Shown piece after piece: positions 1-64,000 of a DNA stretch of 64,000 nt (the stretch's first letter is position 1; the number at the start of each line of letters is the position of its first letter). This DNA comes from Seonamhaeicola algicola (GTDB lineage: Bacteria > Bacteroidota > Bacteroidia > Flavobacteriales > Flavobacteriaceae). The notes below the pieces were generated by a model. That model saw only the letters and a list, made by a program, of their open reading frames with translations, made no database searches and was not told where the DNA came from. The position numbers and the translations under genes were made by a program. The stretch lies in the NCBI RefSeq assembly GCF_007997385.1, contig NZ_VOSC01000019.1, positions 581,090 through 645,089 of the forward strand, written 5' to 3'.

Positions 1-48
1 TTCAGGATCGAAAGAAAAGAATATTGGGCGGATAAGTTGTTTATACAT
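1..48 (-). CDS. pyrD: Dihydroorotate dehydrogenase (quinone), N-terminal fragment
   Basis: Only the first 16 codons are inside the window; the gene runs off its left edge. The reverse strand reads MYKQLIRPIFFSFDPE from an ATG at 48. This closely resembles the start of flavobacterial class 2 dihydroorotate dehydrogenase, the membrane-associated enzyme that oxidises dihydroorotate to orotate in pyrimidine synthesis. A good -7 box lies at 63-70 on the same strand, which supports a gene start here. It is divergent from pepT. The identification rests on 16 residues and on memory of the family, so it is probable, not certain. Confidence 0.7.
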   Translation of the reverse strand, partial: MYKQLIRPIFFSFDPE

Positions 49-62
49 CGGTATTATTTGTG

Positions 63-70
63 CAAAAATA
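63..70 (-). promoter_or_regulatory. Promoter -7 element for pyrD
   Basis: The minus strand reads TATTTTTG, an exact match to the Bacteroidetes consensus TAnnTTTG, 14 bases before the pyrD ATG. No clear TTG -33 element is seen at the expected distance. Confidence 0.5.
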
Positions 71-122
71 CACTTAATAGTTTAAATAAAAAACCACTTA
101 GTGTAAAGAGCTTAACAATTAA

Positions 123-148
123 TAATTGTAATTTTGAAATTATAATTA
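123..148 (+). promoter_or_regulatory. pepT promoter -7 box inside an inverted repeat
   Basis: TAATTTTG at 129-136 matches TAnnTTTG and lies 36 bases before the pepT start codon. It sits in an inverted repeat: TAATTGTAATTT (123-134), two bases, then AAATTATAATTA (137-148), pairing at 11 of 12 positions. The symmetry could be an operator, but AT-rich DNA produces such symmetry by chance. No TTG -33 element is evident. Confidence 0.4.
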
Positions 149-172
149 CACATTTAAAAATTCAATTTTAAA

Positions 173-1405
173 ATGATTTCAAAAGCACACATAATAAAGC
201 GTTTTAACAGTTATGTAACCATTGATACAGAATCTGACCCAAACTCTAAAACCACCCCTAGCACAGAAAAACAATGGAACTTAGCTAATAAACTTGTTGA
301 AGAATTAAAAGCTATTGGCATGCAAGATGTAACTATTGATGCTAATGCATACATTATGGCAACTTTACCAAGTAATGTAAACCATGATGTGCCAACTATT
401 GGATTTATTTCACATTTTGATACCTCTCCAGATTTTACAGGCGCTAATGTTAAACCTCAAATAATTGATAATTATGATGGAAAAGATATTGTTTTAAATG
501 AAGAAGAAAACATTGTTTTATCTCCTGATTATTTTGAAGATTTACTACAATACAAAGGCCAAACTTTAATTACTACCGATGGTACAACCCTTTTAGGAGC
601 CGATGATAAAGCAGGTATTTGCGAAATTGTTTCTGCCATGGAATATTTAATTAAACACCCCGAAATAAAACATGGTAAAATACGTATTGGCTTTACACCC
701 GATGAAGAAATTGGGCGCGGCGCTCATAAATTTGATGTTGAAAAATTTGGCGCAGATTGGGCTTACACCATGGATGGTAGCCAAATAGGAGAATTAGAAT
801 ACGAAAATTTTAATGCGGCAGGCGCTGTTGTAAAAGTAAAAGGTAAAATTGTACACCCTGGTTATGCCAAAGGAAAAATGGTAAATTCAATGTACATAGC
901 TACCGAATTTATAAACTCATTACCAAGATTAGAAACTCCAGAACATACCGATGGTTACCAAGGCTTTTTTCATTTGCATAATATAGAAGGTGATGTTGAA
1001 GAAACTAAGCTACATTATATAATAAGAGACCATGATAAAGAGCATTTTGAAGCCAGAAAAGAGGTTATGGTAAAACTTACAAATGAACTTAATACTCAAT
1101 ATGGTAAAGAAGTTATTATTACCGAAATAAAAGATCAGTACTATAATATGCGTGAAAAAATTGAACCCGTAATGCATATTGTTGCTATTGCTGAAGAAGC
1201 CATGAAACAACTAGATATAAAACCACTTATAAAAGCTATAAGAGGTGGCACAGATGGATCTCAATTAAGCTATATGGGGTTACCCTGCCCTAATATATTT
1301 GCTGGCGGACACAACTTTCACGGGCGCTATGAATATGTACCCGTTGAAAGTATTATTAAAGCAACACAAGTAATATGTAAAATAGCTGAACTTACTGCTA
1401 AATAA
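173..1405 (+). CDS. pepT: Peptidase T (tripeptide aminopeptidase)
   Basis: This is a cytoplasmic zinc aminopeptidase of family M20B that removes the N-terminal residue from tripeptides in the last steps of peptide breakdown. The 410-residue length is normal. Visible landmarks are the metal-binding stretch SHFDTSPD near residue 82, LGADDKAG near 142, the catalytic/metal Glu pair in TPDEEIGRG near 178, HPGYAKGK near 229, and the C-terminal GGTDGSQLS and [10 protein letters not shown] motifs. The ATG at 173 fits the family N-terminus and follows a -7 box at 129-136. It is a single-gene unit, divergent from pyrD and followed by 199 bases without a gene. Confidence 0.95.
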
Positions 1406-1444
1406 ACTTACACATTAAAAGTTTAAGCCTACTATTTCATTTTA

Positions 1445-1536
1445 TTTATCGATAAAAAGCGTATTAATTCGACTTATTAAAAACCTTTTGTGAAAAAATA
1501 TTGTTAATCTAAAAAATATAGTGTTTATCGAATAAA
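1445..1536. repeat. Two copies of a palindromic TTTATCGATAAA-type element
   Basis: A perfect 12-base palindrome TTTATCGATAAA lies at 1445-1456 and is followed by AAGCG. A near copy, TTTATCGAATAAA with one extra base, lies at 1524-1536 and is followed by AAGTG. Both lie in the 199-base gap between pepT and the small secreted protein that starts at 1605. They could be paired operator sites for the downstream gene; this is inference. Nothing else was recognised in the gap. Confidence 0.4.
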
Positions 1537-1604
1537 AAGTGGTGTTACCTTGAATTGTAATACTTTTACATTGCTATTAATCCATTAATAACTAATTTAT
1601 AACA

Positions 1605-1940
1605 ATGAAAAACAAGGGTAATTTTTTATTAAAAAATTTAAAGGTTATAGCATTTGTAATAGTTTTTATGTTAAGCTTTGGCTCTAATGCCAATGCTGCA
1701 ACAAATGCGCCTTCAATGAACTTAACTTCTAACACGCTTACCATTTCTGCTCAAAACCCAACATTAACATGGGGTTTTGGTTGGTATTACAAATGGAAAA
1801 AGAAATGGTATAAGAAAAAGAAAAAGCAATGGCATAAAAAACCAAAACAACCTACAGATTCAGTTCCATTAGATGGAGGATTAGGTGTTTTACTTTTAGG
1901 CGCTACCGCTTTTGGAGTTAGAAAGCTTAGAAAAAATTAA
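1605..1940 (+). CDS. Small secreted Lys/Trp-rich protein with PID-CTERM-like sorting tail
   Basis: The 111-residue protein has three visible parts. Residues 1-32 form a signal peptide: basic start, hydrophobic VIAFVIVFMLSF, and a NANAA-like cleavage region. Residues 56-81 are extremely rich in Lys and Trp/Tyr (WYYKWKKKWYKKKKKQW) and would be strongly cationic. Residues 87-111 carry VPLDGGLG, a hydrophobic run and a basic end (RKLRKN), the layout of the PID-CTERM sorting signal that NCBI models describe in Bacteroidetes. Such tails are thought to be recognised by exosortase-like enzymes; none is encoded in this window. Function is unknown. It is a monocistronic unit ending at a strong hairpin (1967-2000). 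Binding to anionic polymers such as polysaccharide or DNA is speculation based on charge. Confidence 0.75.
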   Translation: MKNKGNFLLKNLKVIAFVIVFMLSFGSNANAATNAPSMNLTSNTLTISAQNPTLTWGFGWYYKWKKKWYKKKKKQWHKKPKQPTDSVPLDGGLGVLLLGATAFGVRKLRKN

Positions 1941-1966
1941 AATATTTAAAACTTAGTTTTAATAAT

Positions 1967-2000
1967 AAAAAAGGTCTCAATTTTAATTGAGACCTTTTTT
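1967..2000 (+). terminator. Rho-independent terminator after the PID-CTERM-like gene
   Basis: AAAAAAGGTCTCAA and TTGAGACCTTTTTT form a perfect stem of about 14 pairs around a short TTTTAA loop, with a T tract on the plus strand. It lies 26 bases after the stop codon. Confidence 0.85.
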
Positions 2001-2055
2001 TGTGTGTAGATTTTAATTGTGAATGTAAACATCATTATAAATTAGCCCTAACAAA

Positions 2056-2083
2056 AAAGGCTTCATTTAAAAATGAAGCCTTT
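2056..2083 (-). terminator. Rho-independent terminator of the nusB-DUF1573-yajC unit
   Basis: AAAGGCTTCATT and AATGAAGCCTTT form a perfect 12-pair stem. Read on the minus strand it is followed by a run of T. It lies 22 bases past the yajC stop, so it most likely ends the leftward transcript. Confidence 0.85.
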
Positions 2084-2105
2084 ATACTTTAATTAAACTA
2101 CTTAT

Positions 2106-2399
2106 TTATTTTGTAGTTGCAGGGGTATTAATTTTGTTACTCATTTCCATAGAAATAGCTGAACGTTCAAACTTAATTTTACCTGATAATGTTTCAAGCA
2201 CGCAACTTCCGTCTTTATCATTAAGTTCTAAAACTTTACCATGCATACCGCTTTTAGTAACAATTTTGTCGCCTTTTTTAAGTTCTGCTGCAAACTTTTT
2301 TTCTTTTTTTGCACGTCTCATTTGAGGTGCTATCATAAAAAAGTAAAGCACTGCAAATAGTAAAATCATTGGCATAAATGCCCCAAATCCTTCTCCCAT
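2106..2399 (-). CDS. yajC: Preprotein translocase subunit YajC
   Basis: A 97-residue inner-membrane protein of the SecDF-YajC accessory complex of the Sec translocon. It has one N-terminal transmembrane helix (about residues 9-24, PMILLFAVLYFFMIAP) followed by the typical basic RRAKKEKKFAAEL stretch and a small soluble domain with GDKIVTKSGMHGKV, the most conserved part of the family. It lies 10 bases after the DUF1573 gene on the same strand, so the two are co-transcribed. In many flavobacteria this block continues with ybbR and coaE genes; here it ends at a terminator. Confidence 0.93.
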   Translation of the reverse strand: MGEGFGAFMPMILLFAVLYFFMIAPQMRRAKKEKKFAAELKKGDKIVTKSGMHGKVLELNDKDGSCVLETLSGKIKFERSAISMEMSNKINTPATTK

Positions 2400-2409
2400 A
2401 ATTTATGTT

Positions 2410-2883
2410 TTATTGTACTGGTGAATTAGTTGCTTTTGCATCAGTTTTTACAAAAGCTGTTATTTTTACAGTTTCTTTACCTTTTTCGGTATTAGCTGTA
2501 ACTGTTATTGTTTTTGATACTTTATTTGATCCGCTACCATTAAAAGTAACAGTAAATTTACCAGATTCGCCAGGAGCTAAAGGTGCTCTACTCCAATCTT
2601 GTGGTACTGTACAACCGCAAGAGCTTTTAATATCTGTAATTACTAAAGGCGCTTCACCTTTATTAGTATAATTGAATACTGTAGAAACAGATTTTTTAGC
2701 TTCAATTTCACCAAAATCATGCTCAGTTTTATCAAATTCAATTACTGGAAATTTTGATGCTTGCTCATCTCTTTGGGCAGCTGCAGCAATATTACTTTTA
2801 TCTATTTTACTAGCGGCATTTTCTTTACAAGCTGTAAAAGCTAATAAGCACATAGTGCTTAAACCTAAAATTATTTTTTTCAT
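2410..2883 (-). CDS. DUF1573 domain lipoprotein
   Basis: A 157-residue predicted lipoprotein: MKKIILGLSTMCLLAFTAC has a signal peptide ending in a lipobox with Cys19. The mature part contains the Ig-like DUF1573 domain: EFDKTEHDFGEIEAKKSV, FNYTNKGEAPLVI, then the hallmark SSCGCTVP and a final beta-rich segment. The family is very common in Bacteroidetes and its exact function is not established. Its position between nusB and yajC is common in this group. The gap to nusB is 83 bases and contains a weak -7-like TATTTTTA on the minus strand, so it may have its own promoter as well as reading through from nusB. Confidence 0.88.
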   Translation of the reverse strand: MKKIILGLSTMCLLAFTACKENAASKIDKSNIAAAAQRDEQASKFPVIEFDKTEHDFGEIEAKKSVSTVFNYTNKGEAPLVITDIKSSCGCTVPQDWSRAPLAPGESGKFTVTFNGSGSNKVSKTITVTANTEKGKETVKITAFVKTDAKATNSPVQ

Positions 2884-2966
2884 GTTAACTATTTTTCTAT
2901 TAATAAGGGTAAAAATACTAATTATTTAATCTATTAAAAACTTTTCATCTTCAACTTAACAACATT

Positions 2967-3911
2967 TTACAATAACCCGCGCCCTATTTTATTAAGGGTT
3001 CCTGCATCTGTATATTCTTTCACAAGTTTATCTAAAATACCATTTATAAAAATGCTACTTTTTGGTGTTGAATATTCTTTAGCTATTTCTAAATACTCAT
3101 TAATGGTTACTTTTACAGGTATTGACGGGAAGTTTTTAAGTTCGTTAATAGCCATTTGTAACAAAACGTAATCAATATCTGCAATTCTTTCGGCATCCCA
3201 ATTTTTAGTTTTGGCTTCTATTTCTTTGTTTAAATTGGTTCTGTTTAATAATGTTTTTTTAAACAAATCTATAGCAAATTGCTTATCATCTTCTTCTTTA
3301 AAAAGTTTGGGTACAAAATGTGTATCTAAACTGGTTGATTTCACTTTACGTAAAAGCTTTAAAATGGTTGTATTTACGGTTGGTAAATCATCTAACCATG
3401 TTAAATTTTTGTCTTCAATATAATCATACAGCTTGTTATTTGGTGCTATAATATCTTTAAAAACATCAACAATAAAGGCCTTGTCTTCTTTAAAATCAGA
3501 TACGCGTGTGCTCATGTACTCTTTGTAAAGATCACTATTAATAATATCTTTAAAAAGTATTTCAACATATTCGGTATCTAACTCCCAATTGGTAATTTTA
3601 TGTAAATCTAATTCATCTTTAAGCGGTAAACTGTTGCTTAAAAAAGTAAGTAGTTGGTTGTTTATAAATTTTTTATTAGGGTCTTTATCTTCTTTTGTTG
3701 CTAAATGCTTGTTTTGCTTTTTTTGAAGATCTTTTTCAGCTCTTTTTTTAATTTCTAGCAGTAACGAAATTAATAACAAGTACAAATTGTACATATTATT
3801 TATACTAAACAATAGAAATTTTTGGTCTTTACTAAAATCATCACTTTCACTACCTTTAAAGGCGTATAAAGTTTGCATAACTTTTACTCTAATATGTCTT
3901 CTGTTTAGCAT
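2967..3911 (-). CDS. nusB: Transcription antitermination factor NusB, long Bacteroidetes form
   Basis: NusB binds boxA RNA together with NusE (S10) and supports antitermination on rRNA operons. The classical fold is only about 140 residues; here it occupies roughly residues 190-310, with NWDAERIADIDYVLLQMAINEL and the conserved helix ending in FINGILDKLVKEY. The first ~190 residues are the extension usual in Bacteroidetes, starting MLNRRHIRVKVMQTLYAF. It heads the nusB-DUF1573-yajC group and has a good -7 box at 3968-3975. It is divergent from the ABC exporter at 4118. Confidence 0.92.
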   Translation of the reverse strand: MLNRRHIRVKVMQTLYAFKGSESDDFSKDQKFLLFSINNMYNLYLLLISLLLEIKKRAEKDLQKKQNKHLATKEDKDPNKKFINNQLLTFLSNSLPLKDELDLHKITNWELDTEYVEILFKDIINSDLYKEYMSTRVSDFKEDKAFIVDVFKDIIAPNNKLYDYIEDKNLTWLDDLPTVNTTILKLLRKVKSTSLDTHFVPKLFKEEDDKQFAIDLFKKTLLNRTNLNKEIEAKTKNWDAERIADIDYVLLQMAINELKNFPSIPVKVTINEYLEIAKEYSTPKSSIFINGILDKLVKEYTDAGTLNKIGRGLL

Positions 3912-3967
3912 AATTACAAAGAACTTAATTTAAGAAATAGTAAAACATTTACTGTTTGTTTTCGCTG

Positions 3968-3975
3968 CAAAAATA
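3968..3975 (-). promoter_or_regulatory. Promoter -7 element for nusB
   Basis: The minus strand reads TATTTTTG, exactly TAnnTTTG, 56 bases before the nusB ATG. No TTG -33 element is evident. Confidence 0.5.
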
Positions 3976-4070
3976 ATATTATTTTATAAAGAAACTTCAT
4001 TTTTAATTTTAATTATTTCATTAATAATTTAGAGTATTTTTAACAATTACTAAACGCGTTTTAAAGGCAT

Positions 4071-4095
4071 ATAACATATATATACGTTATATTTG
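4071..4095 (+). promoter_or_regulatory. ABC exporter promoter overlapped by a 20-base palindrome
   Basis: TATATTTG at 4088-4095 matches TAnnTTTG, 22 bases before the ATG at 4118. A 20-base inverted repeat, ATAACATATA followed by TATACGTTAT (4071-4090), pairs at 9 of 10 positions and overlaps the start of this -7 box. That placement is what one expects of a repressor operator. No regulator gene is adjacent. Confidence 0.45.
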
Positions 4096-4117
4096 CTTTC
4101 TTGTTTACAGGTATTAA

Positions 4118-5875
4118 ATGAAAGAATTAAAACATTTAAATAAATATTTTTTAAAATATAAAACTTACCTTATTATTGGTAGTATAACCACAGTTGTGGC
4201 TCGTATTTTTTTGTTATTTACACCGCGCTATGTAAAAAAAATTATTGCTACGGTTGAGCAGTACAGAGATAACACCATTACTCAAACTGTATTTAAAGCA
4301 CAACTAACTGAAGCTATTTTATATATTATTGGCGCTGCTATTATAGGTGGTATACTAACGTTTTTTATGAGGCAAACCATTATAAATGTATCTCGTTATA
4401 TTGAGTTTGATTTGAAAAACGAAATTTACGAACAATACCAAAAATTATCTTTAAATTTTTATAAGCAAAACCGAACGGGAGACCTCATGAACCGCATTAC
4501 TGAAGATGTTGGAAGAGTACGTATGTATGCTGGCCCCGCTTTAATGTATAGTATAAATACCATTGCACTTTTTGTTGTGGCACTAATTTATATGTTTAAA
4601 GAAGCGCCTAAACTTACACTTTACACCATTTTACCACTGCCCATTCTTTCGGTAATAATTTATAAATTAAGTAAAGAAATACATAAAAGAAGCACAATTG
4701 TACAAGAATATTTATCAAAACTTTCAACCTTTACACAAGAATCTTTTAGTGGTATTTCTGTAATAAAAGCCTACGGAATTGAACCACAAACCGCTAATAA
4801 TTTTGAAACTTTAGCAATAGAAAGTAAAGATAAACAAGTAAGTTTAGCAAGAGTACAAGCTTGGTTTTTCCCTATGATGATTTTATTAATTGGCGCCAGT
4901 AATTTACTAGTAATTTACATTGGAGGCATGCAATACATAAATGGTGAAATTGAAAGTATAGGTACCATTGCCGAGTTTATTATTTACGTTAATATGCTTA
5001 CATGGCCTGTAGCCACTGTTGGTTGGGTAACCTCTATTGTTCAACAAGCCGAAGCATCACAAAAACGTATAAATGAGTTTTTAAAACTAGAACCCGAAAT
5101 TAAAAACACCGTTACAGAAAACACAAAAATAACTGGCAATATTGCATTTAACAACGTGTCATTTACTTATGATGATACTAATATAAACGCATTAAAAGGC
5201 ATTAGTTTTTCAATAAAAGAAGGCGAAACATTAGCCATACTTGGTAAAACTGGCTCTGGAAAATCTACTATTTTAGATTTAATTGGAAGACTTTATGATA
5301 TTGATAATGGCAGTATTACCATAAACAACCAAGAAATAAAAAACTTAAACCTAAACAATTTAAGAGATAGTATTGGCTACGTGCCACAAGATGCTTTTCT
5401 ATTTTCAGATTCTATAAAAAATAATATAAAATTTGGTAAAGAAAATGCTACTGAAGAAGAGGTTATTGAAGCTGCAAAAAACGCGCAAGTACACAAAAAC
5501 ATTATCAAATTTAACAACGGTTATAACACTATTTTAGGCGAAAGAGGTATTACACTTTCTGGCGGGCAAAAGCAGCGTGTTTCAATTGCTAGAGCCATAA
5601 TTAAAGCACCTAAAATATTACTTTTTGATGATTGTTTATCGGCTGTGGATACTGAAACTGAAGAAAAAATACTTAAAAACCTTAATAAACTTTCCAAAGG
5701 AAAAACATCTATAATAGTTAGCCACAGAGTATCATCAGCTAAAAACGCCCATAAAATTATTGTTCTAGATGATGGTAAAATTATACAAGAAGGCACGCAT
5801 GAAACCCTTATAAACACTGATGGTTACTACAAAGATTTGTATTTAAAACAAATTAGTGAAACTTCAAGCAAATAA
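4118..5875 (+). CDS. ABC exporter half-transporter (MsbA/MDR type)
   Basis: A 585-residue fusion of a six-helix ABC exporter membrane domain (about 1-320) and a nucleotide-binding domain (about 340-585). The latter has Walker A GKTGSGKST, Q-loop region YVPQDAFLFS, signature LSGGQKQR, Walker B ILLFDD, D-loop SAVD and H-loop VSHR. At residue 505 the usual catalytic Glu after Walker B is Asp (LLFDDCLSAVD), as seen in the degenerate-site subunit of heterodimeric exporters. No partner subunit is adjacent, so it either works as a homodimer or pairs with a distant subunit. The substrate cannot be told; lipids, drugs or peptides are all possible. It is a single-gene unit. Confidence 0.85.
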   Translation: MKELKHLNKYFLKYKTYLIIGSITTVVARIFLLFTPRYVKKIIATVEQYRDNTITQTVFKAQLTEAILYIIGAAIIGGILTFFMRQTIINVSRYIEFDLKNEIYEQYQKLSLNFYKQNRTGDLMNRITEDVGRVRMYAGPALMYSINTIALFVVALIYMFKEAPKLTLYTILPLPILSVIIYKLSKEIHKRSTIVQEYLSKLSTFTQESFSGISVIKAYGIEPQTANNFETLAIESKDKQVSLARVQAWFFPMMILLIGASNLLVIYIGGMQYINGEIESIGTIAEFIIYVNMLTWPVATVGWVTSIVQQAEASQKRINEFLKLEPEIKNTVTENTKITGNIAFNNVSFTYDDTNINALKGISFSIKEGETLAILGKTGSGKSTILDLIGRLYDIDNGSITINNQEIKNLNLNNLRDSIGYVPQDAFLFSDSIKNNIKFGKENATEEEVIEAAKNAQVHKNIIKFNNGYNTILGERGITLSGGQKQRVSIARAIIKAPKILLFDDCLSAVDTETEEKILKNLNKLSKGKTSIIVSHRVSSAKNAHKIIVLDDGKIIQEGTHETLINTDGYYKDLYLKQISETSSK

Positions 5876-6026
5876 CCTTTAAATCAATATTTTACGGTTA
5901 ATATTTTTAAAATAATATCAACAAAACATAACATTTTAAAAAGAAAATTCATAATTTGTTGGTTAATAAAGGTTTTTTTTAGATTTTTGGTACACAAACC
6001 ATAATACTATAAATTTCTATACAACT

Positions 6027-6419
6027 ATGAATAATAATGATATGATGGAGAGAGAAGAAATATTTTCTAAAGTATTGAGAGCAGGAAGACGTACCTATTT
6101 CTTTGACGTAAGAGCTACTAAAGCAGATGATTACTACTTAACTATTACAGAAAGTAAAAAGTTCACCAATGACGACGGATCATTTCACTACAAAAAGCAT
6201 AAAATTTATATTTACAAAGAAGATTTTGCTGAGTTTAAGAGTATTTTATCTGAAATGACAGATTATATCATAGAAGAAAAAGGTGATGAAGTAATTAGTG
6301 AACGTCACCAAAAAGATTTTAAAAAAGAATACAACACTGAATATTCCGCAAAATCTGAAACAGAAGACACCCTTAAAACTACCGAAAGTTTTACAGATGT
6401 AGATTTTGATGATATTTAA
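6027..6419 (+). CDS. DUF3276 / PUR-alpha-like DNA/RNA-binding protein
   Basis: A 130-residue soluble protein. Residues 5-90 match the Bacteroidetes DUF3276 family, now described as PUR-like single-strand nucleic-acid-binding proteins: EEIFSKVLRAGRRTYFFDVR, then DYYLTITESKK, and a helix YKEDFAEFKSILSEMTDYI. This is the beta-sheet plus helix pattern of a PUR repeat. The C-terminal ~40 residues are acidic and low complexity (SAKSETEDTLKTTESF, DVDFDDI). It is monocistronic and ends at a shared bidirectional terminator. The role is probably RNA or ssDNA binding; the biological target is unknown. Confidence 0.8.
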   Translation: MNNNDMMEREEIFSKVLRAGRRTYFFDVRATKADDYYLTITESKKFTNDDGSFHYKKHKIYIYKEDFAEFKSILSEMTDYIIEEKGDEVISERHQKDFKKEYNTEYSAKSETEDTLKTTESFTDVDFDDI

Positions 6420-6434
6420 TTAAACAAATACAGT

Positions 6435-6464
6435 AAAAAGCAGCGTTTAAAACGCTGCTTTTTT
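6435..6464. terminator. Bidirectional terminator between DUF3276 and csaA-like genes
   Basis: AAAAGCAGCGTT and AACGCTGCTTTT form a strong hairpin. There is a T tract on each strand, and it lies between two convergent genes, so it can serve both. Confidence 0.85.
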
Positions 6465-6468
6465 GTTT

Positions 6469-6804
6469 TTACGACACAACCATACCGTTTTTAACTTTAT
6501 GTTCTGGGTTTAACAAAATAACATCTTTACCATTTACAGCTCCTAAAACCAAGCATTCACTCATAAAATTGGCTATTTGCTTTTTTGGGAAATTTACAAC
6601 CGCCACAATTTGTTTATGCAGTAAAACTTCTTTAGTGTAAAGTGTTGTAATTTGTGCCGATGTTTTTTTAACTCCTAAATCGCCAAAATCTATAGTTAAT
6701 TGGTACGCCGGTTTTCTTGCTTTAGGAAAATCATTAACTTCTATAATGGTTCCTACTCTTAAATCTACTTTAGTAAAATCTTCAAAAGTTATTATATCAT
6801 TCAT
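6469..6804 (-). CDS. CsaA-like tRNA-binding protein
   Basis: A 111-residue stand-alone OB-fold protein of the EMAP/Trbp111/CsaA family. The diagnostic sequence is FTKVDLRVGTIIEVNDFPKA at residues 8-27, followed by DFGDLGVKKTSAQIT and SECLVLGA near residue 88, ending in LLNPEHKVKNGMVV. Related proteins bind tRNA as dimers, and Bacillus CsaA has export-chaperone activity. The symbol csaA is plausible but not assigned, because several subfamilies look alike. It is convergent with the DUF3276 gene and divergent from the thioredoxin-like gene, with only 47 bases between the two starts. Confidence 0.85.
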   Translation of the reverse strand: MNDIITFEDFTKVDLRVGTIIEVNDFPKARKPAYQLTIDFGDLGVKKTSAQITTLYTKEVLLHKQIVAVVNFPKKQIANFMSECLVLGAVNGKDVILLNPEHKVKNGMVVS

Positions 6805-6851
6805 TTTTTAAAAATACAAATTATCACGAAATTTGATTAAAAATTAACACC

Positions 6852-7409
6852 ATGGCAAATACTCCTTCAAACATGCTACCGCTAGGTACAAAAGCTCCAA
6901 GTTTTTCAATGTTAGATACAGTTTCAAACGCATTACTAACTTTTAATGATGTAAAAGGTGAAAAAGGCACTGTTGTTATGTTTATTTGCAACCACTGCCC
7001 TTTTGTTATTCATGTAAATGCTACCATTATTAATATTGCTAATAATTATTTAGAAAAAGGTATTGGTTTTGTAGCTATTTCAAGTAACGATGTTATTAAC
7101 TATCCGCAAGATAGTCCTGAAAAAATGGCTATGCATGCCAAAAATGAAGGCTATCCGTTTCCTTATTTATATGATGAAACACAAACAGTTGCTAAAGCTT
7201 ATGATGCTGCTTGCACACCAGATTTTTATGTTTTCAATGCTGAAAATTCATTAGTTTACAGAGGTCAATTAGATGATTCTAGGCCTAGAAACAACATTCC
7301 TGTAACAGGAACTGATTTAAAACATGCTTTAGATTGTATGCTTAAAAATACCGAAAACACCAAAGTACAAAAACCAAGTATTGGTTGTAATATTAAGTGG
7401 AAAGTATAA
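6852..7409 (+). CDS. Thioredoxin-like family protein (redoxin, CxxC)
   Basis: A 185-residue thioredoxin-fold protein of the AhpC/TSA-redoxin type. The active-site region is FICNHCPFV (Cys-Asn-His-Cys) near residue 47, followed by IANNYLEKGIGFVAISSND and the cis-Pro-type loop ACTPDFYVFN near residue 124. It has no signal peptide, so it is probably cytoplasmic. Similar proteins are annotated as thioredoxin family or putative peroxiredoxins and are likely thiol-disulfide oxidoreductases; substrate unknown. Its 3' end overlaps the convergent GNAT gene by 17 bases. Confidence 0.82.
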   Translation: MANTPSNMLPLGTKAPSFSMLDTVSNALLTFNDVKGEKGTVVMFICNHCPFVIHVNATIINIANNYLEKGIGFVAISSNDVINYPQDSPEKMAMHAKNEGYPFPYLYDETQTVAKAYDAACTPDFYVFNAENSLVYRGQLDDSRPRNNIPVTGTDLKHALDCMLKNTENTKVQKPSIGCNIKWKV

Positions 7410-7881
7410 GTTGGTACATGCCTACATCTTGCCACTGATCAAATTTGAAACCCACTTGCTTTAAATGTGCTACTTTTTTAAAACCAAATTTTTCATGTAA
7501 TTTAACACTGGCTTCATTAGGCAATGTAAGTACACCCAAAACAGTATGATATTTATTTTGTTTTAGCGCCTGTAATAACGCTTGGTACAATTGAGTACCT
7601 ATATTTTTACCATGTGCAGTGTGCTTTATATAAACAGTAGACTCAACTGTATTTTGGTATGCTGGTTTGGGCCTAAATTTGCTAGCATAAGCAAAGCCTA
7701 AAAGTGTATTACTTTCTTCAAAAACAAAAAAAGGATATTCTAAATTTATAGTCTTTAACTTATCAAAAAAAACGTTATAACTTAAAGGTTTATCATCAAA
7801 AGTAGCTACTGAATTTTGTACGTAATAATTATATATTTCTAGTAACTGTTGGGTATCTTCTTCTCTAAAAACTCTAATCAT
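7393..7881 (-). CDS. GNAT family N-acetyltransferase (phosphinothricin acetyltransferase-like)
   Basis: A 162-residue Gcn5-related acetyltransferase that would transfer acetyl from acetyl-CoA to an amine. It starts IRVFREEDTQQLLEIYNYYV, and has GFAYASKFRPKPAY and the substrate-side STVYIKHTAHGKNIGTQLY, where the last part is the acetyl-CoA pyrophosphate loop. It ends LHEKFGFKKVAHLKQVGFKF. These features are close to the Pat/YwnH branch, which acetylates phosphinothricin, methionine sulfoximine or amino-acid-like substrates; the true substrate is unknown. It overlaps the convergent thioredoxin-like gene and lies 4 bases after the DinB-type gene, with which it is probably co-transcribed. Confidence 0.82.
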   Translation of the reverse strand: MIRVFREEDTQQLLEIYNYYVQNSVATFDDKPLSYNVFFDKLKTINLEYPFFVFEESNTLLGFAYASKFRPKPAYQNTVESTVYIKHTAHGKNIGTQLYQALLQALKQNKYHTVLGVLTLPNEASVKLHEKFGFKKVAHLKQVGFKFDQWQDVGMYQLILST

Positions 7882-7885
7882 TTTT

Positions 7886-8428
7886 TTACAACCAACCTTT
7901 TTCTTTTAAAACATTTTCAATGTGTGCATAATGGTGTTTACTATGCCATGCATAATTACCAACATTGTATGATAACAGTACCTCTCTGTTGGTTTCGGGG
8001 TGCAAAAAACTTTTATTAAAATCGGCGGTTTTTAATAGTTTTAGTAATGCTACTAATTTGTAATGCACAGCTTTAATATGCTCTAAAGACATTTGAATAG
8101 GAGCATATTTGCTATCGGGTAATTCGGCCCAAAGTTTTTCATTATACGCTTTAATTAGTGGCGTATCTTCAGTTAAAGCCCATTTAAAACGGATGTAACT
8201 ATGATGATGACTATCGGCTACATGGTGCACAACTTGCCTAATAGTCCATCCGTCAGGTCTATAAGAAGTATCTAACTGCTCTTTTGTTAAATGTTTAACT
8301 AAGGCTTCAAACTTTATAGGAAACTGCTCTAAAGTTAAAATCCAGTTTTTTAAATGTTGGGTAGTAACAGTTTCCGGGCATTGAAACGTACCTATAGGAT
8401 ATTTTAATTGCTCTAAACTTTTTTTCAA
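7886..8428 (-). CDS. YfiT/BstA-type DinB-fold metal-dependent protein
   Basis: A 180-residue four-helix DinB-like protein. It carries the family signature DGWTIRQVVHHVADSHHHSY near residue 60 and the C-terminal YAWHSKHHYAHIENVL. The His residues in these two segments form the expected metal triad. The start MKKSLEQLKYPIGTFQCPE matches the YfiT/BstA branch, whose Bacillus member transfers bacillithiol to electrophiles; a thiol S-transferase role is therefore plausible. It is upstream of the GNAT gene (4-base gap) in a likely two-gene unit. Confidence 0.8.
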   Translation of the reverse strand: MKKSLEQLKYPIGTFQCPETVTTQHLKNWILTLEQFPIKFEALVKHLTKEQLDTSYRPDGWTIRQVVHHVADSHHHSYIRFKWALTEDTPLIKAYNEKLWAELPDSKYAPIQMSLEHIKAVHYKLVALLKLLKTADFNKSFLHPETNREVLLSYNVGNYAWHSKHHYAHIENVLKEKGWL

Positions 8429-8470
8429 AACGTATATTTTAATTAACTAAATATAGTTTTAAAATTTATG

Positions 8471-8890
8471 TTAAGCAACTTCTTGCTTTCTTGTTTTGGC
8501 TTTATTTACAGCTTCTACTAAACAGGTGAATGTTTTTATTTTACTCCTAAAAAAAAGTTTTTCAAATGTTATATTAAAACTACCTTTATTAGCTGCCGTT
8601 ACTACAAAATATGCTTTTAAACCATAATTTAGTTTGAAGTATTTTAACCAATCTTGTGGCACAACAGAATATGAGTTTATTCTGTTTGATATATATACCA
8701 AATCTTTACCATTGGTACCTAAAAAGCCTTCAACATCTTCAACCATTTGTTTAGCGTTATCCCAACTTAAAACAACGCCTTCTCCTATTTCAGAAATTAC
8801 AAAACCAGAAAAAATATATAGCTTACCAAAAGGGTAATTAAAAATTTTTAAAACGTCATTAAAAAAGGGGGTGTCTTCTACTTTAATCAT
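8471..8890 (-). CDS. Hypothetical STAS/SpoIIAA-like small protein
   Basis: A 139-residue soluble protein without signal peptide or membrane helix. It shows alternating beta and helical segments: KLYIFSGFVISEIGEGVVLSW, NAKQMVEDVEGFLG, KDLVYISNRI, WLKYFKLNYGLKAYFVVTA, and a basic C-terminal helix. The pattern resembles STAS/SpoIIAA-like proteins of marine flavobacteria. I do not recognise a function. It is followed by the DinB-type gene after 42 bases and preceded by the PPIase terminator, so it probably begins a small leftward transcript. Confidence 0.65.
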   Translation of the reverse strand: MIKVEDTPFFNDVLKIFNYPFGKLYIFSGFVISEIGEGVVLSWDNAKQMVEDVEGFLGTNGKDLVYISNRINSYSVVPQDWLKYFKLNYGLKAYFVVTAANKGSFNITFEKLFFRSKIKTFTCLVEAVNKAKTRKQEVA

Positions 8891-8963
8891 ACTGCAAAAT
8901 TATTGAGGCAATTTAAAAATATGAAAAAAATCAATTATTAACAAAAATAAATAGATGTAATAA

Positions 8964-8992
8964 AAAAAGCACACTATTACAAGTGTGCTTTT
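8964..8992 (-). terminator. Rho-independent terminator after the PPIase gene
   Basis: AAAAGCACACT and AGTGTGCTTTT form an 11-pair stem with a six-base loop. The minus strand continues with a run of T. It lies just past the PPIase stop codon. Confidence 0.8.
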
Positions 8993-9014
8993 AAAAGTAT
9001 ATTGTAAATAAATA

Positions 9015-9947
9015 CTATTTAATATCCATTAATTCTACATCAAAAATTAATGTTGCATTAGGCGGTATAACTCCTCCTGCACCTCTGCTACCATACCCTA
9101 AATTACTAGGTATAACTAAACGTGCTTTATCTCCTACTTTTAAAAGTTGGATGCCTTCATCCCAACCAGGAATAACTTGGCCAACACCTAATGGAAAATC
9201 TATGGGTTGGTTTCTTTTGTATGAAGAATCAAAAACAGTACCATCGGCTAATTGGCCTTTATAATGTACAGATACTGTTTTACCTTTTTCGGCTTTAGCA
9301 CCATTACCTTTTTGTATAATTTGATAACGTAAACCGCTTTCAGTTTTTTCAAAACCAGCAGCTAATTTATCTAATTCAGCATCGGCTTTTGCTTTTTCTT
9401 CAGCAATTCTTTTTTCTCTAGCACCTTCAAAAGTTCTAAACGCTTCAACAGCATTAAATGCTTCTGCTTCAGCACCAACTCTAACTATTTCTAAAGTTTC
9501 AATTTCATCATCTTGTGCAATGGCATCAACAACATCTTGCCCGCTTTGTACTTTACCAAAAACAGTGTGATTATTATCTAACCAAGGCGTTTCAACATGT
9601 GTTATAAAAAACTGGCTTCCGTTAGTTCCTGGGCCTGCATTAGCCATAGATAATACGCCAGGACCATCATGCTTTAAATCTGGGTGAAATTCATCATCAA
9701 ATTGGTATCCAGGGTTTCCTGTGCCTGTACCTTGTGGGCAACCACCTTGAATCATAAAATCTGGAATTACTCTGTGAAATTTTAAACCATTGTAATAAGG
9801 TGTTCCTTGTGGTTTTGCTGAATTTTCTAGGTTACCTTCTGCTAAAGCTACAAAGTTACCAACTGTACCAGGTGTTTTTTTAAACTCTAAAGCAACTAAA
9901 ATTTCGCCTTTTGTTGTATTGAATTTTGCGTATAATCCGTCTTGCAT
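9015..9947 (-). CDS. Cyclophilin-FKBP fusion peptidyl-prolyl isomerase
   Basis: A 310-residue protein joining two unrelated prolyl isomerase folds. Residues 1-155 are a cyclophilin: [51 protein letters not shown]. Residues 165-195 are a charged helical linker ([20 protein letters not shown]). Residues 200-310 are an FKBP domain: [63 protein letters not shown]. There is no signal peptide, so it is likely a cytoplasmic folding catalyst. It has its own -33/-7 promoter at 9970-9998 and a terminator at 8964-8992. Confidence 0.93.
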
Positions 9948-9969
9948 TGTTCTAATTTTTAAGAAAGTG

Positions 9970-9998
9970 CAAAGATACGAATGATTGGCAATTTACAA
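9970..9998 (-). promoter_or_regulatory. Promoter of the cyclophilin-FKBP gene
   Basis: On the minus strand, TTG (9998-9996), 18 bases, then TATCTTTG (9977-9970) fits the Bacteroidetes TTG-N17-23-TAnnTTTG pattern. It lies 22 bases before the ATG. The -33 TTG is inside a direct repeat of ATTTACAATT. Confidence 0.65.
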
Positions 9999-10014
9999 TT
10001 GACGATTTACAATT
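9991..10014. repeat. Short direct repeat ATTTACAATT
   Basis: ATTTACAATT occurs at 9991-10000 and again at 10005-10014, separated by GACG. It overlaps the -33 region of the downstream PPIase promoter. Function unknown. Confidence 0.4.
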
Positions 10015-10040
10015 TTATTTAAAATACTGATTACTGTTGC

Positions 10041-12245
10041 TTAGTTAGCTACCTCACTAATAAACTTAATTCTGTAAAGGCGTAATTCTTCTTCATCGTA
10101 ATCACCATCAAATTCTTCAATAGCTTCACTTATAGCATCAGATTCAGAATCCATAAAATACTCGTGTATTTCTTCTTGCTGATCTTCGTCTAAAATTTCA
10201 TCTACCCAATAATTTATATTCAATTTAGTACCAGAATATACAATGGCTTCCATTTGTTTTATGAAATCTTCCATTTCTAGTCCTTTTGCAGAGGCAATAT
10301 CATCTAAAGGTAATTTTCTGTCTATACTTTGAATGATGTAAAGTTTATTTGCTGAATTGGTTCCGGTAGATTTTACCACTAAATCATCAGGACGCATAAT
10401 ATCGTTATCTTCAACATATTTTGCTATTAAAGCCACAAAATCTTTACCAAATTTTTTGGCTTTACCCTCGCCTACACCATGAACATTACTTAATTCTTGT
10501 AATGAAATGGGGTATTTAAGGGCCATGTCTTCTAATGATGGGTCTTGAAAAATAACAAAAGGTGGTACACCTAGTTTTTTGGCATTCTTTTTTCTGAGGT
10601 CTTTAAGCATGGCCATAAGTGTTTCATCGGCAGATGCGCCTCCGCTTTTTGCTGCTGTTATTATGTTAGCATCATCTTGTTCACTATCAAAAACATGGTC
10701 TTCAGTCATCATAAATGACACGGGCGTTTTTATAAAATCTGCCCCTGCTTTACTAAGCTTTATAACACCATAGGTTTCAATATCTTTTTTAAGGTAGCCT
10801 GCAACAAGGGCTTGCCTTAAAAGTGCCATCCAATAATTTTTTTCTTTGTCTTTACCTCGTCCAAAAAACGGTTGTTCATTGGTTTTATGAGAATTTATCA
10901 TGGCGTTTTCTGTACCAACAATTACATTTACTAAATCTTTTGATTTGTATTTTTCATTGGTAGCCTGTATTGTTTCTAATAAAACAACCACATCATCTTT
11001 AGCTTCTGTTTTCTTTTTTGGGTGCCTAACGTTGTCATCCATATCACCACCTTCGCCTGTGTCATTATCAAAAGCTTCACCAAAATAATGTAAAATAAAC
11101 TTTCTTCTAGAAATAGAAGTTTCGGCAAATGCTACTACTTCTTGTAACAAAGCGTGCCCAATTTCTTGTTCGGCAACAGGTTTTCCAGACATGAATTTTT
11201 CTAGTTTCTCAATGTCTTTATATGAATAGAATGCTAAGCAATGGCCTTCGCCTCCATCACGTCCGGCGCGTCCGGTTTCTTGGTAATAACTTTCTATACT
11301 CTTTGGTATATCATGATGAATTACAAACCTAACATCGGGTTTATCTATACCCATACCAAAGGCTATTGTTGCTACAACCACATCAATGTCTTCCATTAAA
11401 AACATATCTTGGTGGTTTGATCTTGATTTGGCATCTAAACCAGCATGGTACGGTACTGCTTTAATACCGTTTACTTGTAGTACCTGTGCTAGTTCTTCAA
11501 CACGCTTTCTACTTAAACAATAAACAATACCAGATTTTCCTTCGTTTTGTTTAATAAACCTAATAATATCGGCGTCAACATTTTTTGTTTTAGGCCTTAC
11601 TTCATAATACAGGTTAGGTCTGTTAAACGATGCTTTAAAGGTATTTGCGCCTGTAATACCAAGGTTTTTTATAATATCTTCTTGTACTTTTGGTGTGGCT
11701 GTGGCTGTTAAACCAATAATTGGAATATTATCACCAATTCTACCAATAATATTACGTAAGTTTCTATATTCTGGCCTAAAATCATGCCCCCATTCACTAA
11801 TACAGTGGGCTTCATCAATAGCCATGAATGAAATTTTAACCGATTTTAAAAATTCAATATTTTCATCTTTGGTTAAAGATTCTGGTGCTACATAAAGTAA
11901 TTTTGTAACGCCATTAACTATATCTTCTTTTACACGTTTAATTTCGGTTTTATTTAATGACGAATTTAAAACGTGTGCTATACCTTCTTCGTTTGAAACG
12001 CCTCTAATGGCATCTACTTGATTTTTCATTAAAGCAATTAATGGCGAAACCACAATGGCTGTACCTTCTTGCATTAACGCAGGTAATTGATAACAGAGTG
12101 ATTTACCACCACCCGTTGGCATAATTACAAATGTATGATTACCTGATAATATACTTTCAACAACATCTTCTTGCAACCCTTTGAATTTATTAAACCCAAA
12201 ATACTTTTTTAGTGCAGAATGCAAGTCACTTTTTGCTACCAACAT
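10041..12245 (-). CDS. recQ: ATP-dependent DNA helicase RecQ
   Basis: A 3'-5' DNA helicase used in recombination and fork repair. The 734 residues hold the superfamily 2 helicase core (about 1-340) with Walker A IMPTGGGKSLCYQLPA near 45, DEAH box AIDEAHCISEWGHDFRPEY near 140, and motif VI YYQETGRAGRDG near 330. An RQC zinc/winged-helix region follows (about 345-520), then an HRDC domain near 535-605 (FVIFQDPSLEDMALKYPISL). The acidic C-terminal ~100 residues (MDSESDAISEAIEEFDGDYDEEE) are typical of the Bacteroidetes form. It is divergent from kdsD and monocistronic. Confidence 0.95.
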   Translation of the reverse strand: MLVAKSDLHSALKKYFGFNKFKGLQEDVVESILSGNHTFVIMPTGGGKSLCYQLPALMQEGTAIVVSPLIALMKNQVDAIRGVSNEEGIAHVLNSSLNKTEIKRVKEDIVNGVTKLLYVAPESLTKDENIEFLKSVKISFMAIDEAHCISEWGHDFRPEYRNLRNIIGRIGDNIPIIGLTATATPKVQEDIIKNLGITGANTFKASFNRPNLYYEVRPKTKNVDADIIRFIKQNEGKSGIVYCLSRKRVEELAQVLQVNGIKAVPYHAGLDAKSRSNHQDMFLMEDIDVVVATIAFGMGIDKPDVRFVIHHDIPKSIESYYQETGRAGRDGGEGHCLAFYSYKDIEKLEKFMSGKPVAEQEIGHALLQEVVAFAETSISRRKFILHYFGEAFDNDTGEGGDMDDNVRHPKKKTEAKDDVVVLLETIQATNEKYKSKDLVNVIVGTENAMINSHKTNEQPFFGRGKDKEKNYWMALLRQALVAGYLKKDIETYGVIKLSKAGADFIKTPVSFMMTEDHVFDSEQDDANIITAAKSGGASADETLMAMLKDLRKKNAKKLGVPPFVIFQDPSLEDMALKYPISLQELSNVHGVGEGKAKKFGKDFVALIAKYVEDNDIMRPDDLVVKSTGTNSANKLYIIQSIDRKLPLDDIASAKGLEMEDFIKQMEAIVYSGTKLNINYWVDEILDEDQQEEIHEYFMDSESDAISEAIEEFDGDYDEEELRLYRIKFISEVAN

Positions 12246-12347
12246 GAATTAATTAAAATTTATTTAAACTTAAAACACTATAAAATATTCAATAATTTTT
12301 TGAATAATTTAAGAGACTATTTTAAAGAACCCCCATATTTTTTTCGT

Positions 12348-12355
12348 TAGCTTTG
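12348..12355 (+). promoter_or_regulatory. Promoter -7 element for kdsD-tatC operon
   Basis: TAGCTTTG exactly matches TAnnTTTG, about 90 bases before the kdsD start. No TTG -33 box is evident. The divergent intergenic space (12246-12446) holds nothing else recognisable. Confidence 0.5.
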
Positions 12356-12446
12356 TAACGAAAAACCAAAATACAACAAAATTTAAATTTGAATACCTTT
12401 AAAGATAAGAAATTCTTTAAAAGCATCAACTAAAACCATATAAATT

Positions 12447-13412
12447 TTGAATAGCGAGAATTCTATTATAAAAATTGCTAAACAAACTATTGAAGCAGAA
12501 AGTAAAGCTATACTAAACCTTTCTAGTTTAATTACAAATGATTTTGAAAAAGCTGTTAAACTTATTTACAACTCTAAAGGCCGTGTTATAATTACTGGTG
12601 TTGGTAAAAGTGCTATAATTGCACAAAAAATTGTTGCCACTTTAAACTCTACCGGTACGCCTGCTGTTTTTATGCATGCCGCCGATGCCATTCATGGCGA
12701 TTTAGGTTTAATTTTAGAAGATGATGTAGTTATTTGTATATCAAAAAGTGGCAATACCCCCGAAATTAAAGTACTTGTACCCTTAATTAAAAGTGCCAAA
12801 AATAAAATGATTGCTATTACTGGTAATACCGACTCGTTTTTAGCACAACAAGTAGATTTTGTTTTAAATGCTTATGTTGAAAAAGAAGCTTGCCCTAATA
12901 ACTTAGCTCCTACAACAAGTACCACTGCACAATTAGTTATGGGCGATGCCCTAGCTATTTGCTTACTTGAAATGCGCGGATTTTCTAGTAAAGATTTTGC
13001 CAAATACCACCCAGGTGGTTCACTTGGTAAAAAACTATATTTAAGAGTTGAAAATATTTCTTCGGTTAGTGAAAAACCGCAAGTACAACCCAATGCTAAT
13101 GTAAAAGATGTTATTGTTGAAATAACCGAAAAACGTCTAGGTGTTTCGGCTGTAGTAGAAAACAATAAAATTGTAGGTATTATTACCGATGGTGATATTA
13201 GACGTATGCTAAATAAAAACATAGATTTTACAACACTAACGGCCAAAGATATTATGAGCACAAACCCAAAACGAGTTAATGCTGATACTATGGCGGTTGA
13301 TGCGTTAGATATTATGGAAGAAAAAGGCATATCGCAATTACTTGTTGAAAGTAATGGCAATTATGCAGGTGTTGTACATTTACATGATTTAATAAAAGAA
13401 GGCATTATATAA
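12447..13412 (+). CDS. kdsD: Arabinose-5-phosphate isomerase (KpsF/GutQ/KdsD family)
   Basis: This enzyme interconverts ribulose 5-phosphate and arabinose 5-phosphate, the first step to Kdo for lipopolysaccharide. The 321-residue protein has an N-terminal SIS sugar-isomerase domain (about 30-170: GRVIITGVGKSAIIAQKIVATLNSTGTPAVFM, HGDLGLI, SKSGNTPEI) and two CBS domains (about 200-320). KYHPGGSLGKKL near 190 is a family hallmark. The chosen start is a TTG, which gives the expected N-terminus MNSENSIIKIAKQTI; no upstream ATG in frame fits. Its stop overlaps the tatC ATG by one base, so translation is coupled. Confidence 0.9.
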   Translation: MNSENSIIKIAKQTIEAESKAILNLSSLITNDFEKAVKLIYNSKGRVIITGVGKSAIIAQKIVATLNSTGTPAVFMHAADAIHGDLGLILEDDVVICISKSGNTPEIKVLVPLIKSAKNKMIAITGNTDSFLAQQVDFVLNAYVEKEACPNNLAPTTSTTAQLVMGDALAICLLEMRGFSSKDFAKYHPGGSLGKKLYLRVENISSVSEKPQVQPNANVKDVIVEITEKRLGVSAVVENNKIVGIITDGDIRRMLNKNIDFTTLTAKDIMSTNPKRVNADTMAVDALDIMEEKGISQLLVESNGNYAGVVHLHDLIKEGII

Positions 13413-14236
13413 TGGCTAAAAAGAATATAAACGAGATGTCTTTTTTAGATCATCTTGAAGATTTAAGATGGCATTTAATACGAATTTGTTTAGCGGTAAT
13501 TATTGTAGCTACATTAGCATTTATTTTTAGCAGATTTATTTTTAAATCTATCATTTTTGCACCGTTAGATATGAGTTTCCCAACATATGATTTTTTATGT
13601 AGCGCCGCAACTTATATTGATGTTACTACCACGTTTTGTAATGAAAAAATTCCTATTATAATACAAAACCGTACCATGGCTGGACAATTTTCGGCCGATA
13701 TTTGGACGGCCATTTTAGGAGGCTTTGTTATTTCTTTCCCCTATATAATTTACCAACTTTGGAAATTTATTAGCCCAGGGTTGCATGACAATGAACGCAA
13801 ACACTCAAGAGGTTTTATAATCATTTCATCATTATTATTCTTTATAGGTGTTTTGTTTGGGTATTACATAGTTACACCACTATCTATAAATTTTTTAGCA
13901 AATTATAGCGTTGCCGATATTGTTGATAACCAAATAGATATTAGCTCATACATTGGGTTAGTTCGCTCATCAGTATTAGCTTCGGGTTTAATTTTTGAAT
14001 TACCTATAATCATCTATTTTTTAACAAAAGTTGGTTTAGTAACACCTGAAACATTAAGAAAATACCGAAAATATGCCTTGGTAATTGTTTTAATACTTTC
14101 TGCAGTAATTACACCGCCAGATATTGCTAGCCAAGTAATTGTAGCCATTCCTATATTAATACTTTACCAAGTAAGTATTTATATTTCTAAAATTGTAGTT
14201 AGAAATCAAAAACGAAAAGAAGCCAAAAATGTCTGA
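13412..14236 (+). CDS. tatC: Sec-independent protein translocase TatC
   Basis: The core multi-spanning receptor of the twin-arginine pathway, which exports folded proteins. The 274-residue protein has six predicted transmembrane segments and begins with the diagnostic MSFLDHLEDLRWHLIR. Further landmarks are YQLWKFISPGLHDNERK near 110 and the FELPIIIYFL segment near 190. It overlaps kdsD by one base and the next gene by 8 bases, making a tight operon. No tatA gene is visible in the window. Confidence 0.95.
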   Translation: MAKKNINEMSFLDHLEDLRWHLIRICLAVIIVATLAFIFSRFIFKSIIFAPLDMSFPTYDFLCSAATYIDVTTTFCNEKIPIIIQNRTMAGQFSADIWTAILGGFVISFPYIIYQLWKFISPGLHDNERKHSRGFIIISSLLFFIGVLFGYYIVTPLSINFLANYSVADIVDNQIDISSYIGLVRSSVLASGLIFELPIIIYFLTKVGLVTPETLRKYRKYALVIVLILSAVITPPDIASQVIVAIPILILYQVSIYISKIVVRNQKRKEAKNV

Positions 14237-14573
14237 TATAGTAAAAGAATTTAATGAGTATCGTTCAAAAATGAACGACAAAATATTAAACGACAACAAC
14301 AAAATAATAAAACGCATTTTTAATTTAGATACTAACGCTTACACAGAAGGCGCTTTAGATGTAAAAACCAAAGAACTACTTGGTTTAGTAGCATCGGCCG
14401 TTTTACGTTGCGATGATTGCGTAAAATATCATTTAGAAAACTGCCATAAAGAAGGCTTTACAAAAGAGCAAGTTGTTGAAGCTCTAAGTATTGCAACCTT
14501 AGTTGGTGGTACCATTGTAATTCCGCATTTAAGACGCGCTTATGAGTTTTGGGATGCCTTACAAGAAAACTAA
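14229..14573 (+). CDS. Carboxymuconolactone decarboxylase / AhpD-like protein
   Basis: A 114-residue all-helical protein of the CMD/AhpD family. It contains the redox motif CDDCVKYH (Cys-x2-Cys-x3-His) near residue 59 inside LLGLVASAVLRCDDC, followed by EGFTKEQVVEALSIATLVGGTI. Members act as thiol-dependent peroxidase partners or as decarboxylases; the CxxCxxxH motif favours the redox type. Its ATG overlaps the end of tatC by 8 bases, so it is co-translated in the kdsD-tatC operon. Confidence 0.82.
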   Translation: MSDIVKEFNEYRSKMNDKILNDNNKIIKRIFNLDTNAYTEGALDVKTKELLGLVASAVLRCDDCVKYHLENCHKEGFTKEQVVEALSIATLVGGTIVIPHLRRAYEFWDALQEN

Positions 14574-14656
14574 CCATTTAACAATTTTAAAGCCACAAAG
14601 GCGTTTAGCGTTGTATAACACTTTTTCAATTAAATAAAAATTACGTTATTGCAAAT

Positions 14657-15397
14657 ATGATTTTAAAAGCCGAAAACTTAATGAAGTCCTATAACGGACG
14701 AAAAGTTGTTAAAGATGTTTCTCTTGAAGTAAAACAAGGTGAAATTGTTGGTTTATTAGGGCCTAACGGTGCCGGTAAAACAACCTCTTTTTACATGATT
14801 GTTGGGTTAATTAAACCTAATGGCGGACACATTTTTTTAGATAATACTGAAATAACAAAATTCCCCATGTATAAACGTGCCCAAAATGGTATTGGGTATT
14901 TAGCACAAGAAGCTTCGGTTTTTAGAAAATTAAGTATTGAAGATAATATTTTAAGCGTGTTACAACTTACCAAACTGAGTAAAAAAGAACAACGCATGAA
15001 AATGGAATCTTTAATTGAAGAATTTAGCCTAGGCCATATTAGAAAAAACCGCGGCGATTTATTATCTGGTGGCGAACGCCGAAGAACTGAAATTGCTCGT
15101 GCCCTAGCTACAGATCCTAATTTTATTTTATTAGATGAGCCTTTTGCTGGTGTAGATCCTGTTGCTGTTGAAGATATTCAACGTATTGTAGCACAACTTA
15201 CCAAAAAAAATATAGGTATTTTAATAACAGACCACAATGTGCAAGAAACATTAGCAATTACTGATAGAACTTATTTAATGTTTGAAGGTAGCATTCTTAA
15301 AGCTGGTGAACCTGAAGAATTAGCTAATGATGCTATGGTACGTAAAGTTTATTTAGGGCAGAATTTTGAGCTTAGAAAGAAAAAAATTAGAGATTAA
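14657..15397 (+). CDS. lptB: LPS export ABC transporter ATP-binding protein LptB
   Basis: The cytoplasmic ATPase that powers lipopolysaccharide extraction from the inner membrane with LptF/LptG. The 246 residues are a single nucleotide-binding domain: Walker [10 protein letters not shown], the LptB-typical [21 protein letters not shown], signature LSGGERRR, Walker [14 protein letters not shown], and H-loop LITDHNV. The C-terminal [19 protein letters not shown] is characteristic of LptB. It follows the AhpD-like gene by 83 bases and may share its transcript. Kdo formation (kdsD) and LPS export (lptB) are thus in one cluster. Confidence 0.95.
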
Positions 15398-15413
15398 GCA
15401 ACCTATTATCTGT

Positions 15414-16322
15414 TTAAATGGGTTTCATTTTTTGCTTAAAAATATCTTTTACTACATCAATCTCTGCTTTATATTTCAAATCTGTTCGTAAAGCAAAATA
15501 TAGTATATTTTCAGTATAAACTTTTCCTTGCCAAAGTAGCTTAATACTATTGTTTTTTATAGCTTCTTCACACAAAAAATCTGGCACAAAAGCATACCCA
15601 GTACTATTGCTTAAACACCTTATAATAGATGCTATATTAGGCAAAATATAATTAGGTTTAAAAGCAGGTTTAGCTTTAAAATTTTCAAACCAAAAGCGTC
15701 TAAAATGTTCCATTTCATTTGATGCACTATACCATTTTTTTGAAACTAACATGGTTTTTAATGCTGCGTACTGTTTATTTTTTATTAAACCTTCAACCTC
15801 ATTAGTATCAGTATTAGCACCAGCAACAAGCACAATACGCTCTTTTGAAAAAGGTATATAGGTTACTAATGATTTTTTTTCAATGTGCTTTCTTGGTGTA
15901 ATTACTAAATCTAACAATCCGTTATTTAAATCTTTAATTAAATCTGTGTGCGTACCAAACCTAGCCACTAAATCAAAGTTCAAATTAGGTATTTCTGGTT
16001 CTAGTATTAACTGAAACATTTCAGAGCACATACCTATATGTAAAGATGGGGTTTTATCTTGGGTTGTTTTTTTAAAATGCTGTTCTGCAACTTCTAATAC
16101 TTCAATAGCATTAATTATATTTTCATATAAAAACTTACCATCTTCAGTAGGTATCATTTGTCTTGCTGTACGTTCAAACAACTTTTTACCAATATAAGCT
16201 TCTAAAGCATTTAAATGAACACTAACTCCTGGTTGTGATGCATATAAAGCCAATGAAGCCTTTGTTAATGTGCCATTCTCATAAATAGCTTTAAACGTTC
16301 TGTACCACTCAAAATTAACCAT
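15414..16322 (-). CDS. LysR family transcriptional regulator
   Basis: A 302-residue LysR-type regulator. The N-terminal winged helix-turn-helix (about 1-62) reads FKAIYENGTLTKASLALYAS, SQPGVSVHLNALEAYIGKKLFERT, followed by the linker helix. Residues 90-300 are the periplasmic-binding-protein-like effector domain. It is divergently placed from the NAD(P)H oxidoreductase at 16414 with 91 bases between them, the classical arrangement in which the regulator controls its neighbour. The effector is unknown; quinone or electrophile stress is a reasonable guess from the neighbour. Confidence 0.88.
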   Translation of the reverse strand: MVNFEWYRTFKAIYENGTLTKASLALYASQPGVSVHLNALEAYIGKKLFERTARQMIPTEDGKFLYENIINAIEVLEVAEQHFKKTTQDKTPSLHIGMCSEMFQLILEPEIPNLNFDLVARFGTHTDLIKDLNNGLLDLVITPRKHIEKKSLVTYIPFSKERIVLVAGANTDTNEVEGLIKNKQYAALKTMLVSKKWYSASNEMEHFRRFWFENFKAKPAFKPNYILPNIASIIRCLSNSTGYAFVPDFLCEEAIKNNSIKLLWQGKVYTENILYFALRTDLKYKAEIDVVKDIFKQKMKPI

Positions 16323-16385
16323 AACTATTAAAAATATAATACAAATGTATAATTTATATTATTTTATTAATACTAAATACATCAT

Positions 16386-16393
16386 TACTTTTG
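16386..16393 (+). promoter_or_regulatory. Promoter -7 element for the NAD(P)H oxidoreductase
   Basis: TACTTTTG exactly matches TAnnTTTG, 20 bases before the ATG at 16414. It lies in the divergent LysR/oxidoreductase space where a LysR-type binding site would be expected. No certain T-N11-A site was identified. Confidence 0.5.
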
Positions 16394-16413
16394 TTAAAAA
16401 TTAATATTAAAAC

Positions 16414-17004
16414 ATGAAAAATATTTTTATAATAAACGGTGCTCATACATTTGCGCACTCTGGAGGTAAATTCAACAAAACATTATTTAATAATTCAATG
16501 TCTTATTTTAAAACTTTAAATTATAATGTTAAAACCACAGAAGTTGGTAGTAATTATGACGCAAAAAATGAAGTAGAAAAATTTAAATGGGCAGATATTA
16601 TTATTTATCACACACCTATTTGGTGGTTTCAAATACCGTTTGGTTTTAAAAAATATTTAGATGTTGTTTTTACTGAAGGCCACCAAAATGGAATATATAA
16701 AAGTGATGGACGTAGTAGAAATAATCCTGAAATTAATTATGGTACGGGAGGCTTAATGCACGGTAAAAAATATATACTAACCACAAGTTGGAATGCCCCA
16801 AAAACAGCATTTACATTAAAGGATGAATTTTTTAACGAAACTAGTGTTGATGATGGCGCTATGTTTGGTTTTCATAAAATGAATGCGTTTACTGGTATGA
16901 AACCCTTAGGATCTTATCATTTTCATGATATTGAAAAAAATGCCAATGTGCCTTTAGAAATAGATAATTACAATAATTTTTTAGATACTATTTTTAAGAA
17001 ATAA
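16414..17004 (+). CDS. NAD(P)H-dependent oxidoreductase (MdaB-like flavodoxin fold)
   Basis: A 196-residue flavodoxin-fold quinone reductase resembling MdaB. It begins MKNIFIINGAHTFAHSGGKFN (the FMN/FAD phosphate-binding start) and continues with DIIIYHTPIWWFQIPFGFKKYLD near 70, the family's most conserved region. KYILTTSWNAP near 120 is the other landmark. MdaB-type enzymes carry out two-electron reduction of quinones and protect against redox cycling. It is divergent from the LysR regulator and ends at a strong terminator. Confidence 0.88.
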   Translation: MKNIFIINGAHTFAHSGGKFNKTLFNNSMSYFKTLNYNVKTTEVGSNYDAKNEVEKFKWADIIIYHTPIWWFQIPFGFKKYLDVVFTEGHQNGIYKSDGRSRNNPEINYGTGGLMHGKKYILTTSWNAPKTAFTLKDEFFNETSVDDGAMFGFHKMNAFTGMKPLGSYHFHDIEKNANVPLEIDNYNNFLDTIFKK

Positions 17005-17041
17005 ACAAAAAAGGTTCGTTGTTAATAACGAACCTTTTTTT
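17005..17041. terminator. Bidirectional terminator between oxidoreductase and terC-like genes
   Basis: AAAAAAGGTTCGTT and AACGAACCTTTTTT form a perfect stem with a short loop. T tracts flank it on both strands, between convergent genes. Confidence 0.88.
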
Positions 17042-17052
17042 ATCTAGTTTAA

Positions 17053-17871
17053 TTATTTTTTAAAATTTTCTTTTGCTTTTTCTTTCAATAACTTTTTTTG
17101 ATAGCGCCCTTGTACAACATCAACAATCACTAAAACTGCTAGTACAAAATAAAATGTTGTTTTGCTCATTGGTACAATATGGTTTCCAAATAATTCAAGA
17201 TGCGCTAAATGCCCACCTTCAGTAACAAGCATTATTCCAACAATAAAAAGTATGAATAACCCAAGCACTTCATACATTCTGTTTTTAGCTAAAAACACAG
17301 ATATTCTATCAGCTAAAAACAGCATTAATAATCCGCTAATTACAATAGCAATGGCCATTACTATAAAAGCTGTTGTAGCATTTTCTATTTCGCTTGTAAG
17401 GCCAATGGCAGCCAAAATAGAATCAAAAGAAAACACTAAATTCATTAATACAATACTTGCTATAACAGCGTTTGATGATTTTTTACCTTTATCAGCCTCG
17501 TTACTTTCAACATCATGGTCTAAATCATTTAAAGAAATCATGTGCCAAATTTCTTTTATAGCTGTGTAAATTATAAAACCACCACCTGCTAAAACTATTA
17601 AACTATGGCCATTAAATGCAAAATGTGCTACACCATCAATTCCGCCCGATAAAAACGAAAATGGTTCTTGAAAATAGCCTATTAGTGACACCAAAACAAA
17701 TAATAAAACAATACGCAATGCTATGGCTATTAAAATACCCACTTTTCTAACACGTTTTTGGTCGCTTTGTGGGGCTTTTTTAGATTCTAATGAAATGTAT
17801 AATAAATTGTCAAAACCTAATACAGCTTGTAATAATACAAGCATTAAAAGGGTAAAAATAATTCCTAGCAT
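17053..17871 (-). CDS. TerC family integral membrane protein
   Basis: A 272-residue membrane protein with about seven to eight hydrophobic segments. The opening MLGIIFTLLMLVLLQAVLGF, DNLLYISLES and the internal MNLVFSFDSILAAIGLT contain the conserved Asp residues (GFDN, SFDS) of the TerC family. A charged loop (LDHDVESNEADKGKKSSN) separates the two halves. TerC proteins are linked to tellurite resistance and, in Bacillus and E. coli relatives, to manganese efflux; a metal export role is plausible. It lies 9 bases after pssA and is probably co-transcribed with it. Confidence 0.85.
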   Translation of the reverse strand: MLGIIFTLLMLVLLQAVLGFDNLLYISLESKKAPQSDQKRVRKVGILIAIALRIVLLFVLVSLIGYFQEPFSFLSGGIDGVAHFAFNGHSLIVLAGGGFIIYTAIKEIWHMISLNDLDHDVESNEADKGKKSSNAVIASIVLMNLVFSFDSILAAIGLTSEIENATTAFIVMAIAIVISGLLMLFLADRISVFLAKNRMYEVLGLFILFIVGIMLVTEGGHLAHLELFGNHIVPMSKTTFYFVLAVLVIVDVVQGRYQKKLLKEKAKENFKK

Positions 17872-17880
17872 TTGTAAATG

Positions 17881-18606
17881 TTATTTTGAGGTTAAATTGT
17901 TTAAAACAGACATGGATATGTATAATAAAATAATTACAGGAATAGCTGCAAACTTAAGTACTACAAGCAATACAACACAAAGTAATATAAAAATGTAGCG
18001 TGTGGCATTGTCTTTAAAATTCCAGTTTTTAAACTTTAAAGCAAATAGTTTTATACCAGAGTTTAGTAGCCAACAGCTTAAAATTGTTACAGCTATTAAA
18101 AAATATTTGTTCAAAATAATAGCATTTATAGCATCATTATTTTGAAACTCTATTATTAATGGTAAAGATATTATTAACAAGGCATTAGCAGGTGTTGGCA
18201 ACCCTTTAAAAAACGTTTGCTGCTCTGTATCTACATTAAATTTTGCAAGCCTATATGCTGAAGCTAAGGTTATGGCAAGCCCTAAAATAGGTAAAAAGGG
18301 CATGTTAAACTCGTTTTCAAAATCTAAAGTACTCCAATCTGCAACAACAAGTTCAAGTAACTTAAACATAATAATTCCGGGTACCAAACCACTAGTTACA
18401 ACATCTGCAAGAGAGTCTAGCTGTAAACCAATTTCACTTTGTACATTAAGTTTTCTGGCTGCAAAACCATCAAAAAAATCAAAGAAAACTCCTAAAAAAA
18501 CAAAATATGCAGCCCAAGTAAAATTACCATTAACAGCAAATATAGCTGCAATACAACCGCTTAAAAGGTTTAAAAGAGTAAGTGCGTTAGGTATGTACCG
18601 CTTCAT
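17881..18606 (-). CDS. pssA: CDP-diacylglycerol-serine O-phosphatidyltransferase
   Basis: This membrane enzyme makes phosphatidylserine from CDP-diacylglycerol and serine, leading to phosphatidylethanolamine. The CDP-alcohol phosphotransferase motif is complete: DFFDGFAARKLNVQSEIG followed by LQLDSLADVVTSG (DGxxAR...GxxxD...D). About seven transmembrane helices are seen. I chose the ATG at 18606 (MKRYIPNALTLLNLLSG), the usual family start; an in-frame ATG at 18642 would add MFVIFTTNNKHY from DNA that looks like promoter. It heads a two-gene unit with the TerC-like gene. Confidence 0.9.
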   Translation of the reverse strand: MKRYIPNALTLLNLLSGCIAAIFAVNGNFTWAAYFVFLGVFFDFFDGFAARKLNVQSEIGLQLDSLADVVTSGLVPGIIMFKLLELVVADWSTLDFENEFNMPFLPILGLAITLASAYRLAKFNVDTEQQTFFKGLPTPANALLIISLPLIIEFQNNDAINAIILNKYFLIAVTILSCWLLNSGIKLFALKFKNWNFKDNATRYIFILLCVVLLVVLKFAAIPVIILLYISMSVLNNLTSK

Positions 18607-18695
18607 ATAATGTTTATTATTTGTGGTAAAAATAACAAACAATTTTAGTTACAAGCAATATCTAATATAAATTCAAGTTTATAGGTTTGTAAATT

Positions 18696-19793
18696 ATGTG
18701 CATCTTTGTAAAAAAATTGCAGTTGAAAGTTTATTTAAGCACGCTTTTTTGTTTGGTATCTATTACCATTTTCAGTCAAACCACTAGAAAATATTCTAAT
18801 GAGTTTATGAATATTGGTGTTGATGCTGCTGCTTTGGGTATGAGTGGCGCCGTAACCTCGCACACCGCCGATGTTAATTCGGGCTATTGGAATCCTGCTG
18901 GTTTATTAGCTTTAGATGATAACCAACTTGCCCTAATGCACTCTAGTTATTTTGCTAACATTGCTAATTATGATTATGCGGCTTATGCTATGCCACTTGA
19001 CGACAGAAGCGCTGTAGCCATTTCATTAATTAGGTTTGCTGTTGATGATATTTTAAACACCACCCAACTTATTGATGAGCAAGGCAATATTAATTATGAT
19101 AGAATTAGCCTTTTTTCTACAGCCGATTATGGACTAACATTTTCATACGCACGTAAACTGCCAGTTCAAGGTTTAAATTATGGCGTTAATGCTAAGGTTA
19201 TTAGGCGTATTATTGGCAATTTTGCATCGTCATGGGGTTTTGGTTTAGATGCTGCTATACAATTTGAAACCAATAATAATTGGAAATTTGGTATTATGGC
19301 ACGCGATATTACAACAACTTTTAACGCATGGGCTATTGATGAAGATGAATTTGAAACTATTAAAGATGCTGTTGAAGGACAAAACCAAGAATTACCCGAA
19401 ACTACCGAAATTACAATACCTAAATTACAAATTGGCATTTCAAAAAAGTTCAATTTTAATTATGACTATACTCTTTTAGCTGCCGCCAATTTAAATGTGA
19501 GGTTTGAAGAGAATAACGATATCATTTCAACATCATTTGCCAGTGTAAATCCCGCTTTAGGTTTTGAGTTTGGTTATATTGATATGGTGTACTTACGCGC
19601 TGGTATGGGGAATTTTCAAAATGAATTGCAAATTGATAATTCTGAGCAATTAACCTTTCAACCTAGTTTTGGTTTGGGTTTTAAATACAATGGCATTCAA
19701 GTAGATTATGCTTTTACTGATATAGGCGACCAAAGTGTTGCGCTGTACTCAAACATATTTTCATTAAAACTAGATTTTAGTATTTTTAGATAA
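18696..19793 (+). CDS. PorV/PorQ family outer-membrane protein
   Basis: A 365-residue predicted outer-membrane beta-barrel of the FadL-related PorV/PorQ (UPF0164) family. PorV shuttles type IX secretion cargo, but this family has several paralogues and I do not assign PorV itself. A signal peptide (LSTLFCLVSITIFSQ) is followed by the family opening FMNIGVDAAALGMSGA and DVNSGYWNPAGLLAL, then many alternating beta strands and a final SLKLDFSIFR barrel end. The ATG at 18696 gives a long N-terminus; TTG codons at 18717 or 18723 would give a tighter signal peptide. The stop overlaps the DUF4105 ATG by one base. Confidence 0.82.
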   Translation: MCIFVKKLQLKVYLSTLFCLVSITIFSQTTRKYSNEFMNIGVDAAALGMSGAVTSHTADVNSGYWNPAGLLALDDNQLALMHSSYFANIANYDYAAYAMPLDDRSAVAISLIRFAVDDILNTTQLIDEQGNINYDRISLFSTADYGLTFSYARKLPVQGLNYGVNAKVIRRIIGNFASSWGFGLDAAIQFETNNNWKFGIMARDITTTFNAWAIDEDEFETIKDAVEGQNQELPETTEITIPKLQIGISKKFNFNYDYTLLAAANLNVRFEENNDIISTSFASVNPALGFEFGYIDMVYLRAGMGNFQNELQIDNSEQLTFQPSFGLGFKYNGIQVDYAFTDIGDQSVALYSNIFSLKLDFSIFR

Positions 19794-20971
19794 TGGCAAA
19801 ACAACTACTTTTTCTTTTTTTAATTTTTTCATCCTTTTCATTTTCACAAGAAATAACTCTTTCTAATGCTGCCGAAATTAGCATATTAACTGCAGGCCCA
19901 GGAAATTCACTTAACGATGCCTTTGGGCATAGCGCCTTTAGAATTAAAGATCCTGAAAACAGCTTAGACATAGTGTATGGCTACGGTGAATATGATTTTG
20001 AAGCACCAAACTTTTACTTAAAATTTGCCCAAGGCAAACTTAATTATTTAATGAGTAAGGATAATTTTAGCCGATTTTATCAAATTTACGTTTACCTTAA
20101 CCGCACATTAAAAGAACAAGTTTTAAATATATCGCAAAGCGAAAAACAACAACTTTACAACTATTTAGTTAGTAATTACAAACCCGAAAACAGAGGGTAT
20201 TTATATGAGTTCTTTTTTGATAATTGTGCCACAAAAATTAAAGACGTAGCCAATATTGCAACAAACAATAAAATTACATTTAACTTACCTGAAAATTATA
20301 CAGAAAAAACCTTTAGAAACTTAATTTACGATAATGTAAACAAAAATACGTGGGGCAGTTTAGGTATAGACATAGCACTTGGCTCTGTAATTGACAGAAA
20401 TGCTACTGCCCAAGAACAAATGTTTTTACCTGAAAACATTTACAAGTTTTTTGAAGCAGCAACTCATAAAACAACCAACCAACCGCTGGTAAAAAAAAGT
20501 CATGTAATTTTTAAACGGAAAGACGTAAAAGCTACTAATTCATTTTTAACAAGTCCGTTGTTTGTATTTAGTATTTTAGCAAGTATTATTGTTTTTATTA
20601 CCTACAACGATTTGAAAAAGCACAAAAGAACCATTTGGTTAGATGTTATTTTGTTTAGTTTTACAGGGCTTGTTGGTGTTTTAATTTTACTACTTTGGTT
20701 TGCCACAGACCACACTGGCACACACCAAAACTATAATTTACTATGGGCTTTTGCCTTAAATATTTTAATGGTTTTTCAATTAACAAAACAACATGTTAAA
20801 CCATGGTTTACTAAATACCTAAACTTTTTAATAATAATGTTATGCCTTTTAACTTTACATTGGATTATTGGTGTACAAATATTTGCAATTGGGTTAATAC
20901 CATTACTAATTGCGCTATTTATAAGGTATGTATTTTTAACAAAGCACTTATCTAAAGTAAACAGAAACTAA
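19793..20971 (+). CDS. DUF4105 domain membrane protein
   Basis: A 392-residue protein. It has a signal peptide (MAKQLLFLFLIFSSFSFSQ), an N-terminal extracytoplasmic DUF4105 domain with AEISILTAGPGNSLNDAFGHSAF and the YLYEFFFDNCATKIKD motif, where His and Cys residues recall papain/NlpC-like hydrolases, and a C-terminal region (about 245-385) with five to six transmembrane helices. The family's function is not established; a cell-envelope peptidase or lipid-modifying role is speculation. It is translationally coupled to the PorV/PorQ-family gene (one-base overlap) and convergent with the polysaccharide locus, with 13 bases between stops. Confidence 0.8.
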   Translation: MAKQLLFLFLIFSSFSFSQEITLSNAAEISILTAGPGNSLNDAFGHSAFRIKDPENSLDIVYGYGEYDFEAPNFYLKFAQGKLNYLMSKDNFSRFYQIYVYLNRTLKEQVLNISQSEKQQLYNYLVSNYKPENRGYLYEFFFDNCATKIKDVANIATNNKITFNLPENYTEKTFRNLIYDNVNKNTWGSLGIDIALGSVIDRNATAQEQMFLPENIYKFFEAATHKTTNQPLVKKSHVIFKRKDVKATNSFLTSPLFVFSILASIIVFITYNDLKKHKRTIWLDVILFSFTGLVGVLILLLWFATDHTGTHQNYNLLWAFALNILMVFQLTKQHVKPWFTKYLNFLIIMLCLLTLHWIIGVQIFAIGLIPLLIALFIRYVFLTKHLSKVNRN

Positions 20972-20984
20972 ATAGTTTACTTTA

Positions 20985-22376
20985 CTACTGCCCTCTAAAA
21001 AATATAACGGTGCTTAATGTTTTTATTAAAATATTTATATCTAATAAAAAGCTACGCCGTTTAATATAATATAAATCATATTGAAGTTTTAATAAACTAT
21101 CATCAACAGAAGAACCATAGCGTGTTTTTACCTGGGCCCAACCAGTTAAACCTGGTTTTATTATGTGCCTGGTTTCATAAAAAGGTAACATATTTGATAG
21201 TTCTTTAACAAAAAAGGGACGCTCTGGCCTAGGGCCTATTAAGCTCATATCGCCTTTAAGTATATTTATAAACTGCGGAATTTCATCTAAGCGTGAGTGC
21301 CTTAAAAACCTACCAAAAGGTGTTACGCGTACATCATTTTTTTTAGCCCAAGCAATGCCATCTTTTTCGGCATTTTTTACCATTGTTCTGTATTTAATAA
21401 TGTTAAATGGTTTGCCATTTTTACCTATGCGCTCTTGGGTATAAAATAAAGGTCCTCTATTAGCTAATACATTACCCATTAAAACTACAGGTAAAAATAA
21501 CACACCCCAAACTAAGCCAATTGCAGCAACAAACACATCAAAAAACCTACGAAAAAACAAGTACATTTTATTTTGATTACTTCGGCTAAACGGAAAGTAT
21601 TTATAAAAATCTTTACCTACAAATTGCACAGGAATACGTTCGGTTAAATCTTCATAAACATGGGTATATTCTCTTATAGGTATTCCATCTTCTAATAATG
21701 AAATTAGCGCATAGTAAATTTGATACGTTATGGTTTCGGCATTATAACTTGCTACAACAATTTCAGAAATATGTTCGTTTGCTACTACAGTTTTTAAATC
21801 TTTAGGGCTGTATTCTTTAACACCATTAAACTTTATAGATTCTTTACTGTTAGCCTCACAATTAACAAAACCAACAATTTTATAATTGGGGTCGGCATCT
21901 TTAAAAGCTTCAATAATAGTTTCAATATATGATGTCTCGCCAACAATAAGCGCCTTTCGGTAAAACCTTGGAGACACTATAAAATTTATATACGCTAAAC
22001 GCCACACAATTAAAGCCACTAATATGGCAAAATAAAAATATACTATTTGTAACCTATTATCGGGTAAAACCGGAGTAAAGTAAGGTGTTAGCAAATAAAA
22101 CAACACGGTTATTGATACTGTAAATACAATGCTTGTTGAAATTTTTTCTATACGGCTAGATTTTCGTAAATCGTACATTTCAAAAATAGACCCAAAAAGC
22201 GATAGATATACAATTAACACCACTACCCAACGCCAGTTTTCTTGGGTTATGGTGAAATAATCAAAATGAAAAGCATAACCTAAAAAATATAGCATTATGA
22301 GTACCGAAAGCACATCAAAAATACGCAATAACACCTTACGCTCTGATATATTAAAGTGTATACTGCTTTTTGCCAT
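20985..22376 (-). CDS. Undecaprenyl-phosphate sugar phosphotransferase (WcaJ type)
   Basis: This membrane enzyme transfers a sugar 1-phosphate (often glucose or galactose) to undecaprenyl phosphate, the committed first step of repeat-unit assembly. The 463-residue protein has four to five N-terminal transmembrane helices, a nucleotide-fold middle domain (KALIVGETSYIETIIEAF), a helix near 270-295, and the C-terminal bacterial sugar transferase domain: FNIIKYRTMVKNAEKDG, FLRHSRLDEIPQFINIL, GDMSLIGPRPERPFF and GLTGWAQV. All catalytic signatures are present. It is the last gene of the locus; a 55-base gap separates it from the previous gene. Confidence 0.93.
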   Translation of the reverse strand: MAKSSIHFNISERKVLLRIFDVLSVLIMLYFLGYAFHFDYFTITQENWRWVVVLIVYLSLFGSIFEMYDLRKSSRIEKISTSIVFTVSITVLFYLLTPYFTPVLPDNRLQIVYFYFAILVALIVWRLAYINFIVSPRFYRKALIVGETSYIETIIEAFKDADPNYKIVGFVNCEANSKESIKFNGVKEYSPKDLKTVVANEHISEIVVASYNAETITYQIYYALISLLEDGIPIREYTHVYEDLTERIPVQFVGKDFYKYFPFSRSNQNKMYLFFRRFFDVFVAAIGLVWGVLFLPVVLMGNVLANRGPLFYTQERIGKNGKPFNIIKYRTMVKNAEKDGIAWAKKNDVRVTPFGRFLRHSRLDEIPQFINILKGDMSLIGPRPERPFFVKELSNMLPFYETRHIIKPGLTGWAQVKTRYGSSVDDSLLKLQYDLYYIKRRSFLLDINILIKTLSTVIFFRGQ

Positions 22377-22431
22377 AAACCAAAGAGAGAATTATTTTGA
22401 TGTAAAGATAAAAAGTTTGTGCAATTAACTA

Positions 22432-23442
22432 TTATGTTAAAAATTTAAACCACGCATGTTTTACTACATTCCAGTTATAATGTTTTACTGTTTTTAAAGC
22501 GTTATCTGCAACTTCACTAATTTTATTGGGGTTATTTATTACAAATTTTATGGCTTCAACAAAGGCCAATGTATTATCTGCTTCAACTAAAAATCCATTT
22601 TCTTTATTTTTAATTAAATAGGGCATACCTCCAACATTGGTAGATATTACTGGCAACCCTAAAGCCATAGCTTCAATTACACTTACGGGCATGTTATCAA
22701 AATATGTGGTATTTATAAAAATTGTGTAGTTTTTTGATAATTCAACCCAAGCTTTTTTACTTAACTTATTTGTAAACCGAACTTCAACATTAAGTTTTTC
22801 AGCTAAAGCTTTGGTTGTTTTCATAGTGCCATCTTTTTCGGGGCCTACCATACATAAGCTTGCTTTTATACCTTCGTTTTCTAATGCTTTTAAAATTTTA
22901 ACTGCTAATTCCGGATTATAAATTTTTGAAAAAGACCGTACCCAAAGCAGCTTCACATCTTGTATTTTCCTCTTTTTAAACGGATATTTTTCTAATTGAA
23001 TGCTGTTAGGTATGCAGGTTATATTGTTAATACCAAATTCTTCAAAATGATGTTTTGTATATGCTGATGGTGCCACGTTTATATAAGCATTGTTAAAAAT
23101 AGCTTTTGATAGTTTAGGCGATTTTTTTAAACGTTTGGGTAAATTACCGCCATGTAAAATAGGAATGTATTTTAATTTGAAAATTCTACATAGTAAACTA
23201 CTTAAATAAGCGTAATAAAAGTTTAATGTACTGTAAGTATCAATTAAAACATAGTCTGTTTTTTTCTTATACTTCACAATATGAAATAACATATCTAACA
23301 AACGATGTAACTGTTGTTTTTTGTTTGAAGCCGAAATAACATTATAACCTTCATTTTTTAGGTTAATGCTTAAGGTATCAATGGTTGTTACTGTAGTGTT
23401 GCTAGCGTGCAATTTGTTTCCTATGTAAAGTATGTTTTTCAT
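22432..23442 (-). CDS. Glycosyltransferase family 4
   Basis: A 336-residue GT-B glycosyltransferase. The N-terminal half starts MKNILYIGNKLHASNTTV and includes IPILHGGNLPKRLKK; the C-terminal donor-binding half has KLLWVRSFSKIYNPELAVK and the retaining-GT4 EX7E region MPVSVIEAMALGLPVISTN. It would add one sugar from a nucleotide donor on the cytoplasmic face. Donor and linkage cannot be predicted. It sits between the Wzy-like polymerase and the WcaJ-type gene, near the end of the locus. Confidence 0.88.
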   Translation of the reverse strand: MKNILYIGNKLHASNTTVTTIDTLSINLKNEGYNVISASNKKQQLHRLLDMLFHIVKYKKKTDYVLIDTYSTLNFYYAYLSSLLCRIFKLKYIPILHGGNLPKRLKKSPKLSKAIFNNAYINVAPSAYTKHHFEEFGINNITCIPNSIQLEKYPFKKRKIQDVKLLWVRSFSKIYNPELAVKILKALENEGIKASLCMVGPEKDGTMKTTKALAEKLNVEVRFTNKLSKKAWVELSKNYTIFINTTYFDNMPVSVIEAMALGLPVISTNVGGMPYLIKNKENGFLVEADNTLAFVEAIKFVINNPNKISEVADNALKTVKHYNWNVVKHAWFKFLT

Positions 23443-23475
23443 TATTATACTTAAAAATAGTGGTTTTACATAAGT

Positions 23476-24840
23476 TTAAACAACAACTGGTTTTAGGGGT
23501 GTTTTAAAGCGTTTTTTGGGCGTGTTATACGTTATATTTAACAAGCATAAACCGTAAATAAAAGCAGGAGCTGCAATACGCATTGCAGAATGATTTATGG
23601 TTAATAACCAAAAGGCATAAAACGAATAAAAAAATATGTTAGTTCTGTTTCTAAGTCTTAATATTAAGGGCACTATTAACAAAATTAAAAATGCTATAAC
23701 ACCAAACAAACCATGCTCTGCTACAATACGACTCATTTCGTTATGAGATGCAGCTACAACGCCAGTTTCATTAAAACGGACTTCTTTTACTTTACCTACG
23801 CCAATTCCAAAAAACGGATTGTCTATAAATTCTTTAAATTCAAATGCTAATAATTCTGACCTTCCTGTTGTAACATCTTCTTTTGAACGCCCTAAGGCAT
23901 CTTGGTTAGCGTAGCGTTTATCTATTAATCCGCTTGTTTGTACAGAACTAATAAACCACATAAAAAGTATAGCACCAGCAAATAATAGTAATGAAAACTT
24001 TATTTGAAACTTTTTTTTCAAATTTACTCTTAAATAAAACAAACCCACAAAAGCAGCAACCATTATAGCAGCTGTTAAAACACCGCCTCTACTAAATGTT
24101 ACTATTGCTCTAAAACCTACAAGCGCCAAAATACCTAAATCTAATAACTTAAACGGTAAAGCTTCTTTTGATAAAAAAAAACGAACAGCCAACACAAACA
24201 TGGCTAAACCTAAAACGGTAGCCACTTGATTGGGCCCAAAGCCACCTGAAGTAGCAAAATTTGAACCTGTTCCATCTATTACCGCACTTACATCTGGAGT
24301 AAATAAAAACAAATATACCGTCATGCTTACCAGTGGCATTAAAAACCCTAATAAAATAACACGCATTTGTTTGAAAGTAACGGTTTTTCGGTAACAAAAA
24401 ACAGCTACTAAACCTAAACATATGGGACCACTTAAATTAAATGCTATAGCTTTGCGTATGTTGGTTTCAAAACCCATTTCGGTTACAGCCACAAAAACAC
24501 CTGGTAATAACAATAAAATATACAACACATATGAAAATGCTCTATTGGTAAAACTTACACTAAACATACCTAAAAGCACGTATAAAATAACTAAATATTT
24601 ACTAGCTTCATAAAATATGGTGCCATTATTCATTCGTAAAAAAACCTCAGCACCAACAATATAGGCACAAGCTAACAACACATAAAACACTTTATTTTTT
24701 TTTGAAACTTTAAGAATTTTATATCCTAAAAAAGCTGATATAAATAAAAAATATACTGTTGCAAAGGGCTTAAATGCAAAAACTAAAACCCCTAAACACA
24801 CATGAAATATTAATAATTTATAGTATAAACTCAACTTCAT
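23476..24840 (-). CDS. O-antigen ligase / Wzy-like polymerase membrane protein
   Basis: A 454-residue protein with about ten to twelve transmembrane helices. The Wzy_C/O-antigen-ligase region is recognisable: GGFGPNQVATVLGLAMFVL, ATVTFSRGG-like segment IVTFSRGGVLTAAI near 240, and the large periplasmic loop with GRSELLAFEFKEFIDNPFFG, GIGVGKV and ASHNEMSRIVAEHGLFG. Such proteins either polymerise undecaprenyl-linked repeats or ligate chains to lipid A. Which applies here is uncertain: the locus also encodes an ABC exporter, for which no Wzy is needed. Its 5' end overlaps the preceding GT4 stop by one base. Confidence 0.88.
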   Translation of the reverse strand: MKLSLYYKLLIFHVCLGVLVFAFKPFATVYFLFISAFLGYKILKVSKKNKVFYVLLACAYIVGAEVFLRMNNGTIFYEASKYLVILYVLLGMFSVSFTNRAFSYVLYILLLLPGVFVAVTEMGFETNIRKAIAFNLSGPICLGLVAVFCYRKTVTFKQMRVILLGFLMPLVSMTVYLFLFTPDVSAVIDGTGSNFATSGGFGPNQVATVLGLAMFVLAVRFFLSKEALPFKLLDLGILALVGFRAIVTFSRGGVLTAAIMVAAFVGLFYLRVNLKKKFQIKFSLLLFAGAILFMWFISSVQTSGLIDKRYANQDALGRSKEDVTTGRSELLAFEFKEFIDNPFFGIGVGKVKEVRFNETGVVAASHNEMSRIVAEHGLFGVIAFLILLIVPLILRLRNRTNIFFYSFYAFWLLTINHSAMRIAAPAFIYGLCLLNITYNTPKKRFKTPLKPVVV

Positions 24841-25913
24841 TAAATGTACTGCTTATAAATAGTTAGCAATTTATTTATTATTGCTTCTTCTGAAAAAGAT
24901 TGTGTTACTTTTTTATACAAATGTTTTGCTATTGTTTCTTGTAAATCTTTATTTTTTATAAGTTTTGTAATGGCTTCTGCTAAAACATAACTGTTTTGCT
25001 TTTCAACTAAAAAACCTTCAGTTTGTGAGCTTATAACTTTTTTACAATCGCCTACATTAGTGGCTACACAGGGCAAATTGGCTAAGCCATACTCTAATAA
25101 CGCTAATGGTAATCCTTCAGATTTTGAAGATAATACTCCTATGGTACTCTGCTTTAAAATATGTGCTATGTCTGGCTTACTTCCATATAAAAACACATGT
25201 TTTTCAAGTTTTAAAGCTGTTATTTGTTGCTTAATTTGCCTACTGTAATCATCATTAAAATCTTTACCAACACAATGCAAGGTCCAGTCTGTATTGCTTT
25301 TAACTAAAATAGCAAACGCCTCTAATAGCGTTTCATGATCTTTTTGAGGTCTTAAATTTGCTAAATGCACAAGACGTTTTCCTTCTATACCTTTTAATTG
25401 TGTTTCTGGTTTATTTAAAACAGAAACAGCAAAATTTGGAATAAAATTTACGTGTTTACAGTGTAAATTACTTATTGCCCAATCTTTTAGAGTTTGATTA
25501 ACACATAAAACATGCTCAAAAAAATAAGATGCTAGTTTTAGTACTTTTGATTTTCTGTTATTTAAAAAAGCACTATTTCCGTAATGATCATGCCAAATAA
25601 TTTTAACTTTTGAATACCTCAACTTCACTAAAACAGCTAAAAAAAATGAACTTGAATGTGCATGTAGTATGTTTATGTTATTTTGCTCTATGTAATGTTT
25701 TAAGTTTTTTACTGCCGAAATATCAAAGGTTGATTTTTTGTTTAAAAACAGATAACCAACACCTGCGTTTAAACTTTGTTTTAGCATACCTTCGCTACGG
25801 GTTGCGCACAAAAAAGATGTTTCAATTTTAGTAGATAACGCATTAGCTATGTTAACGGCAACGCGCTCTGTTCCGCCAACATCTAAAGAATCTACCAACT
25901 GAAGCACTCTCAT
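24840..25913 (-). CDS. Glycosyltransferase family 4
   Basis: A 357-residue GT4 enzyme starting with the textbook MRVLQLVDSLDVGGTERVAV acceptor-side motif. It continues with NILHAHSSSFFLAVLVKL and IIWHDHYGNSAF, and has the donor-side LVHLANLRPQKDHETLLEAF, VFLYGSKPDIAHILKQS and EGLPLALLEYGLANLPCVATN (EX7E). It probably adds a sugar during repeat-unit assembly. It overlaps the polymerase gene by one base and follows another GT4 gene by 2 bases, so the group is one transcript. Confidence 0.9.
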   Translation of the reverse strand: MRVLQLVDSLDVGGTERVAVNIANALSTKIETSFLCATRSEGMLKQSLNAGVGYLFLNKKSTFDISAVKNLKHYIEQNNINILHAHSSSFFLAVLVKLRYSKVKIIWHDHYGNSAFLNNRKSKVLKLASYFFEHVLCVNQTLKDWAISNLHCKHVNFIPNFAVSVLNKPETQLKGIEGKRLVHLANLRPQKDHETLLEAFAILVKSNTDWTLHCVGKDFNDDYSRQIKQQITALKLEKHVFLYGSKPDIAHILKQSTIGVLSSKSEGLPLALLEYGLANLPCVATNVGDCKKVISSQTEGFLVEKQNSYVLAEAITKLIKNKDLQETIAKHLYKKVTQSFSEEAIINKLLTIYKQYI

Positions 25914-25915
25914 AA

Positions 25916-27022
25916 TTAGTGTAATAATGTTTTTATATCAGCTTCAAAAACATCTAAAGTGTATTGCTGTGACCATTGTGCTGCTTGGTCTGATATTTCT
26001 GTTAAATTTTCAGAAGCAAGATAGTGCAAAATGAGCTGTATAGCTGTTTTTAAATTTAAATCTATTAAAATACCTCTTTTTCCATAATCTAACATATAGG
26101 GCACACAAGACACTTTGGTTGCAATAGGAATAACGCCAAAAAACATAGCTTCGGCAATGGCTTTAGGCCACCCTTCAGATTTTGATGGTAATATAGAAAA
26201 ATGCGCTTGTTTCAGGGCGGTTTTTATAACTTCTTTTGTTTGGTTTCCATGTAAAAAAACAGACGTTTTTAAATTTTTATAATCTATATAGTCTTGTAAC
26301 TCTTGTTTTAAAACACCATTACCATACATGTTTAAACAAATACGTTTTCCTTGTTTTATTAGTTGCTCAACAAGCTTTATGGTAAAAAGCGGATGTTTTC
26401 CTTCAACCAAACTACCTACAAACACCATATGTAGTGTTTTTGTATAATCTTTGGGTTTTAAATCTTCAATTTCATTTTTATAAAAGGATGCTGTAAAAAA
26501 CGGTTTGATGTTTTTAGTTTGTTTTTCCCACTGACCATAAACTAAAACCTGCATATTTTTTGTTAAAAATGTGTTACTTAGAATCCATTTTTGCAGTTTA
26601 TAACTGAGTGGTTGTTTGGCTTTGGGGTCCCAATTTCCAGCATATTTAGCTGTTTTGGGTTTCTTAGGAAATAATATTTGAACAAAACACCCCAACAAAC
26701 CTATATTACCGGGGCAACGTAAATGAATATGGTCTGTTTTTTTACAGGCTCTAAATACTTTAAATAGTATTTGGGGGATATACAAAACACTCTTAATACT
26801 ATTGGAAAATGACGTAAAACTAAAGCCATTAACAGATATCACTTTGGGTTGCTTATTAAATGAAGACACCAATAATTCGGCATTATATGTTGTTGGAGAA
26901 ACAATAGTAAATTCGTCAACATATTTGCACCAAATGTTCATTTCTCTAACATATGGATCGTAAGCGACATGTTTAGAGTCTTGTAACAAGGTTGGTGCAT
27001 TAGTGATTACCAAAAACCGCAT
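25916..27022 (-). CDS. Glycosyltransferase family 4
   Basis: A 368-residue GT-B protein. The N-terminal half (MRFLVITNAPTLLQDSKHVA, DPYVREMNIWCKYVDEF) is less typical than its neighbours, but the C-terminal half is clear GT4: LHMVFVGSLVEGKHPLFTI, SVFLHGNQTKEVIKTAL and PSKSEGWPKAIAEAMFFGV with the EX7E pair. The function is probably sugar transfer to the growing lipid-linked unit; donor unknown. The gene is coupled to the hexapeptide acyltransferase by a one-base overlap. Confidence 0.86.
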   Translation of the reverse strand: MRFLVITNAPTLLQDSKHVAYDPYVREMNIWCKYVDEFTIVSPTTYNAELLVSSFNKQPKVISVNGFSFTSFSNSIKSVLYIPQILFKVFRACKKTDHIHLRCPGNIGLLGCFVQILFPKKPKTAKYAGNWDPKAKQPLSYKLQKWILSNTFLTKNMQVLVYGQWEKQTKNIKPFFTASFYKNEIEDLKPKDYTKTLHMVFVGSLVEGKHPLFTIKLVEQLIKQGKRICLNMYGNGVLKQELQDYIDYKNLKTSVFLHGNQTKEVIKTALKQAHFSILPSKSEGWPKAIAEAMFFGVIPIATKVSCVPYMLDYGKRGILIDLNLKTAIQLILHYLASENLTEISDQAAQWSQQYTLDVFEADIKTLLH

Positions 27023-27567
27023 TAAATATAATCTTTAGAGGTATTATTATTAATAACTACTGCTGGTACACCGGCTACTGTAACATTATCTTTAATAGAA
27101 CTTACTAACAAAGAATTAGCAGCTATCACACAATTATCTCCAACGTTAATTTTTCCAGCAACAACTGCATTAGTCCCTATGTACACATTATTACCTATAG
27201 TAGGTACACCCCTGGTATCTCCTCTACCACTAACTCCAACAGTAACACCTTGCGAAATATTACAGTTATTCCCTATAACCGCCTTAGCGTTTATTATAAT
27301 GCCGCCAAAGTGGCCAATATAGAAATGAGAACCAATTTTAGCCGAATAAGGCAATGAAATACCTGTGAGTATTTCTATTAGTTTTTGCCAAACCAAACAG
27401 ACAACTAATAATATGTGCTTAACAATTGGAATTTTAAGCGTGTAGCAGCTATGTGCAATTCTATGTTGAAAAATGGCCCAAAATCCTTGTGTAAAAAAAA
27501 CAATAGAAATAAAGTTACCTCCATATTTTTTATACTTAGAATAGTCTTGCCCAATTTTTTTAAACAT
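27022..27567 (-). CDS. Serine acetyltransferase-like hexapeptide acyltransferase
   Basis: A 181-residue left-handed beta-helix acyltransferase. From residue 85 the hexapeptide repeats are clear: IGSHFYIGHFGGIIINAKAV, then IGNNCNISQGVTVG and IGNNVYIGTNAVVAG, ending AGVPAVVI. The N-terminal helical part resembles the serine acetyltransferase / WcaB branch. In this setting it most likely O- or N-acetylates a sugar of the polysaccharide rather than making O-acetylserine. It is flanked at 1-9 bases by glycosyltransferase genes, which supports that reading. Confidence 0.85.
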   Translation of the reverse strand: MFKKIGQDYSKYKKYGGNFISIVFFTQGFWAIFQHRIAHSCYTLKIPIVKHILLVVCLVWQKLIEILTGISLPYSAKIGSHFYIGHFGGIIINAKAVIGNNCNISQGVTVGVSGRGDTRGVPTIGNNVYIGTNAVVAGKINVGDNCVIAANSLLVSSIKDNVTVAGVPAVVINNNTSKDYI

Positions 27568-27576
27568 AGGTCAAAT

Positions 27577-28578
27577 TTATAATTTAATTTTCGGACTATT
27601 AAAAATAATAGAAAACCAACCTACTACCCTCCCCATACTTTCCGTGAAGGCTTCTTTACTTTTAGTACTGTCTGTTGTAAATATATTGGTAAATCTAATT
27701 ATTGTTAATAATAACGCAGTAGCATGCCATTTAAATTGCGCCTTAGTAGATGGGTTTTGGTATTTAACCCGCCACACATACCAACCATTTCTTATTACCA
27801 TTTTTCCATAGTTGAACCTATTAGGTCTACCAGCTGTATCATGAAAATGTCCTAATCTAGCAGCAGTATTAACATAAAGCTTGCCTCGTTTAGCTAGGCG
27901 CAATGAGAAATCTGCATCTTCATACAAACCATAACCTTCAAAAAAGGTTGAAAACTGAAGTTCGTTAAAAACTTCTTTTTTATAACTTGAAACACCTCCC
28001 ATTATCAATTCAACTTCATAGGTTTTCCCCGATGGTGGTAAAAATCCTATGGAGCGTCCGTGGGAAAATGAGGGTAAAAAACCTGGGGTTGCATCTGGCA
28101 ATAGGCCAAACTTCCGTCTTAACTTAAATCTAGATGGCTCTTTTCGCATCCATTCGTCATAATAAAAATTAGTTGGGTTATTACTTCCATCAGATTTCAT
28201 CCAATCTACCTCATTGGTTATATACCCTCCTACAGCTAATGCATTCTGATGGACTTTATAAGTTGAAATTAACTCTTTGAAGTAATTTTGCTCTAAGATA
28301 ATATCATCATCTAAAAAACAAACAATTTCTGTTAACGCATTAAATTTCTTAAGTCCATAATTTCTTTGTTTGGTTAAACCTCGGTTAATGGCATTTACCT
28401 TAAAATATTTAAGACTACTAAAATCGTTTTCCGCTAATACCTGTTCTGTTTTTTTATTTGTAGAACCGTCAATAATAAGGATCTCATTTGGGTATAAAGA
28501 TTGATTCTTAACTGACTTCAACAATTTTAAAAGAGGCTCTGGCCTCATATATGTACAGATAATTAATGAAAATCTCAT
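27577..28578 (-). CDS. Glycosyltransferase family 2
   Basis: A 333-residue GT-A enzyme. It begins MRFSLIICTYMRPEPLLKLL, has the nucleotide-binding ILIIDGSTNKKTE, the metal-binding FLDDDIILEQNYF near residue 97, and the acceptor-site-like FEGYGLYEDADFSLRLAKRG near 225 (ED motif). The C-terminal ~80 residues are basic and amphipathic. It probably adds a sugar on the inner membrane's cytoplasmic face. It lies one base after the 519-residue GT2-type gene and 9 bases before the acyltransferase gene. Confidence 0.88.
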   Translation of the reverse strand: MRFSLIICTYMRPEPLLKLLKSVKNQSLYPNEILIIDGSTNKKTEQVLAENDFSSLKYFKVNAINRGLTKQRNYGLKKFNALTEIVCFLDDDIILEQNYFKELISTYKVHQNALAVGGYITNEVDWMKSDGSNNPTNFYYDEWMRKEPSRFKLRRKFGLLPDATPGFLPSFSHGRSIGFLPPSGKTYEVELIMGGVSSYKKEVFNELQFSTFFEGYGLYEDADFSLRLAKRGKLYVNTAARLGHFHDTAGRPNRFNYGKMVIRNGWYVWRVKYQNPSTKAQFKWHATALLLTIIRFTNIFTTDSTKSKEAFTESMGRVVGWFSIIFNSPKIKL

Positions 28579-28579
28579 C

Positions 28580-30139
28580 CTATTTATATCTTGGACCTAA
28601 AGCTATTAAACGTTTAGCGTATTTTAAAGATTTTGAAAATTGATATTGCTTATAAGGCAGTTTTAATAAACGTAATGGTAGCGTTTTTTTATCTTTTTTA
28701 AATAAGTAAATAAAAAAATGTTTGTTTCTCCATTCTTTTATTTGCTCTTTTTTGTAATGTTTTAAAATGCCATAAGTAATTGTTGGACTTGGAACAGGGG
28801 TTATAAACTTAACTGGTTTATCTAATTCCCATGGTTGTTTTTTTCGTTTTTTCCCAATAATCTTAGATTGTTGTCCCCAGAATCTGTAGCCTCCCTGTGG
28901 CGGCTTTAAATGTAAATTTGGTGAAAATGGATTATACATTACCGCATGACCTGATTTTAGAATACGGAGTCCAAAATCTGAATCCTCACCATAACCACCA
29001 TCAAAATTAACATCATTTCCAATAAGTTCTTCCACTAAACTACGTTTAACAATAGAGTTAGCATTACTAAAGGCTTGAGAAACGCCTCCTTTCCATCGTT
29101 TCTTACCTAAATCTTCTAGTCTTTGTTTAAGATCACTTAAATCTTGAGACTGATTAGTCGCCATAATATCCAGTCCATTGGCTGCTTTTGCTTTGTATGT
29201 TTGTAAAAATCTCAAATGGTTTTCTACAAAATCAGGTAAAATTCTAATGTCATCATCTGCAAAAATGATATAATCTCCTGTACAAAGATTTACGGCCTCA
29301 TTCCTAGCCCTACAGCTACCTTTGCTTGTTTGCCATTTTACCTTAATATCAAATTTAAAGTTTTCCTTTTGGTAATATTTTGAATCGCGCTCATCTTCTG
29401 GTGTAGCATCTACAATTACAGCTTCCTTTATTAGATAACTTTGTTCGTTATGGTCTTGTAATAATAATTCTGTAAACTTTTGACGTTTCATTGTAGGGAT
29501 TACCAAACTAACCGTTGGTTTGGAATTAAGAGGTTCCAGATCTCTTAAAGGCACATTTAAACTAACGTTTCCTTTAACATCGCCTAGTTTAACAGTGGCT
29601 GCCTTTAATGCTTTAAATTCACTAAAAAATTTGAAAACACCTTGTCTTAAAAGCATATAATAGCTATGATGTTTTTTGAAGTTTTTTAGATAAAAACAAT
29701 ATCTATCTTTTGAAGATACTTTTAAATTGGCTTGTTCCTCATTAACAAAAAGGCCTTTTACATAAAGTGGAATACCACCTTGATAACGTAATAGATTGAA
29801 ACCAAAATCTAAACCAGATAGCATTATATTTTCATAATTAAAAATTGAATCTTTAAACAGATCCCACACTTGCTTTCTTATTACAAAAGCATTGATATTA
29901 ATACGCCAATTAACACAAGTATCTTGGTCAAAATCATTTAAAAACCACCAGTAAACAGCTGTCTGATATTTTATATCCTGAAAACAGTTTTTTAGACCTT
30001 GTTCTACCGAGCTATGCCAAACATCACCAGGAGTATGTACCAATCCTTCTAACAATTCTAAATTAGGATGGCCTGTATATAGTAACACTTCATTAGACTC
30101 TGTTACGTATTCTTTTAAAACCAATTTTGAATTAGACAT
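28580..30139 (-). CDS. Two-part glycosyltransferase family 2 protein with degenerate N-terminal domain
   Basis: At 519 residues this is much longer than a usual GT2. Residues ~205-430 form a complete GT-A domain: SLVIPTMKRQKFTELLLQDH, EAVIVDATPEDERD, ADDDIRILPDFVENH and FDGGYGEDSDFGLRILKSG. Residues 1-190 contain a segment (INAFVIRKQVWDLFKDS, LSGLDFGFNLLRYQGGIPLYV) that resembles the C-terminal half of a GT2 domain, but no DxD metal motif is visible. The N-terminal part may be a pseudo-transferase or a substrate-recruiting domain. The C-terminal ~90 residues are very basic. It overlaps the upstream GT4 gene by 8 bases. Confidence 0.78.
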   Translation of the reverse strand: MSNSKLVLKEYVTESNEVLLYTGHPNLELLEGLVHTPGDVWHSSVEQGLKNCFQDIKYQTAVYWWFLNDFDQDTCVNWRININAFVIRKQVWDLFKDSIFNYENIMLSGLDFGFNLLRYQGGIPLYVKGLFVNEEQANLKVSSKDRYCFYLKNFKKHHSYYMLLRQGVFKFFSEFKALKAATVKLGDVKGNVSLNVPLRDLEPLNSKPTVSLVIPTMKRQKFTELLLQDHNEQSYLIKEAVIVDATPEDERDSKYYQKENFKFDIKVKWQTSKGSCRARNEAVNLCTGDYIIFADDDIRILPDFVENHLRFLQTYKAKAANGLDIMATNQSQDLSDLKQRLEDLGKKRWKGGVSQAFSNANSIVKRSLVEELIGNDVNFDGGYGEDSDFGLRILKSGHAVMYNPFSPNLHLKPPQGGYRFWGQQSKIIGKKRKKQPWELDKPVKFITPVPSPTITYGILKHYKKEQIKEWRNKHFFIYLFKKDKKTLPLRLLKLPYKQYQFSKSLKYAKRLIALGPRYK

Positions 30140-31274
30140 TGTTTATTAAGGTTTTATAAAAGTCAATATTTTTTTTAGCTATAACTTCTAAATCAAACAT
30201 GTTTTTCACTTTAACAATTGCAGCATCTCCCAAGTTGTTTTGTAAAGTAACATCATTTAAAATACTTATAATTGCTTTTGAAAAAGCCTTATGATCTTTA
30301 GGATCTACCAGAACTCCTTCTTTAGTATTGGCTATCATCTCACTTGCCCACCCAATATTAGAAGCAACAATGGCCTTTTTCATTGCCATGGCCTCTAACC
30401 AAGAAACCGGAAGCGCCTCTGCAAAAGATGGAAATATACATACGGTAGCCTCGTTAATATAGTTCTTAATTTCAGCGTATGGCACCTGTCCTTTATACTG
30501 AACTTGAGATTTCGCATTAACACTAAACTCATTCTTCATTAATTGCCAAGTTGAAGCGTTGCCTGTTTTTATATCTGATGCATCTTTACCTATTAAGATA
30601 AGTTTCGCGCTCGGTAAAACTTTATGTACCTCGTTAAAAATTTGTGGTATTTCTAAAACGCCCTTTTTCCGTATTAGTGTGCCAAAGTATAGGATACACT
30701 CGTTCTCTTTCGACTCAATTGGATTAAATAGTTTTACGTCTATTGCATTGGGAATCACATTAAATTTTAAATTTAAGCTGAACACCTTATTAGTTAACTC
30801 ACCAACAAAATTACTCACTGCAATGACACCATCTGCCTTTTGCAACGCTAACTTTTCTAAGAACTTATTTTTGAATTTAACTGATCTATTATCCAAATGA
30901 CAAAAATAGGTGTCGCTACCATGTAGCTTTATAATTAAAGGGCATTTTACGTTTAAGAAAGATGTAAACCCCGTCCAGTCTGGAGCCTCAACAATATCTA
31001 TTTTACTTGTGCTATAAAGATCGTTAATTAAGCGTTGTACTTTTTTTTGTGTTAGGAAAAGCGAAAAACCTTTGAACTTAACATTCTTTACCTTGAAAAT
31101 AGTTAGGTCTTTTTCTTGAATTACCTCATCTCTATCTTGCCCATAAACAATAACAATTACACTATGGTTTAATTGCATTAATCCTTTGGATAAATTAAAG
31201 ATACTAGCGCCTATGCCTGCTGATGGCAACGTCTTTTCATGAGGAAATTCTGGTGTTAAATAGGCTACTTTCAT
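30132..31274 (-). CDS. Glycosyltransferase family 4
   Basis: A 380-residue GT4 protein. Its N-terminus MKVAYLTPEFPHEKTLPSAG (the glycine-rich GIGASIFNL follows) and IDIVEAPDWTGF are typical acceptor-side features; CILYFGTLIRKKGVLEIPQIF and FPSFAEALPVSWLEAMAMKKA are the donor-side ones, with the EX7E pair. It overlaps both neighbours (8 and 4 bases), so translation is coupled. It probably builds the repeat unit next to the nonulosonic acid cassette; the donor sugar is not predictable. Confidence 0.9.
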   Translation of the reverse strand: MKVAYLTPEFPHEKTLPSAGIGASIFNLSKGLMQLNHSVIVIVYGQDRDEVIQEKDLTIFKVKNVKFKGFSLFLTQKKVQRLINDLYSTSKIDIVEAPDWTGFTSFLNVKCPLIIKLHGSDTYFCHLDNRSVKFKNKFLEKLALQKADGVIAVSNFVGELTNKVFSLNLKFNVIPNAIDVKLFNPIESKENECILYFGTLIRKKGVLEIPQIFNEVHKVLPSAKLILIGKDASDIKTGNASTWQLMKNEFSVNAKSQVQYKGQVPYAEIKNYINEATVCIFPSFAEALPVSWLEAMAMKKAIVASNIGWASEMIANTKEGVLVDPKDHKAFSKAIISILNDVTLQNNLGDAAIVKVKNMFDLEVIAKKNIDFYKTLINNV

Positions 31275-32347
31275 GAAATGAGTTTAAAATAGTTTTCAAC
31301 CATATTTTTAATCGAAAAAGAATCTTCTATTGCAGTTCTAGTATTTATTTTTATTTGTTTTTCTCCAAGAAACACACTTTCAATTATATCTTTTAATTCT
31401 GAAATATCTCTTGCATTAAAAATATAACCATTTTCTTCATGCTTAACAGCTTCTTCATTTCCTCCAACATTAGTGGTTATTACGGGAACATTCGCTGCAA
31501 GACTTTCAAGAATTGATAGACTAAAACACTCCATATGCGTTGGTTGGAGCATGTAATCGTAAAGACAATACAGTTCATTAAGATTTGAAACACTTCCTTT
31601 AAAATTAAAGACAGTTTGTAATTTAAACTGACTTATCTTTTTCTTTAATTCAGATTCGTATGGGCCTTCTCCGTAAATATCTATTTTAAGATTTTCCTTT
31701 ATAGCATCTGAAAGCAGATTTACAGCATCTATTAAATCTTGTATACCTTTTGAAGCTCTTAAATGAGAGACCACCAAAAACTTTGGGTGTGTTATATTTC
31801 GTTTTAAATTGGGCTTAATATCATTAATAATAATACCATTATAAACAACCGAAGTTTTAGTTTTTAAATGGCTCCCAAAATCTTGTAATATTTCATTAGT
31901 AGTATATTTAGAAACCCCTATAAACTGGTCTATACACCTTGAAAACAACCAACCTTTCAAACGTTTTTTTAGGCGCTTTTTTACAGGGTAGCCACCCAAT
32001 GGTCTTGGGTTATGATCTACTGCTATAATTTTGGCCTCTGTTTTCTTTTTAAGTTGACAATAAAATGACGTACACAATTCTAAAAAATGAGTAAACACTA
32101 CATCATATTGCCCTTGAATAGTTTGCAGAACAAATGTTTCTAAAGCTATGTCTGCATCTGGAGAAATTATATTCAAAAATGAATAATCTCCTTGATTTGA
32201 AGTGTTAGGAAAGAACCACTGGATTTCTACATTGTTTTCTTTACACTTTTTATCAAAGGCCCAAAAAAAATAATCCATACCGCCTACCCTTTCAGGAAGC
32301 AATTTATAATTACATATTATTGCTATTTTCTTTGTATTTAAAGCCAT
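31271..32347 (-). CDS. Glycosyltransferase family 4
   Basis: A 358-residue GT4 enzyme. The N-terminal region reads IAIICNYKLLPERVGGMDYF and has KIIAVDHNPRPLGGYPVKKR; the donor half shows FLVVSHLRASKGIQDLIDAV, LKIDIYGEGPYESELKKK, FNFKGSVSNLNELY and MECFSLSILESLAANVPVITTN with the EX7E motif. The function is sugar transfer in polysaccharide assembly. It overlaps the GT4 gene downstream by 4 bases and the unusual 465-residue gene upstream by 10 bases. Confidence 0.9.
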   Translation of the reverse strand: MALNTKKIAIICNYKLLPERVGGMDYFFWAFDKKCKENNVEIQWFFPNTSNQGDYSFLNIISPDADIALETFVLQTIQGQYDVVFTHFLELCTSFYCQLKKKTEAKIIAVDHNPRPLGGYPVKKRLKKRLKGWLFSRCIDQFIGVSKYTTNEILQDFGSHLKTKTSVVYNGIIINDIKPNLKRNITHPKFLVVSHLRASKGIQDLIDAVNLLSDAIKENLKIDIYGEGPYESELKKKISQFKLQTVFNFKGSVSNLNELYCLYDYMLQPTHMECFSLSILESLAANVPVITTNVGGNEEAVKHEENGYIFNARDISELKDIIESVFLGEKQIKINTRTAIEDSFSIKNMVENYFKLIS

Positions 32348-33735
32348 GAAACTAAACTATTAACCAATTGTTTATTAGTTTCTTTTAAAGGAATTCCTAC
32401 TTGTTGATTAATAAATGCCTTTCTGTTTTTAAAATCTACTTTGCCCGATAAACATTGAGAAATAGCTTTTATTAATGCTGTTTCATTTTTCACAACCTTA
32501 CTAGCCTTACTATTAACTAAATGCTGAATATGTTCATAATTTAAAAAACGCTGATCATTATACAATCCATTATCTTCATTTCCAAATACAGGGTTTATAA
32601 CAGGCTTATCAAACATCATAAAATCTAAACTCATAGTAGAAAGCATGTTAATATTTAAGTCTGAATACTCTAACAAAGCTCTTAACTGTTTTACATCATC
32701 AACTGAAGGAATTCTTTGAGACCATGCTTCTTGATGATTAGGTCTTACCTGTTTCCATTTTGGAAAATTCCATGTTATAAAAGCATATTCTTCAACTAAT
32801 TTTTTAAATCTTACTGGGTCTTCAGCAGGTGATGTTCTAACAATAAAATTAATTGGTTCTATATCGCCTGCATCAATAGCATTAGCTATTATTTCAATAT
32901 AAAGCTCATCATTTTTACTGGTTGAAATATCACCGCAACTAAAACAAATGGTTTTTAATTTCGGATTCAAATCAAAATCCTTAAAAAATTCAGATGCTTG
33001 CATCTTATAAACATCCATTACATAAGGCACAAATTGAGGCGTTCCAACTACTTTAATAGTATTTTCCTTTATAGATTTATAAAATTTCAACAAATCACGC
33101 TTCATTAAATCACTCCAAACCAAGTAATAATTAAAGTTTGAAGCCATACGCCCTTTTGAAGCTAAATTATCCCAACTAAAAATAAACGCTGCTGTTTTTA
33201 TGTGTTTTTTTTGGGCAGCGTATACCAAAGGCGCTATATATGGCGGCCGTTGGTGTGTAAAGAACATAATATCTAGTTGTTCTTCCTCTAAAATAGAGAT
33301 ATATTGTTTAGTTGTATCATGATTTCTAAATGTAAAATTTTGTAGCTTTTGAAACTGTTGAATGGTAGTTTCTGAATGAAATAAAGCGGTTAGCTTATAA
33401 ATAAAACGGGTGGCATACCCGCGTGTTGTTTTTAATTTTGAATGGTTGGCTTTTAAATTATCTAAAATTCCAAAGTTATTTTTTTTATTCAACCTAAGGT
33501 GAGCAATTTCTTTGGCTTTTCTAAAAAACCAAGTTTTAAAAGTTTCTTGAAAAACATCAAGTTCTATGACCTTTACTTGGGTGTGCTTGTTATATACAGA
33601 TTTTGGTAAACATGATAAAATTACTACCTCATCAAAATGCTGAGTAGCATAATCTAAAAAATCACTTAAAATGAAGTTTCTGTAGCCAACTCCATCTGTT
33701 ATTACTAATCCTAGTTTCGTTTTTTTTCTCTTCAA
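32338..33735 (-). CDS. Probable GT-B-like transferase of unknown family
   Basis: I do not recognise a named family with certainty for this 465-residue soluble protein. It has a start typical of surface-sugar enzymes (KLGLVITDGVGYRNFILSDF), then IMFFTHQRPPYIAPLVYAAQ, a conspicuous FIFSWDNLASKGRMASNF motif near residue 190, KVVGTPQFVPYVMD, and a C-terminal ISQCLSGKVDF. SWDN-x-xSKG followed by a VxGxPQF motif recalls GT-B enzymes related to CDP-glycerol or capsule transferases. A transferase acting on the nonulosonic acid product is an inference from its position just after NeuB-NeuC-NeuA-AsnB. It overlaps the next gene by 10 bases. Confidence 0.55.
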   Translation of the reverse strand: MKRKKTKLGLVITDGVGYRNFILSDFLDYATQHFDEVVILSCLPKSVYNKHTQVKVIELDVFQETFKTWFFRKAKEIAHLRLNKKNNFGILDNLKANHSKLKTTRGYATRFIYKLTALFHSETTIQQFQKLQNFTFRNHDTTKQYISILEEEQLDIMFFTHQRPPYIAPLVYAAQKKHIKTAAFIFSWDNLASKGRMASNFNYYLVWSDLMKRDLLKFYKSIKENTIKVVGTPQFVPYVMDVYKMQASEFFKDFDLNPKLKTICFSCGDISTSKNDELYIEIIANAIDAGDIEPINFIVRTSPAEDPVRFKKLVEEYAFITWNFPKWKQVRPNHQEAWSQRIPSVDDVKQLRALLEYSDLNINMLSTMSLDFMMFDKPVINPVFGNEDNGLYNDQRFLNYEHIQHLVNSKASKVVKNETALIKAISQCLSGKVDFKNRKAFINQQVGIPLKETNKQLVNSLVSWL

Positions 33736-33788
33736 ATTTTAATTGAATTTAAAAGGTTAAATATACCATTTTTAGAAATAAATATGGC

Positions 33789-35498
33789 CTAAGAAACCAT
33801 TAACAATGAGAAGTTAACCAACTGCCAAATATGAAAGCTAGATTGATTATCACCAGACAAATATCTGCTCCACTCTAAATCCAATTCTTTTTCATTAAAC
33901 CAGTGTTTGTATTCTGAAGATTTAATGCTGTTAATATGCTCTTGAACAAATTCCTTTAAATCATCACCTAACCATTCACGTTGTGGTGTTTGTAAAGGGC
34001 GCTTTGGGGTATAAGTAACGTTACTATCTACATATTTTGAAATAACATCTCTTAAAAGCTGTTTTCCTTGATTGTTTTTAAGTTTGAATTCTTTTGGTAA
34101 CGAAAAAGCAAATTCTACCAATCTATAATCTAAAAAAGGCACTCTTAGCTCGGTTGAATAAGCCATAGAAACTCTATCATTAAAACGTAAGGCTCTAGGT
34201 ATTTTTGTGTAAAACAAATCTCTGTATTGAAGATTTTTCACTGACGAATTAAAAGGTTTAGGATACGTATTGCATTTAGAAAGTTCTACAAATGATTCAT
34301 GTAACATATTGGCTCTAAACGGACTTTTTTTAACGCCCTGTATATTTGAACCTGAGGTATTTCTGTAATAGTCATAACCTGCTAATTGTTCATCCATTCC
34401 CTGACCATCTAACAACACCTTAATACCTTTATTTGATGCCGAAGCAAATAATTTTGAATAAGCCAATGTAGGTATACCTCCAAAAGGTTCATCTTGTATA
34501 TCTGAAATTTCTTTTGATAAAGATGTTACTTCATGAGGTTGCAACAAAACTTTATTTAAAGGATTTTTATAAGCGGCTATAATTTGTTCTACCCATGGTA
34601 ATTCATCATAATTTTTATTATTGGTATAAAACGTAAACGCTTGTATTTTAGAAATATCAGGTTGAGAAATGTTTGCCAATGCCAAAAGTGCAGAACTATC
34701 TAACCCGCCGCTAACATTAAAACCAATAGGCACATCGGCTCTAAACCTAAGGTTTACACTATCAATTAACAGCTTTAAATAAACAGCTTTCGCCTCTTGG
34801 TAATCTTTTATTTTGGGTTGATGGTGTACTGCTTTTACAAAATCATACCATTGTTCAATTTTTAAAATACCATGAGCATATTCTAAAAAATGTCCTGCAG
34901 GTAATTGATGGATACCTTCCCAAAAAGTTTCATTAGGCAATCCATAACTACCATTAACAAAATAACCAGACCATACCTGTTCATTTGGATTTTTTTTAAT
35001 ACCTGCTTCATGTATGGCTTTAATTTCACTAGAAAAAATTAAGGTTTTATTATACTTAATATAATAAAATGGTTTAATACCAAAACGGTCTCTTGCTGCA
35101 AAAAGTTCTTTTTTTAAGCTATCCCAAATAGCAAAAGCAAACATGCCATTTAACATGCTTAAACATGCTTTACCGTATTTTATAAAAACAGCCAATAATA
35201 CTTCGGTATCTGATGATGTTTGAAAGTTATAATCATCTTTCAACCTATCTTTAAGCTCTAAATAATTATAAATTTCTCCATTAAAAACAATGGTAAACCT
35301 TCCTGATGTATCTTGAAATGGCTGATTAGCATTAGATGTTAAATCTATAATAGACAACCTATTATGTCCTAATGCAGCAAATCCACTGTCAAAATAAGTA
35401 CCTGTGAAATCCGGACCTCGGTGATGCTGAGACCTCAGCATATCATCTATTCGATATTGATGATGATCTTCTCCTATAACTCCAACAACCCCGCACAT
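33789..35498 (-). CDS. asnB: Asparagine synthase (glutamine-hydrolysing)-type amidotransferase
   Basis: A 569-residue class II glutamine amidotransferase joined to an ATP-PPi synthetase domain. Cys2 of MCGVVGVIG is the glutaminase nucleophile; RGPDFTG, LGHNRLSIIDL and FNGEIYNY follow. The synthetase half has the PP-loop VSGGLDSSALLALA near 265 and the LLDGQGMDEQLAGY motif. Its place immediately after NeuA (one base apart) and inside a polysaccharide locus suggests it amidates a sugar carboxylate, for example on an uronic or nonulosonic acid, as AsnB paralogues do in other O-antigen loci. Ordinary asparagine synthesis cannot be excluded. Confidence 0.88.
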   Translation of the reverse strand: MCGVVGVIGEDHHQYRIDDMLRSQHHRGPDFTGTYFDSGFAALGHNRLSIIDLTSNANQPFQDTSGRFTIVFNGEIYNYLELKDRLKDDYNFQTSSDTEVLLAVFIKYGKACLSMLNGMFAFAIWDSLKKELFAARDRFGIKPFYYIKYNKTLIFSSEIKAIHEAGIKKNPNEQVWSGYFVNGSYGLPNETFWEGIHQLPAGHFLEYAHGILKIEQWYDFVKAVHHQPKIKDYQEAKAVYLKLLIDSVNLRFRADVPIGFNVSGGLDSSALLALANISQPDISKIQAFTFYTNNKNYDELPWVEQIIAAYKNPLNKVLLQPHEVTSLSKEISDIQDEPFGGIPTLAYSKLFASASNKGIKVLLDGQGMDEQLAGYDYYRNTSGSNIQGVKKSPFRANMLHESFVELSKCNTYPKPFNSSVKNLQYRDLFYTKIPRALRFNDRVSMAYSTELRVPFLDYRLVEFAFSLPKEFKLKNNQGKQLLRDVISKYVDSNVTYTPKRPLQTPQREWLGDDLKEFVQEHINSIKSSEYKHWFNEKELDLEWSRYLSGDNQSSFHIWQLVNFSLLMVS

Positions 35499-35499
35499 G

Positions 35500-36198
35500 C
35501 TATGTGTTTTTAGAATTTAAAAACAGCTCCGCTTGTTTCCAATCATCTAGAGTATCAATATTTATAGTATAGTCTAAAGGTGATTTTATATAGGCCAACT
35601 TAGTACCATAAAGTGAATGTTGTTCTAATAACACCTCGGTTTTTGTAATGTAAATAAGCCCATCTCTATGATAAGCTTTAGGCAAGTCCTGACGTCTAGA
35701 AATTATTGTTTTATCGCCTGTTGCTAACTCTATGTAACCTTCATTATTTTCTTTAAATGTCCAATGCGGATTATATTCATCTGGCACTTTTTGAACCGAT
35801 ACTAAAGCATCACAATCAGATTTCTCAAATTTTGCTATGGCTTTATCAATAAAAGCTCCCGTTTTAAACGGACTGGTTACTTGTAACAAACATACAGCAT
35901 CAAAATGTATGTTTTGTGCTTTATAAAATTGTAAAGCATGCTGAATAACCCCTAAAGTTGGTGATGCATCTTCCGCTAAGTGTTTTGGCCTTACAAAAGG
36001 CACCTCTACGTTTAACTCTTTAGCTACATGAATAATGTCATCATCATCAGAACTTAAAATTAAATGAGCTAATTTTTTAGAGTTTTTAGCTGCTTCAACG
36101 GTATATTGCAACAAAGGCTTGCCTTTTAGCTTTTTGATATTCTTTCCTGGAATAGATTTGGAACCGCCACGTGCTGGTATAAGTCCTAATATCTTCAT
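35500..36198 (-). CDS. neuA: Acylneuraminate cytidylyltransferase (NeuA/LegF/PseF type)
   Basis: This enzyme activates a nonulosonic acid with CTP to the CMP-sugar used by sialyl-type transferases. The 232-residue protein opens with GLIPARGGSKSIPGKNIKKL (the CTP-binding loop), then LSSDDDDII near 48, LLQVTSPFKTGAFID near 104, SRRQDLPKAYHRDGLIYI near 165, and NIDTLDDWKQAE at the end. The substrate could be Neu5Ac, legionaminic or pseudaminic acid. Its ATG overlaps the NeuC stop by one base. Confidence 0.88.
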   Translation of the reverse strand: MKILGLIPARGGSKSIPGKNIKKLKGKPLLQYTVEAAKNSKKLAHLILSSDDDDIIHVAKELNVEVPFVRPKHLAEDASPTLGVIQHALQFYKAQNIHFDAVCLLQVTSPFKTGAFIDKAIAKFEKSDCDALVSVQKVPDEYNPHWTFKENNEGYIELATGDKTIISRRQDLPKAYHRDGLIYITKTEVLLEQHSLYGTKLAYIKSPLDYTINIDTLDDWKQAELFLNSKNT

Positions 36199-37358
36199 TA
36201 ATACGATATGGTTTTATGAAAACGTAATGCTACATCTGCTAAAATGTTGGCTATTTTTTCTCCTGAATTACCATTACCATAAATTGAGTCACTTGGTATT
36301 TGAGATTTTTTCGTTATTCTATTTTTAATAGCTAATTCAATATCATCTTCATTATAAGACACATCAAAAACATTAACTCCACGTGTTCTTCCTTGTTGGC
36401 GCGTTCCTATATTAACAACAGGCACCCCTAAATAAGCACACTCTCTAATGCCTACACTAGAGTTTCCTACTAAACATTTACTATTAATTAGTAATCTAAG
36501 AAAATCTTCAGGAATCATATTTTTAAAAAAACGAATATTCTCTGGCTTATAAATTTCTCTGTATAGTCTAATACCATTTGATGTACCATCGGCACCTGCA
36601 TCAACATTGGGCCAAAACCAAAATGCAGGTATGCCCAATTTATGAACCACCCGTAAAGTTGACAATACATTCTCTTTGGCCTTTGTATATTCTGTGGTTA
36701 CAGGATGTTGCATAACTACTATATAACCCGTTTGCCAGTTTATATCATTCCCTACACCACCATACTTTTCAATAGGATTGAAATTTAACTCTGGCGATTT
36801 CTTTACTTTGTTAGCTATATCTATTGACGGACAACCCGTATTAAAAACATATTGGGCATCCTCTCCCATTTTTATTACCCTAACTTTAGCATCTTCAGAG
36901 GCTACTAAATGAATATCTGCTAATTTAGTATTGGCATGACGTACTTTTTCATCTATATTACCCGTAACCTCACCACCTTGAATATGTATTAAAGGGATAT
37001 TTTGATATGCCGCTGCTATAGAGGTTGCTAAAGTTTCAAACCTATCGGCAATGGTTACCACAGCATCTGGTTTTAAATTATAAAAAGTATTGGCTAATTC
37101 CATAACACCCAAGCCCGTGGTTTTAGCCATAGAAGTTTTATTTTCGCCTTCTAACACCATAAACACTTTGGCATCTATTTTAAAACCGTCGCTTTCAATA
37201 TAGTCAACAGCATTACCATAACGTCCCAAAAGTGCAGAACCTGCAACTACCAACTGTAATTGTAATTTAGGGTGTTCTTGTATAGCTTTTAAAGCCGTTT
37301 TTATTCTACTATATGAAGGTCTTGCGGTAACTACCACACAAATTTTTCTCACACTCAT
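36198..37358 (-). CDS. neuC: UDP-N-acetylglucosamine 2-epimerase, hydrolysing (NeuC/LegG type)
   Basis: A 386-residue GT-B-fold epimerase that would release ManNAc (NeuC) or its 2,4-diacetamido-6-deoxy analogue (LegG) from a UDP-sugar. It starts KICVVVTARPSYSRIKTALK, where most relatives have TGTRADYG, and contains TIADRFETLATSIAAAYQ, PLIHIQGGEVTGNIDEKVRH, VVMQHPVTTEYTKA and LVGNSSVGIRECAYLGVPVV. It is translationally coupled to NeuB upstream (4-base overlap) and NeuA downstream (1-base overlap). No LegB, LegC or LegH is nearby, which mildly favours a Neu5Ac-type pathway. Confidence 0.85.
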   Translation of the reverse strand: MSVRKICVVVTARPSYSRIKTALKAIQEHPKLQLQLVVAGSALLGRYGNAVDYIESDGFKIDAKVFMVLEGENKTSMAKTTGLGVMELANTFYNLKPDAVVTIADRFETLATSIAAAYQNIPLIHIQGGEVTGNIDEKVRHANTKLADIHLVASEDAKVRVIKMGEDAQYVFNTGCPSIDIANKVKKSPELNFNPIEKYGGVGNDINWQTGYIVVMQHPVTTEYTKAKENVLSTLRVVHKLGIPAFWFWPNVDAGADGTSNGIRLYREIYKPENIRFFKNMIPEDFLRLLINSKCLVGNSSVGIRECAYLGVPVVNIGTRQQGRTRGVNVFDVSYNEDDIELAIKNRITKKSQIPSDSIYGNGNSGEKIANILADVALRFHKTISY

Positions 37359-38356
37359 TTAATATCTTCTAAATTTAAAAACTCCCATTGTTTTATAACT
37401 CTGGTCGTTTCTTTTCCTATAACATCTTGAAATTTAGAAGCGGGGATCCCTTTTTTTGCTGGTTTTTTTGCTTCTAAATCTGAAAACGTTATAATATGGC
37501 CTTTATCTAAATTTTTATTAATAGCTAAAGATTTTTCAAAAATAGCTTTTAAATCCTTAAACTCTGAATTATCCGACTTATCAATAGGGTTCTTTAACGC
37601 TTTTTCAAAGTTTCTAACGGATCTTACCAACAATTCTATTTCTGATATTGTTAAAGACGAAGATACATCTGGACCAAACATCTCTTTATTAAATACCGCA
37701 TGAAATTCTAAAATGTCGGCTCCTAAAGCAACTGCAGCAATTCCTGTACCCACCTCGGCAGAATGATCTGAATATCCTACATGAACCTTATACCTCTCCT
37801 TTAATTCCTGAATCACATTTAAACCATATTGATCTGGTTTAGTGGGATACGAGGTTGTACATTGTAAAATTGAAAAATCTACACCTTTAGAATTTAAAAA
37901 ACTTACAGTGTCATCCAACTCTTCATATGAACTCATTCCTGAAGAAAGGATTACAGGCTTTCCTGTTTGCGCTATTTTCTCTAACAACAACAGATTACTT
38001 ACCTCACCCGAGCCTATTTTATAACTAGAAATACCAACTTCTTCTAATACATCTACAGCAGCATTACTAAAAGGCGAACTCATAAACTCTAAACCCACAT
38101 CATCACAATGTTGCTTTAACTCTTTCCATTGGCTTAAGGTAAACTCCATTCTTTTCCAATAATCAAAACGAGATTCATCTTGTTTAGAAAACTTTACTCT
38201 AAAGGGTTCAAATATGCTACTTTCAGCCTCCGCAATATGTGTCTGAAACTTAATAGCATCCACTCCTGTTTTAGCCAAGGCATCAATATAACTATGTGCC
38301 ATACCTAAGCTGCCATCATGTGCCTGAGCTATTTCGGCTATAATTTTTACCGTCAT
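37355..38356 (-). CDS. neuB: N-acetylneuraminate synthase (NeuB/LegI type)
   Basis: This enzyme condenses ManNAc or a related sugar with phosphoenolpyruvate to a nine-carbon acid. Residues 1-245 form the TIM barrel (IIAEIAQAHDGSLGMAHSYI, DAIKFQTH, SSPFSNAAVDVLEE, YKIGSGEV, ILQCTTSYPT, GYSDHSAEVGTGIAAVALGA) and residues ~270-333 a short SAF-like domain (KGHIITFSDLEAKKP, GIPASKF). The motif after the barrel reads LEFHAVFNKEMFGPD where many NeuB proteins have EKHFTLD, suggesting a divergent subgroup. It is the first gene of the neuBCA-asnB block. A 13-base A tract lies 5 bases upstream of its ATG. Confidence 0.9.
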   Translation of the reverse strand: MTVKIIAEIAQAHDGSLGMAHSYIDALAKTGVDAIKFQTHIAEAESSIFEPFRVKFSKQDESRFDYWKRMEFTLSQWKELKQHCDDVGLEFMSSPFSNAAVDVLEEVGISSYKIGSGEVSNLLLLEKIAQTGKPVILSSGMSSYEELDDTVSFLNSKGVDFSILQCTTSYPTKPDQYGLNVIQELKERYKVHVGYSDHSAEVGTGIAAVALGADILEFHAVFNKEMFGPDVSSSLTISEIELLVRSVRNFEKALKNPIDKSDNSEFKDLKAIFEKSLAINKNLDKGHIITFSDLEAKKPAKKGIPASKFQDVIGKETTRVIKQWEFLNLEDIK

Positions 38357-38563
38357 TTAATTTTTTTTTTTTTAAAATTGGTTTAAAAAACAAATGATAA
38401 CTTCTTAAAAGCAAAAGATAAAAATAACACATATTATGATTAACCGGTACTTTTATTATTATCAATATTTGGAAATCAATTTTATTAGAGACATTAAGTG
38501 TATTAGTAATTAACTACTCTAATTTTTTATTACAGCACACTCTTTTTTAACATGAAATAATAA
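38357..38563. other. Non-coding gap with a 13-base homopolymer tract
   Basis: This 207-base gap separates the acyltransferase gene (transcribed toward it) from neuB. It begins with a run of 13 T on the plus strand (38361-38373), that is 13 A just upstream of the neuB start on the sense strand. No convincing terminator hairpin or exact TAnnTTTG box was found. Length variation of the tract could alter neuB expression. Confidence 0.4.
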
Positions 38564-39616
38564 CTAACTCATTTTTTTCTTTAGATACTTCCCTATTCTA
38601 ATTTCAACCTTTTGGGTGTAAAAGACACTTACACAAACAAAGCATATCATTAGAAAAAGAACAAACAATAATGCGTAATGCTCCAAATCTCCATACTTGG
38701 TAATTAGCACTACTCCTATTACCTCATGTATTAAATACAAAAAATAAGACGCCCCACCTATTTTTATAAGAAGAGGATTTTTTAACCAGTTTAAATAACG
38801 ACTTCTGCATATTAATAATAAAAATAAAATATGCCCTATAAACATTGATATGACTCTTGCCTTATCATACCAAAATAAAGAACATTGCAAAAAGAACATA
38901 ACTAATACACAAATTAGTATATATTTTTTGAATTCTCCTTTGTATAAAAGATAATAAAAAACACCGTAACTAAATAGAGGTAATGACTTGATTAGGTTAA
39001 ACAATTCAAATATTGACTTAAGTTTTTTTAAAAAAAATATTTCAGTTGAATCTAGGAGACTTATATAAAACCAAAAAAAAGTTAAGAATACCGATGTTAC
39101 AAAAAACACCTTCATAAATTTATTTTGGAAAAAAAAATACATAAAACTAATAAAAAAGTAAAACTGTATTTCGTGCCATAAACTCCAATAACTACCATTT
39201 ATATAATCAAATTCAATTTTTCTATCACATAGTGTTGATAATAATTCGGGTTGAACAAAAGTTATACTTGCAAAGACATTTTTTACTAAATGCGCGTGAG
39301 GAAATATTTTTTCAGTATCAAAAAATAGCACAAAAATAAAAGTTATAAGCGTTGCAATTACCATAGAAGGCAACAATCTTATCAACCTATTTTTCCAGAA
39401 AACTTTAAAAGAAGTTGTATTGTTGAGTGAATAAAAAATAACAAACCCACTTATAATAAAAAAAAAGTGAACACCTAACCTACCAAACCAAAAATAATCA
39501 TATGAATCTGCATAGGGGTATATGTTTGCCCATCTAGAAAAAAAGTGAAAACACATAACCATTATGATGGCAATAGCTCTAAATCCATCTAAAATTTCAA
39601 TTCTTTTCTTTTTCAT
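38564..39616 (-). CDS. Acyltransferase family 3 (OafA-like) membrane protein
   Basis: A 350-residue membrane protein with about ten transmembrane helices. The N-terminus KKKRIEILDGFRAIAIIMVM, CFHFFSRW carries the family's conserved acidic/Arg and catalytic His region, followed by GRLGVHFFFIISGFVIFYSL. Such enzymes O-acylate sugars of O-antigen, capsule or exopolysaccharide, taking acyl groups from cytoplasmic donors. It is very rich in Phe/Leu/Ile. It follows the GT2 gene by 14 bases and precedes a 207-base gap before neuB. Confidence 0.87.
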   Translation of the reverse strand: MKKKRIEILDGFRAIAIIMVMCFHFFSRWANIYPYADSYDYFWFGRLGVHFFFIISGFVIFYSLNNTTSFKVFWKNRLIRLLPSMVIATLITFIFVLFFDTEKIFPHAHLVKNVFASITFVQPELLSTLCDRKIEFDYINGSYWSLWHEIQFYFFISFMYFFFQNKFMKVFFVTSVFLTFFWFYISLLDSTEIFFLKKLKSIFELFNLIKSLPLFSYGVFYYLLYKGEFKKYILICVLVMFFLQCSLFWYDKARVISMFIGHILFLLLICRSRYLNWLKNPLLIKIGGASYFLYLIHEVIGVVLITKYGDLEHYALLFVLFLMICFVCVSVFYTQKVEIRIGKYLKKKMS

Positions 39617-39630
39617 ATTAAAAACCCAAA

Positions 39631-40518
39631 TTATTTTCCTGGTAATGGAAGAGCTCTCTTCTTCTTTAGAGTATCATTAGTTACTGGTTGTCTGTGATTC
39701 AATAAAATCTTGGGAAATTTAATAAGAAAAACAAATACTGTTACTAAGTAAGTTTTAAAAAAATTCAAATCTAAAATTGCATATTTAATAAAATTATTGA
39801 CAAAAAGCTTTAATATACTTTTAAGAGGGTATTTATAATAAACTAAAAAATAGAAACCCGAATTTCTTAACTGTCTTCCAAACCTAAAGTAATTATTTCC
39901 TTGCTTTTTTCTTAAATTACTATCAACTCTATGATTTACAGAAATGGCACTTGTGTACAAAATATCATAGCCTTTATTAATAACTTCTATTGAAACGCAT
40001 GTTTCTTCACCGTAAATATCCATCCAAATAGGAAATCCTTTTGTTGAGTTGTATACAGTTTTTTTTATGGCAAATCCACACCCCACAAACTCATTACATA
40101 AATATTCTTGTTCTTCTATATTTTCATTTAAAGCATCTTTATTAGATTTAAACACACCTCTTATTTCTTTAAATGCAATAACTCCAATTTTTTCATTTCT
40201 TTTAAAAACACCTTTTACCTCTTCTATAAAATTTTCTTGTAAAGGGTGGGCATCATCATCTAGCCCTATTAGTATCTCTCCAGAAGCTTGTTTATATAGC
40301 TTATTTCTTGCCTTTGAAGCCCCAATATTTTTACCAGACACCTTCCACAAAACCCATGGGTATTTTTCTTTAAGATCTATTGAATCATCTCTGCAACCAT
40401 CAAGAAATACAAGTAACTCACACTTATCTTTATTAATAAAAGTCTCTAGAATAGAAATAGTTTTTTCTAATTCTAATCTTCTATCTTTAGAAACGATTAA
40501 AATAGAGGCTTCAATCAT
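39631..40518 (-). CDS. Glycosyltransferase family 2
   Basis: A 295-residue GT-A enzyme. It begins MIEASILIVSKDRRLELEKTI and has LLVFLDGCRDDSIDL, NIGASKARNKLYKQASGEIL and the metal site GLDDDAHPLQENF near residue 93; YGEETCVSIEVINKG near 175 is the second acidic motif. A basic, hydrophobic C-terminal tail (about 235-295) suggests membrane contact. It probably adds a sugar to the lipid-linked intermediate. It overlaps the next upstream GT2 gene by 4 bases. Confidence 0.86.
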   Translation of the reverse strand: MIEASILIVSKDRRLELEKTISILETFINKDKCELLVFLDGCRDDSIDLKEKYPWVLWKVSGKNIGASKARNKLYKQASGEILIGLDDDAHPLQENFIEEVKGVFKRNEKIGVIAFKEIRGVFKSNKDALNENIEEQEYLCNEFVGCGFAIKKTVYNSTKGFPIWMDIYGEETCVSIEVINKGYDILYTSAISVNHRVDSNLRKKQGNNYFRFGRQLRNSGFYFLVYYKYPLKSILKLFVNNFIKYAILDLNFFKTYLVTVFVFLIKFPKILLNHRQPVTNDTLKKKRALPLPGK

Positions 40519-41528
40519 TTAATAATACTTTTTATAATCTTTAATTTACTAGTAAACTTTACATTCTTTAATATTAAGAACCAAATACCTAAAGCACTCT
40601 TAGTTATTCCTGAATTGACCCAGGCACGTAATATACTTCTTAAACATCTATATTCTAAAATTTGCTGTCCATCTTTACTCAATTCTTTAGAAGCATGAAC
40701 ATTTAAAACATTAAACATTTTAATAAGAGTTAAGATATTTTTTTCAAACTCCTTTTTTGAAATTGATTTTGAACTATAATAGCTATTATAAATAAAGTCT
40801 GCATTACTAGAAATATTAAAACTTTGCCAGTAACTAGCAATAACCTTAGACCTTTCTCTTAAATGTTTCTCTCTATTCTCTTGTGCTCTATGATTACTAT
40901 TATCTACTATTCTATATTTCATTAAAAAGTCAGGTAAATTAGCAACCTTTCCTTGTTTAATTATTCTGGTCCATAAATCCCAATCTTCACAAGTATCAAT
41001 ACTTTCGTTATACCATATTTTGTTTTCTTTCAAAAAAGAAGTTCTAAATATAACCGAAGAATGTCCAAAACAAGCTGTAAACAAAAGGTTATATTTAATT
41101 TCTAAGTTATCCGTTGGGTAAGACCAAGAAGAACTATTCATTACATTGAAGTCCCTTAGCCAATACCCTTGTGTTCCACATAAAACGATATCATTATGGG
41201 CTTCCAAAAAAGAAATCTGTTTTTCGAATCTATTGGTGTAGCACCAGTCATCTGCATCCATTCTAGCTATATATTCATATTTATCCACCAAAAGTTTAAG
41301 CCCTTTATTTAAAGTGGCTGCAAGACCAAGGTTTTTCGAGTTTTTTATATATTTAACCCTGTTGTCATCAATATTTTGAACAAATTGTTCTGTGTTATCT
41401 GTTGAGCAATCATCTATAATAAATAATTCAAATTCTTTAAAAGATTGGTTTAAAATAGCACCAATAGACTCCTTAAGAAAATGAGCTGAATTATAAGTAG
41501 GCAATATTACCGCTAATTTATTCATCAA
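40515..41528 (-). CDS. Glycosyltransferase family 2
   Basis: A 337-residue GT2 enzyme of the common inverting type. It shows LAVILPTYNSAHFLKESIGA, FELFIIDDCSTDNTEQF, NLGLAATLNKGL and the DxD-like YIARMDADDWCYTNRFEKQI near 95, followed by a second acidic site CEDWDLWTRII. It is a close look-alike of the GT2 genes at 47230 and 49241, which share the IARMDxDD block, so these are probably paralogues. It lies between a GT2 (4-base overlap) and a GT-B type gene (11-base gap). Confidence 0.88.
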   Translation of the reverse strand: MMNKLAVILPTYNSAHFLKESIGAILNQSFKEFELFIIDDCSTDNTEQFVQNIDDNRVKYIKNSKNLGLAATLNKGLKLLVDKYEYIARMDADDWCYTNRFEKQISFLEAHNDIVLCGTQGYWLRDFNVMNSSSWSYPTDNLEIKYNLLFTACFGHSSVIFRTSFLKENKIWYNESIDTCEDWDLWTRIIKQGKVANLPDFLMKYRIVDNSNHRAQENREKHLRERSKVIASYWQSFNISSNADFIYNSYYSSKSISKKEFEKNILTLIKMFNVLNVHASKELSKDGQQILEYRCLRSILRAWVNSGITKSALGIWFLILKNVKFTSKLKIIKSIIK

Positions 41529-41539
41529 ACACAGTTAAT

Positions 41540-42784
41540 TTATTTATTTAAATTATCTATTACTTCTTTTAAATATTTACCTGAGAGGTAATAATTCAAA
41601 TCTTCTCTATTCAATAAAAGATTATCAGAGTTTTTCTTCCATAAAAAATATAATTCTTCTATAATGTTGGCAATCTTAGTTACATCATCAATCTCGGCTA
41701 CATAGGGATAATCAGCTCCTAATAAGCGTCTAACTTCACTTTTTAAAGGAGATAAAGACATCATCTTTTTATTAGCGGAAACACAATGAGGAAACTTACC
41801 TGGTAAAAATGGACTAATATTAGATATAGTTTCAAGAATAATATTAACCGAGACCATCATTTGAATTGCATAAACATCATTAAAGGGAAGTGTTTTATCT
41901 ACAACAACTAATTCAGGCATTTCTTTATGATAAGCACTTAACATATTAGAAAAACGCGTTGTATTACCTATTAAAATTAACTGAACTTCATCTCTGTGCT
42001 CTGGAAATTTTTGAAAAAACAATAATAACCCTTTTAATAACCCTTCTGGATTTCTTGCATTTAAAAGCCCTCCTGCGTGTAATAAATTAAACTTATTAAT
42101 ATCTAAGAAATTAGGAAGTTTAATTTTCTCTGTACTTAATTCAAATTGTTGATGTGGTATAATTACACCTTTCTTATTACAGTTATTAAAAAATTGCCCC
42201 ATCCATTCTTTTAACAACAAGCTTGGAAACACTACATGCTCTGCATTTTCTGTAACTTTTTTAAAAAAGACTTCTTTTACTTTGTACCCAGGTTCTTTAA
42301 ACCTGTATGGTTGCGGATAACAAGAAAAAGGATATGGATCATGTATATAGGCTAACCACTTATTATGTAATTCTGGTATTTTATTTACAGCATAATGAGG
42401 TCTAAAACTGGCTGCTTTACTTAAAGTTAGTACTAAATCTGATTTAAGTTTCAACTTTTTTAAAAATTGACTAATACTTTTTGTGTCGTTAAAAAAAGTA
42501 AAAGAAAATCCAAATATTGGTTCTAAATATTGAGCTAGATTAATTTTTAAATAACGTTGAATAATACGTTGGGTACGACTTAAAACAAATAATAGACTAA
42601 ACCTATTTTCTTTAATTGCAATACAATTAACATCTTTTAAACTAATGTTTTTTTGAGTATAATGACAAACAGTAACTCTATAACCAATAGCTGCTAAATT
42701 TTTAATGAGCGCCACATTTGCTTTAGATCCGCTACTATCATTAACATCAATTGAGTCTACTACTACAACTATTTCTTTACTCAT
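41540..42784 (-). CDS. GT-B (GT4-like) glycosyltransferase
   Basis: A 414-residue GT-B protein. It begins KEIVVVVDSIDVNDSSGSKA, a typical acceptor-side opening, and has KWLAYIHDPYPFSCYPQPYR with the conserved HDP, HVVFPSLLLKEWM, and the donor-side INKFNLLHAGGLLNARNPEG. The last third is less conserved than in its GT4 neighbours, and the EX7E pair is not obvious. The function is probably sugar transfer; donor unknown. It is followed by the GT2 gene after 11 bases and lies 100 bases after wecB. Confidence 0.75.
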   Translation of the reverse strand: MSKEIVVVVDSIDVNDSSGSKANVALIKNLAAIGYRVTVCHYTQKNISLKDVNCIAIKENRFSLLFVLSRTQRIIQRYLKINLAQYLEPIFGFSFTFFNDTKSISQFLKKLKLKSDLVLTLSKAASFRPHYAVNKIPELHNKWLAYIHDPYPFSCYPQPYRFKEPGYKVKEVFFKKVTENAEHVVFPSLLLKEWMGQFFNNCNKKGVIIPHQQFELSTEKIKLPNFLDINKFNLLHAGGLLNARNPEGLLKGLLLFFQKFPEHRDEVQLILIGNTTRFSNMLSAYHKEMPELVVVDKTLPFNDVYAIQMMVSVNIILETISNISPFLPGKFPHCVSANKKMMSLSPLKSEVRRLLGADYPYVAEIDDVTKIANIIEELYFLWKKNSDNLLLNREDLNYYLSGKYLKEVIDNLNK

Positions 42785-42884
42785 TAACTACCAATTTTCT
42801 CTCTAATCTATATTATCTTTAATCCTACTTGCAAGGTTCCCTATAATTATTGCTTTCTTTTTATTAATAATACTCTTTTATCAT

Positions 42885-43997
42885 CTAACATTTAGAATAT
42901 TTAAAGTCTCTAAGGAATTCTACTATTCTTTTTGCTGCATTACCATTTCCATATGGGTTATTTACTTTCATAACAAAATCACTATCTAAAACTTCTTTTG
43001 CTTTTTCAACTATCTTCTTAGGATTTGTTCCTACTAAAAAAGAACATTTGGCCTTTATTCCCTCATCTCTTTCTGTTGTATTTCTTGTAACCAAAACGGG
43101 AATATTTAAAGATGGTGCTTCTTCTTGAATACCTCCAGAATCTGATATTATTACAGTAGCTTTACTCATTAACCATATAAAGCTAGGGTAATCTAAAGGT
43201 TCTATCAACAGAATGTTTTCAATATTTGAAAGTTTTTCATAAACTACATTTTTTACATTGGGATTTAAATGCACTGGGTAAACAATTTGAACATCTTCTT
43301 CTCTTACTAATTCTAACAATGCTTTACAAAGATTTTCAAACCCTTGCCCAAAACTTTCTCTACGATGCCCTGTTACTAAAATTAGTTTTTTATTTAAATC
43401 TATTTTATTTTTTAAACTTTCTATTGTTGCATTAGTATAGCCCTCATCTATTTTTTGTATTGCAACTAACAAGGCATCTATAACGGTATTTCCAGTAACT
43501 ATAATTTCAGATTCGTTAATCTTTTCACTTAAAAGGTTTTCTTTTGCTTTAATAGTAGGCGTAAAATGATAATCTGAGATTCTTCCTGTTAATTGTCTAT
43601 TTAATTCTTCTGGAAAAGGAGATTGTTTATCATAAGTCCTTAAACCCGCTTCAACATGTGCTACCTTTATGTTTCTGTGAAATGCAGATAATGCTACTAA
43701 TGATGATGTTGTTGTGTCTCCATGTACTAATACAATATCAAAAGGCTCTGTTTCGAAAATCCCATCCATTTTAGATAGTATTCTAGAACTTAACATATTT
43801 AAACTTTGGTTAGGTTTCATGATATTAAGATCATAATCTGGCAATAAACCAAAGAAATTTAATACCTGATCTAACATTTCTCTATGTTGAGCAGTAACAC
43901 AAAGTTTAAATGGTATGTTTTGTTTAACTAATTCTAAACAAATTGGAGCCATTTTAATAGCTTCTGGGCGTGTACCAAAACAAATAAGTATCTTCAA
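42885..43997 (-). CDS. wecB: UDP-N-acetylglucosamine 2-epimerase, non-hydrolysing
   Basis: This cytoplasmic enzyme interconverts UDP-GlcNAc and UDP-ManNAc. The 370-residue protein matches well from KILICFGTRPEAIKMAPICL at the start through LVHGDTTTSSLVALSAFHR and AHVEAGLRTYDKQSPFPEEL, then TGHRRESFGQGF and the UDP-binding SDSGGIQEEAPSLNIPVLV, TRNTTERDEG. It supplies UDP-ManNAc, which the locus could use directly or after oxidation; no WecC dehydrogenase is in the window. It overlaps the GT2 gene upstream by 4 bases. Confidence 0.94.
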   Translation of the reverse strand: MKILICFGTRPEAIKMAPICLELVKQNIPFKLCVTAQHREMLDQVLNFFGLLPDYDLNIMKPNQSLNMLSSRILSKMDGIFETEPFDIVLVHGDTTTSSLVALSAFHRNIKVAHVEAGLRTYDKQSPFPEELNRQLTGRISDYHFTPTIKAKENLLSEKINESEIIVTGNTVIDALLVAIQKIDEGYTNATIESLKNKIDLNKKLILVTGHRRESFGQGFENLCKALLELVREEDVQIVYPVHLNPNVKNVVYEKLSNIENILLIEPLDYPSFIWLMSKATVIISDSGGIQEEAPSLNIPVLVTRNTTERDEGIKAKCSFLVGTNPKKIVEKAKEVLDSDFVMKVNNPYGNGNAAKRIVEFLRDFKYSKC

Positions 43998-44911
43998 TTT
44001 CTACATGTTTTTTTATACTTAATCCATAAAGGATAAAGTGAGTATTTTATTTTGTAAAATAATTTTGTGTTAATTTTTAGATCTAGATTATTTAAAACTT
44101 GTCTCACGAGATTATAATCTCTAAACGATATAGCCAAATTTATTAAGTATTTAAATAAATAAGGGGTAAGTAATTCTTTTTTGTATAAATTATAAATGAC
44201 AAGACGTATGGCTTCCTTTTTAGAGTTTATTCTAACCGTATTTCCTTGATAAAACTCTCCAGTATTAGATTTTTGGTGTTTTCTACCATAAAACAATTCT
44301 TTCTTAACTGAAATTCCCTCAAAACCAGCACTTAAAATTCTAGAATACAATTCCCATTCTTCTGCATACATTAAACTCTCAACAAAACGATGACTATTGA
44401 AACATTCTTTTTTCCACATTACGGCACATGAATTAAAAGGGAGCTCATTAGTTATCAATTTATCAACATCTGCTTTTCCAATATTAAAGACTTCATATTC
44501 TTTTGACAAATCAAATTCGTAATTGAACGATTCAAAAAAAACCGAACGTTCGTATCTACAAAAAGATGTTTTTTTTCCTGATAACTCCGAGATACATATC
44601 TCTAAGTTTTGAGGGTGTACTATATCATCATCATCAAAAAAAATAATATAATCACCTTTAGCTAAGTTTAATCCATAATTTCTGCAACCAGGTAATCCTT
44701 TTAAATATTCATCTGTCCTTTTAAAAAACTTAAATCTCTTGTCTTTATTTATTATAGGTGTAATTATTTCCTCGGTATTATCAGAACCTCCGTCATCTAT
44801 AATTAAACATTCCCAATTTGTATAAGTTTGTTTTTTAATAGAACTTAAAGTTTCCTCTATAAAATGCGCCCTATTATATGTGGCCATTATGATACTTACT
44901 TTTCCTTCCAT
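43994..44911 (-). CDS. Glycosyltransferase family 2
   Basis: A 305-residue GT2 enzyme. Landmarks: KVSIIMATYNRAHFIEETLS, WECLIIDDGGSDNTEEII, GLPGCRNYGLNLAKGDYIIF, the metal site FFDDDDIVHPQNLE near 92, and ESLMYAEEWELYSRIL near 180. The C-terminal 60 residues are basic and rich in Tyr/Leu. It overlaps wecB by 4 bases and follows another GT2 by 2 bases, which fits one transcript. The sugar is unknown; use of a ManNAc-derived donor is only suggested by the neighbour. Confidence 0.88.
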   Translation of the reverse strand: MEGKVSIIMATYNRAHFIEETLSSIKKQTYTNWECLIIDDGGSDNTEEIITPIINKDKRFKFFKRTDEYLKGLPGCRNYGLNLAKGDYIIFFDDDDIVHPQNLEICISELSGKKTSFCRYERSVFFESFNYEFDLSKEYEVFNIGKADVDKLITNELPFNSCAVMWKKECFNSHRFVESLMYAEEWELYSRILSAGFEGISVKKELFYGRKHQKSNTGEFYQGNTVRINSKKEAIRLVIYNLYKKELLTPYLFKYLINLAISFRDYNLVRQVLNNLDLKINTKLFYKIKYSLYPLWIKYKKTCRN

Positions 44912-44913
44912 TT

Positions 44914-45921
44914 TTATCTTATAGAGTACTTAACTAATGTTTTAAAAGATGGCATATCTAAAACAAAAAAATACTTTCTGAAAACGAACAATATTTTTGA
45001 TAAGTTTGAACCATCTTTTTGATTGACAATTAAAATTATTAATTGCCTTAAAAAAACTCTTTTTAACTCAATAATGCTAGAAAAATTAGAATTCTTCATA
45101 AGATCTTCTTGTACTGCATTAATATACTTATGATTTAAAACAACGGCTTTAAAATTTATTTTTTGATGTGTTAGTACCTTAAGACAAAATTCTGTGATAA
45201 ATGTATTTTCTTTACTACAAATTAACTTCCAAAAATTAGCATACATTGTTTTTAGATTTTCTCTATGTAAATTAGACTTTTCTGTATCTACATGAATTTG
45301 ATTTGTTAAACTATTTTCATGTTTTCTATAATTGTAAAGGAGTTTATTTACATGTGTATACTTACTATGCACTAATGCTCTTAACCAAAAATCATAATCT
45401 TCAACTAAAAACAAATTTTCATTATACCCCTTATTGTTCACGTAAACAGACTTTTTATAAAGAAAACAGGAACCTATATGATTACCAAAAATTAAATTTT
45501 CAATACTAAGAAAATTAACCTTCCTTAGTCTTTGACCATCATTATTAATCATATAAACATTACTATATGCAATGTCTGAGTCTTTAACTTTTAAGGTTTT
45601 CACCAATTCTTCTATAGCTATTGGTTCATAAAAATTATCATCGCTCGTCCAGGTTATAAAATCTCCTTTTGCAATTTCATGACCAACATTAAGGCTTGCT
45701 GGAAGTTTTAAATTTTTTTGGTTATTTACAACCTTAATTCTATTATCTAACTTAGAAAAATCATTAATAATTTCAAGAGAATTATCTGTAGAACAATCAT
45801 TAACAATTATGAGTTCAATATTTTTATAAGTTTGATTTAAGCAACTTTTAATAGATGTAGCTAAAAATTTTTCTCCATTATAAACGGGAAGAATAATTGA
45901 GACCAATTTGTTTCTATCCAT
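44914..45921 (-). CDS. Glycosyltransferase family 2
   Basis: A 335-residue GT2 enzyme beginning NKLVSIILPVYNGEKFLATS. It has IELIIVNDCSTDNSLEII, NLKLPASLNVGHEIAKGDFI, the variant metal site TWTSDDNFYEPIAIEEL near 90 (SDD instead of DxD), and VEDYDFWLRALVHS near 178. It is similar in layout to the three IARMDxDD paralogues in this locus but has the SDD variant. It overlaps the upstream GT4 by 8 bases. Function: sugar transfer in polysaccharide assembly. Confidence 0.87.
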   Translation of the reverse strand: MDRNKLVSIILPVYNGEKFLATSIKSCLNQTYKNIELIIVNDCSTDNSLEIINDFSKLDNRIKVVNNQKNLKLPASLNVGHEIAKGDFITWTSDDNFYEPIAIEELVKTLKVKDSDIAYSNVYMINNDGQRLRKVNFLSIENLIFGNHIGSCFLYKKSVYVNNKGYNENLFLVEDYDFWLRALVHSKYTHVNKLLYNYRKHENSLTNQIHVDTEKSNLHRENLKTMYANFWKLICSKENTFITEFCLKVLTHQKINFKAVVLNHKYINAVQEDLMKNSNFSSIIELKRVFLRQLIILIVNQKDGSNLSKILFVFRKYFFVLDMPSFKTLVKYSIR

Positions 45922-47149
45922 TATTTAATTCTTGATAAATAGTTCTCCATTTTTCATTAAGAACCTTTTGTGAAAAATTGTTTTTTACAAATTCTATTGC
46001 ATTATCACTCATTGCATTTAATTTTGCAGGATTAATAATAAATTCTTTTACTTTCAAAGATACTTCTTCTGTATCATATTCATTGCAAATAAAACCTGTG
46101 TGATCTTCCTTTAGTGTATATTTAACTCCCCCAGAATCAAATACAATTACTGGAAGCCCGCATGCTTGTGCCTCTAACGTTGCTAAACCTTGAGATTCTC
46201 GTAATCCATTAAATGAGATAACACTAAGTAATAAATAAACATCGTGTTTACATAATTCACTTCTTATTTCTTCTTGAGACTTAGCTCCTAATAAATTGAC
46301 ATGCTTTTCTAACTGGTATTCTTTTATTAAAGCTTGTAAATTTAATCTTTCTGAGCCTTCACCTATAATTGTAAGCTCCACTTTGATCCCTTGCTTTACC
46401 AAAGTTTTAACTACCTCTACACAATATTTATGTCCTTTAACTTCTTCTAGACGGCCAACAGTTATTAACCTTAGTATATCCTTTCTATTTTGTATAGAAG
46501 TAATAGGATAAAAGAAATCTGTATCTACTCCTACTGGAATTAGTTTTAAAAGCTCATTAGGACAACCCAATTTTAAAATCTTGTCTCCCAAATAAGGTGT
46601 ATTAGCTGTAATGAGGTCGCCAAAACCAAACAAGTTATCATAATAACCATTATTGTGAATATATCCACTTATAGGGAAAAACACATCGTGCCCATGAAAT
46701 GTAACTATTAACGAAGGTTTTAAAAAACCAACTTTTTTAAGAACATCTAATGGGTTTACATTAGTACCATATTGTACATGTATAGCATGAGCTGTATTAA
46801 ATTGTTTGTAAAAATGTAGTTGATACAGCCAAGTTAAACTAAACTTTGAAAACTCACCATGGTATTTAAAAATGGCTTTTATAGATTTAAAATTCTCAAC
46901 AATTAGAAATACCCATTTTAACAATCTTAATACTTTGTTCTTCGGAATTTTATAGTTTTCTACAATAATCTTATTTAACAAATCATATTTAAGAATTCTT
47001 GTTGGAATTTTAGAAGCTTCGGTTTCAATCAATCTTCTTGTTAAAATCTGTACATCATAACCTAATGTTATAGCTGTTTCTATTTGAGCAACAATAAAAG
47101 TTTCTGACAGGTGAGGAAACTCAGGTATTTTAAAAATAATGCTTTTCAC
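45914..47149 (-). CDS. Glycosyltransferase family 4 (colanic-acid-type)
   Basis: A 411-residue GT4 enzyme similar in organisation to WcaL/AmsK-type enzymes. It starts KSIIFKIPEFPHLSETFIVA, a signature of that branch, followed by IHVQYGTNVNPLDVLKKVGF, IVTFHGHDVFF, then donor-side LRLITVGRLEEVKGHKYCVE and the LGAKSQEEI, RESQGLATLEAQACGLPVIV (EX7E) block and SGGVKYTL. It probably adds a hexose. It is the first gene of a sub-cluster: an 80-base gap precedes it, and it overlaps the following GT2 gene by 8 bases. Confidence 0.9.
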   Translation of the reverse strand: MKSIIFKIPEFPHLSETFIVAQIETAITLGYDVQILTRRLIETEASKIPTRILKYDLLNKIIVENYKIPKNKVLRLLKWVFLIVENFKSIKAIFKYHGEFSKFSLTWLYQLHFYKQFNTAHAIHVQYGTNVNPLDVLKKVGFLKPSLIVTFHGHDVFFPISGYIHNNGYYDNLFGFGDLITANTPYLGDKILKLGCPNELLKLIPVGVDTDFFYPITSIQNRKDILRLITVGRLEEVKGHKYCVEVVKTLVKQGIKVELTIIGEGSERLNLQALIKEYQLEKHVNLLGAKSQEEIRSELCKHDVYLLLSVISFNGLRESQGLATLEAQACGLPVIVFDSGGVKYTLKEDHTGFICNEYDTEEVSLKVKEFIINPAKLNAMSDNAIEFVKNNFSQKVLNEKWRTIYQELNNG

Positions 47150-47229
47150 TTAAATGTTCAGTTAAATAAAATTATTCTTTTGGTAGTAAACACAAATTTT
47201 ATGAACGCTTTATACTAATAAAGATTCTG

Positions 47230-48258
47230 TTAAAAACAGATTCTATATTTATATAGCATAAACGACTTTATTACAAGTTTAAGACTTTCTTTAAAGGTAC
47301 TTCTATAGGAAACCATATTTCTTAATTTTAAATATTCAAAAAGCGTTTTAAAGGAAAAATGACTTCTTTTTAATAGGTAGTTCTTTAAAAGTTTTTTTTC
47401 TACATTATCAAAATAAACTAACAATCCTTCTTTTTTGAAAAACCCATTATTTTTACTAAAAAACTCTCTTTTAAAGTCTAAGTATTGTTTTACCTCTGCA
47501 AAACTTCTTTGCTCTTGCCTATAAATCTCAATTAGGTTTTCTTCATGATATTGAGGCATATTTTTATAAACGTATTTAAGTAATTTAATACGTGTTTTTA
47601 TTGCACTTTCATTTTGTTGCTTTCTTCTAACTACTGATACCTGCGAAGTATGTTTTCTATAATCTAAATATACCTTCTGTAAATTATGAAGTTTGCCAAA
47701 TGCCATTAACTCAACCCATAAATCATAATCTTCTGCTGGTTCTCTTTCTTTATTGTATTGTATGTTATGTTTTTTAATAACTGCACTTCTTATCATTATA
47801 GAGGGGTGCGCCATAGAATTCCCATTAAGCATTGCTAGTTTAATATCAGCATCTAACTCTGGTAAGTTAATAACTGTATCTGAATTAAGGTATTTAAAAA
47901 TGGTTCCGCATGCAACAACATCTTCATTACTTTCTAAAAAATCTACTTGGGCTTGAAACCTATCTAAGAAACTAATATCATCTCCATCCATTCTAGCAAT
48001 ATACTTGCCTTTAACTAATTGTAATGCATGGTTTAAGCTATTGGTATAACCTGTATTTTTTGTTTTTTCAATGAATATAATACGATTATCATCTAAACGC
48101 TTAATAATGTCTTTAGTTTTATCAGTAGAACAGTCATCTATTATAATTAATTCAAAGTCTTCAAATGTTTGATTTAAAATACTATTAATAGACTCTTCAA
48201 CGTACATTTCGCAATTGTATACCGGCATAATAACAGAGATCATTGGTCTTTTTTCCAT
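47230..48258 (-). CDS. Glycosyltransferase family 2
   Basis: A 342-residue GT2 enzyme: MISVIMPVYNCEMYVEESIN, FELIIIDDCSTDKTKDII, GYTNSLNHALQLVKGKYI, ARMDGDDISFLDRFQAQVDF near 93, and AEDYDLWVELMAFG near 175. It shares the IARMDxDD block with the genes at 40515 and 49241. The C-terminal third is basic and not obviously conserved. It overlaps the FkbM gene stop by one base and is followed by an 80-base gap. Confidence 0.88.
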   Translation of the reverse strand: MEKRPMISVIMPVYNCEMYVEESINSILNQTFEDFELIIIDDCSTDKTKDIIKRLDDNRIIFIEKTKNTGYTNSLNHALQLVKGKYIARMDGDDISFLDRFQAQVDFLESNEDVVACGTIFKYLNSDTVINLPELDADIKLAMLNGNSMAHPSIMIRSAVIKKHNIQYNKEREPAEDYDLWVELMAFGKLHNLQKVYLDYRKHTSQVSVVRRKQQNESAIKTRIKLLKYVYKNMPQYHEENLIEIYRQEQRSFAEVKQYLDFKREFFSKNNGFFKKEGLLVYFDNVEKKLLKNYLLKRSHFSFKTLFEYLKLRNMVSYRSTFKESLKLVIKSFMLYKYRICF

Positions 48259-49079
48259 TATATATATGCTTTATTCAAACCTATTGTTAATTCGCCAGAT
48301 TCAAAAAGGTAGAAACCATATGATTTTAATATATCATAAATCGATACTCTAATATTATATTCATCGTGTATTTCTATAGCTAATATTTTTGTTTTGTTTA
48401 AAAAAGACATATCACTTTCTTTATTAAATATAAAGCGTTCAGCACCCTCTATATCAATTTTTAATAATGATATTACCTCTATATTATTCTCCTTTATAAT
48501 GTCATTAATAGTAATTCCTTTAATCTCTCCTTTAGAGTTCTCTATTGTTTCTATAGACCAATCTTTACCATCTCTAAACCCATTAGATATGTTATAATTA
48601 ACTCCTTGTTTATGACTTAATGCTTTATCATATATTTTAACATTAGTAAGGTTATTTAATTCAAATACATTAGCTTTAAAACAGTTAACGTTTTCTGGTG
48701 AAGGCTCTACAGCATAGATATATAAATCTTTTGAATTTATATGTTTATTAAGATACAATGTAGTATAACCAACATTGGCTCCTGAATCAATAACCACCAG
48801 TTTTTCAGAGTTATCAAAATTGAGATTTAATAGCGTAGATACTATTTTAAATTCTTCGAAATTAAAAATCTGTGTAAACACATTATAATCACTATGCTGA
48901 TAATCTCGTATTTTTAACTTAATTCCATGCTTCGTGTCTATATTATATATGTTATTTTCATAATTAAAATTAGCTATTTCCGAATTCTTCATTAGAAAAT
49001 CCTTAAATTTTTCTTCGGGAGGTCTATTATCTGGAAAAAAAAACCTATAAATCTTTCTCAGTTGTTTCAATCTACTCAT
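48258..49079 (-). CDS. FkbM family SAM-dependent methyltransferase
   Basis: A 273-residue methyltransferase of the FkbM type. The SAM-binding motif is LVVIDSGANVGYTTLYL near residue 92, followed by IYAVEPSPENVNCFKANV near 122, and the FkbM-typical ISLLKIDIEGAERFIFN near 205. Family members O-methylate sugars or polyketides. In this locus it most likely methylates a sugar hydroxyl of the polysaccharide. It is coupled to the GT2 gene after it by a one-base overlap; 161 bases without a gene lie upstream. Confidence 0.88.
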   Translation of the reverse strand: MSRLKQLRKIYRFFFPDNRPPEEKFKDFLMKNSEIANFNYENNIYNIDTKHGIKLKIRDYQHSDYNVFTQIFNFEEFKIVSTLLNLNFDNSEKLVVIDSGANVGYTTLYLNKHINSKDLYIYAVEPSPENVNCFKANVFELNNLTNVKIYDKALSHKQGVNYNISNGFRDGKDWSIETIENSKGEIKGITINDIIKENNIEVISLLKIDIEGAERFIFNKESDMSFLNKTKILAIEIHDEYNIRVSIYDILKSYGFYLFESGELTIGLNKAYI

Positions 49080-49240
49080 TTCTATTTATTTATTGAAATT
49101 CTTTTAAATATTGGTTTTATAATTCGTTTTAAAAAGGCTATGGTTTTATTAATTATTTCAGAAAATTTTCTTTTAAATGTTAGAAATTATTCTTAAAAAT
49201 CTCAAATTACCGTTTATAACATTATTTTGATTTTTTATCA

Positions 49241-50257
49241 TTATGATAATAACCGCTTTTTTATTTCTCTAACTTTTAATTTTGTAACAAAAAGCATTTC
49301 TTTTCTAGGCAACTTAAAAAACAATTGTTTTCTCCATTTTTTATCAATACCAACAACATTTTTTTTGAAATAAAAATAAAATACAGAAACTCTTAGTATA
49401 CTCTGTAATACTGTTAATAACTCTTTCTGTGAATAAACTTGCTGTTTAATATTCAATTTACTTAATACCTTCAACCAGTCAAAAAATAACTTAACTTCAT
49501 TAACTTCAATGTATTGATTTAATAACAACATTTTAGTTATTAATTCATCTGAATATAATTCGGTATTATATTTAAGTTTTTTAAACAAAAATAATTTTAT
49601 TGGAATGTCGGCTTTTATTTGGAATACTTTATGAACATGTGTAACCTGATTATTATGAACCCGATAATAATATAGTACCTCTTGAATATTGTAAAATTTG
49701 CAACTCCAAGCAATTCTAGCCCAAAAATCATAATCTTCAACATGTACTCTACTTATATCAAATTTATATTCACTAACGGCTTTTCTTTCTAACATTACAG
49801 CCCCCATACTCATAGAACAATGTAATAACATTCTAGCAACAATTTCATCATGAAACTCTTTGTGCTTTATAGTTCTATTTACATTTCCAAATTGTTGCAA
49901 CCAACACCCACAAGCTTTAATATTGGGGTTATTTTTCAAAACATGGAGTTGTTTTTCAAATCTATTTAAAACGTTAATATCATCACCATCCATTCTAGCA
50001 ATATATTGCCCTTTGGCTTCTTTAAAACCTATATTTAAACTATCAATAAGGCCTTTATTCTGTTGCTTTTCAATGATTCGTATTCTGTCATCCTTAAAAT
50101 CTTTAACAACCTTCAAAGTATCATCAGTTGAACAGTCATCAATAACTAAAACTTCAAAATCTTGTACTGTTTGGTTTAAAACAGAATCTATAGCCTCTCT
50201 AATAAAGGGCGCTACATTATAAACAGGAAGTACAACAGATATTAAGGGTGTTTTCAT
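49241..50257 (-). CDS. Glycosyltransferase family 2
   Basis: A 338-residue GT2 enzyme: PLISVVLPVYNVAPFIREAI, FEVLVIDDCSTDDTLKVV, GLIDSLNIGFKEAKGQYI, ARMDGDDINVLNRFEKQLHV near 93, and VEDYDFWARIAWSC near 172. Residues HNNQVTHVH near 203 match the family loop that contributes to the acceptor site. It is probably a paralogue of the GT2 genes at 40515 and 47230. It overlaps the upstream GT2 gene by 4 bases. Confidence 0.88.
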   Translation of the reverse strand: MKTPLISVVLPVYNVAPFIREAIDSVLNQTVQDFEVLVIDDCSTDDTLKVVKDFKDDRIRIIEKQQNKGLIDSLNIGFKEAKGQYIARMDGDDINVLNRFEKQLHVLKNNPNIKACGCWLQQFGNVNRTIKHKEFHDEIVARMLLHCSMSMGAVMLERKAVSEYKFDISRVHVEDYDFWARIAWSCKFYNIQEVLYYYRVHNNQVTHVHKVFQIKADIPIKLFLFKKLKYNTELYSDELITKMLLLNQYIEVNEVKLFFDWLKVLSKLNIKQQVYSQKELLTVLQSILRVSVFYFYFKKNVVGIDKKWRKQLFFKLPRKEMLFVTKLKVREIKKRLLS

Positions 50258-51171
50258 ATCCTACCCAATATTAAAACCATTAAACTCTTCATTTTAAACG
50301 GCAACTTATGTAATGGATACGCTATAAAAGCTTTGTATAACAAATAGTATTGAGAACATTTTTTATTAGAAAATTTAAGACGTTCAAACCGTTTTATATA
50401 ATAATTAGAGGCTAATATCTTTATATAACTCTTTGAAAAATTATCAATTTTAAGGTGTTTCTTTTTTCGTCGTTTATAAGCTTTTAACATGGCATAAAAA
50501 TGCCAATACTCAGCTTTATAAAGGTTATCATTATTTGAAATGCTATGTTCATGAACTCTATAACGATACAAAACCTTATCTAGAAACAAATGCTTGCCCT
50601 GTTCTTCTAGCTTGTAATACAAATCTTGGTCAACTGCCCGTTTCATAAAAGGGTTTATACCTCTAGATTGTGTATATGCCGCTTTCTTAAAAGTAGCAAA
50701 GTGGGTTAAAGCACCATTAGCATAGGTTAAATACGATTTTCCTTTGGGTATGTTGCTTCCATATAGGCTTGGTTTAGTAAAATTCATTTCTAAATCTACA
50801 AACTCATATTTTGAGGTTACAATAGCAACATCTTTATTTTTAAGGTGTGTGTTAACCATAAGCGCTATAGCTTCTGGAACCAAGGCATCATCTGGATCTA
50901 AAAAACCCATTATGTCTCCTTGTGCTAGTGTGGCACACTTATGTTTAGTATAACCACAACCTTTATTGGTTTTATTTAAATATAATTTAAACCTATCATC
51001 GCCTTTTATCAGATCATTTATAATTTCAATAGAATCATCCTTTGAAGCATCATCAACAATAACAGCTTCCCATTTACTATAGGTTTGAGCTACAATGCTT
51101 TTATAACAATCTTTAAAAAAATGTCCATTATTGTAATTAGCTATAAGTATAGAAAACTGTGGTTCTTGCAT
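50254..51171 (-). CDS. Glycosyltransferase family 2
   Basis: A 305-residue GT2 enzyme: FSILIANYNNGHFFKDCYKS, WEAVIVDDASKDDSIEII, GCGYTKHKCATLAQGDIMGF, the metal site LDPDDALVPEAIALM near 93, and FMKRAVDQDLYYKLEEQGKH near 170. The layout is that of WcaA-like transferases. It overlaps the next GT2 gene by 4 bases and begins just 70 bases after the small helix-turn-helix-like ORF. Confidence 0.87.
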   Translation of the reverse strand: MQEPQFSILIANYNNGHFFKDCYKSIVAQTYSKWEAVIVDDASKDDSIEIINDLIKGDDRFKLYLNKTNKGCGYTKHKCATLAQGDIMGFLDPDDALVPEAIALMVNTHLKNKDVAIVTSKYEFVDLEMNFTKPSLYGSNIPKGKSYLTYANGALTHFATFKKAAYTQSRGINPFMKRAVDQDLYYKLEEQGKHLFLDKVLYRYRVHEHSISNNDNLYKAEYWHFYAMLKAYKRRKKKHLKIDNFSKSYIKILASNYYIKRFERLKFSNKKCSQYYLLYKAFIAYPLHKLPFKMKSLMVLILGRI

Positions 51172-51241
51172 AGGGCAAACATATCACGCTAAAATATAAA
51201 TTAATATTAAAAAACCACATCATAAAAAATAGAATACAACC

Positions 51242-51442
51242 TTAACCAGCTTTAATATACTCTAAACGCGCCCACACATCTTCACGGTCTAACATAAAAT
51301 ATTTACAATACGCTTTAATACTTATATAACGGGTATGAGGCAAGTTATATGCCTCCCTAATATCATTCATAATTTTTAGGGCCTTCTTAGAGCTTATCTC
51401 ATTTAAACGCTCTATATGTTTTCTACACAAACATAAATACAC
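51242..51442 (-). CDS. Small hypothetical protein, possible helix-turn-helix
   Basis: A 66-residue ORF that starts with GTG; a stop codon lies two codons upstream, so no longer form exists. It has a Cys/basic start (MYLCLCRKHIERLNEIS), a helix KKALKIMNDIREAYN, and YISIKAYCKYFMLDREDVWA, which has the spacing of an excisionase/MerR-like helix-turn-helix (ISIKAYCKYF turn REDVWARLEY). No function is known to me. It sits alone inside the glycosyltransferase block, 70 bases before a GT2 gene and after 447 bases of non-coding DNA. A DNA-binding regulator of the locus is an inference; a chance ORF cannot be excluded. Confidence 0.55.
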   Translation of the reverse strand: MYLCLCRKHIERLNEISSKKALKIMNDIREAYNLPHTRYISIKAYCKYFMLDREDVWARLEYIKAG

Positions 51443-51889
51443 AACTTATTTTCAACGACTTACAAAAACAACACATGATATTAATGTGCATTAAAGAGCT
51501 TATTGGTAATATTTGACAAGTTATCAGTTAAAATATTGGTAATAAGTTCGTAATTAAATATCTCTTATTAAGCTCTTAATCAGTTCATATACAGAATTTA
51601 AAAATCCAAATTACTTAACTTATAGCCCATATTGATACCTTAGACAGCCCGATTAAAAGGCTCTCTAAAAATAACAACAAAAGCCATCTCTGAAAGGAAC
51701 ACAAAAACAAAACCAACTCAAAACACTTAAATAATAAAAAAAACACTTAATTCTTTAAAATAGAAAGTAACCCACTGTGCACATCTCTCTATTTAACAAA
51801 ATCAATCTAACTAAGTTATGTCAGACTGAGCTTGTCGAAGTCCCCCTAAACAAAATTCTTTATAACCAGTACCTCTTACAATTCACTAC
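51443..51889. other. 447-base intergenic region with repeats
   Basis: No gene is seen here. It contains an 11-base direct repeat TATTGGTAATA (51501-51511 and 51534-51544) enclosed by an inverted pair AAGAGCTTA (51494-51502) and TAAGCTCTT (51569-51577). Towards its right end is a TGTCAGACTGAGCTTGTCGA-type element (51819-51843). It separates the conserved export and methyltransferase genes from the variable glycosyltransferase block. It may hold the promoter of the leftward block and of the small ORF at 51242, but no exact TAnnTTTG box was found on the minus strand. Confidence 0.5.
51819..51843. repeat. Dispersed CTTCGACAAGCTCAG-type intergenic element
   Basis: The minus strand contains CTTCGACAAGCTCAGTCTGA, a short element I recall as recurrent in intergenic DNA of Bacteroidetes and other bacteria. 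It is clearly higher in GC than its surroundings. Only one copy is in this window, so its repetitive nature rests on memory. Confidence 0.45.
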
Positions 51890-52996
51890 TCAATTCTCCA
51901 AAATCTCCTGCAGCCTATCAATATGCCTTTGTAAACTAAAATGTGTTTTTATATAAATTTTACCAGCGTTCCCCAATTGTTTAACATAATCTAAATCATC
52001 TAACACCTTACACATGTGATTCGCCATGGTTTCCACATCATGTTCATCACTCAACAAACCCGTTTCACCATGTTTAATAATATCAGGGATTCCTGCATGG
52101 TAGGTTGAAATTACTGGCAAACCTGCTACACTAGCTTCTAAAACAGCTAACGGAGTACCTTCCATATCACCATTAGAAGCCGTTACAGAATGTTGCACAA
52201 ATGCCAAAGATTCTCGTAACAAATCACTATATGTTTCTGGTGTAATAACACCTAAAAATGTAACATCTTGAGCGATGTTTAAATAGTTTACTAAGTTTTT
52301 ACAGGTATTGAGAAGCGCGCCATCACCAGCCATTAATAGTATAGCATCTGGATGCTTTTTTAAAACCTTATTAAAAGCCATTATAGTATAATAGGGTGCT
52401 TTTTTATCGGTAAATCTTCCTACTGCTAAAAATTGTTTTTTTCTATAGGTAGGTATAATACTTTCAAACACTTCCTGTGGGCCATAAACATTACTAATTA
52501 ACTTATCTTTAGGACACCCCATATCTAATAAAGCCCTATACATAACATTTGAAACAGTAATAATGGCTTTTGAAAAACTAAAAACTTCTTTATAATAATT
52601 ACAAGATTCTATAATACTTTTAATACTAGCATCATAACCATGAAAATGGACTACCGTTGGTAATTTTGAAGTTTTTAAAACGTTGTATAAATGATACGCA
52701 TGGGTACCATATTCTACCAACACAACATCAATTTTATTTTTTTTTAAACTGTATAGCAAACGCTTGTGCCATAAATATGCTTTTCCTTTTTTAAAAAGCT
52801 TTTCATAAATACGATATAGCTTATAAAGACTAACAGGCATTAAACGCCCACCACCTTCTAATTGAATATGCGACCCCATACCATAATAATAAAAAACACG
52901 ACCTTTTAAATACTTTTTATGCGCTTGAATAAAGGTTTCAGAATATGGATTCTGACTGGGGGTGAAAATAGCTATGTTCAATGGTTTTTGTTTCAT
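51890..52996 (-). CDS. Glycosyltransferase family 4
   Basis: A 368-residue GT4 enzyme. It opens LNIAIFTPSQNPYSETFIQA, the 'SETFI' branch also seen at 45914, and continues TVVHFHGYDASIKSIIESC, FLAVGRFTDKKAPYYTIMAF, VTFLGVITPETYSDLL and EGTPLAVLEASVAGLPVIST with the EX7E pair. It is coupled to the methyltransferase gene upstream (4-base overlap) and belongs to the export-proximal gene group. It may add the last sugar, or one that is then methylated; this is inferred from position. Confidence 0.9.
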   Translation of the reverse strand: MKQKPLNIAIFTPSQNPYSETFIQAHKKYLKGRVFYYYGMGSHIQLEGGGRLMPVSLYKLYRIYEKLFKKGKAYLWHKRLLYSLKKNKIDVVLVEYGTHAYHLYNVLKTSKLPTVVHFHGYDASIKSIIESCNYYKEVFSFSKAIITVSNVMYRALLDMGCPKDKLISNVYGPQEVFESIIPTYRKKQFLAVGRFTDKKAPYYTIMAFNKVLKKHPDAILLMAGDGALLNTCKNLVNYLNIAQDVTFLGVITPETYSDLLRESLAFVQHSVTASNGDMEGTPLAVLEASVAGLPVISTYHAGIPDIIKHGETGLLSDEHDVETMANHMCKVLDDLDYVKQLGNAGKIYIKTHFSLQRHIDRLQEILEN

Positions 52997-53694
52997 TTTT
53001 TTACAATACCGTATAAACCTGTTACCATTTGACCTTCTTTAAAATTGACTAACTCAGGCTTATCTAACTTAATTAAATAGCAAATAAACGGTTTAATTAA
53101 AGCAGACAAAATACTTCTTTTAAAACTTGGCATATCACTTCTTCTAACCCATAAACCTAACATTTGTGCCATTGAAGCATGCCAACCACCTGTAGCTTTT
53201 ATGTCTATATTTTTAAATCCAGCGTTTTTTAAATGACGCTCTAATGAAAACGGTGTATACCGATATTCATCATGGGGTACTTCATGTAAATTCCACAAAA
53301 AAGGGACAGTAAAAAAGAAAACACCTCCAGGTTTTAAAACTCTGTAAACTTCTTTTAAAACAATTTCTGGTTCAGGACAATGCTCTAAAACCTCTGTTCC
53401 AAAGGCACAGTCAAAACTTTCTTTTTCAAAAGGCATTGTTTTACCATCCCAAGTCACATCTGGTTTTATAGATTTGTCGTATTCCAAAGCATTTTCAATA
53501 TCTAAACCAACATATGTTTTTACTTCAGAATGCTCTAAAATATAATTCTTATAGGGCATTTTACCGCAACCAATGTCTAACAGCGCTCCAGATAATTGAG
53601 GTATAATAGTCTTTAGTGCTTTTAATATAGATGTTCTTATGTAATACCTATCTAAGTTTTGAGATGTTAATTTTATGCTGGTAAAATTTTCCAT
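52993..53694 (-). CDS. Class I SAM-dependent methyltransferase (Methyltransf_11 type)
   Basis: A 233-residue methyltransferase. The SAM site reads LLDIGCGKMPYKNYI near 40; then TYVGLDIENALEYD, FDCAFGTEVLEHCPEPEIVL near 110 and EVYRVLKPGGVFFFTVPFLW, HEVPHDEYRYTPFSLERHL. The last segment is common in methyltransferases of polysaccharide loci. It probably methylates a sugar of the polymer or its terminal residue. It lies 2 bases after the TylF-type gene, making a methyltransferase pair next to the ABC transporter genes. Confidence 0.87.
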   Translation of the reverse strand: MENFTSIKLTSQNLDRYYIRTSILKALKTIIPQLSGALLDIGCGKMPYKNYILEHSEVKTYVGLDIENALEYDKSIKPDVTWDGKTMPFEKESFDCAFGTEVLEHCPEPEIVLKEVYRVLKPGGVFFFTVPFLWNLHEVPHDEYRYTPFSLERHLKNAGFKNIDIKATGGWHASMAQMLGLWVRRSDMPSFKRSILSALIKPFICYLIKLDKPELVNFKEGQMVTGLYGIVKK

Positions 53695-53696
53695 TC

Positions 53697-54458
53697 TTAA
53701 TTTTTAACACCCATTCTACAAGTATAATCAATACGGTTTAAGAATAATTTGATGTTATTATTATCTATATACTCTTCAACCGCTTTTCTACAACCTTCCC
53801 AATGCCCATAATCATCAATAATTATAACACCTCCTGAGACTAGTTTAGGATATAAATAATTTAATTCATGCAAAGTAGACTCATACCAATCTGTATCTAA
53901 TCTTAAAATTGCTATTTTATCTGGAACAGCTACCATAGGTATAGTATTTTCTACTTTACCCTTTATAAAATGTATTTTATCTTGAGGATATTTTACACTT
54001 TGAATATTTGCTTTAACTTCATCTAAAGCAGAAAAACATGCTATTCTATTCCAAGTTTCATCTTTTTTTTGATAAGCGGTTGTAGCAGATTCTCCTCTTA
54101 CAGATTTATCGACTTCGGTAGGCTCACTCATTCCTTCATAAGTATCATATAAATAAACATGCCTGTCACAGTTTTTTAAGTTTAAAAGAGCCTTTAGTAC
54201 AGCCATTATACTGCCTCCCTTCCAAACACCACATTCTACAATACTTCCTTCTATTTTGTTTTTTTCTATATATTTTACAGCTCTAATTAAACTTACAATT
54301 CGCTCCTTGCTTGTTAAGGTATAAGGAGTTACCATGTTTAAAATTTCTCTTTCCTCATTAGAAATGTCTGAATAATTAATATCTACAGATTGTTTATTAT
54401 TAACATGAAACTCTTTAAAAAACTTATTATATATCTTCTTCTTTATTCTTTTAATCAT
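53697..54458 (-). CDS. TylF/MycF-type sugar O-methyltransferase
   Basis: A 253-residue methyltransferase of the macrocin O-methyltransferase family. Landmarks: SIVECGVWKGGSIMAVLKAL near 78, VYLYDTYEGMSEPTEVDKS near 107, LRLDTDWYESTLHELNYLYP near 185, and GGVIIIDDYGHWEGCRKAVE near 212, which contains the metal-binding acidic pair. Family members methylate sugar hydroxyls, with Mg. It lies 2 bases after wzt and 2 bases before the next methyltransferase, so all belong to one unit; end-capping methylation is an attractive guess. Confidence 0.9.
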   Translation of the reverse strand: MIKRIKKKIYNKFFKEFHVNNKQSVDINYSDISNEEREILNMVTPYTLTSKERIVSLIRAVKYIEKNKIEGSIVECGVWKGGSIMAVLKALLNLKNCDRHVYLYDTYEGMSEPTEVDKSVRGESATTAYQKKDETWNRIACFSALDEVKANIQSVKYPQDKIHFIKGKVENTIPMVAVPDKIAILRLDTDWYESTLHELNYLYPKLVSGGVIIIDDYGHWEGCRKAVEEYIDNNNIKLFLNRIDYTCRMGVKN

Positions 54459-54460
54459 AA

Positions 54461-55729
54461 TTACGCTTCTTTAATCACTGACCAGGTAGCATCTTCTAAA
54501 TATTTGCAAGCACCTTTATTCCATTTAAAATCTTGCCTTTCTGTTTTCATCATTTGTATTTTAAAACCACAAACAGATTCTAAATAATCAAACCGATCTT
54601 TAGTTTTAGAATCAGACAAATAAATGCGTAATGAATATTCACCCATATATAATTTAGGGTTGTTTATTTCACATTTAAATTCATATAATCCTTTTTCTCT
54701 TTTTATATTGTTTTGAGAATCAATAATCCAAACATGTGTAATCGGGTTTTGAAACTCATCAATTATTTGAAAAGAAAGCGCTAAATTATTTACTTTAAAT
54801 GGTAGCTTTAATTTAAATATAAAGCTAATAGGCTTACCATATTCATGAACATTATTAGGTAAACTAGTATCTAAAAAAACATGGGTTATAGTAGGCTTTT
54901 TAATATCTCCAGAAAACAAATAATTAACTTCATTTGATTCGCCTTTTAAATATTCTTTAATTGCTAGGTCCGTTCCTCCATCATAACAAACCTTTCCATG
55001 TTTAAGAACAATTACCCGCTGTGTTAATATAGATATAGCATTCATATCATGACTCACAAACAAAACCGTTCTACCACCACCTCTGCTAATATCTTGCATT
55101 TTCCCAATAGCTTTTTTTTGAAACTCGGCATCACCTACGGCCAAAACCTCATCTATAATTAAAATATCGGGTTCTAAAAAAGCTGCCACCGCAAAAGCTA
55201 ACCTAACTGTCATACCTGACGAATATCGCTTTACTGGGGTATCAATATAACGTTCACAACCACTAAACTCTATAATTTCATCTATTTTAGAGGCTATTTC
55301 CTTTTTAGTCATTCCTAAAATAGCACCATTAAGGTATATATTTTCTCTTCCAGTAAGTTCGGCATGAAAGCCTGTACCTACTTCTAAAAGAGATGCTACA
55401 GTGCCTTTAGACTTTATAATTCCTGTTGTAGGACTTGTAATTTTAGACAGTATTTTTAGCAACGTAGATTTTCCTGCGCCATTTTTACCAATAATACCCA
55501 GTACTTCGCCTTGTTTTACTTCAAAATTTATATCCTTTAAAGCCCATACATAATTAGAGGTTCCTTTGGCAGTTCTGTCATTCTCCTCGCCTATTTTTTT
55601 AAACGGATCTTGTTTACCTCGCACACCATACCACCAACGTTTAAGGTCATCTTTAACAGTACCTGTACCAATAACACCTAAGCGGTATTGCTTGCTTAAA
55701 TTTTCAACTTTTAAAATTATATTACTCAT
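54461..55729 (-). CDS. wzt: Polysaccharide ABC transporter ATP-binding protein (Wzt type) with C-terminal cargo domain
   Basis: The ATPase of an ABC-2 polysaccharide exporter. The 422 residues comprise a nucleotide-binding domain (about 1-245) with Walker A IIGKNGAGKST at 79-89, signature YSSGMTVRLAFAVAAFL, Walker B ILIIDEVLAVGD and H-loop LFVSHD, and a C-terminal beta-rich extension (about 265-422: FIFKLKLPFKVNNLALSFQI, GLYEFKCEI) of the kind that in Wzt of E. coli O9a binds the chain end. The N-terminal insert DLKRWWYGVRGKQDPF is typical of this branch. Wzm follows upstream after 86 bases. Confidence 0.92.
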   Translation of the reverse strand: MSNIILKVENLSKQYRLGVIGTGTVKDDLKRWWYGVRGKQDPFKKIGEENDRTAKGTSNYVWALKDINFEVKQGEVLGIIGKNGAGKSTLLKILSKITSPTTGIIKSKGTVASLLEVGTGFHAELTGRENIYLNGAILGMTKKEIASKIDEIIEFSGCERYIDTPVKRYSSGMTVRLAFAVAAFLEPDILIIDEVLAVGDAEFQKKAIGKMQDISRGGGRTVLFVSHDMNAISILTQRVIVLKHGKVCYDGGTDLAIKEYLKGESNEVNYLFSGDIKKPTITHVFLDTSLPNNVHEYGKPISFIFKLKLPFKVNNLALSFQIIDEFQNPITHVWIIDSQNNIKREKGLYEFKCEINNPKLYMGEYSLRIYLSDSKTKDRFDYLESVCGFKIQMMKTERQDFKWNKGACKYLEDATWSVIKEA

Positions 55730-55815
55730 TATTTAGTGAATTGTATCACTACAAACTTTTCTTATTTTTTTATTCTAAACTATTATTAAATATTATAAAC
55801 CTTCAGTTCTATCCA

Positions 55816-56679
55816 TCAAACCGTATCTATAAAATTCTTTTCTGTTTTATTAAATATAATGATTCCTGTAAAAAATATTACAAGGGTAACAGATAGCGTA
55901 TAAATAAACATATTGATATTAAAAGTACCTGTACTTAATAACATATACCTTACACTTTCAACAACAAAGGTTAACGGATTATAGGCTACTACCCATGCAT
56001 AATTAGGCAGTTTCTCTTTAAAAAAAGAAACTGGATACATTACCGCAGAAACATACATAAGTAACTGCAAACCAAAACTAATTAGCACTCTTAAATCTCT
56101 ATACTTAGTTATTAATGATGAAATAATCATACCCAAGCCTAAACCTAGCATTCCCATAATGATGATAATTAAAGGGAATAAAAACGTATATCTATTTAAT
56201 GAAATTTGTGCGCCTTGGTGGTAATAATATATGTAGAAACAACCAAAAACAAACAACTGGATACCAAATTTTAATAAGTTTGATATTACAACCGATATTG
56301 GTACTATAATACGCGGAAAATACACTTTACCAAAAATACCCGCATTGGCAGAAAATGTATTGGAGGTAGACATAAAGCATACTTTAAAATAGTTCCAAAT
56401 GGTAATACTTGCCAAATTGAATAAAAAAGGAGGCACTGTACCTGTAGAAATATTTGCTACATTATTAAAAATTAATGTAAAAATTATAGAGGTAAATAAA
56501 GGCTCTATTAAATACCACAAAGGCCCCAAAATGGTTTGCTTATATACCGTTACAACATCGCGCTTAACAAAAAGCATTAATAAATCTCTATACCTCCAAA
56601 CTTCTTTTAAATTTAAATCTATTAGTTTTCGTTTAGAAGATATTGTAAATAACCACTCGTTTGTATGATGTTTACTCAA
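55816..56679 (-). CDS. wzm: Polysaccharide ABC transporter permease (Wzm type)
   Basis: A 287-residue ABC-2 type membrane protein with about six transmembrane helices. The opening IDLNLKEVWRYRDLLMLFVK, RDVVTVYKQTILGPLWYL is the family hallmark, followed by VVAYNPLTFVVESVRYMLLS near the end. It would form the membrane channel for export of an undecaprenyl-linked polysaccharide, together with Wzt. It lies 20 bases after wzc and 86 bases before wzt. Confidence 0.92.
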   Translation of the reverse strand: MSKHHTNEWLFTISSKRKLIDLNLKEVWRYRDLLMLFVKRDVVTVYKQTILGPLWYLIEPLFTSIIFTLIFNNVANISTGTVPPFLFNLASITIWNYFKVCFMSTSNTFSANAGIFGKVYFPRIIVPISVVISNLLKFGIQLFVFGCFYIYYYHQGAQISLNRYTFLFPLIIIIMGMLGLGLGMIISSLITKYRDLRVLISFGLQLLMYVSAVMYPVSFFKEKLPNYAWVVAYNPLTFVVESVRYMLLSTGTFNINMFIYTLSVTLVIFFTGIIIFNKTEKNFIDTV

Positions 56680-56699
56680 AAAATTTAAAATTAGTAGGT

Positions 56700-59171
56700 T
56701 TACTTTTTAATAATGGATTTTATTTTTTTCAACAGTCCTGATGTTGATTTAGTGTCTTCATGATACCCGTTAGCATAGTTACCATAGCCGTAACCATAGC
56801 CATAGCCGTAGCCATAACCATAGCCGTATTTCGCTTTTTGATCATAACCATTATACACTATGCTAATGTTTTGTATTTGCTTATTTCTATATTTTTCATT
56901 TATAAAATTAAGCATCCCTTTTTTAGTATAATCTTGCCTAACCATGTAAATTGAAGTATCAACAAAATCAAATAACTCTAAAGCATCAGCAACTAAACCC
57001 ATAGGAGGCGTATCTAAAACAATATAATCATATTGCTTTTTTAATTGCTCTATTAGTTCTTGTAATTTAGGGCTTATTAATAACTCTCCTGGATTTGGCG
57101 GAATGGGGCCTGATGTAATAACATCTAAAAACTCAACATCCGTTTTTTGCACCACTTCGCTCAAAGGTTCTTGCCCTATTAAATAGTTAACAACACCAAC
57201 ATCATTTTTAATATTGAAGTCTCCAAAAATCTTCGGTTTTCTTAAATCTAAACCAACAAGCACTGTTTTTTTTCCACTTAAAGCAAAAACAGTAGCCATG
57301 TTTATAGAAGTAAACGTTTTACCTTCTCCACTAACAGATGATGTTACTAAAAGTGTTTTAGCGCCTTCTAAATTTTTAGTTTTGTAAAAATATTGAAGAT
57401 TAGAACGAATGGCCCTGAACGACTCGGCAACTGCCGATTTTGGTTTTCTATGTACTATTAAATTATTATCTAACGGGTTTTTGCCAACAACTCCAAGAAT
57501 TGGTATGGCAGATAATTGCTCAACATCAATAGGGCTGTGAATACTGTTATCTAATAATGTAAATATAAAAGCTAATACTAAAGGAATTAGTAAAGCCACT
57601 AAAAAAGCAAAAACATACCTAACATTTAAATTCCTGCCTAAAACTTGGGCGCCTGTATTTTTAGCTGAATCAATTACTAAAATATCAGATACGTTTGATG
57701 CTTTTATAATTTCAGCTTCACCGCGTTTAGCTAAAAACACATTATAAGTTTGCTCACTTAAAGTATATTGGCGCTCTATGGTAATTAAACGCTGCTGATC
57801 TTCAGGTAATTTACTAAATTGAGATTCAACTTTACTCAAACGACTACTTACTAATTTAGATTCGCGTTTTAAAACATGAGTAGCGGCGTTTATGTTTTCA
57901 AGTAATACATTTTTTAAACCTTCAATTTGCCTATTTAAATCGTTAAATATGCTAGCATCACTACGCACTGAATATTGAAGTTTAGATTTTTGAACCGAAA
58001 GTTCATTAATTTTAGATACGTTGTTTAAAATATTACCATCATTTATACCAGCTATTGATGGTGCCGGAATTTCAGTAAAAGTACTACTTGTTGTTAAATA
58101 ACTTTTTAAGTTAGCGTAGTAATTAAGCTGCCTGTTTATACTTTCTTTTTCAGCATCTAACTCGGTAAGTTTTTCATTAAGTATAACGCTTTCATCATCT
58201 AAACTGAATATTTTATTCTTTTTTCGGTAGTCATTTAAATCTTCAGCATTTTTACTTAGTTCGCTTTTTACTCTTGAAATTTGCTCATCAATAAACTTAA
58301 TAGCATTGGTAGCATATTGGTTTTTTCTGTTTAATTGATCTTCACTTAAAACTTCAACTACTGCATTTAAATAATCAACTATTTTCTCTGTATTCTTATC
58401 TATTAATGCTATATCAAGAATTGGTGAATTAGCTGGGTTTGATACTGATGTACGGGCTTTATAACTAGCTACTACACTATCAAAATTACTAAAACTAATA
58501 AAATAGCTTGTATCAGGTTTGGCAATTCTATCTGCTGCTAAAACTACTGTGCCTTTTAAAAATGGTAAATTAATTGGTGCTCCAATTTTATACTGTTTTT
58601 TAAACGGACCCGGAGTTACATCAATAGCTTTAATGTTTTTAGTTAAATAGTTTTGGGCTGATACTGTGGGGCCTGAAAAATTTACTTCTAAATTAAACGT
58701 GTCATTGTTTAAAAAAGTAATTTTAATAGGTAAATTAATTAATTGGTGCGCATTGTATTCATGGTTAAACCTAAAAGGTGCGGCTTTATAAATATCTTCT
58801 TTTCTAAAGCGTCCTTGTGTTAAATAACTTTTATAAAACTCTAAACGATCAACCACTTTTTCATGATGCGATCTTGATTTTAATGTAACAACCAATGTTT
58901 GAACTTTAGCTGTAACACCACCCCAGTTAAAAGTTAAACTTGCGTTTGAAGTGAATAGCGGATTACTATCATCTTCAACTGAAATTTTAGTACCTAATCT
59001 GTATGAGAATTCTTCTCTTACATTTTTGTAATGCACATAATAAAAGCTAATTGCTAATAGTAAAATAAACCATTTCCAATAGCTTAAAGCCCTGAACAAA
59101 AACTTTTTTATATCAAAGGCTGAGGCTGATGTAGCTCCAGAATTTTCTAATATATCAAATTCATCATCCAT
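56700..59171 (-). CDS. wzc: Polysaccharide co-polymerase / tyrosine autokinase (Wzc type)
   Basis: An 823-residue inner-membrane protein that controls chain length and couples to the Wza outer-membrane channel. It has a Wzz domain between two membrane helices (about 30-50 and 515-540) with long coiled coils near 285-475, and a cytoplasmic BY-kinase: Walker A SSVSGEGKTF near 615, Walker A' VLVGLDLRKP, Walker B YIVLDTPPMG near 720. The tyrosine cluster at the C-terminus, the normal autophosphorylation site, is here (YG)8 at residues 782-797 followed by NYANGYHED and a basic end. It follows wza after 9 bases. Confidence 0.94.
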   Translation of the reverse strand: MDDEFDILENSGATSASAFDIKKFLFRALSYWKWFILLLAISFYYVHYKNVREEFSYRLGTKISVEDDSNPLFTSNASLTFNWGGVTAKVQTLVVTLKSRSHHEKVVDRLEFYKSYLTQGRFRKEDIYKAAPFRFNHEYNAHQLINLPIKITFLNNDTFNLEVNFSGPTVSAQNYLTKNIKAIDVTPGPFKKQYKIGAPINLPFLKGTVVLAADRIAKPDTSYFISFSNFDSVVASYKARTSVSNPANSPILDIALIDKNTEKIVDYLNAVVEVLSEDQLNRKNQYATNAIKFIDEQISRVKSELSKNAEDLNDYRKKNKIFSLDDESVILNEKLTELDAEKESINRQLNYYANLKSYLTTSSTFTEIPAPSIAGINDGNILNNVSKINELSVQKSKLQYSVRSDASIFNDLNRQIEGLKNVLLENINAATHVLKRESKLVSSRLSKVESQFSKLPEDQQRLITIERQYTLSEQTYNVFLAKRGEAEIIKASNVSDILVIDSAKNTGAQVLGRNLNVRYVFAFLVALLIPLVLAFIFTLLDNSIHSPIDVEQLSAIPILGVVGKNPLDNNLIVHRKPKSAVAESFRAIRSNLQYFYKTKNLEGAKTLLVTSSVSGEGKTFTSINMATVFALSGKKTVLVGLDLRKPKIFGDFNIKNDVGVVNYLIGQEPLSEVVQKTDVEFLDVITSGPIPPNPGELLISPKLQELIEQLKKQYDYIVLDTPPMGLVADALELFDFVDTSIYMVRQDYTKKGMLNFINEKYRNKQIQNISIVYNGYDQKAKYGYGYGYGYGYGYGYGNYANGYHEDTKSTSGLLKKIKSIIKK
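56781..56828 (-). repeat. Eight-unit hexanucleotide repeat encoding (Tyr-Gly)8
   Basis: Eight tandem units of TAY-GGY encode YGYGYGYGYGYGYGYG near the end of wzc. The units are not identical: TAC/TAT and GGC/GGT are mixed. The repeat keeps frame for any unit gain or loss. Confidence 0.9.
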
Positions 59172-59180
59172 AAATACAAC

Positions 59181-59978
59181 TTACAAGTTTTTGGCTAAAA
59201 AATACGTAGAAACTAATACTGAAAAAATTGACGCTACCGTTGTTAAGGTTTGTGTAGCTGTTTCGCCAGCTCCTAAAACCTTACGTTTTAAAGGTTTTAC
59301 CAAAATCATATCATTAGGCTGAATGTAATAATACGGTGATTTCATTGCAGCTACATCAGTTAAATCTATGTGGTGTATTTTTTGTCCGTCTGGGTATTGT
59401 CTTATCACTAAAACATCAGTTCTATCGCCTGTTGTTTTTATATCACCTGCATTTGCTAAAGCTTCAATAATATTAACCCTATCTTGGTACAATGTATAAA
59501 CACCTGTACCACCCGTTTCACCTGTAACAGTATAGCGTAACCCAGCTAATTTTACAGTGACAAAAATTTCGGCTGTTTCTTTAAAATATTGCTTTAACAA
59601 TGCCGTTTTCACTTTGGCTTCAATATCTTTAATAGTGTAACCTAATACATTAATTTCTCCTAAAATAGGAAACTTAATATTTCCATGTAAATCAACCGTA
59701 AAACCCGTAAAATATAAATTTGCTCCACCTACATTTTGACCAGAGTTTTCTTGAGATGTTGGATTAAAAATACTAACCAATTCTTCATCTAAAGCCTTTA
59801 CATTTATATACAAAATGTCATTAATTTGAACCCTGTATGGTTTTGAAAGTTCTTTAATTTGAAGCGAATCACTCATTGCAGTGCCTTTATCTTGCAAGTA
59901 CACTACATCTTTGTTTGTAATGCATGAGCTTAATAACACAGCAAAAAGCAATAAAAATAACCAATAACAATGTTTCAT
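59181..59978 (-). CDS. wza: Polysaccharide export outer-membrane lipoprotein (Wza type)
   Basis: A 265-residue lipoprotein: MKHCYWLFLLLFAVLLSSC has a lipobox with Cys19. The polysaccharide-export domain begins YRVQINDILYINVKALDEEL near residue 48, followed by the SLBB-type region with FTGFTVDLHGNIKFPILGEI and LAGLRYTVTGETGGTGVY, NIIEALANAGDI. A C-terminal hydrophobic helix (LTTVASIFSVLVSTYFLAKN) may span the membrane, as in Wza. It is the first gene of the whole minus-strand locus and has a -7 box at 60000-60007. Confidence 0.92.
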   Translation of the reverse strand: MKHCYWLFLLLFAVLLSSCITNKDVVYLQDKGTAMSDSLQIKELSKPYRVQINDILYINVKALDEELVSIFNPTSQENSGQNVGGANLYFTGFTVDLHGNIKFPILGEINVLGYTIKDIEAKVKTALLKQYFKETAEIFVTVKLAGLRYTVTGETGGTGVYTLYQDRVNIIEALANAGDIKTTGDRTDVLVIRQYPDGQKIHHIDLTDVAAMKSPYYYIQPNDMILVKPLKRKVLGAGETATQTLTTVASIFSVLVSTYFLAKNL

Positions 59979-59999
59979 TAAAAATAGGTTGAGTAATCA

Positions 60000-60007
60000 C
60001 AAATATA
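60000..60007 (-). promoter_or_regulatory. Promoter -7 element for the polysaccharide locus
   Basis: The minus strand reads TATATTTG, exactly TAnnTTTG, 22 bases before the wza ATG. This is the best candidate for the main promoter of the export operon. No TTG at the usual distance was found. Confidence 0.55.
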
Positions 60008-60083
60008 GGTTTTCAAAGGGAATAATAAAACTTCAATCGGATTTTATAGATATTTGCACGTTATTTGCAAAAAAAGCGGGTTT

Positions 60084-61946
60084 ATGAATTATTTAACTGT
60101 TGAAAACATATCAAAATCTTATGGCGAAGTTGTTCTTTTTGAAAACTTATCTTTTAGTGTTCATAAAGACCAAAAAATTGCGTTTGTTGCCAAAAACGGC
60201 ACCGGAAAAACCTCTATTTTAAATATTCTTTCAGGTGATGACGAAGCTGATAGCGGTAATGTAATTTACCGTAAAGACATTAAAGTAGCTTTTCTTTCGC
60301 AAGACCCTAAATTTGATAAAAACTTAACCGTTGAAGAAACTATTTTTGCTAGTGACAATCCTATTTTAAAAGTAATTCACAACTACGAGCAAGCACTGTT
60401 AAACCCAGAAGACACAGAAGCTTACCAAAAAGCTTTTGAGGCCATGGAACAACACAACGCATGGGATTTTGAAACGCAATACAAACAAATTCTTTTTCAA
60501 TTAAAACTTGATAATTTAAACCAAAAAGTAGCACTGCTTTCTGGTGGACAAAAAAAACGGCTTTCGCTTGCTAATGCACTTATAAACAAACCCGATTTAC
60601 TAATTTTAGATGAGCCTACAAACCATTTAGATTTAGAAATGATTGAATGGCTTGAGGCCTTTTTTGCTAAAGAAAACATTACCTTGTTTATGGTAACACA
60701 TGACAGGTATTTTCTTGAACGTGTTTGTAACGAAATTATTGAGCTAGATGCCGGCCAACTTTACACCTATAAAGGGAATTACTCATATTATCTAGAAAAA
60801 AAGGAAGAACGCAAAGAGCGTGAAAATATTGAGGCTGGCAAAACAAAACAGCTGTTTAAAAAGGAATTAGAATGGATGCGTAGACAACCCAAAGCACGCA
60901 CCACAAAATCTAAATCTAGAATTGACGATTTTTTTGAAATTAAACATAAAGCGCACCAACGCCGTAAAGAACATCAGGTACAATTAGAGCTTAACATGGA
61001 ACGCCTAGGAAGCAAAATTTTGGAGTTCCACAAAGTATCAAAGGCTTTTAAAGACAAGGTTATTTTAAAAAGCTTTGATTACACCTTTAAAAAAGGCGAA
61101 CGTGTTGGTATTATTGGTAAAAACGGCACAGGAAAATCTACATTTCTTAATATTTTAACCCAAACCTCTCAACCCGATGCTGGTAAAGTTGTTAAAGGTG
61201 AAACTGTAAAATTTGGCTACTATACCCAAAACGGTATTACCATAAAACCCGAGCAAAAAGTTATTGATGTTATTAAAGAATTTGGTGATTATATTCCTTT
61301 AAAAAAAGGCAAACAAATTAGTGCACAACAACTTTTAGAACGCTTTCTTTTTAGCAGAAAAAAACAATATGATTTTGTTGAAAAACTTAGTGGTGGTGAA
61401 CGCAAACGCTTATATTTATGTACCGTTTTAATTCAAAATCCTAATTTTTTAATTCTTGATGAGCCAACTAACGATTTAGATATTGTTACCCTAAATGTAC
61501 TTGAAGAATTTTTGTTAGATTTTCCTGGTTGCATCATAGTTGTATCGCATGACAGGTATTTTATGGATAAAATTATTGATCATCTTTTTGTTTTTAAAGG
61601 CGAAGGCAACATTGAAGATTTCCCAGGAAACTACTCTGATTATAGAGTTTATGAAGATAGCCAACCTACCATTTCTAAAACTACCGATGACAAAAAAGAC
61701 AAAACCGCCTGGAAAGAAAACAAAGCAAGCAAACTAAGTTATAACGAAGAAAAAGAACTTAAAAATATTGAAAGTAAACTAAAATCTTTAGCATACGATA
61801 AAAAACAATTAGAAGATAAGTTTTTAAATCCAGATTTAACACAAGACCAAATAAACAAACTATCAGAAGAGCTTCAAAGTATTATTGATACCATTGAAAC
61901 CAAAGAAGAACGTTGGTTTGAATTATCTGAAAAACTAGAAAATTAA
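60084..61946 (+). CDS. ABC-F family ATPase (Uup-like)
   Basis: A 621-residue soluble protein with two ABC domains and no membrane helices. Domain 1 has Walker A AKNGTGKTS, LSGGQKKRLSLANAL and LLILDEPTNHLDLEM; the interdomain linker is very basic (MRRQPKARTTKSKSRIDDFF); domain 2 has IGKNGTGKST, LSGGERKRLYLC and LDEPTNDLDIVTL. A C-terminal coiled coil of about 80 residues (YNEEKELKNIESKLKSLAYD) is typical of Uup. Such proteins act at the ribosome or in DNA transactions. I start at the ATG at 60084 (MNYLTVENISKSY); an in-frame TTG at 60054 lies in the promoter region. It is divergent from wza. Confidence 0.9.
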   Translation: MNYLTVENISKSYGEVVLFENLSFSVHKDQKIAFVAKNGTGKTSILNILSGDDEADSGNVIYRKDIKVAFLSQDPKFDKNLTVEETIFASDNPILKVIHNYEQALLNPEDTEAYQKAFEAMEQHNAWDFETQYKQILFQLKLDNLNQKVALLSGGQKKRLSLANALINKPDLLILDEPTNHLDLEMIEWLEAFFAKENITLFMVTHDRYFLERVCNEIIELDAGQLYTYKGNYSYYLEKKEERKERENIEAGKTKQLFKKELEWMRRQPKARTTKSKSRIDDFFEIKHKAHQRRKEHQVQLELNMERLGSKILEFHKVSKAFKDKVILKSFDYTFKKGERVGIIGKNGTGKSTFLNILTQTSQPDAGKVVKGETVKFGYYTQNGITIKPEQKVIDVIKEFGDYIPLKKGKQISAQQLLERFLFSRKKQYDFVEKLSGGERKRLYLCTVLIQNPNFLILDEPTNDLDIVTLNVLEEFLLDFPGCIIVVSHDRYFMDKIIDHLFVFKGEGNIEDFPGNYSDYRVYEDSQPTISKTTDDKKDKTAWKENKASKLSYNEEKELKNIESKLKSLAYDKKQLEDKFLNPDLTQDQINKLSEELQSIIDTIETKEERWFELSEKLEN

Positions 61947-61968
61947 GTGTTTTCATAAGTTATAAAAC

Positions 61969-62736
61969 ATGTTATACCAAACCATTCAGTATTTAAAATT
62001 TTTATTAAAATCTACAAATCAACATGGTGTACACTCGCCTTTTGTGTACAATTTGGTAACTAAGTGCTTTTATAATAAAACAAAGTTTAAAGCTTATAAT
62101 AGCCTTAAAAGCTACAAAAAATCACTTCTAAAAAACAAAACACGTATTTCAATAATAGATTTAGGTCCGGGCTCAAAAAAAACAACTTCAAAACACAGAA
62201 CAATAGCCGAAATAGCTAAAACATCGGGCACTACATTAAAACGAGCAAAACTACTTTTTAGGCTTTCAAAATATTTTAAACCCACTAATGTTTTAGAGCT
62301 TGGTACATCATTAGGTATTGCCACACATGCTATAGCCCAAGCAAACAACAACTCCCATATTTTAAGTATTGAAGGATGCCCAAACATTTCAAAATTTTCA
62401 AAAGATAACTTAAAAAACTTCAAAAATATTCAAATTAAAAATGGCGATTTTGCAACTATACTTCCTAAACTTAAAAATCAAACATTTGATATGATTTTTT
62501 TTGACGGCAATCATCAAAAAGAAACCACACTAAAATACTTTAAAACACTATTGCCAACAACACACAACAATACCATTTTTATTTTTGATGACATATATTG
62601 GTCTAAAGGTATGACTGAGGCTTGGGAAACTATTAAACAACACCCAAAAGTTACTGTAACAATTAATACTTTTTATTGGGGCTTTGTTTTTTTTAGAAAA
62701 GAGCAAGCCAAAGAACATTTTGTTATTAGAGTTTAA
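61969..62736 (+). CDS. Class I SAM-dependent methyltransferase
   Basis: A 255-residue methyltransferase of the O-methyltransferase/caffeoyl-CoA-like type. The N-terminal ~65 residues (TIQYLKFLLKSTNQHGVHSP) are family-specific; the SAM-binding core is NVLELGTSLGIATHAIAQA near 107, HILSIEGCPNISKFSKDNL, MIFFDGNHQKETTLKYF near 172 and TIFIFDDIYWSKGMTEAWE near 205. The substrate is unknown. It follows the ABC-F gene by 22 bases, so they are probably co-transcribed. It is common in flavobacteria; a role in polysaccharide modification is possible but not indicated. Confidence 0.8.
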   Translation: MLYQTIQYLKFLLKSTNQHGVHSPFVYNLVTKCFYNKTKFKAYNSLKSYKKSLLKNKTRISIIDLGPGSKKTTSKHRTIAEIAKTSGTTLKRAKLLFRLSKYFKPTNVLELGTSLGIATHAIAQANNNSHILSIEGCPNISKFSKDNLKNFKNIQIKNGDFATILPKLKNQTFDMIFFDGNHQKETTLKYFKTLLPTTHNNTIFIFDDIYWSKGMTEAWETIKQHPKVTVTINTFYWGFVFFRKEQAKEHFVIRV

Positions 62737-62784
62737 TAATTCTACTACTTAAATTGCAATAATAAGCAGCAAAACATTTAACTT

Positions 62785-62815
62785 TTGCCTTTTCAGTTTT
62801 TTACTTTTAACTTTG
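62785..62815 (+). promoter_or_regulatory. Promoter of the cobalamin adenosyltransferase gene
   Basis: TTG (62785-62787), 20 bases, then TAACTTTG (62808-62815) fits the Bacteroidetes promoter consensus. The ATG at 62821 is only 6 bases after the -7 box, so the transcript would be essentially leaderless. Confidence 0.55.
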
Positions 62816-62820
62816 AAAAT

Positions 62821-63393
62821 ATGAAAATTTACACAAAAACAGGCGATAAAGGTACTACTGCACTATTTGGTGGTACACGCGTACCTAAACATCATATTCG
62901 TATTGAAAGTTACGGCACCGTTGATGAGTTAAACTCATATATTGGCTTAATTAGAGACCAAAATATACAAGAGCAGTGTAAAAATACACTTATAAAAATA
63001 CAACATGAACTTTTTACTGTTGGCGCTATTTTAGCCACAGACCCAGAAAAAGCTGTTTTAAAAAACGGCAAAGAGCGCTTGAATATTGATAAAATCACTA
63101 ATGAGCAAATTGCACACCTAGAGCACGAAATGGATATCATGAATGAGGCATTACCGCCCATGACACATTTTGTGCTCCCGGGCGGACACCAAACCGTGTC
63201 ATTCTGTCATATAGCCCGTTGCGTATGCCGTAGGGCCGAACGTTTAGCAACCGCACTTAATGAAACGGAACCAATAAATAATAATGTTTTAATGTACTTA
63301 AACCGTCTTTCTGACTATCTTTTTGTATTGGCACGAAAGTTGTCACAAACTTTACAAGCAAATGAAGTAAAGTGGATACCTGAAAAGTATTAA
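62821..63393 (+). CDS. Cob(I)alamin adenosyltransferase, PduO type
   Basis: This enzyme transfers the adenosyl group of ATP to cob(I)alamin, making coenzyme B12 from imported corrinoids. The 190-residue protein matches PduO from the first residues MKIYTKTGDKGTTALFGGTR (ATP-binding), through YGTVDELNSYIGLIRDQN, LPGGHQTVSFCHIARCVCRR and RRAERLATAL, to LNRLSDYLFVLARKL. The start was placed at ATG 62821; the in-frame TTG at 62785 is inside the promoter. It is downstream of the methyltransferase and upstream of DUF2795 and secA, an order I recall from flavobacteria. Confidence 0.93.
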   Translation: MKIYTKTGDKGTTALFGGTRVPKHHIRIESYGTVDELNSYIGLIRDQNIQEQCKNTLIKIQHELFTVGAILATDPEKAVLKNGKERLNIDKITNEQIAHLEHEMDIMNEALPPMTHFVLPGGHQTVSFCHIARCVCRRAERLATALNETEPINNNVLMYLNRLSDYLFVLARKLSQTLQANEVKWIPEKY

Positions 63394-63506
63394 GCGAAAA
63401 CATTTAGCTACCCGAGTATTAACCTTGCAAAACGTAAAATTTTTATGCTTTTGTAACGTAAAGAAAAACGCTCTTTTAATTAATGATTAAATAATGCACT
63501 TTTTTC

Positions 63507-63536
63507 TTGCACGTTTAAACTAAAAATTTATTTTTG
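63507..63536 (+). promoter_or_regulatory. Promoter of the DUF2795 gene
   Basis: TTG (63507-63509), 19 bases, then TATTTTTG (63529-63536) is a textbook Bacteroidetes promoter, 22 bases before the ATG at 63559. It is the best promoter match in the window. Confidence 0.75.
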
Positions 63537-63558
63537 CAAAAAATTAAACCTAGAAGAA

Positions 63559-63780
63559 ATGTATTGGACTTTAGAACTAGCATCTTATTTAAGTGATGCC
63601 CCTTGGCCGGCTACAAAAGACGAGCTAATTGACTATGCTATTAGAACTGGAGCACCTTTAGAAGTTGTTGAAAATTTACAGTCTATTGAAGACGAAGGTG
63701 ATTCTTATGATTCTATTGAAGAAATCTGGTCTGATTATCCTACAGATGAAGATTACCTGTGGAATGAAGATGAATACTAA
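63559..63780 (+). CDS. DUF2795 domain small acidic protein
   Basis: A 73-residue soluble acidic protein. The N-terminal part YWTLELASYLSDAPWPATKD and ELIDYAIRTGAPLEVVENLQ matches the DUF2795 family, which is small, helical and of unknown function; the last 25 residues are acidic (SIEEIWSDYPTDEDYLWNED). It has its own strong promoter and ends at a terminator. In flavobacteria it is often found directly before secA, as here. Confidence 0.85.
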   Translation: MYWTLELASYLSDAPWPATKDELIDYAIRTGAPLEVVENLQSIEDEGDSYDSIEEIWSDYPTDEDYLWNEDEY

Positions 63781-63800
63781 ATAAAAAGCATAAAATAGTT

Positions 63801-63829
63801 AAAAAGTCTCTTTTTTGAGGCTTTTTTTT
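63801..63829 (+). terminator. Rho-independent terminator after DUF2795
   Basis: AAAAAGTCTC and GAGGCTTTTT pair (one G-T wobble) around a short T-rich loop, followed by T residues. It separates DUF2795 from secA. Confidence 0.75.
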
Positions 63830-63856
63830 ATTCTTATAGCTACAAAAACATATAAC

Positions 63857-63892
63857 ATAATGTATCTTTGAGAGCACATTAAAATACATTAT
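63857..63892 (+). promoter_or_regulatory. secA promoter framed by an inverted repeat
   Basis: TATCTTTG at 63863-63870 exactly matches TAnnTTTG, about 70 bases before secA. It overlaps the left arm of an inverted repeat: ATAATGTAT (63857-63865) and ATACATTAT (63884-63892) with an 18-base spacer. The repeat could be an operator or an RNA hairpin, but its AT content makes chance possible. Confidence 0.45.
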
Positions 63893-63939
63893 ACATTACA
63901 AACTACAGGGTAAAACCTTAGTAAATATAAATACATACT

Positions 63940-64000
63940 ATGAGTTTTTTAAATTCTGTCTTGAAAGTATTTGTAGGAGACAAATCAAAACAAGACGTTA
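63940..64000 (+). CDS. secA: Preprotein translocase ATPase SecA, N-terminal fragment
   Basis: Only the first 20 codons lie in the window; the gene continues past its right edge. The translation MSFLNSVLKVFVGDKSKQDV matches the start of flavobacterial SecA, the motor ATPase that pushes preproteins through SecYEG. The ATG at 63940 is preceded by the promoter at 63863-63870. Identification rests on this short N-terminus and on the usual DUF2795-secA order. Confidence 0.85.
   Translation, partial: MSFLNSVLKVFVGDKSKQDV

Follow-up and report, generated by a model that had tools for sequence, protein, structure and literature searches.

A Lys/Trp-rich mini-protein of Seonamhaeicola algicola as the probable dispersed substrate of a dedicated exosortase class with its own gene cassette and promoter

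The window analysed here is a stretch of 64,000 nucleotides of Seonamhaeicola algicola DNA (genome G000 in our comparisons), and it carries at 1605-1940, on the forward strand, a gene for a protein of 111 residues, whose homologues, one of which is broken, occur in three further genomes of the genus. A signal peptide, clear by eye, takes up residues 1-31 (1605-1697, +), with cleavage proposed after Ala-Asn-Ala, and is followed by roughly 24 residues rich in Ser, Thr and Asn (32-55; 1698-1769, +) and by a block in which 12 of 27 residues are Lys, 5 Trp and 3 Tyr (residues 56-82; 1770-1850, +). The sorting tail (residues 85-111; 1857-1937, +) comprises a DSVPLDGG motif, a hydrophobic helix and a basic end, and is matched over residues 87-111 by the PID_CTERM model NF046080 at 40 bits, against a curated cut-off of 26. 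The Lys/Trp/Tyr block and the PID-CTERM tail proposed in an earlier, sequence-only reading are therefore confirmed, behind an apparent signal peptide, but the claim that it makes up almost the whole mature protein was an overstatement in view of the Ser/Thr/Asn-rich stretch before it. Scans with NCBIfam and Pfam found neither a PEP-CTERM model match nor a PEP motif in the mini-protein, whose motif reads PLDGG; the sole Pfam match, Peptidase_S49_N at E 0.14, was dismissed as chance. A hairpin followed by a T run at 1967-2000 (+) is a probable terminator (RNA fold -19.8 kcal/mol, z -5.1). The neighbours of the gene include a peptidase gene, a yajC-like gene and other ordinary genes; the M20-type peptidase gene at 173-1405 (+), which we take to be peptidase T-like, also precedes the homologue in genomes G003, G004 and G005 and provides a synteny marker for the mini-protein gene across the genus.

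For comparison we used 42 relatives with the window-type tail, picked out of the loci compared here with a sequence pattern rather than as a census; some of them are close copies of one another (two pairs are tandem or near-copies, and one genus contributes several proteins), and the pattern omits variants such as the second G000 protein over the PID_CTERM cut-off, which is 101 residues long, rich in Lys, Gly and Asn, scores 34.9 bits and bears the motif APLDGG. It had been supposed that sorting-tail proteins are usually larger than the window protein; the 42 relatives measure 73-148 residues with a median of 108, and small size is normal for this type of tail. A sequence of the form D[ST][IVL]P stands before the tail motif in 29 of the 42 tails; most tails, including that of the window gene (1857-1868), have D-S-[IV]-P next to the DGG motif. 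Bacteroidota use D-[ST]-[AILMTV] as their motif for O-glycosylation, so that sugars might be attached at the supposed cleavage site, which we offer as a lead only.

Whether this genome encodes an exosortase-type gene was a question raised by the sequence-only reading, and G000 was found to have two: XrtF (236 bits), accompanied by a TIGR04127 partner, and a second enzyme, here called XL, encoded at C1:213205-213810. XL passes the general exosortase signature TIGR04178 (48.6 bits, cut-off 23) and falls below all the cut-offs of the named NCBIfam models, scoring 120 against 170 bits for XrtX, 61 against 90 for XrtF and 36 against 160 for XrtY. XrtX is thus the best-scoring named model; its entry NF046081 (cut-off 170 bits) gives 117-120 bits with three XL proteins from this family and 134 with that of G508. 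Exosortases are expected to have a conserved Cys, Arg and His, and these were found by pattern in the 16 XL proteins listed, except that the His pattern found no match in G130 and in G296 fell at another place. A second XL-like copy at G151:C6:167991-168530 has a TGA and a TAG within the match and is probably a decaying duplicate. In a tree of 40 exosortases, to which two extra XrtX rows were added and from which XrtF rows L115 and L145 were left out, a branch supported at 100/99 separates 21 XL proteins, that of G508 included, from XrtF, from XrtX and from a pair in G160 and G341, with long branches between the groups. Model scores and tree together suggest that XL is an exosortase clade claimed by none of NCBIfam's named models.

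The distribution of tails and enzymes bears directly on which of the two exosortases handles the window protein. Across a phylum sample of 247 genomes, PID_CTERM was found in 42, all of them among the 77 with an exosortase match at 1e-5 (Fisher 2e-26). Within the family, 136 of 397 genomes match NF046080 at E <= 0.001 and 105 exceed its cut-off, while XrtF is over its own cut-off in 232. A profile of the genus copies (A1), with at most 10 candidates scored per genome, matches only 21 of the 397; a second exosortase match is likewise present in 21, and 19 of these are on the A1 list (Fisher 3e-28), an association whose counts are not independent because the genomes are related. The second exosortases of G160 and G341 are of a different kind, at about 60 bits to XL. 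The A1 matches in G028 and G064 were discounted, the former lying outside the tail and the latter having an XrtF-type tail. A direct search of 34 chosen genomes recovered XL at at least 229 bits in 20, namely 19 of the 397 and G005; all 19 have a window-type tail, and every one of them has XrtF too.

One alternative is that XrtF sorts the mini-protein and that the link with XL is incidental. XrtF and its TIGR04127 partner are indeed present in G000, XrtF-only genomes also have PID_CTERM matches, and xrtF mutants of F. johnsoniae are described as poor surface colonisers (PMC10936215). The window-type substrate, however, does not follow XrtF: against 232 of 397 genomes with XrtF, the tail is matched in 21, 19 of which have a second exosortase match, and it occurs only in XL genomes save for the two discounted matches. 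XrtF pairs instead with another protein. A Pro-rich mini-protein of 62-73 residues, whose motif is [FL]PIDGG or closely similar, is present, one per genome, in 14 of 14 XL genomes probed (in G000 at C30:295387-296052). In G000 the third PID_CTERM candidate is Pro-rich and 67 residues long, and scores 22.6 bits, just under the cut-off. Among 26 XrtF-only genomes probed, 21 were readable by pattern, and all 21 have a protein of 60-77 residues with P-I-D (the loci of both sets are L195-L234). The Pro-rich PID mini-protein is likely to be the XrtF substrate, and NF046080 lumps both kinds of tail, the window type and the Pro-rich PIDGG type.

The genus itself, represented by seven genomes with G000 included, indicates that substrate and enzyme are lost together. 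The mini-protein gene follows the same peptidase gene in four of them: G000, G004, G005 (as two tandem copies) and G003. The G003 copy (L012, minus strand, about 1500-1810) is broken by two TGA codons and one TAA within the match; by eye it has a frameshift near the start and little Lys in the middle, and its upstream region retains TCGAAA 45 nt before GCTATTA. G001, G002 and G006 have no mini-protein gene at the syntenic place and no strong match elsewhere in the genome. The genomes with XL are G000, G004 and G005; the search for it in G001, G002, G003 and G006 returned only XrtF-level matches of 22-34 bits. At the syntenic XL place the MBOAT and Lrp-type genes are 167 bp apart in G003 and 750 bp apart in G006, with neither XL nor its partner gene between them, and tblastn with XL and partner at the syntenic stretches gave no match in G002, G003 or G006 and a chance one in G001 (E 3.5). 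An intact substrate is accordingly found in three of three genus genomes with XL against none of four without, one of the four keeping the wreck, in a comparison of few and related genomes. The substrate gene is thus seen decaying in a genome where no XL was found, and, against the involvement of XrtF, both G002 and G003 have XrtF but no intact mini-protein gene.

Gene order ties the two more closely still. A window-type mini-gene lies directly 5' of XL on the same strand in 15 of the 20 XL genomes: in 11 (G127, G340, G213, G179, G139, G353, G181, G296, G327, G025 and G090) its end and the start of XL share 14 nt, in G169 the overlap is 26 nt with the start chosen, in G055 and G146 the mini-gene abuts an XL gene with a GTG start, and in G151 it adjoins an XL gene whose start is uncertain. 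In the remaining five (G000, G004, G005, G328 and G130) XL has no adjacent substrate. A conserved partner gene of about 135 codons lies 3' of XL, overlapping it in most cases (e.g. L173:10289-10693), and the alignment of its products (A2) has invariant W, H and QE-LISP positions. No NCBIfam match was obtained for the three partners scanned, nor a Pfam match for that of G000. The predicted structure comprises four long helices at a moderate confidence (pLDDT 75.6), a fold search with it returned no PDB match at E <= 0.001, and hhalign detected no homology with the XrtF partner when 20 sequences were compared with only 3 from the XrtF side. The order mini-gene, XL, partner recurs in G508, a genome from another family of the class. 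In G000, the genes beside XL include those for a sugar transferase, a PglD/FemAB-like protein, an MBOAT protein and a carbamoyltransferase, together with an AlgX-like match that is weak and fails to reach its cut-off.

A further link is found upstream of the genes. The region before the window gene contains a conserved predicted transcript start, GCTATTAAT (1573-1581, +), a -7 promoter element of the form TAnnTTT(A/G), TACTTTTA (1561-1568, +), in aligned family columns -12 to -5, and TCGAATAAAA (1528-1537, +), a degenerate form (TCGAAT) of a TCGAAAA box that we propose as an activator site. From the box to GCTATTA is 45 nt, which is the spacing seen most often among the mini-genes, and a pattern fitted to its degenerate form occurs once in the 64 kb against 0.02 expected. 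Of the 160-nt upstreams of the 42 mini-genes, 30 contain TCGAAA, 27 contain GCTATTA and 22 contain both motifs, compared with 19, 7 and 0 among 480 other ORF upstreams; in shuffles the mean was 0.03 and the maximum 1. The start-to-start spacing of the two motifs is 44-46 in 13 genes, 55-56 in 8 and 63 in 1, giving two classes that differ by roughly one turn of the helix. Once the upstreams are aligned on GCTATTA (32 of 42 alignable), a TAnnTTT[AG] box appears at -12 to -5. Its position and its form both agree with a sigma-A -7 box that has been mapped in F. psychrophilum (PMC9723704), so that transcripts should start at GCTATTAAT.

When the upstream box and the -7 element are required together in one of the two phases, this strict pattern is found before 25 of the 42 mini-genes, being missing in 17, and before 7 of 478 other ORFs, three of which are themselves XL or substrate genes. 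Seven upstreams were set apart from the derivation: those of five solo XL genes, of the second G000 substrate and of the G003 wreck. A relaxed pattern (TCGA, 33 or 34 nt, TAnnTT), which was loosened with the upstreams of the solo exosortase genes already in view, matches six of the seven, the wreck being the misfit, and 5 of 445 others; the strict pattern matches three of the seven and 2 of 445 others. A sigma-70 scan gave promoter-like sites no more often than in shuffles, and a sigma-54 promoter, suggested by TTGCT before the ATG of several genes, was rejected because no GG was seen at the -24 distance in the upstream sequences inspected by eye. A further match to box and -7 element at window position 31312 (+) has no sorting-tail gene tied to it and may be chance. 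Among the upstreams of 35 XrtF-type genes, TCGAAA and GCTATTA each occur once and never together. The promoter pattern therefore appears to be common to the mini-genes, the window gene and the solo XL genes and absent from XrtF-type substrates, and the TCGAAAA box within it may bind an activator. Taken together, distribution, gene order and promoters favour XL over XrtF as the sorting enzyme, and we consider sorting by XrtF improbable. The same genomes appear to run two enzyme-substrate channels that differ in tail type, in partner and in promoter.

What lies between signal peptide and tail is far less constant than either. Pairwise identity among the four intact genus copies is 0.45 over the signal region (residues 1-33), 0.34 over residues 34-55 and 0.20 over the block (residues 56-84), against 0.81 over the tail. 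Looking for the block in homologues, as the sequence-only reading advised, we find its composition kept in all four of these copies (the window gene, one in G004, two in G005), with 23-37% Lys/Arg and 2-9 Trp in their middles, but not its sequence. Nor is it a conserved feature of the wider set: at least two Trp combined with at least 23% Lys plus Arg occur in only 8 of the 42 relatives, the four genus copies among them, and the contrast of four of four genus copies with four of 38 other relatives (p 0.0006) is uncorrected for kinship. At least two Trp are present in 19 of the 42 middles and at least three Cys in 14. Other substrate middles are Cys-rich, His-rich, Gly/Asn-rich or acidic, so that the Lys/Trp type is best seen as one flavour of a hypervariable middle. 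Net charge is positive in 31, negative in 7 and neutral in 4; middles thus range from basic to acidic (the XL-linked substrate of G508 is acidic by eye), and a cationic role cannot be general. The constant features of the class appear to be the tail and a short, mostly polar body that varies by lineage, and the Lys/Trp block is a lineage-specific trait of the intact copies of the genus.

Such variability also suits a drifting low-complexity spacer that shares a class function such as anchor spacing, its charge and Trp having no role, which we regard as a serious possibility though not the favoured one. The low identity of the block and a class that spans poly-Lys, Gly/Asn-rich and acidic bodies both fit a spacer, as does the preference of AT-rich DNA for Lys codons (the long ORFs of the window use AAA 1,288 times and AAG 277 times). 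Against it stand the Lys/Arg-rich, Trp-containing middles of every intact genus copy and the enrichment of Trp in middles at large (65 of 2,073 residues, p 3e-15; Trp makes up 1.0% of codons, 172 of 17,275, in the window's long ORFs). AAG is moreover over-used in three of the four genus copies (7 of 18, 8 of 21 and 23 of 29 Lys codons, with 4 of 17 in G004 and a background of 18%), which argues against mere poly-A slippage as the origin of the block. Release of the body as a cationic, Trp-rich antimicrobial peptide seems to us very improbable: its Trp/Lys composition resembles that of such peptides, most clearly in one G005 copy, but no immunity or export gene was recognised adjoining the mini-protein gene, and relatives with the same tail are Gly/Asn-rich, His-rich or acidic.

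The explanation that we consider probable is that the window gene encodes a dispersed substrate of the dedicated exosortase XL; its product would be made, exported and sorted to the envelope, where it may serve as a sticky cationic patch. The promoter common to XL and the mini-gene would drive expression; Sec would export the mini-protein, and the tail would hold it in the inner membrane. XL would then cut near DSVPLDGG and transfer the body, which is short, basic and aromatic, to a lipid or glycan acceptor in the envelope, where it could help to retain acidic polymer at the cell. The tail family, the enzyme class and its pairing with the substrate, the gene order, the joint loss and the shared promoter pattern have computational support. 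Cleavage, acceptor, surface location and polymer binding are steps that we infer, and in the published view the substrates of exosortases end up attached to the cell surface (PMC11980579). In the PEP-CTERM system of Aquincola, overexpression of PepA lowers soluble and raises bound exopolysaccharide (PMC9850573). With this precedent and the polysaccharide genes beside XL in G000, retention of acidic polymer at the cell is the likeliest role, although we would put it at slightly under an even chance. For the class as a whole we lean towards a self-contained cassette, consisting of a hypervariable mini-substrate overlapping the start of the enzyme gene, the exosortase and a new four-helix partner, with scattered extra substrates that keep tail and promoter and swap middles, and so would act as switchable surface coatings; the window gene would be a scattered, polycationic version. 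The larger finding beyond the block thus appears to be a dedicated enzyme class, a gene cassette and a promoter, and it offers a single short gene, a single enzyme and a single promoter box for direct tests.

The closest known system is that of PID-CTERM (NF046080) and XrtX (NF046081), in that the window tail is over the PID_CTERM cut-off and XrtX is the model closest to XL. We found no paper on PID-CTERM in the open literature searched. Among eight chosen exosortases from PID_CTERM genomes outside the family, seven are XrtX over its cut-off, and this, together with the neighbouring accession numbers, suggests XrtX as the accepted partner of PID-CTERM. XL differs from XrtX in its score (120 bits against 170), in forming a branch of its own and in having its own partner with no Pfam or NCBIfam match. 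The XrtF system (TIGR04128 with TIGR04127), encoded in the same genome as that of XL, resembles it in pairing an exosortase with a membrane partner, both of them small, but has a Pro-rich PIDGG substrate, another promoter and another branch of the tree. In F. johnsoniae, xrtF and its partner gene are important for biofilm and colonisation, and the same study leaves the substrates of flavobacterial exosortases to future work (PMC10936215). Finally, the XL class is like the PEP-CTERM floc systems typified by PepA of Aquincola in that a sorted-protein gene is under common control and the exosortase adjoins polysaccharide genes; the PepA promoter, in contrast, is of the sigma-54 type (-24/-12), whereas the XL family has a TAnnTTT -7 box and an upstream box.
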